DNA from: Porpolomopsis calyptriformis
Lineage: Eukaryota > Basidiomycota > Agaricomycetes > Agaricales > Hygrophoraceae
Length of the DNA: 64,000 nt
Reading direction: 5' to 3'
Assembly: GCA_951640195.1 (NCBI GenBank)
Contig: OX621169.1
Span: 1,984,001 to 2,048,000 of the forward strand
Translations under genes and position numbers: made by a program
Part shown: positions 1 to 64,000 of the stretch, piece by piece
Layout: every line of letters starts with the position of its first letter
Numbering within the stretch: position 1 is the first letter of the stretch
The notes under the pieces: generated by a model
Databases searched by the model: none
What the model saw: only the letters and a program-made list of their open reading frames with translations
Told to the model about the DNA's origin: nothing

Positions 1-323
1 GGCACTTTATTGTAATAAAGTACACATCACAGAGTGGAACTGGATTTGGGCAGACTGCCCACCTCCAGCCATAGACGACCTGACTGGCATACAACTTCGG
101 ACGCAATTTCGACACGTTATGCCAGATGTTCCTTGCACAGTGCAACGGCAGGTCACTTTAACACCTCGTGATTTCCCTACTCACAAGGCACTTCAGAGGA
201 AGAAACGGAGAGATAGTAATTTGTTTCGAGGAACGACAAAAGGCTGTCGCGCTCGGCCAGGTGGCGGCCGTCTGGGATGGGGACTGGTGTCTTGGTAGTG
301 GGGTCATCTCTCAAGTATCCTGA
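1..323 (+). CDS. MTU1: Mitochondrial tRNA-specific 2-thiouridylase, C-terminal end (partial)
   Basis: The 5' part lies outside the window. From base 2 the reading gives the late beta-barrel region of the MnmA/TRMU family, including 'FRHVMPDVPCTVQRQ', close to the conserved RxRH..xxPC segment. A second exon carries 'VALGQVAAVWDGDWCLGSGVI', which matches the family's closing A.GQ.AV.Y.GD.CLG.G.I motif, and ends at TGA 321-323. The enzyme puts the 2-thio group on wobble uridine of mitochondrial tRNAs. The two parts lie in different frames, so an intron is needed. Its donor is probably GTCACT at 152; the acceptor is unclear (AG at 196 does not keep frame, AG at 212 does), so a small indel is possible. 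Family assignment rests on these two motifs only. Confidence 0.7.
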
Positions 324-472
324 CTGACAATGGAGTATGCCTCGCAATATGTGCCATTGCGGGGGTGGTATTCGTGGTGGACGGGTCGTTACTTCACATG
401 AAGGATACCGTTGGCTCAATAAGCGCAGTGGCACATAAAAAACCTTGAGCCTAACTGTTTGCGTAATCTAAC

Positions 473-552
473 TGGGGTCACAGTGAACGTTCGAAGCAAG
501 AGAATTTGTGACTGTGACCCCAATCACAAATTCTCTTGCTTCGAACGTTCAC
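473..552. repeat. Interlocked perfect inverted repeats in the NPC2 leader
   Basis: A 29-nt arm at 483-511 is exactly complementary to 524-552, with a 12-nt spacer. A second 11-bp pair, TGGGGTCACAG at 473-483 with its complement at 512-522, interlocks with the first in the order A-B-A'-B'. The right arm ends 7 nt before the NPC2 start codon at 560, so the structure would sit in the 5' leader unless transcription starts downstream of it. Confidence 0.85.
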
Positions 553-559
553 GACTCGA

Positions 560-1317
560 ATGGCCCGCTTTTCCATCTTCACTTTCGTGGCTGTTCTAGT
601 TGCCTTATCGCAAGTTTCAGCACTCTCTCAAGTCTCCTTGCAAGGTGGAGGCCCAGTACACACCACTAATAGTTGGAGCTATGTCGACTGTGGTCAGTGA
701 TGGATGACTCCTACTATCAGGAAACCCCGACTGAATAATTGTCATCACCAGGCGCTCCGGAGTACATTGTTCAGATACAGTCGATTGATGTCTCGCCAGA
801 TCCACCCCAGCCCGGGCAAGACCTCACAGTTACTGTCAAAGGCCTTGTGACAGAAGTTATCGAGGTAGTCCACGATATCATCTATCCTTGTCTCGTTGAC
901 CATTTGAGCACAGGAGGGTGCATATGCAGATGTCGTAGTTAAACTAGGACTTGTAAAGCTAATGCAGAAGCGCCTTGATGTCTGTGAGGAGGCGTATGTG
1001 TGCCTTTTTGTCTCTAGGGTTGAAACTGAGCAATCTTACAGACGCAATGCCAATGCATCTATCCAATGTCCCGTTCAGGAAGGTACTTACGATGTAACGC
1101 AGACAGTCGCTCTCCCGAAGGAAATTCCGCCAGGTAACATAATTGTGTTCGCGCTTTGTGCGGCCAGTCATTTATAATTGATCCTGCAGCTAAATTCTCC
1201 GTGAACGTGCGTGGATACACGGTAGATGAACGAAGCATGGTCTGTTTGGATCTCAAGGTCGACTTCATGAAGAAGCCTTTCCTACGCTTCGACAGGTGGC
1301 TTGAAAGTTCTGATTAA
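560..1317 (+). CDS. NPC2: NPC2-type ML-domain phosphatidylglycerol/phosphatidylinositol transfer protein
   Basis: Five exons join in frame: 560-692, 752-864, 914-992, 1042-1133 and 1190-1317. The first residues form a signal peptide (MARFSIFTFVAVLVALSQV) followed by 'SWSYVDCG', the usual start of fungal NPC2. The ML-domain core follows: 'IDVSPDPPQPGQDLTVTVKG', 'EGAYADVVVKLGLVKL', 'CEEA', 'CPVQEGTY' and 'LPKEIPP'. Length (about 180 aa) and cysteine spacing fit the family. These small secreted or vacuolar proteins carry sterols or phospholipids in an immunoglobulin-like beta fold. The last codons (WLESSD) differ from the usual fungal end, so the exact stop is less certain. The leader holds a perfect 29-bp hairpin. 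Confidence 0.9.
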
Positions 1318-1644
1318 GGGCGCTCCTTCACATGGTGTACATATTTCTTGGTGCTTCAAGGATATCCTAATGCAACTGGCCCTGCATCCGACACAACGTT
1401 AGCTAAATTATGCAGAACGGGCGCAGATAAACGCTTTTGGGCCTCCAATACCTGAGATGGGATTCCTGTCTCAGAAATAAGATCAGATTAGCCATTATCA
1501 ATGGATAACCTCTGTACACCAGAATCAATAAGCAGGAATGAGTTAAATAAAAAGGTCAATCTCTTCAAAGAAAGAGTCCATGTCCACTTGGTGAAGAATG
1601 GGAAAATACACATAGTTCAACTGCAACACCCGGTCTTACTCGCA
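1318..1644. other. Convergent intergenic region
   Basis: This lies between the ends of NPC2 (+) and the membrane-protein gene (-). No open frame with family features was seen, and no convincing RNA gene or repeat. Confidence 0.6.
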
Positions 1645-2397
1645 CTACACTTTAATGACACCTTCCTTTATGTCATCCTGGATGTCTCCTAGAATTGCAG
1701 AGGGTTCGAGCGGCAACGCGATCTTTGGTGACCGCAAGGATTGAGATGTCAGTGCGACAATGCACATCAAGGATATAAATGCCGTAAAGCCGCTACGAGA
1801 ATGTCAGTCCTCCAACCTATCAGCTGAGGAAAGTTCTCTTGGTACTTACACTGCGATGCTGAGAGTTACATATCCGTCTACGACGATGACACAATTTTTC
1901 GCCTCAACGTTAGACGTCAGTGATGTTGGAATCGCGTTGAACCAACAGAACCTCGAGGTTGAAGGATTATTGAATATTGCGCGACACGCAAGGCCGAAGA
2001 AGACCCCGACCGGAGTTACGGTGTAGAGTAGGCCTCGGTAAGTGGGAATCTGTTGGCGATTGAGGTAGAATGCGGCAGAAATGTAACTTTCTAGGAAAGC
2101 GAGGATGCACTAGTAGAACCAGCCCATTAAGTCCTTCGCCCCGGGCGCTCGGTGAAATAAAATGAGGAATCAACTTACAGCAATGATAACGAGATAGTAC
2201 TCCCATGGAATTCTGATATAGCTTAATTCCAGAGCGGTACAGTGGTAGGGGTAGTATACGCAATAGTGGTTATTGTGATGCCATACGAGATAGCAATAGA
2301 CGAAGCCGGTGATTGTAACCGAGCCGAGCTGGATGAAACGAAGGAAAAAAAGAAAGTTTAAGCCAGCTTTCGAGAGGGTTCCTGGGGTTGCAACCAT
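1645..2397 (-). CDS. Four-helix integral membrane protein, fungal family of unknown function
   Basis: Three exons (2397-2179, 2109-1850, 1792-1645) join in frame to 208 aa, ending at TAG. Hydrophobic helices occur around residues 12-35 ('FLFFLRFIQLGSVTITGFVY'), 68-88, 98-115 and in the third exon ('FTAFISLMCIVAL'). A short polar C-terminal tail ends 'DIQDDIKEGVIKV'. The first helix with a phenylalanine- and leucine-rich 'FFLRFIQL' entry, followed by a loop ending 'RIPWEYYLVIIA', resembles MARVEL-like four-helix membrane proteins that are common and poorly studied in Agaricomycetes. The ATG at 2397 was chosen because it directly precedes the helix. The gene is divergent from IML1, with 97 bp between start codons. 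No enzymatic function can be read from it. Confidence 0.75.
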
Positions 2398-2428
2398 TAT
2401 TGATAAGGGGACCGGACAGGTAACAATG

Positions 2429-2488
2429 TTTGGCTGTGTGTCATTTGAGAATTCTAAATTTGGCTGTGTTTCATTTGAGAATTCTAAA
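2429..2488 (+). repeat. 30-bp tandem duplication in the divergent promoter/IML1 leader
   Basis: Two copies of a 30-bp unit (2429-2458 and 2459-2488) differ at one base (G2440/T2470). They lie between the divergent starts of the membrane-protein gene and IML1. An in-frame ATG at 2426 would translate them as a repeated FGCVSFENSK peptide in front of the IML1 start chosen here. Confidence 0.9.
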
Positions 2489-2494
2489 TGCATC

Positions 2495-5400
2495 ATGTCT
2501 ACTTCACGGCCAGAATCCCAGAGTTCACAATATGGTCGCAGACGGTCTAACACTGCACAGTCTATCTCGAGAAATCCACTACCTTCGCCCCTCAAGAATG
2601 GGGACTCGAAAATTTTAAATTTGTGGGTTCACGATACCAAAGAGTCGATTAACGTTCTCTTCAATCACGCATGGTGGCCCGGTGTTGCTGAAGGCGATAT
2701 GCTACGTGTGACGGGCTGCAACTCGGATGGTTCTTCTGGATTTTTGTTCATTGTGTCAAAGGATGACGGTAATTTGAAGCCCAACCTTCAAGTACGCGTC
2801 GACTCGCACAGAACTCTTGGAGACATCCTATGACCGCATTTCGTAGATCTGTATTCCTCTGAATGTCGCCGAAACCTTCGGCCTGAGAAATAACGAGGAA
2901 GTCGTGGTGACCAAAGTATCCTCTTTCACTAATTTACAACGATCACACTGACACATGCGGCCAATTTCCAGGTTGACGAGGCGAAACACTCCGCAGACTA
3001 TGTAGAGTTCATTTTCCAGGACCAATATCTAGGACGGAATGACATGTGGCGGTTGGGAAAACATCTTGTTGGACAATGCATATGTGTCGAGCAAGAGGTT
3101 TCTTTTATTGGTGCCATAGCGGCCAAAATACAAGAAATACATGTAAACGGTGACAAGGTGCGACGTTGTCAATACCAACATTCATCAATCCAATTTTTTT
3201 TCCAGGTATCAGCCGCCTACATGACACCGTCCACGAAGGCCATCTATCGGTCTTTGTCTGCGAGAGTGACCATATTCATTCAAGTGTGCCGTGAGTTATG
3301 GGAGTTTGCGGGAGACGGAGAACGCTACAGCGAAAAGATCGTTCACTCTTTCCTACCTACCCTTTTCGCTAAATGGCGAGAAGCCGGGACGAATCATACG
3401 GTCACAATCGTCCTGATATCCCGAGTTTATTATGATCAATCCGAGACGGATTATGCAGCCGGCCCTCTGCAGCGCGATGAAGAAGGGAAATGGTACAAAG
3501 ATTTTTATAAAGTCACCACTGATCTAGACGTGATATATGAATGGAAGGAGACTCTTGTTGACCTCAAGAACTCGTTTGGGGACTTCCAAAAAGACATACT
3601 GCTAGGGCACCACTATCACCGCGCTACGCTTGGTCCTGGCGAGGAGGTTCGTCTCGTCGGCCGCCTTTCATTCGCTCACGAGGGTCCTGTGCTAGAAGCT
3701 CTCAATCTAGGTCTTACTTCTACCGAAAGCCACTATATCGATCGCTCGTTGTCCTTGACCGGAGCTTCCACGCTCGTGATATCTCCTGGAACGGGCTATT
3801 TTCGTGTTTCGAAGCATCTTTTGCGCCTCACTACAACACGCATGCTTGACCAAGGCTTTGGAGTGGATCTCATTTGTCTCACCAAACCGCCCTTGCATCA
3901 GAGCCCTATACTCAGCTTTCAAGGCACGGAACCGGAACTTCGGATGGATCTTGAGGGCAATCATGGGACTCGTTCGCTGGACCCTCTTTGGGGTGGTGAT
4001 GACGATGCGAGTGAGTCTTCTGGTCGAGAAAAGACGACATTTTGGTGGGATCCCTTTTGGATGACTGTATCTTTTTGGGACACACAGATGGATCTCCCTT
4101 TTAGGCAGGACAGGTAATTATCAGGATCATACAAGTTTATCTGAGACTGATTTTTTGATGCTCCAGATTCATAGCACGAGCTACGATGCACGAAATTCAG
4201 ACGTTAGGCCTTTTGGCGCAGGACGTGCTATCGAAGATTGAAGTTCCATTCTTACCTGATCTATGTTCAGATTCTCCACCAGGAGAAGGTTTTTCTGCCC
4301 ATCGTGTACCTTCTGAATTGGAAGCTCGAAACTTTGACATGGATACTTTCGCGCTCAAGACAGAATCACCGCCTTCTAACAGCAATCGCCATTCTTACTC
4401 TTCCTCTGCAAGTGGTACTATCATGGCGTCCTCCCTTCGGTCATTACGTGACAGACGCGGTTTGCATCGCGAATCGACTGTATCCACCCTAATAACCCCC
4501 ATAGAGGAAAGTCCTCGTCCGAATATCAAGGATCTGCCAAACGTGGAACTGAGTAGCACCGACGGAAAGACTGGGAAGCCCCCCTCCAGCATATTGAGCA
4601 CTTCCCCTTCTCAGTTCTCCACGTCCTCCGATCGCTCCGACTCCCCCGTAATTTCTGCAACAGCCAGTCTCTCTCACGAGCCAACTCCTGCAAGGACTTC
4701 CCTGACTTCGAAGTTTGCCCCTAGCTGGCTTTTGAAACCGTTCAGAAGTGCGTCACAAACGGAGTCAAAGTCGTCAGATTCTGTATCGCCTCCGACCACT
4801 CTGGTTTCGACGCCCCCCACAGGGATAATGCGACCGTCATCTCCGATACGGGTACCCACTGAGTCCAAGCCTGCCACGCGGACACCGAAACCGATGGCAA
4901 TAAAAAAAGTCCCATCTAACCGTTCTGTACTGAATCGTGCTTTCGATGAAGACTCTGTTATGTCACACCGAAGTCAATATTCTCGCCGTTCTCCTTTGAA
5001 TACTCCTCCACGCGATGACATAACGTTAGGGAAACGCCGCAGTGGGGTCACGAATTCATTACCGGCACTTGTCACTCGTACAAATCCTTCGCGACCACAA
5101 TCCTCCGTGGCATACGTGGAATCTTCGCTCGCACGTCGATGGCAGCATATGTTTCCAAGGTTCTCATATAAGCACGAGATCAAGTGGAAGTCTATAGTAA
5201 CGCCTGGCTGTCTCCCGCTTACGGTCGAGTACTTTCCTTCGGTATCCGAATTGGATTCATTGTATGACGTATCCTCTTGGCATTTTGTCGTCGATCCGCA
5301 AGAAATGCGTTCTTTCCTCGTCCAACCGCCAGACTTGAAAGGAAATGCGGATGAAATGCGCCGTGCTTGGGCATTGGTTGTCATGCGGGGAATGGCGGCT

Positions 5401-7416
5401 GTCAGACTAGCCCAAGGATTCCAGTTCGTGTTGAGGTCCACAAAAGCCATTGACGTGGAGGACAAAGCGTTTTCTCGAACGAGAAAATCTTTTTTGGTTG
5501 AAGAAGATATGGCACCTAAACCGACCGGTGCGGCGGAGGTTCTGAACTCGACGGATGATCCCATATACCTCAGCATGAGCAATGAAATTCATCGAATATC
5601 TTATACCGGCGAGGCCATCCAAGTACGGCGCTACTTCCGAAGGATGCCCCCGTCGCCTCCATTCGACTATCAGTGTCTCATATGGCCCAAACTGGGAGTT
5701 GGATACACAGAATGGGTAACATCCTTTACTGCTCAAGGACCGCAAAGTTATGGCTGGAACCGGTCAGATTATATTCAACTAGCTGTCTTGTCGTCAACTC
5801 AATTCTCTTATAGATTAGACATGTTGATAGCGGGCTACGAGCATCAGTTTAGCGAATCTCTTCGTTACTGGCGAACACGGTTTGTGGTTATCCCGGCTGC
5901 GGAGCCCCCCTCAATCGACGTTGGACCTTCTGGGGAGAAGCTCAACGAAGAAGAAATCCGTCTATTAGGCATCGATAAATTGGCGGAACTGTTCACCAAA
6001 CTGCGGTGGCGGCCACCAGAAGAGAGGTCAACCCCAATAACTCCCATCCGGTTCCTGCCGACAACACTTGGTCCAGCGAGATCTGTCCTTGATGACGGCA
6101 TCATAGCCCAGTTAGATGAGATCCACGCTGCTGGGCCTTTGCGTAAGAAGGTGAAAAGCGAGCGAGAAATTGGTGATATGTCGAGGACAGCGATTGCCAA
6201 GGCCATGAGAGAGGAGGGTGGGGTACGGATCAAAAACCACAAGTGGCATACAACCCAGTATCCTGATTCATTTACTGGGTTTGACTTTGTATCGTGGTTG
6301 GTCCGAGAGTTTCGTGATGTGTCCTCCAGGACGCAAGGTACAGAAATGGGAGTAAAGCTATTGGAGGCAGGTTTGTTCGAGCATTGCAAAGGACACCATG
6401 GCTTCTTGGATGGGTAAATATTTTCGTTCTTATTCAGGAGTCGCCGTTGATGGTTTGAGTTTTGATTCCCAGTCACTACTTTTATCGTTTGAAAGGAGAA
6501 TTTGCAGTGCCAGTGACACCGAGAAGATGGTTCAGTTCTTCGAGGAAAGAGGGAGAGGACTCCCCTCGCCCCGCAACATCTAGTGTTTCGAGACTCAGTA
6601 GTTCGAATCCTCGAAAGACTAAGGTGTTGATCTTGAGCCAAACCATGGTGATTGATATTGACCCCAACAAGGTCAATCTATAGCTCCATTCTCTTTGGAA
6701 ACGTAACCTGACGATGTTTGCAGCGAAGCGACCAAGCGGAAACAGTTATACTTCATCACGATATTCTACATAATCCGACAACCGTGTTCCACTTCGAACT
6801 TCAGTGGATAGGGACCACCGCTCGATGTATTGAAGACCAACTGCGGCAATGGAGCCGGTCGATCGAGCGATACGGTCTGAAGCTTGTTGAAGCTTACGTA
6901 TCGCAGATTAGTGATATCCGTGCACGCAATGCACTTCAATCATGCTACCCCCTTCGTTTGGCTGTCCCACCACCCGTGGTGCCAGATCTGGATAAGCGAA
7001 TCCCGGAAGGCTTTAATGCTCGGCACTACTTCGAGATCGCCCTCTTACGGCACTTCAATTTCGTGCTAGACGTTGAGGCAGGGAGTGTGTATCCTGAGGA
7101 AGTGGACGTTGTATATTCCTACCGTCGTTCCCCACACAAGTACTCGCAATTCGTGCACCGTACTGGAGTCGCGTTTGTACAGGTTGTTGGGGACACGGAT
7201 GGCTTCTTATACTTAACGAATCGGCTCATTGGACCGGGGAGGATGGGCACGGCACTAGGAAGCAGGGGTTACAGACCCGCTACGGCTGCTAAGCATTTGT
7301 TAGAGGAAATGCGTTCGGTGTGCTTGGACGAGGCCAAGCTAAGGGACTTTTATGACAAGGAACTCGCATCTTTAGGTGGAGGTGCTCCAGAAGAACCTCC
7401 ACCACTAACTATATGA
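2495..7416 (+). CDS. IML1: Iml1/DEPDC5, SEACIT (GATOR1) subunit of TORC1 nutrient signalling
   Basis: Seven exons (2495-2791, 2847-2915, 2972-3157, 3206-4113, 4167-6413, 6473-6671, 6724-7416) join in frame to 1532 aa, in the range expected for fungal Iml1. The N-terminal part has 'ILNLWVHDTKES' and 'VIFN' type strands, followed by the strongly conserved block 'YLGRNDMWRLGKHLVGQC' and 'VCRELWEFAGDGERY'. A long serine-rich linker is followed by the SHEN-like central domain and a DEP domain ('FTGFDFVSWLVREF' with 'GHHGFLDG'). The C-terminal domain includes 'NARHYFEIALLRHFNFVLD'. Iml1 anchors the Npr2-Npr3 GAP module to the vacuole and restrains TORC1 when amino acids are scarce. An in-frame ATG at 2426 could add 23 residues. 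The gene is intact. Confidence 0.95.
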
Positions 7417-7520
7417 TGGATCACGAAGTATCATAAATAACCAGTATCAGGAGTTGTATGACAACACAGAATATGAATAACGGTACCAGACACGTGACGT
7501 GACGGTACGTCCTCTCCTGA

Positions 7521-10500
7521 ATGAACATCTCCTCTTCACTAGGCGCGAACAGCCTCATTTTCTGGTCTGGTGATGATACAGACATTCATTCCAAGCCGCA
7601 GTTTAGGGGTAACACTCGAGAGAAGTCTGTGGAAGATGTTCCTGAAGATAACTCAAATAGCGATGCAGATGTTCGCGGTGAATCTGAATGCCGCAGAGTG
7701 TTCAAACGGCCATCCGCCTACGTTGAGCTATTTGAAAGTTCGCGTTTCTGTGTGTTGGGTCCTAGCCCATGCTTATTTCCCTGGAATTATCAGCAATGGT
7801 CAATACGGTTGTCACACATGAAGCCCATCTACTTTCGCCTCGTGAACGGAGTGTCCTCGAAAGGTTTTCTGTAATTTCATGTGCGTTTTCTCTTTTGCCT
7901 TCATCTATTAATCTCACTTCCGTTATAGATAATGCGCGGTATCTCCTCGTCCGCCTCTCCCTCCGCAAGGCAGACAAATGGCACCGTCTTAGCTCCCTTA
8001 AGTACCATTCAGAAATTGGTAACAAAGAAAGTATCGTTGCTGCTATTCGGGAGCTCTCCTGGGATCCAAGGCAGGAGACAAACAGGAAGTTGAAGGAAGA
8101 AACTGAGAGAGAGGTTATTGATCTCACCCTGGATGACGACGACTCAACTCCATTACATTTCAAGACCGACGGGCAAGAAGTAGTGGAGAAGCCAGCCAGT
8201 CAGTCTAAGGCGGGTCCATCCCGTTCCGGAGACACTGGCGATTGGATGGAACAAGCGGACTTTACTTCGAGTACTTCAACTACTCTCGGCAATTGCCTAG
8301 ACATTGGTTGGAACTCGGAACCAGATATTGACCTGACAACATTTGCCCATGACGAGTCCAAAATGTCTTTACTCGATCTCCTCGGGTGTCTGACTACAGA
8401 CGAATTGAAAACTTTGGCCCGAAAAGTCAAGATCAAGTCAACCCAAAACGTGAGCCTAAATTTACAAGATTATATTTTGTTTCCGTGTTCAATCTTGACC
8501 TTGGCCATAATGTCACATGTCTAGCGCCCGACTCTCATATCCGCCTTCCTTACTTTTTCCTCCACCCAAACCATGATCCCTTTCCTCTCTAACAACCAAC
8601 AAATTGGGTTCTCTTCCTGTTACGTAGGTGGCAAGAGGAAGTATTTGAGGATACAGGCAGAGCGATTAAGGGAGATGATTTTAAACATAATTGGTGCGTT
8701 AATTCTGGTTTCAACTTTCCCCAACAAAATCAGGGAAATGCTCAGGCTTCGTTGTAAGGTAAATGTATACGAATTAACACCGGACTACTCAAACTTTTCA
8801 GACGGGTGGATCTAATTTACTTTAGAAGGTCAATCATTTTTCCCTCTGTTACATTGTTTCTGAATTGTTGACTTATTATAGCACTGAATATACTCAAACA
8901 CTCCTCACCTCTGCCCTTCTTGTACGCTTCCGCAAACGATTTTACCCTTCCTACGAGTACACACGCACTACGGACATCTGGCGCACTCGAGACGAGTTGC
9001 TGGCGTATGAGAAGGCACTCGAGCTCGAGGCGTGTATTGGTGGAATGATCGATGGGACAACGGAAATCTCCGCTTGTAAACAGGCATATGCGCAGCCTGT
9101 ATCGACACCAACACCGAAAGTTATAGAGGATGATAAGGTAACCTTCCCGGCGGAAGCGGAACAGGGTGATGAAGATTTAAAGAAGGAGGAGGATGCGAAG
9201 CTTGAACACCCTAAAGTGTTAAATGCGAGGCGTGTTAGGGAGGTATTTTTGAGATGCGTGTATCCATGTTGGAAAGATCTGGTCCGAACAGGGGGTATGT
9301 CTGCAAGAAGGTGGGAGAGCTCTGACACCGCCGTCGTAAAAGAGGGGAGCTTCAAAATGAAGGCAGAAGATCAAGGATATGAGGCACTTCAGAACGGTGC
9401 GGTCGATGGATGCATTTACTCCGATAGTTCGATGCGAAGTGTAAGCCTGGACAGGTTCGATTGTGGTAAGTTTTATCTTTGGCATCGCAAGCCAGTAGAT
9501 CGAGGGCTCGAATAACCCCATCTTTGAAGGTCACGTCTACACACGCATAGTTCATAGATGTTTGCATGTTCTTGCGACTCTTAAAGAACATGCATTGGAG
9601 CTGGAAGTATTGGATAATTTACTGTCTCAGCGACGATGGCGGAAGGGAAGGCGAGGACGCTGGCATGAGAGGCGGGCGTTAATCTTGATGACATATTGTG
9701 GGAAGGAGGAAGCGGCAATGAGGAGGGCAATGGATGCTGTTGTTGAGGGACTAGATGACGTTGACACGCATATAAGTCAGGCATTTGGTTCAGTTCTCTT
9801 CGTTGAATTGTTGCTAAAATTGGTAGAAATCGCAGTCTACCGGCCAATGCTGGTGCGCCGACTAGCGCGTATTGAGAAGAAGCTCCAAATACCACCAGAA
9901 GAACGCCATCGTTGTGAGGGAGCCCTGCTGGAACCGCACAAAGTATATCTGGAGGGGGTCAGGCTAGGGAAGATGCCACAGGGTTTTTCGGGGGGTAATA
10001 ATATTCATCTGAACGGAAGAGGCTCAGCCACGCCAGTAACGTCGGGGCCTGTGAGCAATGCCTTCGGAGGAGTTACACCTGGCTCCCCAAAACCTGAGGG
10101 CACATCCGTTATTTCGACTAAAGACACGGGAAGAATAAAGCATGTAGCGACGGTATGTTTTGCAAACCCGATCCTTGATGAGATGGTTAATGTGGACTAT
10201 TGCCAGACGGAGAAGGAGCGAGGATGGTGGAAGGGCAAATCTATCTGGCAGGGTCGAGGTGGTGAGGAAATCAATGTCGAAACTTTTGCGTTGCAATATT
10301 ACGAGAACTTCGGCTACAAAGGGTTCGTCATAGTTTCTTTCCTGTGACAATGCTCACTGTTCCAACTAGATTTCACTCAGAAGGAAGCATAGTGCGCACC
10401 CTCTTCGGTCTCTTATTCTTCGACATCATTTTCGCCTCCATACCAGGAGCATTTGAAACACCCTACCAATCTGCACCATTGGATATCGCTGAGGATGGCT

Positions 10501-11166
10501 TCTATTATGCGCGAAAAGACTCCATCGAGATCCGCTTACTCGAGATTGAGACCGGTGCTGCGAAAGACATTCTAGAACGGGTTGATGCTGAGCATCGAGA
10601 AAAGGGTACATGGTGCGTAGGAGTTCGGTGGGACCTCTTTGGGAGACAAGAGTTAATTGAAATCGTCCAGGTGAGTCGTAATTACAACTACCTGAGAAAA
10701 TAAAAAGAATCTCACTCCTTGCATTCCAAAGTGTTTAGGTAGTAAGCAACTGGCTGCAATCTGTCGCCTCTTTTGCGAAGATTATGCAGCCCGGGGTGCG
10801 GGTGTGCCTGACCTCTTTATATGGAATGCAAAATCGGGCGTCTGCAAATTTGTGGAGGTGAAGGGTCCAGGAGATTCATTGCAGGAGAATCAAAAGGTGA
10901 CTCGGCCGACCATCTACTTTGAGTAGGATGTTGTGCTCACAGCCGCACAGCTTTGGATCAATCTACTGCTGCGATTTGGAGTCCCTGTGGAAGTGTGTCA
11001 TGTCCGAGAGAAAGGGCTGATTGCCAAGAAGAAGAAAACAAATGGCCCAGTTGACAAGACCGGGAGGGATGTAAAGAGGGCAAAAGTGCCAGGGGCAGTA
11101 TCGGATTCGGACTACGAGGCTGTGTTTGAGTATGAATCCTTCTCCAAGAAAAGACGGGTGAACTGA
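7521..11166 (+). CDS. FAN1: FAN1, Fanconi-associated structure-specific nuclease
   Basis: Twelve exons join in frame to 1014 aa: 7521-7737, 7794-7880, 7929-8449, 8525-8693, 8734-8758, 8802-8828, 8882-9465, 9530-9775, 9836-10322, 10370-10670, 10732-10896 and 10951-11166. Key blocks are 'RPSAYVELFE' and 'YLLVRLSLRKADKWHRLSSL' (N-terminal region), a SAP-like DNA-binding stretch ('LLGCLTTDELKTLARKVKI'), and a TPR-like region ('RWRKGRRGRWHERRALILMT'). The VRR-NUC nuclease domain is at the C-terminus, with 'GVPDLFIW' and 'FVEVKGPGDS' carrying the catalytic Asp and Glu-x-Lys. FAN1 unhooks interstrand DNA crosslinks. Two micro-exons of 25 and 27 nt follow one another. Two donors are GTTCG, unusual but required by frame. 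It starts 104 bp after IML1 on the same strand. Confidence 0.95.
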
Positions 11167-11436
11167 TGATGCTCTCCTTAAAAATTTTATTATCTTTATG
11201 CGATCTTTGGTACTGTAGGCTACCGTGGTTCATTTCGTCGATTGTAATGACATTACATGTAACATATAGCAGTTGTATCGCCGTCCGTATGGAGCCGTAT
11301 TTGTGAATTAAGGGAAGGTCCGGGAGATAAGAAGGGGGGGGTGACTCAAATAGATAATGTGAAAAATGCTGGTTGATACAATGAGCCTCCAGACACACCG
11401 GGAAAACCATGAGAGAATATAGTTCGTTGTAGGACG

Positions 11437-14400
11437 TTAATCGTCCTTTGTTTTAAGATGCAAGGCACGCCGGATTGAGAAGACACGAGAAACAGATCCA
11501 CCTTGTTGCCTCTTTGTCTGTGGCGAAGTAAGGCTATGGGTGCTTTGGCGGCGTTCGGACAAACGGCTCTGCATTCGACGCATCGCGACTCCATTTTCTT
11601 CCATGGAAAAGTCATACCCTCGATGAACGGACCGTATACCAGTGGACATGTCCGTCCGACTACCTCCTCGGTTATCTAAAGATGGCCGTGGTTGATCGAT
11701 GGAAACGTCGCCGATACTATCTGCTCGAGAAGAACGGGATGCAGGGCGCAGCAAAGCGCGTAGACCGGTACCTGGTGCAGCGGCACTCAGATCGCGAGAT
11801 GGATCCTTCTTGTGGATATACCGCACGATGTCGATGTCGTCTGGTGCATACCCGAATTTCCAAGCTTTTGCAAGATATCGGGGTGCAAGTGCAAGGAGAA
11901 CTGTGATGGGAAGACAAAGCCAGAAATAGGCAGAGCGAAAGACAAAAATATCGTTTCCGTATACATCGGTGACAAACCAACCGGGTGAAATGAGGGCGTA
12001 GATTGCCTGTTAACATGTTAGATGAATACAAAGAGGAGAGTGAAACGGACAGACAGTATAAGCAAAAACCAAAACGATTCCAAGGAATACCGCGAAGAAA
12101 ACCCACCAGGTCCAGACACTGGTGTTAAGGCCATTGAACAAGTTAGCTACCACTACGGCCGATATGACCATGGTCTAATTAGGTATATGTCACCAACCTC
12201 ACGTGAAGGAAGAGATCACGGGCGTACCGTCGCAAATTCATATTGCGCAATTGGAAAGCCATCCGAACGGGACGTCGGCGTCATGTAGGAGAAAGCAATG
12301 ATGAAAAACACGATGGCGGACTGACGGAGGTCAAATATCAGCAGTTGGTTATATTTCAATCATCTCAACTAACCTGATAGATTCCATCCATCATGTATAT
12401 AAGGAACGACCACATCCCAAACCACCTTCCTTCTCGTCCGAATCGATAGAGTTCAGGTAATTGCATCAGAACGTCAGAATCTGCGAAAGACATCAGGTAG
12501 GTACGACCGATTTATTGCCATAGCCAGTCTTACCAACTATTCGATCGAAAAGGCCCATCCCAATCACAGGAGCAATTGTCCAAAATGAATTCCAAAATAA
12601 TAAATATGTGTATTCCAATACACTTCAACGTTATGAGCTATGACCGCAGGAAAAGGAACACAAAAGGACTTACTAATTTGAACTCCATGCATCATATATC
12701 TGAAACCACCATAAGACCCCGATGCAGACAATATTTTTGTAAAAGAAGTTGAGAATCCTGAAGGGAGCACATTAGTAAGCCTTCGCAGTCGTCAGCGGGA
12801 CTGCGAAACAGACATATTTCCATTGCGGGCATATGACCAAAGCCCATGGACAAGCAACAGTCGTTTAAGAAACCGGAACTGGTGTAAGAAATTAGCCTCT
12901 TCAGCATAGGCCATATTCAGCATAGCACCCACCTGACCAATAGCGTAATCGGACGAATTCACAGCCTGAAGTCCCTCTTCACCGGAGATTCCGACACCAA
13001 CATCGGCAGCCTATGTATCACCCGCGTTAGACTGTCTCGGCGACACCTGGAGGATAAATCACGAACCAGAATCATGCTAACGTCATTCGCGCCATCTCCA
13101 ATGGCAAGGGTAATCACGCCCAAACCGTCCTTAACAAGCTTGACCACGAGAGCTTTCTGTAAAGGTGACACCCTACAGCAAATCACACCTTCACATAACA
13201 TGGCTAGACGGAGCAATATGGCTTTGTGTTGATCATCTCCCAATGCCTATATTTCAAGTATAGTCAAATCCGACTGGTCGGCTATGTATGGTTCAGAACA
13301 ACTCACGCTATCCAAAGCCGACCCGTCAATAACGAGCACAAACCCTCCCGGTCGATCGCCATTGTTTGTGCCAACGATAGATGAAACGCCCGTATCAATC
13401 CGTTGCAAGGGGTAAGGACGTTCTTCAGAATTTGAAGGTGTCGATGGTGTTTCCATGTTAGCAGCTCCATCGGGCATTACCATATCGCTCTCAGGAAAGA
13501 AGTCCTGGATGGCATTAAGCATCTGCAAGTAAACCGATTTGTTGTGTACATTGCCACCACGGACGACAATGATGTTTGACTCCCTGCCAATCAAGTTGGT
13601 GCTATGTCCAATGGCTAGATGGAGTGGCTGTTAGAGAAGATTCTTGCTGTAGCTGGCATTACGTACCTATTGCAGTCTCGAGTTTATCTCCGGTTGCAAC
13701 CCAAACCTTAATGCCAGCCCTCTTAAGGTCAGCAATGGTCTCTGGGACACCATCCTGAAGGCGATCTTCGATGGCGGTGGCACCCAAAAGCCTCAAGTCT
13801 TGTTCCAATTCGTCCGAGACAGCTTCGATCCCGGCTTCCCTGTTATCTATCGCCGCGGTGGCCGCACGATAACGCTCACTCCACGCCTCATACTCCTCGT
13901 CTGAAGAGAAAGTCATGAAAACCCTAGCCTGAGGCTTATATACATGAACGCTGCTCACCTGAAACGACCTTGTAAGCAAGTGTTAGGGTCCTCAACCCCT
14001 CACTAGCAAACTGTGCCAAGTGTCCTTCGGTTAGGCTTTTTAGCTCGTCTGTTCCGGCCTTCAGTCGTTCAAAAATAACATTATCGGCGCCTTTGATCAA
14101 TAAAAACAATCTCCCGTCGCTTCCATCCATTCTCCTCAACACAACACTCATCCGCTTTCTCGCACTCGTAAACTCCAATATGTTCAGGAGCTCGTATCTC
14201 TCCACTTCATCCGAGAATGGCGTCTGCAATCTGAGCATCTCCCGGTCCCGCCCAAGAAAGACGAAACCCATATCCGCGGCAGCTCGCACCAGGGCAGCTT
14301 CATCAGGCGACTGAGCCTTGTACTCAATCTTGCCCGTCTCTGGGTCGACGGCAGCCAACACCGTATGACAGAGGGAAAGGACGGTGAAGAAGCCGTTCAG

Positions 14401-16531
14401 CAGGCGTGCATGAGAGGCGTAATCAGAGCTCGGGTCAGCTCCGATAGATTCCTCCAGGTCTGCCTTGAGTACCGCATCATGGAAGTGAGTCAGAACACCT
14501 TCAGGAAGCTTTACACGATCTGCCGTTGTTGGCTTCTGGGCACCCCTCTCGGGGTTGGTTGCGCCTGACCCCAGAGCGGTCGAGGAATCCATGCTGGACA
14601 GCGGGACTTCAGTTACTTCCGGTATTTTCTGAAGGTCTCGTGCCGTCGGGTCTTCATTGCCATTTAGTTCCGACGTTCTCTGTGCTTCTGGTTCAAATCC
14701 TCCTTCGCCATCGAGCAGATCTGGGTCGCCCTTGTAGACTTTGCCACCAATTGAACATCGGCGGAAAACCATTGAATTCTGTTATGATAATGATGAGAAA
14801 TGGTGCCGGAGTCTAAAACAGGGTGTGTGATAAGCGAACCTGAGTCAAGGTGCCAGTCTTGTCAGAAAAGATGTACTCGATCTGTCCGAGATCATCGGAC
14901 AAGTTCCAACTCCTGGCAAGTGCGGGTTGATCTGTCTTTTCATACCAGATATCCTTGTCGAAATAAATGAAGAGGGCCTGAATTGTGCGGACAAACTCGA
15001 TGGAGATGTACAAAGAAATCGGGACAATGTTTTGGAAACTAAATAATGATAGTTTGCAAAAAAGCCTATCAGATGCAAAGGAAAGACTAACGTGATTAAG
15101 GCAAATGCCCAAGTGACCAAACCGTTAATCGAGGGATTATCATTTTTCTGATTGTCGTCAAAGAGCCAGGGTGCACCTCCAGGATAATCCTTGTGCTCAA
15201 GGTAAGCGTCCGAAATTGCACAAGCCACAGCCATGCTACCGAGAAGCAGCAAGTTGAGGAAGCTGTCCAACGCAAGAAGTTCAGGTCAGCTTGGTTAGGA
15301 TGGAAGAGAGCAAGAGGCATACACTTGTGGATTCATCTGCCGCTCGACTTTACTCCGCTTGCTTGGGGTACCTCCAGAATTCAAGACAATCTTGGTATCT
15401 TGGCCGGTAAAGAGCACAATCCCGATGACCCACTCTGTATTTCGTAAGACGGTGCCTCGGAGAAGCGTCATTTGGAAATCGATTGGGTACCGGTCGTTAC
15501 CCTTGACTAGAGCAGCATTGAGCCTATACATGTTGACATCGGGACGATCGCATTCAATGTGGAAGCCATTGCTTCTGTTGGCGCAGTCCGCGGCGGAACG
15601 TAAGTGAGTTAGCTCGGGCACGGCATGGCGTGACTTGAGGTTCGTCTCTCCATCCAGATTCTTAGTCTCGACGAACGCGACATTTTCCTCTTCCGAAGTT
15701 GAACAGATGAGAATGTCAGCCGGGAAAGATTGAGTATCCATGATCTTGATGAAATCGCCGACACGCACATCCTCCCAAAGGGTTGGCGCCCAACATGGTT
15801 TGTCATGATCGTCATGGCGGTTCTCATCGAGGCTCGGATTTGCTTCCCGATCAATACTCTGTCTAGCGGGGAGCGAGGGCGAGGAAACTATGTCCTCACG
15901 CTCACTCTTGTCTGGTTCACGGGTGCCAAGAGGCTTGACGACTCTGGAGCTAGGCCGTCCTCTGAAGATGCCACGGACAAAGGTCTTACTTTTCTTGGCC
16001 ATGGCGTTGGAATTAACCCAGCCACCGCCGGAAAGGATATGAGATAGTGAGTGGTTGACACGACGGTCGGATTGGTGACGCTTGACGTCCTCATAGCCAT
16101 CTTTGAGCGCGGTAATACTCAAGACTATGAGGAGAGGTAGGATCACGAGACCTTTGGCGATGGTGGAAAATTTACTGAAAAACTGCAACACGGCAATGCC
16201 GAGGAAGAAACTAGGAGGTATAAAGTCAGCAAGATATGCGGGAGTAGCATTTTGACCACGCGTACACATTGGCAACACGCCGGAACTGTTCCAACAGATT
16301 TCGGGGCAAGAAAGTAAAGAGCGAGTACTTGGAGGTGATAACCTGGTTGGTGGGGTAGGTATGCTCCTTCTTTGGTTTCCCATTATGCCCAAGGTGGTCG
16401 GGTGGAACGTCCTCGTTGACAAAGATAGCGCGAGGGGGTCCAGGTTCTCGGCGCCTCGAAAAGAGAGACTCAACGTTGAAGGCGGCTAATTTATCATACC
16501 AGGCTACAAAGGCTGTACGAGTCGGAGACAT
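11437..16531 (-). CDS. P4-type ATPase, phospholipid flippase (Dnf-type)
   Basis: Starts at ATG 16531 (MSPTRTAF), ends at TAA 11437, with about ten introns. Diagnostic motifs in order: '[18 protein letters not shown]' before helix 1; 'NLDGETNLK', the P4-specific DGET in the actuator loop; '[11 protein letters not shown]', the phosphorylated Asp; '[11 protein letters not shown]' and 'RKRMSVVLR' in the nucleotide domain; '[14 protein letters not shown]'; and '[12 protein letters not shown]' in the hinge. Four or more C-terminal helices follow, then a basic, serine-rich tail ('[17 protein letters not shown]'). These enzymes move phospholipids to the cytosolic leaflet of plasma or Golgi membranes, usually with a Cdc50-type partner (not in this window). 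The exact paralogue (Dnf1/2 or another class) is not settled here. Confidence 0.9.
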
Positions 16532-16884
16532 GAGCTGGTGGTCGTGGCAGAATAGAGACGTTAGCGGTGAGAATTATTGGGCAACATGGATACTAAAGCT
16601 GCGGCTAGCTGCGTTGGCTAATGATGTCTCTTAGTGAGCCTGGCTGACAAATCGCCAAGTCATGATGGATAAGCGTCATTTGGTTTCGGCACGGGAAAAC
16701 GGCTCATATTGAATCCATCATGGTAAAGTAAAATAAAAAACGAGCGTGGTCAAGACAGGTAGGATAAACGAGAACCGCAAGAAATAGAACATTAGAAACG
16801 AAAGAACGCGCGATAGAGCTGGTGGAAGAGGGTATCTTTTTTTGCCGCCTTAGTAGAGGCGCCGATCGTACACTCGGCTGCGAC
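16532..16884. other. Intergenic region upstream of the flippase
   Basis: This lies between the flippase start and the septin stop, both on the minus strand, so it should hold the flippase promoter and the septin 3' region. No open frame of note and no repeat was seen. Confidence 0.5.
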
Positions 16885-18219
16885 TTAACGCTGCTCGGTC
16901 GATGGTGGAGGCCGTTGGTTTACTCCCTCTTTCAGGGCCAGCAACTGTTTCGAGCGGAACGCCTCATAGTGAATCTGGGCAGTCGTTTCGATCAAATCCT
17001 GCAAGTGGGTCCTAAGAAACATATATCAGTAATGAAAAAGATGGACACAAAAAGAAGCACAAACCTTGTGAGGAAATTTCTCAAGTGCATAAACTCGCAG
17101 TGGTTCTCATTCTCGACATTCACGACGCCCCAGCGGTTCTTGCGGCCACGAACTGACTTGCCATCGATAATGACGTTGTTCTCAGAACCAACGACAGCAA
17201 ATGGGATGGTGGTCTGTTCGGGGTGGTAAGCCAACGACAAAAGTCGAGATGAAAGAACCGACCCGCATCTCCTCATTCAGCTGGAGCTCCTCTTCGTCAT
17301 TCTCATCTGTATCAAATGGATACAGGCGGATGTTGTTGTAGATGAGTTCATCGCGAATCTACGGGCCGCAAGGGTTAAAGGCTGCATTGACCAACTGAAC
17401 TACGCAACTCGCCTTCAGCTTGAATGCGTCTCTCTCTTCAAGCGACAAACTGTCCGACTTGGCGATGACGGGAACCACGTTTACAACCTCGCTGAGCTTC
17501 TTCATGACGATTACATCGATGGGTCGGAGGGAATGGCCTGTGGGGCTGATAAAGTACAGACAACAATGGATACGCGTATCCTGGATGTAACGGTCACGCA
17601 TGGCGGTAAGTTCCTTGCGGAGATACGCGCTATGCTGGTCCTTAATGTACTTGATAATAGGGTCCCAGCTGTTCAGGGAAAGTGTCATCCTCTGCCGCAG
17701 AACAGTACACTAATGATAAAAACACACCAGTTTTCATTGTTGATCTGGTCACCGTATCCAGGGGTATCCACAATATTCAACCTTAGTTTGACACCATTTT
17801 CAACAATGACTGGAGATCACCTGTTAGCGGACGGCATATGACGAAAGAAACATAAAAATTCACCCCGAGAAACAGCTTGTATTTCGGTGGTTTGCCTCAC
17901 AGGTTCATCCGCCATGAAGCGTCCCTTTGTGTCCATCAAATGTGAGGCGAAAATGGTGTTTATCAAGGTCGATTTTCCCAAGCCGGTTTGTCCTGTTCCA
18001 TAAACCTGTGAGCATCTTCAAGAGTATAGAAATGGCAATGAAAAAGAAAATGGATGGAGAAACCCCGATTTGACTGGGTGGTAACAAATAAAACGTACCA
18101 ACAACGATTACATTGAACTGGAAACCCCGCTTCAAGAGCTTGTGCTCGATTTGCTGGGTGATGGAGTCAAATCCAACGTACGAGTCCGCACGAATCTCTT
18201 CAGCAATAGAGGCAGCCAT
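16885..18219 (-). CDS. CDC10: Septin, Cdc10-type
   Basis: Starts at ATG 18219 ([20 protein letters not shown]) and ends at TAA 16885, with several short introns. The polybasic lipid-binding stretch before the GTPase domain is present ('[16 protein letters not shown]'). The P-loop GQTGLGKS is reassembled across an intron. The switch motif DTPGYGD, the G4 'AKSD' and the septin unique element ('[11 protein letters not shown]', 'RGRKNRWG', '[19 protein letters not shown]') all follow. The short C-terminus without a coiled coil is typical of Cdc10 rather than Cdc3, Cdc11 or Cdc12. Septins polymerise into hetero-oligomeric filaments at septa, bud necks and hyphal branch points. Confidence 0.93.
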
Positions 18220-18456
18220 GTTTACAAGTGAATGAACGTTGAGGAAAAATTTAGCTCTTGAGACCAAAGATGGACACACAACCAATGTGGCTGAACTTGT
18301 AGATGATACATTCTTCTATGACTGACTTTTCCTTTTGACAGCCTCTCAGACCTTTCTCCCCCAATCGCCATGGATTTCCTTCTAAAGGGCACTGCCCAAC
18401 CTAGCCAACAAAACACAAAGAATAAGTCAGTGGATAATTTATTGATAAACATCACA

Positions 18457-19886
18457 CTAGAATGAGAGGAAGGGTATCGAAAAGGCAGCTACGAGAACCA
18501 GACATGCAATGACGATTGTGGTGAAAATGTGTCCACGCTCGATACTATTATTATGTGGGGTGATTTGATATGGTATTGGGTTGATTGGCGGTGACGGGAA
18601 AAGTCGAACGTACCCGATAGACTTGAAACCATGAATACTGGTATAGACGAGATCAGATAGCGAGAAAAGAATCAAAACAAGGTACTGACTAATACCCTTC
18701 CAAGTTGTGACGTATCTGATCCTCCATGCCAGTAGGTACACCATCCAGCGAGAAAGTGACAGTTGTCGAATCAAATAATTGAGTCAACGTAGTGGTAAGC
18801 GTTGCAAAATGACCTGGTCGATTTGAGCAATGATCGAGCATATTGGCTCAAGGATTTACAAACATGAAGGCCAGGTTGGACTTTTCAATGACCAGGTTTG
18901 CACGATTTCCTTGGGTGGGGTGACGGAGATGTACTTGCCCACAACGCCGCCATCGAAGAGCGAATACTCGGAATCGGCTTGAGGAGTCGACTATAGTTGA
19001 CGAAAGCAACGTATCAATACACCTTATCGAAGGTAAGAAATGGAGCAAGAACTTTGGCCGATGCGTGGCTCCACGAAGGAATCTTCTTTTCATCCGTAAG
19101 CAATCCAAACAAGGCTTCCGCGTCCGCCATGAATGTTCCCTCCACGGTGACCTTGGACGTGTTGAACGTGCTCTTTTTGGCCTCTACGTTCTCAACTGTC
19201 TGGCCAGCTAAGAGAGCCGAGGATGAGGCCGATTTGGATGTAGAGGCAGTATTAGAAACGGTTGAAGGCAAAGGAGTACCCGAACGGCTTGGGACGGCGC
19301 TGACGGTGAGATCTTTACCATGAGTTTCGATCAGCGCCACAGGGAATTCAGCGAATTTGGTTTCGAGAGCAATGGGCAAGCGGGATTTAGCTAGAGAAAA
19401 TAGGGCCTCCACGGGAGGAGAGGATTCGGTTGTGAGGGTCCAAGTGTACTGAGAAAGAAAAGGCGCGTCATCGGATCTTTGCTGGCCATGCCAGAAACTG
19501 GAATCTTACCGTATAATCTGATAAACCGTCAAGGGTGATTTCATGAGAGACCTCTGGGATCAAGAGCGTCCCGTTAACCTCCGTTCCATCGCTAGCTGTC
19601 CCGGACCACTCCAACTCAACTTTGCAGTCGTATATAGTGATCAATCTATAATCATTTGGTCATGCGGTTATTTCCTGGAGATTCAAAGAAAAGCCACGCA
19701 CTTGGACTTTCTCTGGCCGAGCTCGACATCCCCTTCTACGTCTGTCACATCCGATACGGAAACTACTTCCTGGGATTGACCGATAACAGATAATGTGGTC
19801 AACTCGCGTTTGAACCACTCTTGACCCCAACGCGTAACATTTTTGTTTTTCCAATGCCAATTTGCAGTGCTGGGTGGGAGTGCCAT
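18457..19886 (-). CDS. AHA1: Activator of Hsp90 ATPase, Aha1, with a hydrophobic C-terminal tail
   Basis: Starts at ATG 19886 (MALPPSTANWHWKNKNVTRW), the standard Aha1 N-terminal motif, and continues with 'GQEWFKRELTTLSV', 'DVEGDVELGQRKSK' and the AHSA1 domain ('VTVEGTFMADAEALFGLLTD'). A serine/alanine-rich linker joins the two domains. The C-terminal exon pair reads 'SLDGVPTGMEDQIRHNLEG', then 'IHGFKSIGIERGHIF', followed by about 20 hydrophobic residues (TTIVIACLVLVAAFSIPFL) and the stop. Aha1 binds the Hsp90 middle domain and stimulates its ATPase. The usual protein ends soon after the 'GLKSIG' segment, so the added membrane-like tail is unusual; it depends on two short introns (donors after LEG and SIG), both of which have good GT..AG ends. 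Confidence 0.9.
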
Positions 19887-21058
19887 TCGCTGTACGGTCA
19901 ATGTGACTCAAATGACAAAATGAAAGGACGAAGAAGAGGCATGTTTGTGTATGCGGGTTGTTTGTGTGACATCCATCCTCTCCAGAATGTTCCAGCTGTT
20001 TCCTCTTGGTTTCTGGCAAATCAAACTAATGGCGACCGTCTATCAGGGCGTTGTTACAACCAACTCATTTATGGTTACACAGGGAAATTGGCCACAGTGA
20101 GCGCAGCACTGTCATCATCCAGATTGACCAGATTGATCCCCATTTTGCTTATTGTCGTAATCCTGTCCTGAAATGTGAATAGTTTGAAAAATCTCTATCC
20201 AGCACCAAGTTGGCTCTCGGACCTTGGGTGTCTTGACCGTGCATTCTGGCCGGCCTCTCATCGTTTCTCGATTGGCCTTGGAATTTCCAACCACTCTGAT
20301 ATGCCAGTACCTTTCGGATCCAAACCTTGTGTCGTCAGAATTGGCATAGCTCACAATTTCTGAGTCTTTGTGTTCATACTATCGAATTCTCACACAATCC
20401 GGCAGTCAAGTGTCGAGACTATTGTCTTCACCCATAACTCCAGCCATTTACCCATGCTCTTGTTTCCAGAACAAAAACGGTCACGCAGCGCGTGACGTCA
20501 CTGACACACTCTACATTTTTGTGATCGTCCTAACTTAAGCGGGATACTACCTGGTCTCTCGGGTGACTTCACGGCCCTACTCGCCTTGATTGTCGTGGAC
20601 ATATATTCTTATTATACAAACCATTGACGGGACGGCAGAGGTCAGCCCACTCGGCAACCTGTAAGTCCTGGTGCTTTGTGATCCGTTTTGTTACCATACC
20701 TCTCTACTGGACTTACATATTTCTACCCCAGAAGCAAGATTCGAATTGACTCAATCAATCTATTATTGCGCGATCGCATCCTGTGAAGCTATTTGAGGAA
20801 ATTCGTTTTGGACGCCGCAATTCTTGTCTGCCAGCTGAGCATTGCCTCACCGCCGTATCAAGCTCGGGTCACTGAAGACAAAAGGATTATGAATCGAGAG
20901 ATCCAATGTGTCCATTATCATCTCCATCCGCGTTCCCATCTGAACATATTTAGAGTGCAAAGACGTCGACTTTTATTCTTTCCATTGCACTCACGGTGCA
21001 CTTACGCCCAAGCTCAACCCCCCTCCCTTCCTTCACTTTTCCACCCTATCTATCTGCG
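19887..21058. other. Long intergenic region before the terpene synthase
   Basis: About 1.2 kb between divergent genes AHA1 and the terpene synthase, so it should contain both promoters. Several short open stretches exist (for example 20115-20354 on the minus strand), but none starts with ATG in a convincing context or shows family motifs. No repeat of note. Confidence 0.5.
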
Positions 21059-22279
21059 ATGGTTGACACCGTACTTCCTCTTCCCGTTGGAGACTCTCTG
21101 CCCTTCTTTATTCTTCCCGACCTCGTTTCCCACTGTCGTTTTCCTCTTGTTTATCATCCCCTTGGTGACCTCATAGCCCACCAGTCCGTCACTTGGCTCG
21201 ATACAAATTGCCCAGACCTCAACCCTAAGCAGAGGCGTGCACTCCACGGCCTCCAAGCCGGCGAACTCACCGCATATTGCTACCCGACCTGCAAGCCCGA
21301 ACGCCTCCGTGTCGTCAGCGACTTCATGAATTACCTCTTTCATCTCGATAACATCAGCGATGGAATGATGACGAGGGAGACCGACGTCCTTGCTGACGCT
21401 GTTATGAATGCTTTGTGGCTCAATGATCGATATATGCCTACAAGCGTGGCAAGAAAGGCACAGCCCAACGACGAGCTAAATGCTGGAAAGCTTGCTAGGG
21501 AGTAAGCCTTCATTCTTCCGGTAATAAATGGAATCACGCTAACATTGTTTTCGATGACAGTTATTGGTCACGCTGCATCGCTGATGCCGGTCCTGGAGTG
21601 CAAGCGCGGTTCAAGGAGAGTCTTACTATGTTCTTCGAGGCTGTGAACACTCAAGCTCGCGCGCGAGACTTTGGAGTTATCCTTGATTTGGAATCGTACA
21701 TAGACCTCCGACGTGACACCAGCGGGTGCAAACCCGTATTTGATCTTATCGAATATGCCCTTGATTTTGACCTTCCGGAATTCGTCGTAACGCATCCAGT
21801 CATCAAGGCCCTCAACCAAGGGACAAATGATTTAGTGACATGGTCAAATGTACGAGCATACACATCTAGTCATTGTTAGCCCCATTTTGAACGCCCCTCT
21901 TCCCCAGGACATTTTCTCGTATAACGTTGAACAATCACGAGGCGACACGCACAATATGATTGTCATCCTAATGACTTACCATGGCTTCACTCTCCAGGGC
22001 GCCGTGAACTTTGTTGGCGAGCTTTGTCGGCAGACAATAGACGCATTCATTGAAAATCGCAAGCTTTTGCCTTCGTGGGGGCCCGAGATTGATGCAATGG
22101 TCGACGGTTATGTCCAAGGTCTCCAGGACTGGATCACTGGATCGCTCCATTGGAGCTTTATGACAAAGAGATATTTCCGAGATAAAGGCGCGGAGGTAAA
22201 AAGGACGAGAATCGTGAAGTTGTTGCCTAAAGAGAAACAGGTGCGCAAAGTCGCACCTGATCATACCAAGTTCGTCTAA
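21059..22279 (+). CDS. Sesquiterpene synthase (class I terpene cyclase, basidiomycete type)
   Basis: Three exons (21059-21501, 21561-21849, 21908-22279) give 367 aa. The aspartate-rich metal motif reads 'HLDNISD' near residue 95. The NSE/DTE metal motif is complete as 'NDIFSYNVEQSRGD', joined across intron 2. The C-terminal 'W..GSLHWSFMTKRYF' carries the conserved Arg-Tyr pair. The order and spacing match mushroom sesquiterpene synthases, which ionise farnesyl diphosphate and cyclise it; the product cannot be predicted from sequence alone. No P450, oxidoreductase or prenyltransferase lies beside it; the neighbours are AHA1 and ILV2, so it is a stand-alone gene, not part of an obvious cluster. 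The ATG at 21059 starts 'MVDTVLPLPVGDSLPFF'. Confidence 0.92.
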
Positions 22280-22892
22280 TCCCTACAATTCGTTGTCGAC
22301 TCTTACTCATTCCATTCTCAATTACTAGTTCGATCCTTCGTTCACTACTCGCAATCTGGCCATTGCCTTTTATTATCCTTTGTTTTCAGGAAAGCATGCG
22401 CGGGTTTACGTTAGTGCTCCTTTATATCGTATCTTTATTCCGTCCTACTTTTACTTCTGCCGTCGCAATGGTTTGATGTCTTATGATTGTGATGAAATGA
22501 CAAGTCCTTGATGTTTAATGCTCTTGTTGCGCTTCGCTCGCCGTTACTCATCCCATGTAAGGATGAGGATGAGATTACACTCAGGAATGGAACTCATGAT
22601 GATCCTGACATCCTATTTTGCCTTACCGCCGGAAATCTCTGGCGTTGCGGACACTGATTGCTCAAGTTCGAGGTGATGAAACATCCCGCACCTATCACGA
22701 TCTTTTCCAAAGACGCGACGTCCCGTTCTGTAATATTATATCTACAAACCACACTACTCTCCGAGTAACGAATGAATAGGCAGGAAGACATCCATAGAAA
22801 CTTGCCGCCCTTTTGTGGTGCTTAAATAACTACAAGATACAAGCATGGAGAATGAGGTGTAAATGATAAGCGTAAATGGGCGACTATGCCTT
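22280..22892. other. Convergent intergenic region
   Basis: The 3' flanks of the terpene synthase (+) and ILV2 (-). T-rich after the terpene synthase stop. No gene, repeat or RNA structure was recognised. Confidence 0.5.
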
Positions 22893-25061
22893 TCATGTGG
22901 TCTTCCCAGCTAGGGACGGATGAACGATGAACTCGTGGAGGGCTTTACCGGCAGCAACCTAAATGTAACCGCACGACATGTGAGCGTCAGAGTCGGGGGA
23001 ACATACGAATGAGCTAACCATGGGAAATACGTGCTCGTTCCGCTCAACAAGACATTCCATCAACACTGGTTTGGACTCGTCGAATTCCAAGAATGTCTTC
23101 ATCTTTTCTGGCAGCTCATCTGCCGAATTGCACCGAATAGCGTGGACGCCCATGGAGCGGGCGAGAAGGATGAAATCTGGGTTGATCATTTGGGTATGCG
23201 AGTAGCGTGCCTCATAAAATAGGTCTAATAATGTGGGGAGGGGAGGTATGTGAATCAAGTGCTTTGTATAAATAGCGGACGGGGGGCGAACCTTGCCATT
23301 GGACAACCATCCCTTGATATTCATTGTTCAAGACAAGAACCTTGACACCGATGTCGTATTGCGAAGCAGTGGCCAGTTCCATAGCCGTCATACTGAAAGA
23401 CGCGTCGCCATCCACGTCCACAACGGTTTTGTGAGGTGCAGCGACTTTTGCACCGATAGCAGCGGGCAAGCCAAAACCCATAGTCTATGATCAAAGTTAA
23501 TCAAAAAAAAAGTGACAACTTGCCAGAGACAGAATATTCTTACACCAAGACCGCCAGATGTAACCATCGTACGCGGGAATCGCCACCGATAGTGTTGGGC
23601 AGCCCACATTTGGTGCTGCCCCACCCCAGTACTAATGATAACGTCGTTCTTCCGATGTTCGGTCTGGGTGTTGAGTTCTTCGATGACCTCCTGAGGCTTC
23701 ATCCTTGCGCCTTTTTCGCTCTTTGTGTACGTAAACGGATACTTATCCTTCCATTGACGGATTTCTGCAAACCATTGCGTCCGTGGGGGGGATTGGATGT
23801 GGGGAACAAGTGACGCAAGGTTCTCAGAAACATCCCCGAGGATAGGTATCGACGCGTCGACAACCTTGTTGATATTCTTTGGCATAATCTCGAAATGGAT
23901 GATCCCACCCTTTCCCTCCAGCGCAGCCGCGCGGGCAGCTGGCGCAAATTGGGATATGAGTCCGGTCACACGGTCATCGAATCGTGCACCGAGAGCAATA
24001 ATAACATCTGCATGTTGCATTGCAAGGTTGGCGTAAGCACTTCCGTGCATGCCGAGCATATGCAGGCTCCTCTCCTTCGTCTCGTCAAATGCGCCCAGAC
24101 CCTGGAGGGTAGTCGTCACTGGAATATTACCCTGCTCAGAAAGCTGGGCAAGGAGCTTCGGGCCGAGCGGTGAGGAAAGGACGCCATTGCCAGCATAAAT
24201 GATGGGTCTTTGGGCTTGGTTGATAAGCTCCGCCGCCTGTTGAATGAGTGCGATGTCCGTAGGTGGTTCTGGTGGCTGGAGAGGATTGCTGGGAAGGCCA
24301 AGGTGGGATCCTGGGGTGGTCGCTTTGTATGGTAACGGGCTCCGCAGGATCCCAGCCGTTACGTCTTTTGGAAGGTCGACGAGAACGGGCCCTGGGCGAC
24401 CGGAACACGCGATTTTGAACGCTTCATTGATGCGACGAGGTAGTTCCACAATGTCCTTTACCATGACATTCCATTTTGTGCAGCTTCGCGAGATGCCGAC
24501 TACATCTGCCTCCTGAAAGGCGTCGGAGCCAATGGCAGAAGTAGCCACCTGTCCGCAGAACACGACGAGGGGAATACCGTCGCTCAAAGCATCTTGCATG
24601 GCCGTGACGACATTTGTAGCACCTGGACCGGAAGTGACCAGGACAACACCTGGTTTTCCGGATACGCGTGCGTAACCTTCGGCCATATGCCCCGCTCCTT
24701 GCTCGTGGCGGGGCAGAACAAATTTAAAGTGGGAAGAATTATAGATTGCGTCGAACACGGGAAGGATCGCACCACCGGGGTAACCAAAGATCTGCTTGAC
24801 ACCATGTCGAAGCATCATCTCGTGAAAAATCTGACCACCCGACAAGCCAACAAATGTATGATCGAGAGGTGCACTTGGGGCTGGCCCAGGGCCATTGGAT
24901 GGATAGGGGAGAGATGGTGTATTTTTGGAGGGTAGTTTGGCATCGAGGACCATAGAAGGGGCGGCCTTCGTTGAGCTAATAGAGCGAACGGACCACGAGA
25001 TTGGGATGGTTTTTGGTGTTGGTCGTCTCACGCAACGCCAGGCTGATGAAGGGAACAGCAT
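22893..25061 (-). CDS. ILV2: Acetolactate synthase catalytic subunit, mitochondrial
   Basis: The first enzyme of branched-chain amino acid synthesis, condensing pyruvate or 2-ketobutyrate with thiamine diphosphate. The N-terminus ([17 protein letters not shown]) is basic and serine-rich, as expected for a mitochondrial targeting peptide; an in-frame start 39 bp upstream at 25100 would add 13 residues. Conserved blocks are '[16 protein letters not shown]', the catalytic Glu region '[20 protein letters not shown]', '[18 protein letters not shown]', '[14 protein letters not shown]', '[16 protein letters not shown]', 'ARFDDRVTG', '[11 protein letters not shown]' and the ThDP/Mg motif '[18 protein letters not shown]'. 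Three short introns interrupt the C-terminal third, which ends '[20 protein letters not shown]'. Divergent from the FAHD1 gene with a very short shared upstream region. Confidence 0.95.
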
Positions 25062-25150
25062 GGTCGCGTCGAAAGTAAGGAGACGGAAATGAGCATTCAA
25101 TGAATGTGACTCAATCGATAAATCCGAATAAGGCCGAAGGCATTTGATTC
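25062..25150. promoter_or_regulatory. Very short bidirectional promoter, ILV2/FAHD1
   Basis: Only 89 bp separate the ATG of ILV2 (25061, -) from the ATG of the FAHD1-type gene (25151, +), or 50 bp if the upstream ILV2 start is used. Both genes must therefore share control elements, or their 5' leaders overlap. No TATA box was identified with confidence. Confidence 0.6.
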
Positions 25151-26165
25151 ATGGCTTCATTTGCCAGACACGGTAAAAAGGTACCTCAACGCTGATCCTT
25201 CCAGAGACAGTAAATAGCCTACTGATTTCACAGATCGTGGCCATAGGAAGAAATTATGCCGACCATGCCAAGGAACTTGGAAACTCAGTACCACTCGAGC
25301 CTTTCTTTTTCTTGAAACCGACCACAAGTTATCTACCCTCTGGAGGGATGGTCGAGATTCCAAAAGGAATCATTGCACATCATGAAGGTCCGCAAGCCTC
25401 GTAGATTAAAACCTGTTCGTGATCAGTTTAAACCACCAGTTGAACTGGGTCTTGTTATCGGGAAATCCGGGAGAGATATCTCTCAAGCTGACGCCGAGTC
25501 TCACATAGCAGGCTATGGTGCGTAATGTCAGTTTTTTTGTACGCTTAAGCCTTCTGAAATTCTTCTCTGTTAGCCTTGGCCGTAGATATGACCGCTAGGA
25601 ATCTTCAAGAGCAAGCAAAAAAGCGAGGTCTTCCTTGGAGCGCTGCAAAAGGTTTCGATACTTTCACGCCCATCGGGTCAGTCCATCGTCATCGCATAAA
25701 TAGTCCCAACTTATGACTATTTCCAGCCCTTTTCTTCCAAAATCGACCATCGGAGATCCTTACAATCTGAATATTTTGCTCAAGGCAAGATACATTCCTC
25801 TGATGCCCCACGCCGCGTTTAAACTAACTAGTTCATCCACTATTTTCTTTTTTAATAAAAGGTGAATGGAGCGATCAGGCAAAACGGCAATACCAGGGAC
25901 ATGATTTTTCGTATCCCTCGATTGATCGAGCATATATCCTCAATCATGATGCTCGAGGTGAGTGACCTTCATCCGTACTAGTTGCACCATTCTCAATGTC
26001 GGGTAGGAAGGTGATTTTGTTTTGACCGGGACACCGTCTGGTGTGGGCCCCCTCGCGGCGGGGGACAAGGTTTATTGTTCTTTGGTGGACGGGGTCACTA
26101 GCAGAGAGTTATCCACTCTTGAATTTCATGCTATAACCAGGCAGGGAGGTTACCATATTCAATAA
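25151..26165 (+). CDS. FAHD1: FAHD1-type acylpyruvase / fumarylacetoacetate hydrolase-fold enzyme
   Basis: Starts MASFARHGKK at 25151, then 'IVAIGRNYADHAKELGNSVP' after an intron at 25181-25233, and 'PFFFLKPTTSYLPSGG'. The metal-binding Glu pair is in 'HHEVELGLVIGKSGRDI' and the metal Asp in 'LAVDMTARNLQ'. The end is 'FVLTGTPSGVGPLAAGDKV' with stop at 26163-26165. Five or six short introns. The family hydrolyses acylpyruvates and decarboxylates oxaloacetate in mitochondria. Head-to-head with ILV2, another pyruvate/keto-acid enzyme, which may hint at coordinated expression (inference). Confidence 0.93.
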
Positions 26166-26387
26166 ACGACATACCCACGGGTTGTCCGAGGCTTGTGCAC
26201 TTCCCACAGAGCAGCGGGAGAAATCTCTGTAGTGGCCGTTACCCTCGAATTGCTCGTGTCACCACACATAGACGAATGATCCAGCTAACATTGGAATAGT
26301 ACAATTATCTACTCTACAATTGGCATCTATCATTATATGAAAGCGAGAATTGAGAAGACAGAAAGACAATCCTAAGAGCAAGCAAAC

Positions 26388-29300
26388 TCATGATGCGTCC
26401 GACGCACTTCGTGTCCCTTTCTCGACACTACTTTCGGGCTGGCTAGAATCTTCCAAGCCAGCATCGTCAGAGGTAGTCGAACCACTGGTAAAACTCCAAC
26501 TGTCTGCAATAGGTGTGAGTTCGCCGTCCTGTGCAGTCTGAAAGTCTCCAATGTCCCCAAAGCGATCAAACGAGGAGTCTTCCATTTCTTCAGAGAATGA
26601 CGTCGGGAATGTGAATGGATCAGAACCGCCAATGATAGCTGCCGAGTCAGAGAACGGTCCGAAGTTGTCATCCTGTCAAAAGCTTGTTGAATATTACGTT
26701 CGCTCCATTCTAACCAGAAACACCAACATCGTCAACACTTGCTGGAAACCCACCAACTCCGTTTCTTGGGATATCGGGTTGGAAAACATCCTAAAACAAA
26801 GTATGCATTGTCACCTAGCCAGAAAAGAACCTTCACTGACATCAAAGCCACCAGAACTTAATGTTCTTGATTGAAGGCTGGTTTGACGATCCGACATGGC
26901 AGGGTCGCGGAGGCTGAACGTCGTCGATTGGGCCAACCATCCGCAATCGTCGTCATCATCATCATCAGATCCTGATGACCCAATAATAAGTTCGGAAGAA
27001 CGCATTTCTTCGCTTAGAAAGCTCATGAGCTGTAACCGATTGTAAGCCTTCTCAACTGGCACACGAACAGAACAAAATAAGAACCTGAGAATTGCGACGG
27101 TTGGAACTGCCCTGATCTTCTGCTACAGCCTTCCCGAAGTCTGCAGTGTTCTCACGTATCCGGTGTAAACTACCCGTTCTTCGGAATTCGCCTCTGGTTT
27201 CGCTGACCCCATTGGAATTAACATTAGTATAGGAGGTCTCAGCGGACATGAGCGCGTTGTCTTCCTCGTCAACTTTCCAGCGGGTGTTAGTCCGACCGGC
27301 CCCTGGAGCAAGCACAGGTTTTCCTCCACCTAACAGGGAAGAATCCTTTTTCTTGGTCTCGCTATAACGGCCCGTCACATACTCGTCCCAAGCGGGTTTT
27401 GGTGCGTATTGGAGTATGGCCGTCCGAAGATCGGAAGGGAAATGGTCCAGCGCCCCGATGACGTCTTCCGAGATCAATGTTAGGTGACCCATGTATCCTA
27501 ATCGCACTCCCTTTGGCTTGGCACTAAATCGTGGGATTCAAAATGACAGTAGGTGGAGTAGCGATACAATATGCGTACCATTCAATATCGTTTCTTCTTT
27601 GACTTTCAACTATCCGGTCCATGAGGCGGGCGTCACGGAAAAGAGCGATCACTAATTCACGATTGAGCCCACCGTCCACGCGACCAGTTAAGATCTGGTG
27701 CACTAGGTCGTAGACCGCACTATGCAGAAAATTGTTCCATGGGAACTCAAAGAAGAGGTCCTTCGTTCCGGATGACTAACTTGTAAACTTAAAGCGATTA
27801 AAGCACTCACCAATAAAGTAGAAAGAATCTTCATGTCCAGCATTCGCCGTTTTAGCTTTTCGCCGATGGGGAGAGAATCTGCTGCGTTTGCTAGGGCGGT
27901 TGGTCTCCTTGAATTTCGTCTTGAACTCTGTAGACGGCGGCCCACCGTCGAACCATCCGAATCCGAGGTTAGAGTGTGGGATAATGCAGCGCCTTGTGCC
28001 GCAATCTCGGCCGGAGGAGGCAAAGAAGCTGCATTAGGGGATGATGGAACCATAATCGGAGGCTGCTGCAAGGGTTCATCGAGTGCAATTGAGGGGGCGG
28101 TTTGGTGGGTGGGTTCGTCGTACATTGTGATCTCTTCCATAGCTTCGTCGTCTGAACTTCCGGGTTCGTCGTCACTCATCTCTTCGTCGGAGTCAAGAAG
28201 GGAAGGCGAATCTCGAGAAGGATTAGTAACAGGCAATTCCCTAGCCGGCTCGATTTCGTCATTGCCTACGTCCATCGTTTCGTTGTCTCTGTTGTCACCA
28301 GAGCTAATGGCGATGACACGGGCTAACTCCTCCAAGGCAGACAGCCCACCTTGCAGCCGGCCTTCGGAATCGTAGAGATGGTTGAATTCAGGGGAACGGT
28401 TTAAAAGAGACATGTTCGAACAATGCAGGAGCTCTGCAAATAATTCGCATATGCGGTAGCGTTCGAAGGTAAGTGGTGTGATGGCACCAACAGTGGTGGA
28501 GATAGGACCATTCTAAATTCGCCATCAACGGGTTTCCAGAATATTTAAGCAAATCTGGGACGTACAAGAGACCTTGGCTCTCGCAAATAACACTGGAAGC
28601 TATCCAAGTTATTACACATAATTTCCAGAACAGGCCCCAAGTGTACAACACCCATGCGATCGACCATTTCTTTCATGGCTAGTTCCAATGCCTCACGACC
28701 GTCGTCTGGATGAGTGTGGGATTGTTGCTGAATCTGAATGAGTCGATTCCGAAGTGTGTGGAAAAGGTATGGTTCAAAATAATCGGAATTATTTTTGCGG
28801 ATAAGTTCAATGATAATGGAAATGGAGTGTACGACGGAGGAGGAGGCGGACTGCGGATTAGGTAGTGTAGGGCTTGGTGGAGTCTCTGGAGGGTTAGGCA
28901 TGCTGTCCACTTCGTTAATGCTATATGGCGAGCCCAGGACACGACCGCTAGCTCCAAAGTCGGTCAACATATAGCCAACCAGCTTCGACATGCTTTCTCG
29001 GCGGGCAAGTTCACGTGCAAACCGGTTAGATGCTGGGCCATTTTGCAAGCCTTCGGTAAGGCCCGCCCCAGGGGAGGGAGCGGCCATCGAGATGATACCT
29101 TTTATTAGCTCAGCTACAACGGTGTGTACGTCACCAGAATATGCAGGCGACAACAACTCAATCAAGCGACCCATGAGGTTTTCCGATGAAAGCCACTGCA
29201 TAATCATATATCAGCATCATTCCTGAATTTGAGTGAATAGAACAGGGGGCATACTTCAAGAACACCAGCACCGGAAGGTTGTTCATCCAGCTGAATGATT

Positions 29301-29992
29301 CGCACTAATAAGTCGACAAATGATGGAGTTTCGACATGTCGAAGAAGTCGTTCAACTATGGAAGGTTGTGATTGGATGAAGGCCAACATCTGAGCACGAA
29401 GCTCGGAATTCACGAGACCACGAATGAATGAGATTAGAGGAATTTACCTCCGCAGGTTTCTTGCTTAAGAAGACGGCATTAACCTTGGTAAAATGAGCTG
29501 CCATCACCATCTGGGTCTTCATGTCCTCTGGAGGGCGGTCCAAAACGGTTTCCCAGAACGGCACCAGGAGTTGCTCCTGTTCATTGACACAGGTCTCTAC
29601 AATTGACCATATTTCGCTGCAAAGCACTTCGGTCGCAACATATGGATATCTTTTCTCCACACAGCTGTTGAATGAGCCGCGCGGGTGTGAAATCGATGAC
29701 ACTCACTTGAACCTGCCTCTTTCTTCACCCTCAATCTGGCCGGTCACATATGCGAGTAAACGCTGCAAGACATCCACTCGTTGAAAATAGTCGATAAGTC
29801 TCGTGTTTTGTGATTTACATTCTTGCAGTAGATCATCTTCGTCTAAGATAGCTTCTAGTAAGACGTCCTCCCTGTCGAGGAGGCCGTCGATGGAAGATGC
29901 ATTGTGGAACCCGAATCTGTCACAAGAAACGACCGCAGATCTAAGCACTATCGCAATGTCGGATGAATGCTATCAGATTACCTCCAGAACAT
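26388..29992 (-). CDS. SIT4/PP6 phosphatase-associated protein (SAPS family)
   Basis: Starts at ATG 29992, where a first exon encodes MFWR and the next 'FGFHNASSIDGLLDREDVLL', the characteristic SAPS beginning. It follows with 'LLQECKSQNTRLIDYFQR', 'VLQRLLAYVTGQIEG', 'YVATEVLCSEIWSIVETCVN', 'VETPSFVDLLVRII' and 'WLSSENLMGRLIELLSP'. An acidic serine-rich insert (around 28100-28330) is followed by 'DLFFEFPWNNFLHSAVYDLV', 'GYMGHLTLISEDVI' and an acidic C-terminus ending 'SASDAS'. SAPS proteins are the regulatory subunits of Sit4/PP6 phosphatase and link it to TOR, cell-cycle and traffic pathways. Multiple short introns; apparently intact. Confidence 0.92.
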
Positions 29993-30195
29993 AATATTGC
30001 GAGATTCCCGCGTGGATAGACAGAGATCAATAAGACGGACGGGAGATAGATTGTGGTCACTGGGACAGTTTATATACGCGTTTCTGAAAGTGCCACGCTG
30101 TGTGGCGCCCTAATCCTATTCCCACCGATGATGTACAGTGATTGACAGAATCCAAATACTTAAGCAGATACATTAAATATTATGTGCAATGAAGA

Positions 30196-31986
30196 TCAAA
30201 ACTGCGAAGAAATGAAAATTAGTGATTAATTTTCCAAAGCTCATTTCGGTGTGGCTTACCCGGATCTGGTATGACCCACTTGCCTTGGTAAGGTAACGGA
30301 CCCACTTTATGCTATGATAGTTACTCTTCTCAAAAACTTTCAAGAACCGGACAATCAAACCCGAGGCCGTGAACATGAGGACCTGAAAGTCTACATCAAT
30401 CGGCGGTCTTGCCCACACTTGTCTATGTGTGGTGCTCGTCAATTCGGCTGTACCACTGAGAGTGTGTTCTTGCCCTCCCTGAATCCTCGGAATCCTATAA
30501 CGTCTGTTGGATAACATTGCGTGACACCGCATAGATCACTCACTTCCAGACAATGACATTCTCCGCCGGCACATATTTAGCTTTCCCGATCGCCGCTTTG
30601 CACTCGACAGTAGTCGTATTCAGTGGCGTCGGTATGCGAAGCACTACATTTGTAGCCGAGAGCTTGTTGCCGAAATTTGCTTTGATCGTAACAGTATATG
30701 AGACTTGGGATGTCCCTATTTCAGTCACGGTAGGAATTATTCGCAAAGGTAATTTGACGTTGGATGTCGAACGATACCTAGAGAAAAACTAAGCTTCAAG
30801 ATACGTTCAAGATGCCAAAACTGACCGCATTAATTCAAAATCGCCATCGGGCGGAATAAAGCTAATTGTTCGGGTAGAATCAAATTCGTTGAGTCGTACA
30901 CATTGATGGAAATGACAGTCGTCCAGTTCCACAGCATCGCTAATCCCTCGTTCATTCTTGTCGATTACAAGCTTATCGTTCAAACCAAATTTGCATTCTG
31001 GAGTGCCGGAGAGATAGGCACGCATTTGAATGTGACCGTCAACGTCAGCCCGGAGGACAGTGCCTGGAGGTAGACAAAGTAAGGTCCGCTTCTTTCATGA
31101 AGCAGGAGACACGCATACCTTTGGCGCTCATACTTAGATTAACGGTCTCAACCACGTCTACGAAAGCCTCATTCTTTTTGTACTTGACATCTCCGCGTCG
31201 CCAGCTCGTTGCACCTGTCGCCTGGGTAGTAATTTTCGAAGATTCCTCCTATGGTGTCATCAGTCGACTGTTATACCTGAATGATACGACGGCTTACAAC
31301 AGCAATCGCAGAAGAAACAATACTTTCGGTGGTGATATATGTTTTAAGCGTGTCAATTTCGCTGTTTTGTGGATACCCAAAGTCATTGATTTCTTCAAGT
31401 ATATGGATAAATGGATATGTCGCCAGCCGAAAGCTAAATCTCTCACCGTCGATAAGCTCGTATATCAAAGTAAAGTTATTCTTGACGGATTCCTCATCGA
31501 TCTTGCCAAAGTAAGACTTTGCGATGTTGATGAAGCGGTAACAAAACTCGAACACGAGCGCCGCATTCGCGTTGGTTCTGGTGTTATTTTGAGAACTGAG
31601 CCACAATTTTGGATTGTTGCGAAACGTACTTCGTGATCGCAACAACGTACAGATTATTCACCCGGACGTGAAAAAAACTGGTCGAACCAAGTGTGATGAT
31701 AGGTGATCTCACATCGCTGTTAGAAACCACCTGTATCCTAAAAACATCTGCAATGGACCTCCTAAAGTAGACTTGAAAAAAAGTTTCAATGACGATCTAA
31801 CGAGGCTTACTTGAAGTCGGTCCGATAAAGTCTTGAGATGAGAACCTGTGGGCATGATTCGTTTGCTTGATGTTCTGAAGAAGTAGTATTTGGCATACCT
31901 CTCCTTTCTGATTGAAAACGAAAAATGCCTGAAGAGTAAAGGTGAGCCTATGAATAAGTGGCCGTGAGGTAACTGACCGAGATCAT
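30196..31986 (-). CDS. APM4: AP-2 adaptor complex mu subunit
   Basis: Starts MIS at 31986, then '[10 protein letters not shown]', '[11 protein letters not shown]' and '[12 protein letters not shown]' across three short introns, the usual mu longin domain. Further blocks are '[18 protein letters not shown]', '[20 protein letters not shown]', '[19 protein letters not shown]', '[15 protein letters not shown]', '[20 protein letters not shown]', '[14 protein letters not shown]' and the end '[20 protein letters not shown]' with '[11 protein letters not shown]', which identifies AP-2 rather than AP-1 mu. It recognises tyrosine-based sorting signals in cargo during clathrin-mediated endocytosis. The last codon before the stop sits in a tiny terminal exon. 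A 753-bp inverted-repeat element starts only 68 bp upstream of the start codon. Confidence 0.95.
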
Positions 31987-32053
31987 TGGCTGGTAGGCTT
32001 GTGGTTTTCATTAAGTTGGGATTGCATTTTCCATCACTTGCATTTACCATTTA

Positions 32054-32806
32054 TTGCTATTTTCACGTGATTGACCGCACTGTGGGAAAACACCAAAAAG
32101 GTGCAAACTGGTCACGAAATTTGTAACAGCAATATCTCAATAAATACTGGCTCAATTGACAAGCTGCAGCACTCTACGTGCTCAGCTCATTGTTGCGCAG
32201 GTCATCATTATGGCATTTTGTAGTATACTTGCCTGTACATATTTTTCATTTTTCACCCAGCCAATTAGCTAGTACAATTCATAACAATGATATCTCAATA
32301 AATACTGACTCAATTGACAAGCTGCAACACTCTAGATGCTCAGCTCATTGCTGGGCAGGTCATGAACCCATCACCTCATGATCTTATGCATGTTTACCAA
32401 TATAATGGGTTGATCTTCTGCCATGCTAGATTACTGACTGAAATTAAACAACAATGCTGTGTTACTGACTGAAATTATAAATGAAATAATGGGTTCATGA
32501 CCTGCCCAGCAATGAGCTGAGCATCTAGAGTGTTGCAGCTTGTCAATTGAGTCAGTATTTATTGAGATATCACTGTTATGAATTGTACTAGCTAATTGGC
32601 TGGGTGAAAAATGAAAAATATGTACAGGCAAGTATACTACAAAATGCCATAATGATGACCTGCGCAACAATGAGCTGAGCACGTAGAGTGCTGCAGCTTG
32701 TCAATTGAGCCAGTATTTATTGAGATATCGCTGTTACAAATTTCGTGACCGGCTTGCACCTTTTTGGTGTTTTCCCACAGTGCGGTCAATCACGTGAAAA
32801 TAGCAA
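32054..32806. mobile_element. Non-autonomous DNA element with 318-bp terminal inverted repeats (MITE-like)
   Basis: Two arms, 32054-32371 and 32489-32806, are exact-length inverted copies with about four mismatches by eye. They are separated by a 117-bp centre without coding capacity. The ends begin TTGCTATTTTCACGTG and the whole is flanked by TA on both sides, as expected of a Tc1/mariner-type target duplication. Each arm contains two copies of a roughly 75-bp unit (starting near 32132 and 32290) that begins ATATCTCAATAAATACTG. It fills almost the whole space between the divergent AP-2 mu and TRF4 genes, so it is part of both promoters. Confidence 0.88.
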
Positions 32807-32889
32807 TATGTACATCATACATCATTATTTGTTTGTAACATACAAACCAAACAGTAGCCGCGACTGCCTGGCTGACGGCCACTTTCACC

Positions 32890-35085
32890 ATGAACGAGCT
32901 AACCGCCAACTCTTCTCGTTTGGCAGGAGTCTCGAAGGAAACAAGGCATGCCCAAAAACATCGTGAAGCTCTCCCGGACCAGAGGCCACCAAGTCGAGCG
33001 AAGCAGAACGAAGACTCCGCGAAAACAAATTTCGATCAGGGAGACGATTTCATTCCATTCCCTGTATCTAACCCTCCTTCACCATCCCAAATTTGGCATC
33101 CACCTCAGAATCGATACCCACAACCCAATCGTTTGAGGGACCGTGGTGAGCCATCCTTTCCTGATCGAGAATGGGATAAAGGCAAGACGAGTCAGCGAGA
33201 CCCTTATGTGAGAGATTCGCGTGCGGACAGGTGGGAAGGAGGTACGGACCGGGGAAAAGGGAAGGCTCGGGATAGCAGTAGGGAAAGGAATCCAGATAGG
33301 AATAGAGGCAAGCGCAAACTAGAAGTGGACACCAACGATGAGTACGAAAACAAAAGGTGGCGAGTGGATCCATCGGCGCGAAAGGCACCTTGGGTTGCAG
33401 ACGTCAACTGGGAACGCTGCAACAATGTGGCTGAGCTGTGCGTGTTCTCCGCTGAGAAGATATAACGTTGATTTATGAACTCCTTCCCTTGTTTTCCCAT
33501 TCTCGGGTTTCTCAATTTCACAGAATGCACAAAGAGGTGGAGGCATTTCTCAAATACATCTCGCCGACACCTGCCGAAGATGAGGTTCGCGGATTGGTGG
33601 TACAACTTATCACTAACGCGGTTACTGAAGCCTTTCCGGATGCCACAGTGCATCCCTTTGGTAGCTACGAAACCAAACTGTATCTCCCATTAGGGTACGT
33701 GTTTCTTTCCAATGCGAATGCCTGATGGTGGCTTTGCATATTTTGCTTACGATTCAATCCAGCGATATCGATCTGGTCATCTTGTCTGATTCTATGGCTT
33801 ATAGCAAGAAAGTGACCGTCCTCCGCGCTCTTGCTAATGCATTGAAACGCGCGCAAATCACCCCCAAGGTTTCTATCATCGCGACGGCAAAGGTCCCGAT
33901 CCTCAAGTTCATCACCACCCATGGGCGATTTCGCGTTGATATCAGCATCAACCACGGCAACGGAATTACCGCTGGAAAGATCATTAACGGATTCCTGAAA
34001 GATATGCACGGTACAGGCCAAGGCTTAGCACTTAGGAGTCTCATCATGATCACGAAACTGTTTCTCAGTCAACGCAATATGAACGAAGTATTCACCGGTG
34101 GTCTTGGAAGCTATAGCATCGTTTGCTTGGCCATCAGCTTCCTTCAGATGCACCCTAAAATTCGCCGAGGAGAAATAGATCCTGAGAAAAATCTGGGGGC
34201 ATTGGTGGTAGAATTTTTCGAACTCTACGGCTGCTACTTCAACTATGACGAGGTCGGAATTTCCGTTAGGAAAGGTGGAAAATACTACAGCAAGAGGAGA
34301 AGGGGGTGGTTAGATGACCGCAAGAGCCATTTATTATCCATCGAAGACCCTGCTGATCCATGTTGGTTTCAGGTTATTTGTTTGTTTATTTATTACTGAC
34401 GAAAAATTCGGTGATCCTTCGCTCTTTGCAGCGAACGACATCTCTAGAGGATCATACGGGATCGCCAAAATTCGCGCGACTTTCGCTGGGGCACATGGGA
34501 TCCTAACTACCGCTGCTTATACGTGCGCGGGGACAATGGGCTCTCGCCGAGAAGGACGCGCTCATCTTTTACGGCGCCGATTCGAGCCAGAGGATCTCAG
34601 CATTCTTTCACGTGTTGTGGGTGTCACACAAGAGGTGGGTGTTCTGTCTTGGTATACTGTCCGATCGATCATCTTGCCTTTAGACTATAAACCACCGACG
34701 TCTGGTCCAGGAAGTATATGAGAAGAAGACGTTTCATTCTCTTTTGAACACAACTCTTAGGACCAACTCTCCTGATCGGGTGGATATAAACGGCTATACG
34801 AATGGGACACCAGAGGTTGATTCCGAAGGCGAGCGGGGATATTATAGAAGTACGGCAAGAAGGCGATCAGACTATGAGGATCAACTGGGAAGGTACGGGA
34901 TTGGGCAGGGGCACCAGAACAAAAGGCGGAAGATGGGACGACCCTCTCCAGTTTATACCGCTGACGAAGAACAAGTAGATAACACTACGTCAGAATACGT
35001 GGATAGCCGCAGCCCGAGCGAGGAGGGGTTTATATTCGAGGAGCTGGAGCCGAGGCGGCCATCTCGGCAGAGAATTCGCACTTAG
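32890..35085 (+). CDS. TRF4: Non-canonical poly(A) polymerase, Trf4/Cid14 type (TRAMP complex)
   Basis: Starts MNELTANSSRLAGVSKET, with a long charged, RS/RD-rich N-terminal region ('RDSSRERNPDRNRGKRK'). The nucleotidyltransferase domain begins 'MHKEVEAFLKYISPT' after the intron 33438-33523. The catalytic centre reads 'HPFGSYETKLYLPLG' then, after the next intron, 'DIDLVI' (two Asp), with the third Asp in 'RFRVDISINHGNG'. The PAP-associated domain follows ('LGSYSIVCLAISFLQMHP', 'LGALVVEFFELYGCYFNY', 'LSIEDPADP', 'SRGSYGIAKIRATFAGAH'). The C-terminus is basic and acidic in patches. In other fungi this enzyme adds short A-tails to aberrant nuclear RNA and feeds the exosome; in S. pombe it also serves heterochromatin silencing. 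Confidence 0.93.
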
Positions 35086-35334
35086 ATCATTATTACATAA
35101 TAAAATTACATTTTCCACGTGAACGAAAGTCAAGATCAAAGGCTGTTGTCGCGGTTGTGAGCCTTGGTAGTCTGGACGCCCATATCTTCGCAACCTGACG
35201 CAGCGAGGAGCTGCATTTGTATGCAGGTTTTCAACGTGGCCCCAAAACCCGACGCATCCTTCGTTCCAGTAAATGTACGTTAACCATTACTCTTAGTATC
35301 TGAAAGCTACTAGCCCTAATTTTCGATGCTACAG

Positions 35335-38300
35335 GACAACCCAGAAAGTCCAAGCTCCCCCAGTTAATCTAAAGGAACGCATTGCGGCCTTTCAGCAGCG
35401 CAATGTGCAGCAACGCCAGCCCTCTTCACCCTTGTCAGGTCCATCTTCAAATCATGGTGGTGGTCTTCGAGACAAGATAGCCCAATTTGAGCAGAAAGGC
35501 GCGGTACCTGCCCCTCGAGGCAGTTTTGGATTAGGTGCACCCCCCATTTCAGACGGTGGGCAGACCCGCAGAAAAGGCGAGTTGTACGGGAACCGAATCC
35601 CTGGGGTTGTGAGGTCGACGGGTGGCAGTCGTTCCACCTCTCCGCTCCCAAGTGGTACCCCAGAAAGGAGAAATCGCAGGGTCTCAGAAGACTACGATGC
35701 TAGGAGCCCTGATGGGTCTCCCACATACGAGTTCGTCCCGTCTCCGTCAGCCAATTCTCCGTCGGGAGAGCCGGGCTCCCCGCCTCAGTCTCCTTCATTC
35801 CCGCCAACTGCATTCTATACTGATTACCCCCCACCTCGTTCTTCATCTCTTTCTCCTCGCAGGAGCTCGTTCGCTAACGCACTTGAAATTGCCCGGCGTG
35901 CTGAGAATACATCTCCCATTGGCAAATACGATACCCGTGATACTTCTTTGCCTCGGCCGGTATCACCATTTTTAGCCCAGAGACTGCCTTCGTTAATCTT
36001 TTCCGAAGAAGAAGAGACGCCTTTGACACCCAAGAAGCCAGCACATTCAAGAAAATCATCTCTTGTTGTTGCAACCTTGCCTTCAAACGCTGATCGTATA
36101 ACCGATTTGCACACAGAGGTCTCTGAGCCGGAGCAATCTCCTTCGCTCCAGAAGGAGTCCACTCAGGACCGTGTTTGCGAAGAGCCATCCGCAGCTCCTG
36201 AACCCATAGTGTCACTGTTGCCAGTGGAGGAGCCGGAGGTCACGCGTATGTCTTTCGAGGAGATGCTGGCGGCATTTGGTGGCGAAGAACCTATACCACC
36301 CGCCAGCGTGGAACCCGCTAACCACCCTGCTGAAGAGCGTGCTTCCGAGAGTATAGATCCACATGAAGGCCCATCTCCCTCTCCACCAAGTGATGTGTCA
36401 AAACCAGAGGAAGCGGACGAACCATGTTCCGGGATTGACACGATACCAAACCACATCCCACCAGAAATTACGATTGTCTCATTTGAAGACGTTACAACAC
36501 CTCTGGACATTAAGGAAAACCGCGCTGAGGATCTACCACCCACAGAATTTACGGAAAAAACGATTATCGTGGAGGAGTCTGATGTGCCTATCACTATACC
36601 CATAATAGAAGTTCCTTCCCCGGAACCGGAGGATGAGGCTATAATGCCAGTCGCGCCCGTAACCCACGAAGTGAACTATTCTCCCAAACCTTCGCTTGAA
36701 GTCTCTAGTCACGCGGATGATATCTCCGGCGAGAAAGATATACCTGTCGGGGAGGCGATTCCTACCACGCAATCGCCTGTGGTTTCTCCACAGGAATCCG
36801 AATCCGAAGCTGAGCTTTTACACAGCCCCGTATCACAGGAATTGTCTACGGACTCGACCGAGTCATCAAAGGAACGGATCATTCGGGATAGTCATACCTG
36901 GCAAGACAGACTGCCTCACATCAAGATCGAACTAGCCAACGTATCAGAAGGAATCGAGATCGTTAATGACTTGCCATCCTCTGCGGCTTCTTTTGGCCCT
37001 GAGCCAGATCTACATGACGTAGCTACCACCAGAGAAGCCATACATCCATCGAACACTCCCATTTCTCCCGAGCATCCCACGAGTCCCGATACACCTCCCC
37101 ATTCATCATCTTCCCATTCCTATTTGTCATCTTCCCCTCTGTACTCGCCTTCACCATCATTGACGATGGATCCAGCCTACCTGACCCCCGAAAGTCCAGT
37201 ACGCCCACGGGCGATCAGCATGGTCGAGGAAAGGGAAGCCAAGGAAGCGCTTGCCCGCCGAGTGTCATCCATGACATCCCGCACTGCACCTTATGGGGAT
37301 ACGCGGAGTGCGGAAACTGAGGTGGGGAGTGAGTTTGGCAGAGGGTCTACACATACGCATTCGTATTTCCACCCGCCTGCGAGCCGCTCGCCCTATGGGG
37401 AAGAATTCGAGTTTGGGGGGGGATTGAGAGTGTCGGAATCGAAGCCGATCAGTTTTTCAGCCGTCGTTCACGGGAAGGTGACTGAGATGCCGCCGACGTC
37501 TGGGCCATCGTCGAGTTACCGGGGAGGCGTTCCCAGCGGTCCCCATCCGGCGCGGACGCGGTTGACGGCGAGTGCGAACGTGGAGCCCGAAAGCCCTGGG
37601 TACATGGAGTTGGCGGAGTTGTTAGAAGAGGCCGCAAAGCTAGAGAAGAGGTTATTGGAGGGAGATATCCCGAGCGAACACCGTGCGGCCGCTAGACAAT
37701 CACTCCAGGCCATGTCTAAATATGCTACCGGTCAGGAGCGATTTTATATGAGGCAGAAATCGAGCGTGAGGGCGGGTGGGGAACAACAACCACAGCAGCA
37801 GCGGCCTCTTTACCATCGGGCGTCGTCGAGTCCTTCGGCTGTGAAGACTGTGCAACGTTCGCGATCTGGAGACGGCGGACGACTTAGCCGGGTTTCAGAA
37901 TGGAACCCGATAGCGCGAAAGAGCACCGATCTTCCGCCGGTTCCGCCGCCCAAGTCACCTCGGACACGGTACTTTGGTGGGGGGTATTATCGGAAGATGG
38001 GTAATAATGTTTCGATCGCGGGTGGTCAACCTCGGGAAAGCTTGTCTACGTCATCTGAGCTTTCGTCGGAGGATTCGGTGCCGGGCGGAGGAGGAGGAGG
38101 AGGATCTGATCTGGAGTCTGTCGCGAGGAACGGGCGTCGGGGTGTTGTGCATAAGAGGAGTGGGTCTATGTTGGGGATCGGGTGGCCGTCGATGCCACAG
38201 AAGAAGCACGGAAGCGGGGGAATTGGCCTGGCCGTGTCGTTCGCGGAGAAAATATGGAAGCGGGGCCGGACGAAGTCGACGACGAGTATGTCGGATGTAT

Positions 38301-38890
38301 CTGGTAGGTGGTGAATTTCAATTTCTATCTCTCTGTGATTTTTTGTTTCGCCTTCTTGGCTTTGATTTTCTCTTTATTCGATTTGATTTTTTTTTTACAA
38401 ATACGAAAATGACAAAGACAAAATAGAATCGTCGGTACCTCCCCGGTTGCCCCCTCCGCTAATTGTCGCTGCGGCATTTAACGACAAAGAAATCACACCC
38501 ACGCCTGTCGTTGGTCAAGCTGACGGGCCATCTGGGGTGCCTGATGAAAGGCCGGTGTCATGGGCGTCTGGAGCATCGACATCATCATCTGGCGGTTCCG
38601 GGCTTGGGAAGGAACTGTTTGACGCGTTCCCATGTGTTCCACAAGATATGCCAGTGATCGTAGATGGGATGACGGCGACGATGACGACGGGAACAGCAAC
38701 GGTTACGGGGACGATGAGGATGGCATCTGGGCCATTACCACCACCACCACTAGTTGGACCTAATCGTCCACAAGTGGAGTCTACGTATAAACATCGGAAA
38801 GCACTGAGTCGATCTGCGACGATGCCGATTGGGCCTCGGGCGATCACGAGTGCGAAGAACAGTGCAAGACGGGATGGGGAAGTCTTATAA
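35335..38890 (+). CDS. Large disordered Ser/Pro/Glu-rich protein, basidiomycete orphan
   Basis: The frame is open from the probable acceptor at 35334 and reads 'TTQKVQAPPVNLKERIAAF', then continues to 38303. An intron (38304-38426) joins it to a last exon ending at 38890, about 1140 aa in all. It is dominated by proline-, serine- and glutamate-rich low-complexity sequence. Two related short motifs near the start stand out: 'LKERIAAFQQR' and 'LRDKIAQFEQKG', the second followed by 'VPAPRGSFGLGAPP'. A helical segment near 37590 ('YMELAELLEEAAKLEKRLLE') and a basic stretch 'SFAEKIWKRGRTKSTTSMS' near the intron are the only ordered-looking parts. No catalytic domain was seen. The 5' exon and start codon could not be fixed: the tempting ATG at 35221 does not splice in frame. 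Confidence 0.7.
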
Positions 38891-39241
38891 TTGTATTATT
38901 TTAATTATATTAACAGCATTAAGAGATGATCCAGAAAGCTGTAAGGCGGAATACGGCAAAAGTCGGAATATGAGATTGCCCGAGAAGGCCAGAACAGCAT
39001 TCGGAATAAAGAGCCGAATAAGGCCGAGGAGGAGAGTCAATTGAGTCATGTGAATGAGTAATGGCGATGACGTGCCGAGGAAGGCGATTTCGATTCAATC
39101 GGCTAATTCATACGTCCGAGTACATACAACAAAGAAGAGAAGAGAGAAATAATGCGTGAATGTACATTGCATAGGTATCTAGCTACACCTCTGTCCGTCC
39201 AATAATGTCACATGGGGTATCGATATGAGGCACCAGGCCTA
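38891..39241. other. Convergent intergenic region
   Basis: AT-rich 3' flank between two convergent genes. Nothing further recognised. Confidence 0.5.
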
Positions 39242-39841
39242 TCAGCGTAGTGAATATCGGCGGAACCTCCGCTGCGCATTGAATAGGGCGAATTTGAAGC
39301 GGAGGGATATGGCCTGCCACTGGCGGCGCATCGATTGGGCGCAGGTGGGCGTCCACTCGAGGTCTTTCTCGACCGCGTCTTGATCGGCAGTCGCGCGCTC
39401 GTCTGCGTCTTCCTCGAGCACGGCTGAGGGTGGCGAGGGACGCGAGGGACGGGAAGGTCTGGGGCGCTTTACGACTCGTCTCCGCGGCTTCTCCTCTAAG
39501 GGAAAGTCGTGAGTTGAGTCATAGGAGGTCGGAGAGGACGGGTCTGGGGTGTAGTAGTAGCCGTGGGGACGGCGGTAGGGGAATGAGAAGGGGTGTTGGA
39601 GTGCGATGAGGTTGTCCTCGGGGGACACGTCGTAGTCGTCGTTATCTGAGAGTGCATCGGCGTCGATCGAGTGGGCGGTGAGGGACGGGATGGGCGAAAA
39701 GTCCCGGTAGTCTGGGTCGTGGAGTGTGCCGTTGTGATCGACGTAGACAGAGTGTGAGTAGGAATGGGCGGAGTAGGAGGGGTCAAGGAGACGAGAGATA
39801 TCCTCTGCTCGTGTGGACGGAGAGTAGGTGGTGGTTCGCAT
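39242..39841 (-). CDS. Small conserved-looking basidiomycete orphan protein
   Basis: A single open frame from ATG 39841 gives 199 aa. The start 'MRTTTYSPSTRAEDISRLLD' and the end 'EWTPTCAQSMRRQWQAISLR' are ordered-looking; the middle is acidic, tyrosine- and proline-rich ('DDYDVSPEDN', 'PHGYYYTPDPSSPTSYDS'), with a basic patch 'KPRRRVVKRPRPSRPSRPS'. I recall similar start and end blocks in predicted proteins of mushrooms, but cannot name a function. An in-frame extension to 39943 exists but looks like leader sequence. Confidence 0.7.
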   Translation of the reverse strand: MRTTTYSPSTRAEDISRLLDPSYSAHSYSHSVYVDHNGTLHDPDYRDFSPIPSLTAHSIDADALSDNDDYDVSPEDNLIALQHPFSFPYRRPHGYYYTPDPSSPTSYDSTHDFPLEEKPRRRVVKRPRPSRPSRPSPPSAVLEEDADERATADQDAVEKDLEWTPTCAQSMRRQWQAISLRFKFALFNAQRRFRRYSLR

Positions 39842-40131
39842 GGTGAAGATGACGATATAGATGGGGTATGTTGATGTATTTATGTGTATGCTGAGTTTAG
39901 ATGAGTCATCGCCGATTATCGAGCTTACGGAAATGCTGGTCATTCAAATCCGGATGGCTGTGTGACAACGTGTTGGCTTCGTATTTCCGACATCTCTGCC
40001 GCACCACAACCTCGCCTATTCGTTCCCTAACTCGCGAATCTCTCTCATGTTTTTCCCTCCATGATCCACCCAGATCATCATCATCACTCACACGTTCTGT
40101 ACTGTACTTTATCATATGTCAATCATACTAT
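39842..40131. other. Intergenic region between two minus-strand genes
   Basis: Holds the promoter of the 199-aa orphan and the 3' flank of the BTB gene. No other feature seen. Confidence 0.5.
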
Positions 40132-41148
40132 TTAATCTCCCTCCTTTGAGTATCGTCCCTCTTCCAATTCAGTCCATCCCGCGAGTCCAAAAAAACGTGG
40201 TAGCTCGACCCACAGCTCGCTCCTCGCCCTTTCGTACATTTCTTTTGACGCCTCAAAACACGACCCACACACCACTTTCCCAAACTTGTCCCAATCAAAT
40301 CGATCCCACAGCGGATCGCAATAGGCATCATCCGTATTCGCAAACACACCCTTCAGCCTCCCTGTGTTGCACGCATCCCGCGTACTGCACCCACCCACAC
40401 CCCCTTCCTCCTCCCGCTTCAAGAACGAAGAGATCGTCTGCGCTTTCGCACTCAGCAGGCTCTGCCTCGCGATCGTGCACGTCCGCTTGTCTGCCGGGTG
40501 CATGTCCAGGTGCGCATCTGACCACGTCACCCCGTCCACAATGTCTTGCACCGAACACGTGCAACAGCAGTACATCGCCGCTGGCAGCACGCACCCCACA
40601 TCCGTCGCCCGTGCCAGCTCGAGCACCGCGAACGGTATGTACGGTATCGCTGGTACCGTCCGCGCACTCGCACGGTTGTCCCACCCGTCCAGTGTCATCG
40701 GGTACGCCGTCATGAGATGTGTGATCGCGCGTTGGCGAAGAACGGGCACGTCGTATTTAGTACTCAGCCGGAGCACACCCGCCACGATCGCAAATTCAGT
40801 TGGTTTGCCTGGTTCAAAGAAACTGAATAGAAAGTTAAACGATCGATCCCGACCATTTTTTAGTTTTTTTGCCCAAACTTACTCGAACTCGTGGATGCAT
40901 CGCAAAAAGTGAGTCAGGTCTTCCGCAGAATCCTGCAGACGCACGATTTCGCACCCTTCCATTAGCTCGACCTCCTCCCCTTCAGCCATCGCTGCCAACA
41001 AAACAGGAGACCTTGCCGCCAACAGTCCTTTGTATACCCGGAAGATTTTCGATCCCGCCTGCAGAATGATCGTTCCATCCTCGAACCAGAGCTCTGGTAC
41101 CCGCTCAAGCGTGGAAGGCGACGGTTGGCTTGAATTCTCCTTCTCCAT
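40132..41148 (-). CDS. BTB/POZ domain protein
   Basis: Two exons (41148-40883 and 40822-40132) join in frame to 318 aa. The N-terminal BTB fold reads 'PELWFEDGTIILQAGSKIFR' then 'VYKGLLAARSPVLLAAM', 'EIVRLQDSAEDLTHFLRCIH', and after the intron 'LRLSTKYDVPVLRQRAITHL'. This arrangement ('D.tii.a....frv.k..la..S.v') is a large expanded BTB family in Agaricomycetes. The C-terminal half is cysteine-rich without a recognised zinc motif ('MYCCCTC', 'VVCGSCFEASKEMYERAR'). BTB proteins of this kind may act as substrate adaptors of Cul3 ligases, but no substrate domain is visible. Confidence 0.85.
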
Positions 41149-41672
41149 CGGCTATCGTCACTATGGTGCTCCAATGGCTGTTTTTAGTAGCCAAACATTT
41201 GTCAACACCGAGCCGGTACTTCCTCCGATATCCTAACTCTTATCAGATCGTCCTTTTCTGCAAACGAGAGTTCTGTTTCGGACATTTCGGCTTATCATCT
41301 CATCCAGGACCGGAAAGCTTAGTTCAAGCGTAACCTTTACCCTGCACACCCAAAAATCAAGTCCCTTTGATTTCCCTTGCTTACTGTCCATCTACTCTAC
41401 CCTCTTGTCTGGCCGCAACGCATACGAGGTCATTTTGGCATGGAACCATCCTAGCTCGCGATGTCCACTATAACAGAGATCAAGCACATTCGATTACTAC
41501 AAAAGACCCAAATCAGAAGATCTAAGCTTGATGCTCTAAAGAGAGCGAACGATGCTCCTTCCATCTGTGCGGCGCCCGAGTATATATTGCCATCGCCAAA
41601 TTCAGAGAGCCAATTATCTTTATCAAAAATGTATATCTCCACGTGACTTTAAGGCTTGGCCTGGTAACCGCC
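41149..41672. other. Divergent intergenic region, BTB gene / GPI-protein gene
   Basis: 524 bp that should contain both promoters. No open frame of interest or repeat found. Confidence 0.5.
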
Positions 41673-43813
41673 ATGCTACAGTGCCTGACACGAGTATTCT
41701 CCCTCTCCTCCTTGGCCCTGTTGGCTTTCGCTCAAAGCTGGTATGTGATCAACTTCATTATTCAACACAGGACACCAACGCCCATGGTTTTTTTTTTTGA
41801 AGGTGCGCCAAAAATTATATGAGCTCTGAACCTGTCGTTCCCCCAACAGGCCAGTTCCCCCTTCCTGCAAATACATCCACAACGTTGCTCGCGTTTCGCT
41901 GTGCTCCGGCTCTCAAGCCATACCTAGCCTCCGATGCTGCGACACCTGCCGCCTTCCTTGTTGATACCCCACTCACACATTCCCAAATTGCCAATGCGAG
42001 TCCCATCAACCTCATGGGATCCGGTAACCTCTCCGTCACCATTAGCTCTGGTGCTACTACCCTGGCGCAGGGAATGGTTCCCCTGAATGCCAGCAAGATC
42101 GCGCTGTCGTTCTCTTTAGCCAGTTTGACACCGAGTATGATACCATATAATATTATGTGTTCCGCGACCTATGCTGGTTCTCAGACTTTCACCGCGTCAA
42201 CGACGCTCTCTTTCCTTCCGGATCCAACGTCGGGTTCTGCTACGAAAATGGATATGCGGACAGGCGCTTTGCTCGCGCGCCCCGCTAACGGTAGTGGGGA
42301 GTACGCTCCTGTCTTCCCAATTGGCTTTTACACCACCTTTGACCAACATCTCACCTCCAATCTTTCAATATTGAATGAGCTAGCCGCACAAGGGTGAGAG
42401 TCGCCACAACAATCATATTTGAAATGTTCATGATCTGACGCAATATTTTTAGATTCACTATTGTGCGAAAGCAGGTATACCTTTGAAGCTTCCCGCTCAC
42501 GAATTTATTAATACAGGTGCATCCCATCCCGCCATATAACAACACGGCTGCATTTAACATGGTGCTGGATCGAATGGAACAAGTTGGGCTATACCTCATA
42601 TACGACATGCGCTTGTAAGGTATCCATTTTCCCCCCCCGCGTTTAAGTACTTATTCCCTTTTATATATTCATTATAGCACATACCAAGATACCAGTTCGG
42701 TCACCTCCCAAGTTACTGCATACCAGACGCGCCCCAATCTCTTGGTATGGTACACCGCCGACGAGCCAGATGGCTCTGAAGACCCGTTGAACGCGACGAC
42801 CGCTGCGTACAACACCATCAAGTCAATTGATCCATATCATCCTGTGTCGCTTGTGCTTAACTGCCAAGACTACCAGTTCCAGTCGTATGCTATAGGCGCG
42901 GATGTGATACTCCAGGATACCTTCATGATCGGAAACAACGTGACATGGTCGAATGAATGGAACACGCCGTGTACGGTGGATTATGGTGACTGTGGGTGTG
43001 ATAATTGCAAGGGTGTGTTTGAGGATATAACCGATAGGATGGATGAGTATACGCAGCGGATGCAGATTCTTGGTTGGGAGCTGGACAAAGTGATCTGGGC
43101 TGTGCCTCAAGGGTTTGGGCAGGAACAGTGAATGATTTACCGTTGACGTTGTTGTGTGTCTGAGCCCGCTAATTCTTTTTTTTTGGTCCTAGGTATTGGC
43201 TGCGTTACCCCACTGGAGCCGAGTTTGTGTTGCAAAGCATCATTGCAATCAATCATGGTGCTCTTGGTAAGGCTGAGATTTTTTTGTCTCATGTGAAATC
43301 TAATATGTGTTGGTAGGCATTGTCTCTTGGATGGACCCGACCACAGACGAGATCAAATCATCTGCATCAGTTCTTGCTCTAGCTCTCCCAACTATCACAC
43401 CCTTCTTGTTCAGTCCAAATGCGACATCCATGTGGTATACCTCTCCAAGTCGCGTCGACCTTGGTCTGTGGACTGAGGGGGGGAAGACTCTCGTCCTTGC
43501 TGCGAACTTGAACTATGCAAATGTGACATTGGATCTTAGAGGTGTGCCTGGGATCCCTTCAGAAAATAAGGGAGGTGGGTGGCAGAGTGATCAGGTGCTG
43601 GATAGTGGTGGTGTGGTCTTGGAAGGTACATCTGTTATGTTCCCATCAGTTGGGACTGGGGGGTTTGTATTATCATCATCATCATCAAATCCTTCATCAT
43701 CTCCTGCAAAATCTGCTGCTGTTTTTAGGGTTGGTATGGGGTCTGGAGTGATGGGTTGTGTTGTAGTAAATGTGTTGTTAGTTGTTGGGGCTGTGGTTCA
43801 TCTACTTTCTTAA
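41673..43813 (+). CDS. Secreted GPI-anchored protein, probable glycoside-hydrolase-like barrel
   Basis: Starts with a signal peptide (MLQCLTRVFSLSSLALLAFA) in a 68-nt exon; the intron 41741-41802 joins 'QSWCAKNYMSSEPVVPPTGQ'. A beta-rich N-terminal domain with several N-glycosylation sequons is followed by a barrel-like part: 'VFPIGFYTTFDQHL', 'FTIVRKQVHPIPPYNN', 'LLVWYTADEPDGS', 'HPVSLVLNCQDYQF', 'GADVILQDTFMIGN', 'KVIWAVPQGFG', 'GIVSWMDPTTDEIK'. The acidic residues in 'TADEPDG' fall where glycosidase catalytic acids often sit (inference). The C-terminus is a Ser-rich stretch encoded by TCA repeats and a hydrophobic tail ending 'VVVNVLLVVGAVVHLLS', a GPI-attachment signal. Substrate unknown. 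Confidence 0.8.
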
Positions 43814-44041
43814 ACACTTTTTAGTATAATACTTTACATCTAGAATCTGGGCTGTGGAAGGTCATCCAATGTCTGATGTACTCAGATTTAGGATACAATT
43901 CAATTCTAAATGTGGCGGGATGGCATCCACTGTGGCACAGGGCATGATAATGTCCACCACAACAGATGGACGGTCACGAAATGTACAAAACATTGGAATT
44001 TAATATTTGTACACAGGTATGGAGGACCTTGTGTTCCAATG
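43814..44041. other. Convergent intergenic region
   Basis: 3' flanks of two convergent genes; nothing recognised. Confidence 0.4.
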
Positions 44042-44866
44042 TCAAGCTCCTGTTCCCATTGAAATCATAAAGGCCGACCAATGGGCCTCTGCGAGAGTGC
44101 GAAAGGCGGTATAGTGTCGGAGAGCGAGCTGCCGGAAGTCCGGGGTTTCCATACCCTCGCTCAGACGACGACTTTCAGATGCCACAACGCATTTCTTGAC
44201 CAGTGTAGGGGAGAGCGGATATTGTGCTGTAGCGACAGCTTCGCTCAGTTCTCGAGTGACCGGGACTAAGTAGAAGATGGGTCGAGTGCCGATCATCGTG
44301 ATGCATGGAATAGTCATTTCGTCAAGCTCCGGTTGACCCAATCGTCCTCGGGTACGGTTATTACACTGAAAAGTCGCGATAGCCTCCGCGATGACTTGCG
44401 GCTCAGGGTCGCGAGTACCGATGGTAGTTTTATCCTCTTGGACCACCAGAAGGATGGTTGACGAGCCCTGGTTAAGGGAAACGTCTGTCTGTGCTGATTG
44501 ATTCGGATCACCACAGATCAGTAGGGGGATGGCGTAACGAGATCGGAGAAGGAGGCCGCGCCTTTCGTACCCAAGCACACGCAAGATCTCCCTCGCGAAG
44601 TCATTGATAGCTGACTCTTGGCCTGGATTCGCCCTCGAAGCCAGATCTAAGTACTGCAGGAGACGGTAGGTCTCGTCAGAGAGCCCCTCCGTACTGAGCG
44701 TACCAGAGAGTAGATGGGGGTCGAGGCTGCTGAGGCTCGCGACCGTTGGGAGAGGTGTGCCGTAGAACCTATCTGGGGATTGAGAGGATATTCTGATGTT
44801 ATAGGCCAGCAGGTCGTGTAGGGTCCAATCGCTGCCAGACTTAGCAGATCGGATAAGGTTTGCCAT
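44042..44866 (-). CDS. Orphan protein of 274 aa, possible PD-(D/E)XK-like fold
   Basis: One uninterrupted frame from ATG 44866 (MANLIRSAKSGSDWTLHDLL). Intron-less, unlike most neighbours. The middle reads 'INDFAREILRVLGYERRGLL', 'YAIPLLICGD', 'STILLVVQEDKTTIG' and 'DPEPQVIAEAIATFQCNN'. The order E (after helix) - D - Q/E-D-K in a hydrophobic strand is what one sees in restriction-endonuclease-like folds, and this kind of lone gene occurs in many copies in Agaricomycetes. This is inference; the active residues are not proven. It sits next to the transposon nest, so it may be mobile or duplicated. Confidence 0.65.
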   Translation of the reverse strand: MANLIRSAKSGSDWTLHDLLAYNIRISSQSPDRFYGTPLPTVASLSSLDPHLLSGTLSTEGLSDETYRLLQYLDLASRANPGQESAINDFAREILRVLGYERRGLLLRSRYAIPLLICGDPNQSAQTDVSLNQGSSTILLVVQEDKTTIGTRDPEPQVIAEAIATFQCNNRTRGRLGQPELDEMTIPCITMIGTRPIFYLVPVTRELSEAVATAQYPLSPTLVKKCVVASESRRLSEGMETPDFRQLALRHYTAFRTLAEAHWSAFMISMGTGA

Positions 44867-45020
44867 GGGTTAAGCGTGTAGTCGATACGATTATGCTTTA
44901 AAGACTTGTAACTACACGCTCACTTTTTTCCAGTCTTGTGACAAGGTTTCGCACGCCGGATCTATGAGGGACCAAATTGGACAAAATTCAATTTTATACA
45001 TGTTTACAATTTGAAAATTA

Positions 45021-45200
45021 ATGCAAACTTGTGCAAAAAAATGCAAACCTGGGCAAATCTGTGCAAACCTGGGCAAATCTGTGCAAACCTATGCAGATCT
45101 GTGCAAACCTAGGCAGATCTGTGCAAACCTAGGCAGATTAATGCAAAATAATGCAAATCAATGCAAATTAATGCAAATCAATGCACAATAATGCAAATTG
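45021..45200 (+). repeat. 10-bp-period array at the left edge of the Harbinger element
   Basis: Eighteen consecutive 10-bp units of the type (A/G)TGCAAAcct, exactly in phase with no slip. They end at the 16-mer GGATGCCAATCTGTAG (45200-45215), whose exact inverted copy borders the right array. Confidence 0.9.
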
Positions 45201-45647
45201 GATGCCAATCTGTAGACATTTATTAGCCTAAATACATCAAAAAACTGTGACAGTCAGAGTGCAAATTATATTCCATCCTCATGGTGCAAACCGTAGCCAA
45301 ATGGATAAACGTCAATAAACATAAAATAATATTTTTTGGCTTTCCACATTTGAGGAGCTTTCGGAAACCATCGGAACATAACAAAGTGTAACAAGAAGTA
45401 ACAAGAAGTAACAAGGCTGTGCATGCCCCCGCTCCCCACGACGTATGAGGACAACTCACCTCAAGCAGGGCTATGGATGATACTGCATTTTATGTATTGT
45501 TGAGAGAAGATGAGGACTCACAGTCAGAGGATGAGGGTGAGCTTCGACAACTTGGTGTTTTAGCACTAAGTGGTGCTCTTGAGGCTCAATCTCTTCGTGC
45601 CGAATGTCGAAGAGCAAATCGACACTATCTCACACGTCCTGAGCTCC

Positions 45648-46017
45648 TGTCACGGACACTTTTTCCTTTTTCTTTTTAGTCATACTTGATTAGTCTCCAT
45701 TCCATTCATCCTTCCGCTTTACTGTTTTATATATAGAGACTGATCACATGTACCTTCCTTCCGACTCTTCACAGGTCACATTCCGTTTCCGTTATTCTTT
45801 TTGTGACTCTTCACTAGTCACATTCCGGATTCCGCTTTGTAATCGTACATACGACTGACTCATGGCGACTCAGGTAGTTAGTATATAAAGCCTGACCTTT
45901 AGTCAGTAGGTTAAGTTCGATTCCTAGTTAGCTCCCCCACTCTTTAGTTGAATTCCATTTCCCTCATCAGCCCCTCCAACGCGAGAAGTAAAACCCTTCG
46001 ACTACCGAATCATAACA
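45648..46017 (+). repeat. 5' LTR of element A
   Basis: 370 bp with TATATAA at 45892-45898 and, about 20 nt later, AAGTTCGATTC at 45913-45923, which is complementary to the first 11 nt after the LTR. Two related GACTCTTCAC..GTCACATTCCG segments lie in the U3 part. Confidence 0.95.
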
Positions 46018-46029
46018 AGAATCGAACTT
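46018..46029 (+). promoter_or_regulatory. Primer-binding site of element A, complementary to its own LTR
   Basis: AGAATCGAACTT follows the LTR directly. Its first 11 positions pair with AAGTTCGATTC at 45913-45923, the predicted start of the transcript. This is the arrangement of self-priming elements such as Tf1. No tRNA 3' end complement was recognised here. Confidence 0.75.
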
Positions 46030-46192
46030 CCTTCTTGCGCATCAAACTACTTCCACTCTGGATCCTGCCGAAGACTTAACAAGGTCAATCTTCTCATCCG
46101 CAGATTCAGATACTCCCTTTCAACCCATAGTGTTCCAAACCCCTGCACAATCCATCATCCCCCTTTCCCCCTCATCATCATCACTAACATCA

Positions 46193-47614
46193 ATGTCTCA
46201 ACGAGAATACGAAGCCGATCAGAGCGTTCCCGCACCCGGACCCAGTAACATCCCCCCTACCATTCAAGAAGAAGAAGAAGACGTCGTCCCACTCAACATT
46301 GAACAAGAGCTCAGAGATCTAAGAGCACAAATCGACCAATTCCGTGGCTGGTACTACAACGAAGTTGACGTCAATGACGAACTCCGAAAGGAATTAAAAG
46401 CTCTCAAAGAAAGTCGACGAGAAGACTCAGAACCAACCACCCCTCCCCCACGACAACGATCTGTACTTCGGGGACCTGGACTTTCCCCCTCGAATCCTTT
46501 TGTTTACCCTGCAAGAAGAACCGAATCCGTCCAACCTCCTCTCCCATCAACCTTTCCCACTCAACAACCTACCCAGACAACTGCTCCCCCTACACTTCCA
46601 GCCCCCACCAAAATCAAAATCGCCGATCCAACTGAATACGATGGAACTTCCGAGAAGCTTGAAGATTTCATTCACCAATGTCAACTCAATTTTGTGGTCA
46701 AGGACTACAACGACAAACAGAAAATCATCTACATGCTCTCTTATCTCGGTGACGGCAACCCACGGGCTTGGGGACGACTGTTCACGGAAGGAGTTGATAG
46801 AACGAGGAATTTCGTATGGGACTACGCAACATTCTTGGACGATTTCAGGGAAGCTTTCGGAAGGATTAACCCAGCAGCGAAGGCGCGGATCGAGCTAGAA
46901 AAAGTGAAAATGACAGGAACGATAGAAGACTACAACCTTCGGTTCATGCAACACGCAGCAAGAACTGAGTACAACGAGACCGCTCTACTTCGGTTTTACA
47001 AAGCCGGACTCCCCCAGCCAATCCGAACGCGGATTTATTTGATGGACAACATGCCATCGACCTTGCTGGACTGGACGACGAAAGCGGCCCAGTTCGAGGA
47101 ACAGTACCAGGAGCAATGAGCTGAACAAGCGTTGTGGTCAAGTCGAGACCAAAAAGGAAAGAAGTCTGAAGCCAAATCGAATCCCCGAGGAAACCCTTCC
47201 CGCTCCACCACCACCACCACTTCATCCCCAATCAAACAAGAATTGAGAGAAGCCTCTCTCAAGACAGCGAAACGAGACAACTCCTCCATCACTTGCTACA
47301 ACTGTGGCAAAAAGGGACATTATGCTAACGAATGTCGAAGCCCACATGCTGAAGACGTTCTGGCATGTCAAGAATCCTCAACTTCTACTCGAGGAAAAGG
47401 AGGAAATCGCGGTCGAGGCAAAGGACGAAATGTCCGAACGATCAATCGGGTTGATACAGAAGAATCGGAAGCACGGATAGAGGAAGTACCAGAGGATGAC
47501 GAAAAAGAGAAAAGGACAGCAAAAGATGATTTGAAGAATATGGGAATCGCGAATTGGGACAAGGAGAGACGGGCTGCACTAGCTCGAGCGTTAAAAGAGC
47601 AAAAGGATTTTTAA
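46193..47614 (+). pseudogene. Element A gag
   Basis: ATG 46193 (MSQREYEADQ) opens a capsid-like protein with 'LNIEQELRDLRAQIDQFRGW', 'KIADPTEYDGTSEKLEDFIH' and 'IYMLSYLGDGNPRAWG', typical of chromovirus gag. An in-frame TGA at 47117-47119 interrupts it; the same frame then continues through a CCHC knuckle 'CYNCGKKGHYANEC' to the TAA at 47612-47614. The heptamer GGATTTT (47605-47611) lies immediately before that stop. Confidence 0.9.
47605..47611 (+). promoter_or_regulatory. Predicted -1 frameshift site, element A gag-pol
   Basis: G-GAT-TTT in gag phase, directly before the TAA. It has the form of the GGAUUUA-type slippery sequence known from mouse mammary tumour virus pro-pol. A -1 slip opens the pol frame at 47611. 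Confidence 0.65.
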
Positions 47615-47806
47615 TCCGGCCAAGTGCTAAAAGCCCGAGCACTTTGGCTATGTCCCATGTATGTGTACCACCATCTATGAAAAGTTTTCGTTTTCTTGGC
47701 ACACTTGAACAGGGCAAAGGCGCTCTCGAATTCTATCTTTGGATCACGAGTGCCGACAATCTTCGATGAGTGGCTATCATAGCACTCATTAACTCTGGCG
47801 CCTCAG

Positions 47807-48165
47807 TGTCAGAGATATATTTTTTCCTTTTCCTTTGCTCGTCTATTCCCATTTACATCAGACAGTTTACACCAATAGCCGCTTAGCCACCCAAACTCCG
47901 CTTAGTAATACAAGGTGACCAAGCCATATCTATATTTAGTCAACCATCACTCTCCTTATCTACATGACTCATCCATAGTCGTTACGACTCACACGTAGTC
48001 AATATGACTCATACTTAGCTAGTATATAAAGCTAGCAGTAGATAGACTTAGGATAAGTCTGTTTCTTTCATTAACACCCCAATCAGTAGTCTTCCAACCC
48101 TTTAAAACCCTACACCCAGAGCCTGAAGTAAAACCTTGCGATCAACCCTAGACTGCCGTCTAACA
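47807..48165 (+). repeat. 5' LTR of element B
   Basis: 359 bp. TATATAA at 48023-48029; the predicted transcript start about 32 nt after it carries AAGTCTGTTTCT (48055-48066), complementary to the PBS. The U3 part contains several ACTCAT repeats. Confidence 0.95.
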
Positions 48166-48177
48166 AGAAACAGACTT
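48166..48177 (+). promoter_or_regulatory. Primer-binding site of element B, complementary to its own LTR
   Basis: AGAAACAGACTT directly after the LTR is an exact 12-nt complement of 48055-48066 in the same LTR, which fits Tf1-type self-priming. Confidence 0.8.
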
Positions 48178-48345
48178 CCTTCTTGCTCACTCCACGCTAT
48201 ACAACCCCTACTCTGTCTGGCCAGTGCTGAAGGTCTTCACCCACGAGATCAATTTCACCACCCAGACATTAACATCGATTAGGCTTGCTCTCTCCCCTTG
48301 TATTCCCGTCAAGCCCCCCAATATCCAACTGCCACCGTTCCACTA

Positions 48346-49767
48346 ATGGTTTTGACTCGTTCATCATCCACTATCCCTCACCCTGCTATCCCTCTCTCCC
48401 AGGAAGGCTCTCTCCCTCCTGCCCCAGCTCCCATCCTCGACGAGACGGTTGACCCTGCCCAAGAAGAAGAAGAACAAGAACAAGAAGAACAAGCGGGTCC
48501 CTCTCACTCAAAAGGGAAAGGTCGAGCTGAGGACAATGATGAGGATGAAGAAGAAGATCCACGCGTAGCCTTTGAGATCATGAAGCAGGATTATCAACAA
48601 TTGCTGCAGGTCCAACAAGACCAAGCGCAAGCGAGTCATAGAATCGAACAACAACTTCAAGTATTGATGGCCAACCTCATAGGCCCCCAACCTGTCCCTG
48701 CCCCTCTTGGGCTATTCCCACAACCTCTCCAAGCACCCCCAGTATTCCCCCAACCTGTCCCTGCCCCTGCCCCTGTCCCTGCCCCTGCCCCTGCCCCCGC
48801 CAAGATCAAAATGAACCCTCCTGATGAATTCTCTAGTGATCCCACCAAGCTCCGCAACTTCCTGCGTCAAGTGAAGTTGAATCATTTGGGACGACCAGGA
48901 ATCTCAGAGGCCGACAAGATTATCTATGCCTTGTCGTTTATGATCAGAGGAAATGCAGAACCATGGGCTGAGCGTCAAGTAGACGCTTACACAACGTTGA
49001 ACTGGGTTGGTGCCGATTGGGCTGTCTTTGAACAAGCCCTCACCCGAGACTTTGGAGACTTGGACCCCAAGTCAACTGCTCAACTGAAGATCAAGGACGT
49101 CAAGCAGTTCAACAAGAGCGCAGAGGAGTACAACATCAATTTCAATCGATGGGCCCATGATACTGGATACGGACAAGAAGCTTCGGTGACTTTGTATAAA
49201 AACGGACTCAACCCCTCCCTTTTGCGACAGATCTACCTTTCAGATCGTTAACCCACCACCCTCTTTGAATGGCAGTCTCGTGCTGCAGAACTTGACAGAC
49301 GACATCGAGAATTCCTGGCTAGAACATCTTCTAAGCCCCAGACTCGTAACACCCGCATCACCAACACCCCCTACCGACAAGGACCACCTGCTGGTCCCTC
49401 CACCTATTCCAACCCTGCTGCCCCCAGAATCAAACAAGAAGAAAAGCCTGCTTCACTAGGAGGAATTCCCAAAGGAGCATGTTTCAACTGTGGACGATTT
49501 GGCCACTTTGCCAGTTCTTGTCCCAATGCTCCTAGGACGAGTACTTCTGGTTCTGGAAGCCGCCCCTTCACCCCAGCAGCTAGAGGTCATGGAGGAAAGA
49601 AACCCGGTCGAGGAAGAAATGTTCGAGTTCTGGAGACCTCAGCCTCGATTGAGGAGGTCAACTCCAATGAAGATTCTCGTCAAGACTTCGAGAAGTGTGG
49701 TATCGTCAACTGGGAGCCTAAGAGGAAAGAAGAGCTGAAGAGAGCTTTGGAGAAACAGGGTTTTTGA
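48346..49767 (+). pseudogene. Element B gag
   Basis: ATG 48346 (MVLTRSSSTIPHPAIPL). Glu-rich and Pro/Ala-repeat N-terminal region, then the capsid core 'KMNPPDEFSSDPTKLRNFL' and 'IIYALSFMIRGNAEPWAE'. An in-frame TAA at 49249-49251 (after 'QIYLSDR') is followed by the same frame with 'PTTLFEWQSRAAELDRR' and a CCHC knuckle 'CFNCGRFGHFASSC', to the TGA at 49765-49767. Aligned to element A the stop lies inside a conserved block, so it is a lesion and not the natural end. Confidence 0.88.
49758..49764 (+). promoter_or_regulatory. Predicted -1 frameshift site, element B gag-pol
   Basis: GGGTTTT in the phase G-GGT-TTT immediately before the gag TGA fits the canonical X-XXY-YYZ slippery heptamer. 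A -1 slip continues directly into the 1193-codon pol frame at 49764, which has no ATG near its start. Confidence 0.75.
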
Positions 49768-52700
49768 ACAGTCCGGACAATAGCTCGTGCATTGCGGACT
49801 CCTTTTCTATGTGTACCACTACCCCTATGCAATCTATTTCCCAAATTCTTGGTGCACTTGATTCGAGTGAAGAAGCTTTAACCATACCCCTTTGGTTGGA
49901 AACCACAGACACTGGTAGACGAATTGCCGCCAGTGCATTGATAGACTCTGGCGCCTCTGGATGCTTTATAAACTGGAATTTTGTGCAGGAGCGCGATATC
50001 CCTTTTTATCGATTGGAAGGACCAATCCCCATGCGGAACGCAGATGGGACAGACAACCGAGGAGGTCCCATCGAATATGCTGTAGACCTGTGGATGGAGA
50101 CGCCGGATTTTCTTAGGGAACGAACCCATTTGGAAGTGACAAATTTAGGAGATATGATACAGGTTATCCTCGGCTACCCGTGGCTCAAACGTAACGATCC
50201 CCTGGTTGACTGGAAGGCTGGAACACTGACTTCACGTCAGACTGTGGCCCCAACCAAGACTTCTCAGGCTGGAGTGATAGTGTCACGAGTAGGCTCTACA
50301 TTGAATGGCGACTCCTATGCCAAGATTATCAGATTGGTCTCACTGGGAGACCATGCAAGACCCACTACCGTGGAGGAAGATATGAAGAAGTATGTGCCGA
50401 AGAAATACTGGAGGCACTGGAAGGTGTTTATGAAGACCACCTTCGATGAACTTCCCCCACGACGACCAGAATTTGACCATGCGATCGATCTCGAACCTAC
50501 CTTTAGACCCAAGATCGGAAAGGTGTACAAACTCACTGAGTACGAACAGGGAAAGCTGAATGAATTCCTGGAGGAACAACTTGCAAGTGGACGAATACGA
50601 CAATTGAACTCTAAACAAGCTGCCTCCTTCTTCTTTGCTGCCAAAGGTGAAGAAGTTAATGCCCAAGGACAAAATGCTGGACTACGTCCAATCCAAGACT
50701 ATCGCTATCTGAATGCTCACACAATCCCAGACGCCTATCCCTTACCTCTCATCTCTGAGATTATTCAACAGACCAAGTTATCAGAAGCGGAACTGTTCAC
50801 AGTCATGGATATCCGATGGGGCTTTAACAATATTCGTATCAAAGAAGGAGACGAATGGAAAGGAGCCTTCAACACTCGACGAGGGCTGTTCGAGCCCACC
50901 GTTATGTTCTTTGGAATGCGAAACTCGCCTGCCTCCTTCCAACGAATGATCGACGTTCTCTTCAAAGAGGTTATCGATTCCAAGCAGGTCCATATCTATA
51001 TTGACGATATCCTGATCATGGGAAAGGACCTCACTGAACTCACCTATTGGACGGAACGAACTCTAGAGATCATGGAGAAGAACCAACTGTCCTGCAAACC
51101 CGTCAAGTGCCAGTTTGAGAAAAAGGAAGTGATTTATCTGGGGATGATGATCTCAAAAGGCCACATTGCTATTAACCCCAAGAAGGTTGAGGCGATCAGA
51201 ACCTGGCCTATCCCCCAGAAGAAACGAGATCTCCAATCCTTCCTTGGCACTGCCAACTTTTGGCGGAGGTTTATCAAGGATTACTCCCTGATTGCTCGTC
51301 CTCTTAATGAGCTCCTACGAAAGGATCAAGAATGGATTTGGACTCCTAGGCAACAATGTGCTTTTGATACCCTCAAGAATGCGCTTACCTCTGCTCCTGT
51401 TTTGAGGACCCCGAAGCCAGACCTTCCTTACCTTCTGGAGACGGATGCCTCTGGTGTTGCACTGGGTGCAGTCTTGACCCAGAAAGAGAATGATGAAGAA
51501 GATTGGCATCCCATTGGCTTCTACTCCAAGACCCTCCTCCCAGCTGAACGAAATTACCCCACCCATGACCAAGAGCTTTTGGCCATCATATCTGCCTTGA
51601 ATGAATGGAGATACCTTCTACAAGGGACACGACAGCCTATTATGGTCAAGACTGATAACCAGTCCCTCCAATATTTCATGACCAGTCATCAACTCTCCAG
51701 GCGCCAGGCTAGATGGTCGGAATTTTTAGCTCGCTTTTGGTTCAGAATCAGTTACCAGCCTAGAATCAAGAATAAGGCTGATGGACTCTCCAAACGTCCA
51801 GATCATTACCCGGAGTCTTATGAGGAGGTGGAGGACAAGGTCCTTCTGCCAAAAGAACTTTTTGTCAATGCGCTTTTCATCAATGCGATTATCAGTTTAT
51901 CGTCCCCCAACTTTTTATCCAAGCTTTGTTTTCATTCCCCCTTACCTCTCGAGATCATGGCCAAAATTGAAGATCCCTCTTCCGGATACACCCACGTAGA
52001 TGGCATTGTGCGCGATGCTGGAGATCGTATAGTTGTGCCAAAGGACATATCTTTGCGCACAGAAATTATTCGATTGACCCACAACACACCCACTGGTGGC
52101 CATCCCGGTATTGAGAAGACGAAGGAATTGCTCCTCCGTAATTACACATGGGAAGGTGCCCCACAAGATATCACCAATTACGTGAAGTCCTGCCTTGCTT
52201 GTCAACAGACCAAGGTTTATCCACAGAAACCCACTGGACTTCTCCAACCGTTACCCCCTCCTACTAAACCGTGGCAACAGATCACTGCTGATCTTATCGT
52301 GGAACTCCCTAACTCAAAAGGATTCGATGCTATTCTAGTTGTGGTGGACAGATTCACCAAACGGGCTCACTTCATCCCAACAACTGGAAACCTGTCTGCT
52401 AAAGGAACTGCTGCGCTATTTCAAGAACATGTCTGGAAGCACCATGGATGGCCAGAGAAGATCATTACTGATCGAGGAACCCAATTCTCATCGAAGTTCG
52501 CTACGTCATTGAATGAACTCCTAGGAACCACTTCTGGGCTTTCTACCGCCTATCACCCCCAAACAGATGGACAAACCAAACGAACCAATCAAGAGTTAGA
52601 GCAGTACATACGGCTCTACACTAACTTCATGCAAGACGATTGGAAAGATTGGTTAGCTCCGGCGGAGTTCGCTTATAACAACCGAGAACATTCCTCCACT

Positions 52701-53345
52701 CACCAATCCCCCTTCTGGCTTGAATATGGCCGACACCCTCACACCCCCTTATCAGTTCCAACCCAAACCTCAAATCCCGATGCCAACGAGTTTTACGTGC
52801 AGCTTACTAGAGCTAGAGAGAACGCTGAAGAGTCTCTTCAAAAGACTGCTAACTCAATGAAGCTCTATGCCGATCGAAAACGTCAAAAGGAACCCACGTT
52901 TTACGAAGGACAAAGGGTCTGGCTTGATGCCAAGAATTTGAAAACTGGCCGGCCCGCAAAGAAACTGGATGTCCGCCGGCTCGGACCTTTTATAATTCTA
53001 AAACAAGTATCGCCTGTGGCTTACCGACTAAAGCTACCGCTGTCATGGAGGATTCATCCCGTGTTTCACGTTTCGCTACTCAAGGCTCTAGAAGAGAATC
53101 TCAATCTCCACCCCCCGATCGGAGAAGATGACAATCTCCGACCACCTCCAGATGTGATCGAAGGAGAGCCCGAGTATGAAGTGGAACGTATTCTCAATCA
53201 CACCCCAGGAAAACGGAACCGACAATACCTAATCAAGTGGAAAGGCTACCCAATAGAGGCAGCCACCTGGGAACCACGATGGAACCTCAAGCACGCAAAA
53301 GATGTCTTAATGAATTATGAAAAGTCTATTCAAGCGGCGATTTAA
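49764..53345 (+). CDS. Element B pol polyprotein with chromodomain
   Basis: About 1193 aa and uninterrupted. Protease 'SALIDSGASG' near residue 60; RT with 'LRPIQDYRYLN', 'FFGMRNSPASFQRMID' and YIDDILIMG near residue 411; RNase H with 'LLETDASGVALGAVL' near 557; integrase zinc finger (H-H from 'GGHPGIEKTK', C-C from 'CLACQQ') near 780-812 and the DDE core ('ITADLIVELP', 'ITDRGTQFSSKF', 'TNQELEQY'). The C-terminal chromodomain has 'EYEVERILNH', 'YLIKWKGYPIEAATWEP', with Tyr and two Trp at the cage positions. Chromodomains of this group steer integration to chromatin marked on histone H3. Confidence 0.96.
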   Translation: MNSPDNSSCIADSFSMCTTTPMQSISQILGALDSSEEALTIPLWLETTDTGRRIAASALIDSGASGCFINWNFVQERDIPFYRLEGPIPMRNADGTDNRGGPIEYAVDLWMETPDFLRERTHLEVTNLGDMIQVILGYPWLKRNDPLVDWKAGTLTSRQTVAPTKTSQAGVIVSRVGSTLNGDSYAKIIRLVSLGDHARPTTVEEDMKKYVPKKYWRHWKVFMKTTFDELPPRRPEFDHAIDLEPTFRPKIGKVYKLTEYEQGKLNEFLEEQLASGRIRQLNSKQAASFFFAAKGEEVNAQGQNAGLRPIQDYRYLNAHTIPDAYPLPLISEIIQQTKLSEAELFTVMDIRWGFNNIRIKEGDEWKGAFNTRRGLFEPTVMFFGMRNSPASFQRMIDVLFKEVIDSKQVHIYIDDILIMGKDLTELTYWTERTLEIMEKNQLSCKPVKCQFEKKEVIYLGMMISKGHIAINPKKVEAIRTWPIPQKKRDLQSFLGTANFWRRFIKDYSLIARPLNELLRKDQEWIWTPRQQCAFDTLKNALTSAPVLRTPKPDLPYLLETDASGVALGAVLTQKENDEEDWHPIGFYSKTLLPAERNYPTHDQELLAIISALNEWRYLLQGTRQPIMVKTDNQSLQYFMTSHQLSRRQARWSEFLARFWFRISYQPRIKNKADGLSKRPDHYPESYEEVEDKVLLPKELFVNALFINAIISLSSPNFLSKLCFHSPLPLEIMAKIEDPSSGYTHVDGIVRDAGDRIVVPKDISLRTEIIRLTHNTPTGGHPGIEKTKELLLRNYTWEGAPQDITNYVKSCLACQQTKVYPQKPTGLLQPLPPPTKPWQQITADLIVELPNSKGFDAILVVVDRFTKRAHFIPTTGNLSAKGTAALFQEHVWKHHGWPEKIITDRGTQFSSKFATSLNELLGTTSGLSTAYHPQTDGQTKRTNQELEQYIRLYTNFMQDDWKDWLAPAEFAYNNREHSSTHQSPFWLEYGRHPHTPLSVPTQTSNPDANEFYVQLTRARENAEESLQKTANSMKLYADRKRQKEPTFYEGQRVWLDAKNLKTGRPAKKLDVRRLGPFIILKQVSPVAYRLKLPLSWRIHPVFHVSLLKALEENLNLHPPIGEDDNLRPPPDVIEGEPEYEVERILNHTPGKRNRQYLIKWKGYPIEAATWEPRWNLKHAKDVLMNYEKSIQAAI

Positions 53346-53459
53346 CTCTCTTTTACAAATACTACCGACATCACGATCGTTGAGCCTCTTTTTCTCCTTT
53401 TCAATCTCCGACGATTATAAGGACTTCCCCTTCCCGACAATCATCAAAAGAAGCACGAA

Positions 53460-54152
53460 ATGCCCCGCCAAGTTCTTTATGCTCGCAAGTCGACTGGGAG
53501 GCGTCCACCTTGAGGGAATCCCACCGCTTCTACCTCCAACCTCCCCCCCGATTCTTCTTCCTCCTCTTCCTCGTCCGACAGTGTCTTGGTTACCCGATGG
53601 TTCAAGAAGCCGAAACGACGTACCGATACTATCGACAAGCCGGGACGAAACCGTAACTACCGAGGGCTCCCCTTTGCCAAGGTCGAGCACCTATCTGGGT
53701 GCCCCGAAACCTATGTCCCTTTTATCTCTGGAGCACGTCGATGCGAACTTAACTATGACCGTCACTGGTACACGTTCGACAAGGACAGCGACTTTGACAA
53801 CAAGAAGAATCAACTCGAAGATTGGCTGGAGGCGTACCAAGTTGGGCGCCAACTTTTGATGGTTATACCAGACCAGGACGAATCCGACGTCACCACCCCC
53901 ACTATCCCCGAAGACCCCATCTCGCACCGCATCCATCGCGTCGCCGACCGACTCTATGCTGCCCGAAACGGGTACCGCTCGATGATGGATGCCAAGTACG
54001 AAAGGATCCTTGACCTGGAGGAGAATGCTGTGATGTGTAGGGAGCTGGCTGAAACTTGGTTGCGACGTGCCCGGGAGTTGGATGGCCGTTACCACTGGTT
54101 TGACCCAGATGGACACCTGCTTCAACCCCCAGTTTATGATGGCGCGACCTAG
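53460..54152 (+). pseudogene. Element B third ORF, H3-tail-like start
   Basis: Begins 114 nt after the pol stop. ATG 53460 opens 'MPRQVLYARKSTGRRPP', in which ARKSTG equals histone H3 residues 7-12. TGA at 53511-53513 interrupts the frame; a CGA codon in its place would give the RPPR seen in element A. The frame then continues about 213 codons: Ser-rich, 'LVTRWFKKPKRRTDT', a segment with 'HLSGCPETYVPF' and 'DRHWYTFDKDSDFDNKKNQL', and a helical stretch 'YERILDLEENAVMCRELAET', to the stop at 54152. No known domain. It is not an envelope protein: no signal or membrane segment. Confidence 0.75.
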
Positions 54153-54431
54153 GGACCGGATGCTGTTTCCGAACGAACAGTATTCCTTACGCCTCCCTTC
54201 TGGATGTGTGGTTAGAGAAGGTGATATCTACTGGAGAGTTGAGGAAAAGTATACCTAGTGGATAGTCTTTGATCCGACAACTATCCACTCATCCCTCCTC
54301 TTCATCGCTCACCCATCTCATCACCCCTCTACCCACCTCTACCATCCCTTTACACCTCCCCTTGACACCCTTCCTTCACTTCGAAGGGTCTCCTCAAAAT
54401 TCGGGACTAATTTCCTTTTTGTGGAGGTGAA

Positions 54432-54790
54432 TGTCAGAGATATATTTTTTCCTTTTCCTTTGCTCGTCTATTCCCATTTACATCAGACAGTTTACACCAA
54501 TAGCTGCTTAGCCACCCAAACTCCGCTTAGTAATACAAGGTGACTAAGCCATATCTATATTTAGTCAACCATCACTCTCCTTATCTACATGACTCATCCA
54601 TAGTCGTTACGACTCACACGTAGTCAATATGACTCATACTTAGCTAGTATATAAAGCTAGCAGTAGATAGACTTAGGATAAGTCTGTTTCTTTCGTTAAC
54701 ACCCCAATCAGTAGTCTTCCAACCCTTTAAAACCCTACACCCAGAGCCTGAAGTAAAACCTTGCGATCAACCCTAGACTGCCGTCTAACA
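54432..54790 (+). repeat. 3' LTR of element B
   Basis: Differs from the 5' copy at three positions by eye, all transitions. Confidence 0.95.
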
Positions 54791-57700
54791 CTCAGGGAAT
54801 TTTATTGACGAAGCATTCGTTCATCAAATGGAGATATCGACCTATCCATTGGATGAGGTTGTACCGGTACGAAACGCTGATGGTTCCGAGAACTGAGGAG
54901 GTCCCATCATGCACGACACAGACCTGTTTATCGAGGCACCAGATCTATCTTTTCGAGAACGAATCCAGTTGGAGGTTACCAACTTAGGAAGAAAACAACA
55001 GGTCATCCTCAGCTTCCCATGGCTCTTGCGACACAACCCCACTATCAATTGGACAAAAGGCACCTTAACCTTTGCATCTGGTGACACGCTGTTTAGTAGT
55101 ATGCGAGTCGGAGTGTTGCCCCCACAGGAAGAACTCTATGTCTTTGATTCGAGTCTGAAACATGACTCCTTTATCCGTCTGGTTGGAGTTGACCACTCCC
55201 GACCAGTTTCCATCGAGGAGGACATCAAATCCTTCATTCCCAGTCGTTATCATAATTTCTGGCGTGTTTTCCATACCGCAGAATTCGACAAGCTTCCTCC
55301 TCGACGTCCCTTCGATCATGCGATCAACCTCTACCCAAACACCAAATTTCAAGTCAGAAAACTTTACCCCCTTTCTCCCTATGAACAAGTGGAACTTAAT
55401 AAGTTTATTGACGAAAATCTCAGAACAGGTCGGATACGTCCATTGAAATCGCCACAGGCTGCTCCTTTCTTCTTTGCGAAAAAGGCCGAAGAGATCAATG
55501 CCAAAGGTCTCAGTGCTGGTCTACGTCCCATCCAGGACTATCGCTACATCAACTCGAAAACCATTCCTGATCGTTATCCCCTCCCCCTTCTATCGGAAAT
55601 CCTCCAAGTGCTGAAGCTTGCTACTGCTTCACTTTTTACTGTTATCGATATTCGATGGGGATTTAACAACATACAACTCAGAGAAGGCGACGAATGGAAG
55701 GCAGCCTTCATCACCAATCGAGGACTCTTTGAACCGACCGTTATGTTCTTTGGACTACGAAACTCCCCAGCATCTTTTCAACGAATGATAGACGTTCTCT
55801 TTAAACCCGTTCTAGACTCTGGCAGTGTTCACATCTATATTGACGACATTCTTATTATGGGCGACACCCCCGAAGAAATCCGCCACTGGACTGACGAAAC
55901 CCTTAAACTCATGGAGAAGAATCAACTATCCGCCAAACCTGTCAAATGCCAAATGGAGAAGACCTCTGTTACATACCTTGGTACGATCATCAGTAAAGGT
56001 CAACTCGCTATCAACCCAAAAAAGGTAGACGCCATTAACAATTGGCCGACACCCCAAAAACTGCGAGACCTCCAGTCCTTCCTTGGCACCACCAACTTCT
56101 GGCGTCGTTATATCAAAAGTTTCTCCTCAGTCGTTCGTCCCCTCTGCGGACTTTTGCGGAAAGACCAACCTTGGGATTGGTCTCCTTTGTGTCAAAAAGC
56201 CTTTGAACAACTCAAATATCTTGTCACTACAGCTCCTGTCCTTCTTACCCCGCGGCCAGACCTTCCTTACCTCCTAGAGACCGATGCCTCCGATTTCAGT
56301 ATTGGCGCGGTCTTATTTCAAAAACACGACAATGGTTGGCACCCTGTTGGCTTTTTCTCGAAGTCCCTACTCCCTGCCGAGTACAACTATCCTACCCATG
56401 ATCTGGAGATGCTTGCGATCGTCACTTCCCTCAAATATTGGCGCTATCTTTTAGAGGGCGCAAGGGATACTGTATTGATAAAAACAGACAATTTGGCGCT
56501 GAAGTATTTCATGCAGAACAGATCCCTCTCCAGACGACAAGCACGTTGGATGGAATTCTTAGGCAGATTCGACTTCAAGATCGAGTATTCTCCTGGAGTC
56601 AAGAACAAAGCTGATGGACTCTCTCGCCAACCTGACCACCGTTGTACAGAAAAAGAAGAATTAGAAGGCAAAGCCCTCCTCCCCCCCGAACGTTTCATCA
56701 ATGCCATCATTTCCATGTCCAAACCCTCTTTCATGTCAAAACTTCGCTTCCCTGACTTCAACCAAATCCCAGAGGACATTCGCATCAAGTTATCTGATCC
56801 CTCTTCCGGCTACTCCTTCACTGACGGAATTGTGAGAGATGCAGGAGATCGTATTGTCGTGCCAGCAGATGTATCGCTACGCACAGAGATAATTCGATTG
56901 ACCCACTCCCTACCCCATGGAGGCCATCCCGGAATCGAGAAGACACGTGAGCTTGTGTTGCGGAACTACACCTAGAGTAGTGCTGCCCCTGACATCCGTG
57001 TATTCGTATCATCCTGTCCGACCTGCCAACAAGTCAAGCTCTATCCCTCTAAACCTGTAGGTCTCCTGGAACCCATTCCCCCTTCGTCTCGACCTTGGGA
57101 AGAAATCACCGCCGATCTAATCGTGGAACTCCCCCAATCATCTGGCTATGATGCTGTTTTAGTCGTTATCGATCGCTTTACCAAACGCGCTCATTTCATC
57201 CCGACGACATCGAATATTTCTGCAGAAGGAGTCGCAAAACTCTTCAGGGACAACGTATGGAAACACCACGGCTGGCCAAAGAAGATCATAACCGATCGAG
57301 GAACTCAGTTCGCTTCCAAATTCACGAAAGCTCTCAATACTCATTTGGGAATCATCTCCGGTCTATCCACTGCTTATCACCCCCAAACTGATGGTCAAAC
57401 GGAACGCACCAATCAAGAACTTGAACAATACCTTCGTTTATATACAAACTTTATGCAAGACGATTGGTCCAACTGGCTATCCCCAGCTGAATTCGCGTAT
57501 AATAACTGACAGCACTCCTCGATGAAACACACTCCCTTCTACCTTGACACTGGCCAACATCCCTTCATCCCATCTATCCCTGCGATCCCTACTTCCAATC
57601 CCGCAGCAGATGCCTTTCACGATCATCTCACAGAAGCCCGTAAAGAAGCCACAAAAGCTCTAGAAACAACGGCCGAAACTATGAAATGCTTTGCAGATCG

Positions 57701-58281
57701 TAAACGGAAAGATACCCAACTCCAAATAGGTCAATTCATTTATCTTGATACCCGTAACTTAAAAACAGGTCGTCCAACTCTCAAACTTGATGTCCGACAC
57801 ACTGGACCATTCAAAGTTCTAGAAAGAATCGGAAAAGTCTCTTATCGCCTGGCCCTTCCCTTATCATGGAAAATACACGACGTCTTTCACGTTTCACTCC
57901 TGAGACCTGCCAACATTAACTCCAATCTCCACCCAGAGGAAGTAGATGATAATCTTCGTCCACCTCCGGATGTCATTCAGGAAAAAGAAGAATACGAGGT
58001 CGAACAAATTCTCCAACACCACAGGTCTACCCGACGTCGTACGTATTTGGTTAAATGGGTCGGCTATCCCATTGAGGAAGCAACTTGGGAACCGAAGAAA
58101 AACCTCCTCCATGTGAAAGAACGAATTCTAGAATACGAACACTCAATTCAAACGGCGACCTAATCATTCTTTCACGGTATCAACTCCCCTCGTTTATATT
58201 TTCACTTTGTCACCTTTCCAAACTCCAACTTGTCCTTATAATCTCTTTCATCTCCGTCTTTCACTAGAAATCGACATCACT

Positions 58282-58860
58282 ATGCCTGCAGAACGCTCAC
58301 ACCAAACCGCTCGCAAGTCAACTGGTGGTCGTCCACCCCGCGCTCCTCATATGTCCACTGGAAGACGATCCCCTCGTCGCGCTCCCCCTCCACTCGCTTC
58401 CACCTCCTCCGCCTACGGTGAAGCTGAGCTCGCTGGATAACTCTGGCAGCATAACCGATGCGCACGCAATCGGGACCTTCCCATATGGCCAGAAGAAATC
58501 ATCGCGCCACCCATCCCACCCGAGCAAATCATCGAGTCACTGCAGAAGGACGTCAAATACTACAAAGACGAAATCGCGAGATTGAATGAAGAACTGTATA
58601 ATCAAGGAATGAGCTTGGATGGAAAGAGAAGAGCGAGTGAGTATTGGCGAGAACAGGCCAAACACTGGGAGACGAAATACAAGGAAGTCGTAAAGGTACT
58701 TCCCCATCTTGATTCCCCGGTTCCTCCTGTTTTCCCAGGTCCGCTCATCGTTCCCCCCGGTTCGTCGTCGAACCCCATCACCATCCCCGACAACGACGAT
58801 ACTTCCCCGGCTGACATTATTTCCCTGTCGACCGCCGTCTCCGACAAGGACTTAATCTAG
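58282..58860 (+). pseudogene. Element A third ORF with histone H3 tail-like N-terminus
   Basis: Begins 118 nt after the pol stop. ATG 58282 opens MPAERSHQTARKSTGGRPPR. Residues 8-16 (QTARKSTGG) are identical to histone H3 residues 5-13, and P19 and R20 match H3 P16 and R17. A basic, Pro/Ser-rich region follows ('STGRRSPRRAPPPLAS'). TAA at 58438-58440 interrupts the frame, after which it continues with a predicted coiled coil ('IIESLQKDVKYYKDEIARLN', 'RASEYWREQAKHWETKYKEV') and a Pro/Asp/Ser-rich end to TAG 58858-58860; 193 codons in total. No membrane segment. Function unknown; the H3-like tail at the same place in both elements suggests a chromatin role (inference). Confidence 0.78.
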
Positions 58861-58940
58861 TCCTTCGCCTCCTCCGCACCCATCAACACTCTCGAAGCCG
58901 CCTCGAATTTCGGGATGAAATTCCTTTTAGTGTGGGTGTA

Positions 58941-59310
58941 TGTCACGGACACTTTTTCCTTTTTCTTTTTAGTCATACTTGATTAGTCTCCATTCCATTC
59001 ATCCTTCCGCTTTACCGTTTTATATATAGAGACTGATCACATGTACCTTCCTTCCGACTCTTCACGGGTCACATTCCGTTTCCGTTATTCTTTTTGTGAC
59101 TCTTCACTAGTCACATTCCGGATTCCGCTTTGTAATCGTACATACAACTGACTCATGGCGACTCAGGTAGTTAGTATATAAAGCCTGACCTTTAGTCAGT
59201 AGGTTAAGTTCGATTCCTAGTTAGCTCCCCCACTCTTTAGTCGAATTCCATTTCCCTCATCAGCCCCTCCAACGCGAGAAGTAAAACCCTTCAACTACCG
59301 AATCATAACA
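58941..59310 (+). repeat. 3' LTR of element A
   Basis: Differs from the 5' copy at five positions by eye, all transitions. Followed by the duplicated GCTCC. Confidence 0.95.
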
Positions 59311-60624
59311 GCTCCTCCCAAACCCACGCTGCGATACCCCATGGCAGCAGCTATATCACAGCTGGAGCGACCGGGCCTACATCACTACGATGGGCCTGAA
59401 CATTGCAACCTTCCATACCATCCTTCACGACAGTTTTGGGGATGCATGGAGTACATCCTGCATCCCCCGCGAAGACACTTCTTCTACTAGTACCCCACGA
59501 ACACACCGCCGCTCCCTTGACGCAGCTGGCGCCCTCGGACTCATCCTTCACTTCTTAAATTCAACCATGCAAGATGTTAATCTTGCACAGGTTTTCGCGC
59601 TCGTCCCAGCAACGGTATCCCGTTATATTAACTTCTCAATCAAACTGCTACTTGTCACTCTCTGTAATATAAAGGACATGGCGATCCAATAGCCACGCGA
59701 AGACGAGTTCCGAAGTCTCAATGATCTCATCCTTGCCCGCCATCCCCTCCTTGCTGGAGCATTTGGAACAATGGATAGATTAAACCTGCCAGTGCAGGAG
59801 TCAACAGATCAGGAGATCGAGAATGCAACCTACAATGGTTGGTTGCATTCTCACTTTGTTAGTTCCATTTTAGTTTTTTCTGCATCAGGTAAGTGTTAGA
59901 TGTATCATTTCATGCATTCGCTGACTCACTATAGGCCTCATTATTGCCTGTCGACTCAATGCTCCCGGTAGCTGGCATGATTCGCGCGTTGGGCAGCCAG
60001 TCTATGAAAAGCTCCGGCACCATACGCCGGAAGGTTTTTACCTTGTTACTGACACAGCCTTCCCTCACGGAGGTGATCGGATTTGTGGCCGGATCCGTGC
60101 TCCAATCAAGGAAGGGAGCCGACTTCCGTCTGACCCAGTTGAGCAAGCAAACTTGCTCAACTTCGATCGACAACTGCTGTCGTTTCGCCAAACGGTGGAG
60201 TGGGGGAACCTCACACTGCAGCGGACCTTTGGTCGACTGCGTGTCCCACTTCCGATCAACTACAAACAGCGCCATGCAGATATTTTGGAGATATGCATCC
60301 GGCTGTGCAACCTTCGCACCCTGCGGGTCGGCCTGAATCAAATACGTACCGTCTACATGCCTATTTGGAGAGCTGGGGATGAAGAAGACCTATGGAATAC
60401 ATTTGAAAATATGCTGTTTGCAGATCAGCGATGGAACTATCGGGTTCGTCGTTTTCATATGGTTGTAGGAACTTAGCGTCTCAGTTTCAACATTAGCTTT
60501 TTGTGATTCAAACTGTATGCTAGTGAGTAATATATTACATGTAAAATAACAAAGAGGGAGGGAAGGGTATAAGGAAAGAAAGAAAGAGTGTGGGTGGATG
60601 CTACATGATCAACACGATGGCACT

Positions 60625-62435
60625 TCAGTCCATGACAATGTCAGACTGCACAGGATCTATGGGACCTATGCGGGTGTAGGTCACCTTGCTACCAGTGCTT
60701 GCGCTGGAGGTACCGGTGGGGGGTTCAGACTCAGAGCCAGAGTCCTCCCACTTCAGGAAGTGATGTTTCCGCTTCCGAAAGGATCGCTTGACCCGAGCCT
60801 CGTTTATCAAGGCAGCGAACTCCACGCGGTCTGCACAGCGCTCCGCAGCATACCTTTCATGATCCGACTCTACCAGGCGAGTGCGTAAGCTCTCGAGCAT
60901 GGCCTGGGTGTCGCGGAGTTGGTTGGACAATGTGAAGATTTGCGCCATTTGGAGGGAGCACGTGCTTCTCTCCTCGCTTTGTGCAGCCTGCAACTGAGGG
61001 TCCAGAATGCTGGATATGGTGTTCAGGATCTGGTGGGAAGTAGTCTTCGACTTCATATTTGTCGCATCTGGCCGACGCGCAATCGGGATGGAGACGTCGG
61101 TAGGCTCCGTCTTGACCTTGGCAGGGTTGTATGGCAAAATCGTTGGGGGGAGTTCCTCGTCGCTACTGATTACCATAACCTCATGGTCAGTAGCTTCGTT
61201 CGCAATCTCTTCGTCGTCGAGGTCCCTCGTTCCAACTTTGTCGTTCATCGCGGTGAGGATGGCATGTGCGCGATCAATTTTGGGGGGGCACTCAGCATCC
61301 CCAGTCGGCTTTTCTACGCAAACGAGCTGAAGGGATATGTATATATTAGATACATAGAATGATTGATATAATAAAATAACTTACCTGTTTGAACTTGTTC
61401 TCGAGCAATCGATACTCTCAACTTACTCGTCCATGTGCCTTTGCCCACAAGTCAAAGGCATTCCCGACCTCCTTCCAACCCTTCATTCCAACAGGGAGGA
61501 GGTCTTCCGCGATGTCCAGAAGAGCATTGATATCTTCCGGTGAGTAGTTTGGCGAGCCAGCACCACGCCCTCGCTTTTTCTTGACAATCAGCGGGGAGAG
61601 ATCGGCGATGGCGCCTTCATGCTTCAAGGCAACATGCGCTCTCTTAGCGGCTGGTTTCTTTTTGACACGGCGGGCACCCCCAACCATGGTCGCTGGCTGA
61701 GCAGATGTACTGGGCTGGGGGGGGGGAACATTTTCGACATCAGCATTGGACGAGAGTGATAGGGGGAGTTGAGGGACTGTAAACATTGGATTCAGCAGCC
61801 CATTGATGGGCATCAATGGCTGTATTAAGTTAGTCTATAGTATGTATACCAGAATACCAGAAAATACGCACGAACTTGTACTGGCCTTCAGGGACATGAT
61901 GGGTGGGGACAGTGGGATCAAAAGGCTCGCCGAAACTAGACAACCTCATCTAGCACTGATATGAGTATCAGTTTGAGATGGAGAAGGCGTGTACGTACCA
62001 GTTGTTGAATCGCATCTACTTCCGAGGCAGAATAGCCCCAAGGCGCAGTTAACGCAAGGGGGGCACGATCATTTCCGGAAGCGATGGTGTTGAGTGACTG
62101 GGTACAATCGGCCATCGGAGAATCCACAAAGATGTATGTCTAAACGAATGACTTAGTGCTAAGGAGGGGAAGTGGGATAGATGGGGACTCAACGCGAGAG
62201 GTAAGGCATTTTATGGCGGCAGAAAGATCGCCGTCGTAGATGGACTGCAAGACCCAAAGTGTGAATGACCTGCGAGATGAATAATAACAATAAGAATCGA
62301 TTTCCCCTAAGGAGGGGCCAGAACTTACCATCCGATGACTTCAGGTGTAAAAGTCAGACAGTCTGAGCTTATACAACAGGCTACGATGCTGGGGGTGTCA
62401 AGCGTGAGGCGTTGGAGGGAGCCGGAAGGCCCCAT
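60625..62435 (-). pseudogene. SANT/Myb-like partner protein of the Harbinger element
   Basis: From ATG 62435 (MGPSGSLQRLTLDTPSIVAC) about six exons join in frame: 'SFTLWVLQSIYDGDLSAAIK', 'FVDSPMADCTQSLNTIAS', 'MRLSSFGEPFDPTVPTHHVP', 'PLMPINGLLNPMFTVP'. A lysine-rich stretch precedes a SANT-like domain: 'NYSPEDINALLDIAEDLLPV', 'GWKEVGNAFDLWAKAHGR', 'YRLLENKFKQL'. An in-frame TGA (61418-61420) lies inside this domain, between AHGRVS and EYRLL. The last exon has an acidic SUMO-interaction-like 'EVMVISSDEELPP' and a coiled coil. In PIF/Harbinger the Myb-like partner helps the transposase enter the nucleus and bind ends. The internal stop makes it a pseudogene unless it is bypassed by splicing. 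Confidence 0.75.
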
Positions 62436-62510
62436 CCATTTTGGGATGGATCGGTCATATTGAATCTTGGCGGAGACTCAAATTATAATCCACAATGCCA
62501 TTTACATCTA

Positions 62511-62534
62511 GAAGGGGGGGTCCCTCCCCCCTTC
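62511..62534. repeat. G-run/C-run hairpin
   Basis: GAAGGGGGG (62511-62519) pairs with CCCCCCTTC (62526-62534) over a 6-nt loop. Located between the Myb-like gene and the right array, near the end of the Harbinger element. Confidence 0.8.
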
Positions 62535-62637
62535 CAGATTAAAGTTTATAGAGAGGTGGATTTTTGATATTCGGACCTTATTGTCACACTGCCGACTCGG
62601 CATGTCAAGATTTATTGTTTACAACACATTCTAAACG

Positions 62638-62653
62638 CTACAGATTGGCATCC
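62638..62653 (-). repeat. Inverted copy of the 16-mer bordering the left array
   Basis: The exact reverse complement of GGATGCCAATCTGTAG at 45200-45215. It marks the inner edge of the right array as its partner marks that of the left array. Confidence 0.9.
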
Positions 62654-63272
62654 ATTAATGCAGATTTTAATGCAAATTAATGCAAACTTGGGCAAAATTG
62701 GGCACTTGGGCAAACTTGGGCAAACTTGGGCAAAATTGGGCAGACTTGGGCAAACTTGGGCAGACTTGGGCAGACTTGGGCATATTTGGGCATATTTGGG
62801 CAAACTTGGGCAAAATTGGGCAGACTTGGGTAAACTTGGGCAGACTTGGGCAGACTTGGGCAGAGTTGGGCAGAGTTGGGCAGACTTGGGCAAAGTTGGG
62901 CAGACTTGGGCAAAATTGGGCAGAGGTGGGCAAAGTTGGGCAAAGTTAGGCAAAGTTGGGCAAAATTGGGCAAAATTGGGCAAAAATTGGGCAAACTTGG
63001 GCATATTTGTGCAGACTTGTGCAGACTTGTGCAGACTTGGGCAAAATTGGGCAGAGTTGGGCAAAGTTGGGCAAAGTTGGGCAGACTTGAGCAAAATTGG
63101 GCAAAATTGGGCAGAGTTGGGCAAACTTGGGCGGAATTGGGCAAACTTGGGCAGACTTGGGCATATTTGGGCAGACTTGGGTAGACTTGGGCAGACTTGG
63201 GCAGACTTGGGCAAAATTGGGCAAAATTGGGTAGACTTGGGTAAACTTGGGCAGACTTGGGCAGAATGGGGC
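62654..63272 (+). repeat. 10-bp-period array at the right edge of the Harbinger element
   Basis: About 60 units of consensus GCAAACTTGG with variants (GCAGACTTGG, GCAAAATTGG), nearly perfect 10-bp phase with a few 1-bp slips. Because 10 is not a multiple of three and stops are absent from the unit, long open frames appear on both strands; they are by-products of the repeat and not genes. Confidence 0.95.
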
Positions 63273-63438
63273 ACACACAGGCCTGTCATGAAATTGGCGT
63301 TCACTCTCTTGAAATTCTTCTCTTTTCTTCGTTCTTTTCTTTTCTTTGCCTATTCTCTTTGGAAAGGGGGCTGTCTTTATTGGCAGCGGAAACTATTTGT
63401 ACAAAGAGGGGGAGTCCATGTCCGACTAACTATCTAAA

Positions 63439-64000
63439 CTAGTCCGTCTTGGCAATCTCTTGCACCATACTGTCCCTCAAGAACTCTACGAAACTCGAGA
63501 CTACTTGACCATCTAATGCGGCCAACTTATTACCCCAGTAAATTGCCCCATTGGTGTCACCACCGGAGGCCTGCAACTCGGCAGCCTTCCCTTCGACGAA
63601 ACCCATCACTATCTTTCTCGCTTCCTCACCCAACCAATCGTTGGTGGGACTCCACAACAAACTGGGAGGAACTTCTTCCTCCTCGATCTTGACGTTGACG
63701 TTAGTCAACGACAACAACAAATCTTCGACTAAAAAAGGCAAAGAAATCAGCAACTACGAAGAGACCGAGAGAGTTGAGAGCATTACCACTAGACAAAACA
63801 CTCAATGGACCAGGCGTCCAAGGACGGAAAGGGGGACTGGCAGCCCAGTCAACTGCCTCCTTCTTGACGGAAGGAAGAGAGTCAGCCCACTTGTCGGACC
63901 CCCAATTGACCTGCTCCTCCAAAGGGAGCTGGGAAGTAGGGGGAGGGGCATCATCATCCCAAGCTAAAAAGGGAAAAGGCCTATTATCAATAAACACGGA
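63439..64000 (-). CDS. Unrecognised gene, 3' part only
   Basis: Exons 63963-63787 and 63728-63439 join in frame, and an acceptor at 63964 shows that more exons lie beyond the window. The visible protein reads 'AWDDDAPPPTSQLPLEEQ', 'VNWGSDKWADSLPSVKKEAV', then 'VEDLLLSLTNVNVKIEEEEV', 'LLWSPTNDWLGEEARKIVMG', 'AIYWGNKLAALDGQ' and ends 'FVEFLRDSMVQEIAKTD'. No family was recognised. The body looks mostly helical with an acidic linker. It begins about 170 bp after the right array. Confidence 0.6.

Follow-up and report, generated by a model that had tools for sequence, protein, structure and literature searches.

A histone H3 tail-like motif in the third open reading frame of two chromovirus families of Porpolomopsis calyptriformis, a candidate mimic of the H3K9 methylation substrate

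The window analysed here is a stretch of 64,000 nucleotides of the Porpolomopsis calyptriformis genome (assembly GCA_951640195.1, contig OX621169.1, positions 1,984,001 to 2,048,000 of the forward strand). It contains two LTR retrotransposons, one nested in the other, whose features all lie on the + strand. The outer element, A, is bounded by a 5' LTR at 45648..46017 and a 3' LTR at 58941..59310, which share 98.6% identity over 370 bp, and has a 5-bp target duplication (GCTCC). A gag-like ORF at 46130..47119 matched Ty3_capsid (PF19259, E 3.5e-9). The remains of pol (54909..58163) are split into ORFs at 54909-56975, 57123-57509 and 57522-58163, the last of which carries the integrase C-terminus and the chromodomain; this end of pol matched Chromo (PF00385, E 5e-14) and SH3_Tf2-1 (E 4.6e-19). 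A 688-aa piece of A pol matched proteins with PF00078, PF17917, PF00665 and PF00385. Element B (47807..54790) is inserted in A and has 359-bp LTRs (47807-48165 and 54432-54790) that are 99.2% identical, a target-site duplication (CTCAG) and a pol at 49764..53345 that forms a single open frame of 1193 aa with a chromodomain at its end.

With their LTR pairs and target-site duplications, A and B are both chromoviruses. A has a Ty3-type gag and a pol with reverse transcriptase, RNase H and an integrase ending in a chromodomain, and B pol, to which the A pol piece is 63% identical, probably has the same domain content. Among the 120 matches listed for A pol, the named organisms belong to the Agaricomycetes, except for one bacterial MAG. 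Outside the two elements, a degenerate 10-base repeat (AAACTTGGGC-like) forms a long array at 62584-63300, open in several frames on both strands, and a shorter related array lies at 45015-45204.

A third frame, ORF3, follows pol in both elements. In A, 118 bases separate it from the pol stop, and it comprises 193 codons including the terminal stop (58282..58860). The N-terminus is MPAERSHQTARKSTGGRPPR and the translation from 58282 reads MPAERSHQTARKSTGGRPPRAPHMSTGRRSPRRAP... / MPAERSHQTARKSTGGRPPRAPH.... A preliminary description of the window had treated this frame as an open ORF, which is not true of the window copy. There, a sole in-frame stop at codon 53 (58438-58440) lies 3' of the motif described below, and this copy thus encodes 52 residues, motif included. 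The frame is open to codon 193 in 27 of 30 fetched genomic copies, the window copy being among the other three. Upstream of ORF3 (58130-58281), overlapping the end of pol, the frame is open for 50-70 codons in 22 of 30 A copies and closes 5-47 codons upstream in the remaining 8. A pol-ORF3 frameshift product is thus conceivable in A. In the window copy of B, two stops separate pol from ORF3.

From residue 8, A ORF3 reads QTARKSTGG (58303..58329), identical to histone H3 residues 5-13 by translation, six-frame scan and PDB matches. A basic residue follows at the position of H3 K14, then matches to P16-R17, and the H3-like positions extend to the arginine at 58339-58341 (H3 R17). Translation therefore bore out what the preliminary description had claimed for this frame, a stretch near the N-terminus equal to H3 5-13 with P16 and R17 also matched. 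No other site in the six-frame scan of the window had at least 7 H3-identical residues. When the first 52 residues of A ORF3 were shuffled 200,000 times, exact matches to H3 1-40 never exceeded 6 residues, against 9 observed. A PDB search with the first 33 residues gave a best E of 0.0034, and the best 60 of 128 matches (up to E 10) were all histone H3, H3-variant or H3-peptide chains.

Across the genome (33.5 Mb, 17 contigs), the DNA pattern for ARKSTG (GCNCGNAARTCNACNGG) occurred 122 times and its reversed-pattern control 0 times. Read in context, 33 sites drawn from the 100 listed of these 122 fell into A-type ORF3 (20), B-type ORF3 (11) and host H3 genes (2). Alternative codon spellings of ARK[ST]TG gave 2 and 0 sites, with 4 for the reversed-pattern control each time. 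The H3-identical sequence in ORF3 is beyond chance; the shuffles and the genome-wide reversed-pattern control ruled out chance or low complexity as its origin.

The remainder of A ORF3 was examined by structure prediction and domain search. AlphaFold2, run from the single sequence on the piece after codon 53, predicted two long helices with low-confidence flanks (58519..58698; residues 27-54 and 59-86 of the folded piece). The helices had pLDDT values of 63-87 in ten-residue blocks, and the mean for the piece was 58. None of three scanned pieces of ORF3 had a Pfam match above the cut-off; weak matches below it were to SlyX, a coiled-coil family and a DUF. Toward the end of A ORF3, at 58765-58830, lies SSNPITIPDNDDTSPADIISLS, which we take to resemble a SUMO-interacting motif. 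A separate 207-aa ORF on the - strand (60625-61248) contains VMVISSDEELPP, to our eye likewise similar to such a motif.

ORF3 of element B (53460..54152; 231 codons with the stop) starts MPRQVLYARKSTGRRPP, and the six-frame scan placed ARKSTG, H3 residues 7-12, at 53481..53498, a site that is absent from the preliminary description. The window copy is interrupted at codon 18 (53511-53513); for its 17 residues alone, a six-residue H3 match was reached by 12 of 200,000 shuffles. One of 12 full-length B copies was free of internal stops, this set being 11 copies picked for having the motif plus the window copy. A and B have H3 residues A7-G12 and P16-R17 in common (R17 in B copies without the stop there), and A alone also has Q5, T6 and G13. 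The alignment between the two ORF3s is confined to A residues 8-55, covering ARKSTGxRPPR and a Ser/Pro stretch. With 44 A sequences and 11 of the 12 B sequences as input, the frameshifted B being left out, hhalign gave a probability of 63 and E 6.8e-5 for this short and biased stretch.

We then surveyed copies of both families in this one genome. The A ORF3 search scored 40 of 101 candidates, all at 88-100% identity; its query contained the motif, so the copies were not selected for the motif, yet the set is not motif-blind. Of the 30 fetched copies, 25 retained the whole of QTARKSTGG and 26 the ARKSTG core. The other 10 scored copies comprised 6 with the exact pattern in place, 1 more that was intact and 3 with the arginine changed. 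Overall, the core was intact in 33 of 40 scored A copies, and its lysine and serine were kept in 40/40. For B the query excluded the motif, 40 of 120 candidates were scored and 38 of these 40 examined. The motif was intact in 25 (18 by the exact pattern in place and 7 among 20 fetched), point-changed in 11, and cut off or unalignable in 2. Judged by eye, a CpG transition lay within the motif in all 11 changed B copies, one of which had an additional change, and in 6 of 8 changed A copies (7 with a changed core and 1 with G13 changed). Such transitions are the decay expected of methylated, silenced copies. Six DNA methyltransferase matches were found in the genome.

Selection was assessed on the 30 fetched A copies (L001-L030). 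Pairwise pN/pS was 0.06 for QTARKSTGG (0.03 with CpG transitions masked) and 0.18 for the motif plus RPPR (0.04 masked). It was 0.63 for codons 2-7, where masking left no synonymous changes, and 0.61 for the linker, codons 21-52 (0.58 masked). On a tree of the A copies, codons 8-16 underwent 26 codon changes and 5 residue changes, whilst codons 2-7 and 17-24 underwent 36 and 31 (Fisher p 2e-7, a value that is indicative because codon make-up and CpG content differ between the two sets). K12, S13 and T14 had 6, 3 and 6 codon changes, respectively, and no residue change in the 30 copies. The motif thus looks to be under purifying selection among A copies. The RPPR arginines are less stable in A: 5/30 copies have R17 changed and 6/30 have R20 changed.

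Constraint in A ORF3 extends beyond the motif. Values of pN/pS were 0.13 for codons 54-85, 0.08 for codons 86-135, 0.51 for codons 136-192 and 0.24 for codons 2-192 as a whole (0.15 CpG-masked). By a joint measure of low pN and high pS, 13 of 182 nine-codon windows equalled or exceeded the motif in constraint, the motif itself being counted; with CpG transitions masked, 26 of 182 did. Between families, identity in a 33-base block was 49% at third codon positions, against 88% over the first and second positions together (43 A x 19 B copies, some of the A copies being motif-picked and L031 left out). A and B hence differ mainly at third positions, indicating that the protein is what is conserved. 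Taken together, the A copies and the comparison of A with B argue that the motif has been kept by selection.

Two host H3 genes were among the sites read (L054, G000:C2:3412919; L123, G000:C5:691287), and in each the reading frame is interrupted directly behind the G13 codon, apparently by an intron. The following exon of L054 (KAPRK...) could be made out in another frame; in L123 the frame break alone was seen. QTARKSTGG in L054 is apparently a very short exon. On this basis the ORF3 segment could derive by capture from a host H3 gene and be carried along in the elements without a role, and the exact match of A to H3 does stop at G13, where both host frames break. The likeness nevertheless runs past that break (R-x-P-R), and the segment is common to two families that are only 63% identical in pol. 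Synonymous change also far outweighs amino-acid change in A, and third positions account for most of the difference between A and B. Since a passenger would drift, this pattern of selection largely refutes the capture explanation, which we consider very improbable. A recent capture of an H3 exon limited to the window copy, which the preliminary description had raised against its own proposal, was not found either: it is ruled out by the many copies and two families, and the likeness goes beyond G13.

A third ORF without the motif was found in another family, C (L111/L126, G000:C2:508674 onward, and L118). It lies in the same place, starts MPATRSTRSPSPQVAIRRSG... and has a basic N-terminus. In the copy read it extends 161 codons to a stop, beyond which the frame goes on to a PIDDDD stretch. 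It contains neither ARKS nor an H3 motif, and hhalign gave no likeness to A ORF3 (E 0.07) or B ORF3 (E 0.34). The third ORF thus occurs more widely than the mimic, and some elements of this kind here can dispense with the mimic. The preliminary description had counted homologous third ORFs without the motif as evidence against its idea; family C does have an ARKS-free third ORF at that position, but one lacking detectable homology to those of A and B.

Family C also bears on whether the basic N-terminus of ORF3 is simply a nucleic-acid-binding or nuclear-localisation tail, with a convergent likeness to H3 and no part in methylation or chromodomain binding. In all three families the tail is rich in R, P and S, that of C is basic without ARKS, and selection acts on much of ORF3 besides the motif, all of which would suit such a function. 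A merely basic tail fits less well with K12, S13 and T14, whose residues are fixed in 30 A copies despite codon changes, or with R5, R17 and R20 outside the motif, which change often, although CpG in arginine codons explains part of this. The order of residues moreover follows H3, including PR at 16-17. We therefore regard this explanation as unlikely, and favour a mimic of the H3 tail.

The distribution of ORF3 was followed further. The chromodomain search scored 150 of 718 candidates, and 38 loci were inspected (L061-L090, L111-L118): 33 had an MDDFFGID-like stretch, 2 belonged to family C and 3 were neither. In six frames, neither RKSTG nor ARKS was present at these 38 further loci, and three had an unrelated ARKT. 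Another chromovirus clade of this genome (L061-L090, L112, L113, L116, L117) thus has a conserved MDDFFGIDERLYDPITDS..GEDYKPP..NIDV stretch after the chromodomain, seen at 33 of the 38 loci and in frame with pol in several copies. Beyond this genome, the 52-aa piece of A ORF3 found no homologue in the protein collection, and the 192-aa ORF3 of an open copy gave 169 candidates, none at E 0.1. The collection does hold fungal relatives of pol, so the negative result does not stem from a total lack of fungi; small accessory ORFs are frequently unannotated. In viral_contigs, 8 stretches matched the pattern and none was confirmed as ORF3, and pol alignment searches of viral_contigs and genome_contigs gave zero confirmed loci.

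We also checked the element's own chromodomain. That of A (57966..58160) has a complete aromatic cage, with the Y codon at 57993, W at 58056 and Y at 58065, and the Y-W-Y cage is kept in 30/30 A copies. By eye, the B chromodomain has Y-W-Y at the cage positions too. The best PDB matches of the A chromodomain include Oxpecker, CDYL, CDYL2, HP1 and SUV39H1. Compared with the cage positions of group I chromodomains as given in the available text of PMC3350952, the three aromatics place both chromodomains in group I, as judged from sequence. The same text reports that the MAGGY chromodomain binds H3K9me2/3.

The motif also contains what an H3K9 methyltransferase is reported to need. In vitro, the Neurospora enzyme DIM-5 requires only H3 R8-G12, according to the accessible part of PMC3248561, and SUV39H1/2 recognise RKST plus flanks, according to that of PMC8303541. 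RKSTG, the R8-G12 set for DIM-5, is present in both A and B. The host genome contained one Pre-SET match, presumably marking an enzyme of the SUV39/Clr4/DIM-5 type. A search of the host for the HP1 chromoshadow domain gave zero matches, as did its control, and so carries no information on the host. HP1 chromodomains contact H3 Q5-T6. As B lacks Q5-T6 and has what the writer requires, the comparison tips the balance a little toward the methyltransferase as the partner shared by the A and B mimics.

The partner could in principle be some other binder of the H3 tail, such as S10/T11 kinases or phospho-readers, K9 acetyltransferases or H3 chaperones. Viral mimics have varied partners, namely PAF1C/Chd1 for the ARSK of NS1 and KAT2A for the ARKS of ORF8 (PMC10208167, as far as its available text goes), and S10 and T11 are kept in the motif. 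Against this, R8 and G12, part of the DIM-5 requirement, are also kept in both families, the element itself encodes a caged chromodomain, and the nuclear mimic role of ORF8 is disputed in the available portion of PMC10833455. We think such partners quite improbable and prefer the H3K9 methylation axis. On that axis, the H3K9-like bait put forward in the preliminary description gained from recurrence in a second family, protein-level conservation, selection in A, predicted helices 3' of the motif, a complete cage and the DIM-5 match, and lost some generality with the third ORF of family C, which has no ARKS.

Our main reading is that ORF3 is a selected H3K9 substrate mimic of chromoviruses that would act on the writers and readers of H3K9 methylation, and we put its probability at roughly 0.58. 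In this view, a group of fungal chromoviruses would encode ORF3 as an accessory protein, with an N-terminus that is probably disordered and has been selected to imitate the tail of H3 around K9. A host H3K9 methyltransferase would methylate the lysine of ARKSTG as it does H3K9. The helical middle of ORF3 may multimerise the protein, so that several methylated H3-like tails would be displayed together. These tails could occupy the chromodomain of the element's own integrase, either tethering it or keeping it off chromatin until assembly is complete. They might also, or instead, occupy host readers and the methyltransferase itself as a silencing decoy. We hold use on the element's own integrase and use as a host decoy to be about equally likely. 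Expression, methylation, multimerisation and binding of ORF3 are steps that we infer.

A broader proposal can be made only tentatively, and we lean against it: the retrotransposon may encode both halves of the H3K9 methylation handshake, with ORF3 as the ligand and the integrase chromodomain as the reader. The host silencing methyltransferase would then be the switch, either linking particle assembly or integration with heterochromatin or diverting the silencing machinery from the chromatin of the element.

Histone mimicry is known from viruses and a few host proteins. Viral H3 mimics, among them ARSK in NS1 of influenza A H3N2 and ARKS in SARS-CoV-2 ORF8, resemble the present case in that a parasite protein has a short H3-tail-like motif thought to engage chromatin enzymes or readers, but comprise four residues, compared with 9 H3-identical residues in A and 6 in B (PMC10208167, available text). 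Here, by contrast, the carrier is an LTR retrotransposon with its own H3K9me-type caged chromodomain, which thus encodes both the putative ligand and its likely reader. The H3 mimic of Swi6 is said to bind Swi6's own chromodomain. In Swi6/HP1 an H3 mimic causes auto-inhibition (Canzio et al. 2013, as cited in the available part of PMC7192584), and there too an H3-like sequence and a chromodomain occur in one system in which self-binding can regulate. In Swi6/HP1 both parts are in one host protein, whereas in A and B they are in two transposon proteins and host methylation would probably be needed.

Chromoviruses of the MAGGY type are likewise Ty3/gypsy elements whose integrase ends in a Y-W-Y group I chromodomain, but a third ORF with an H3 mimic is not named in the available text on them (PMC3350952). 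According to the same text, ORF3 of SM1-Galahad from Selaginella encodes a chromodomain, whereas that of A and B encodes a putative ligand. LTR retrotransposons of bdelloid rotifers are similarly described as having extra ORFs besides gag and pol (PMC5408684, available part). The open PMC literature on histone mimicry and extra transposon ORFs largely lacks subscription papers; among the matches listed from it, none named, in its title or the start of its abstract, an H3 tail mimic encoded by a transposon.

On the main reading, the host H3K9 methyltransferase should modify ORF3 at K12, and the element's own chromodomain should bind ORF3 there. If this reading is correct, a transposon copies the segment of H3 that is used for transposon silencing, and the conflict of mobile elements with heterochromatin would gain a new front. 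It could also help to explain why chromoviruses retain an H3K9me-type reader.
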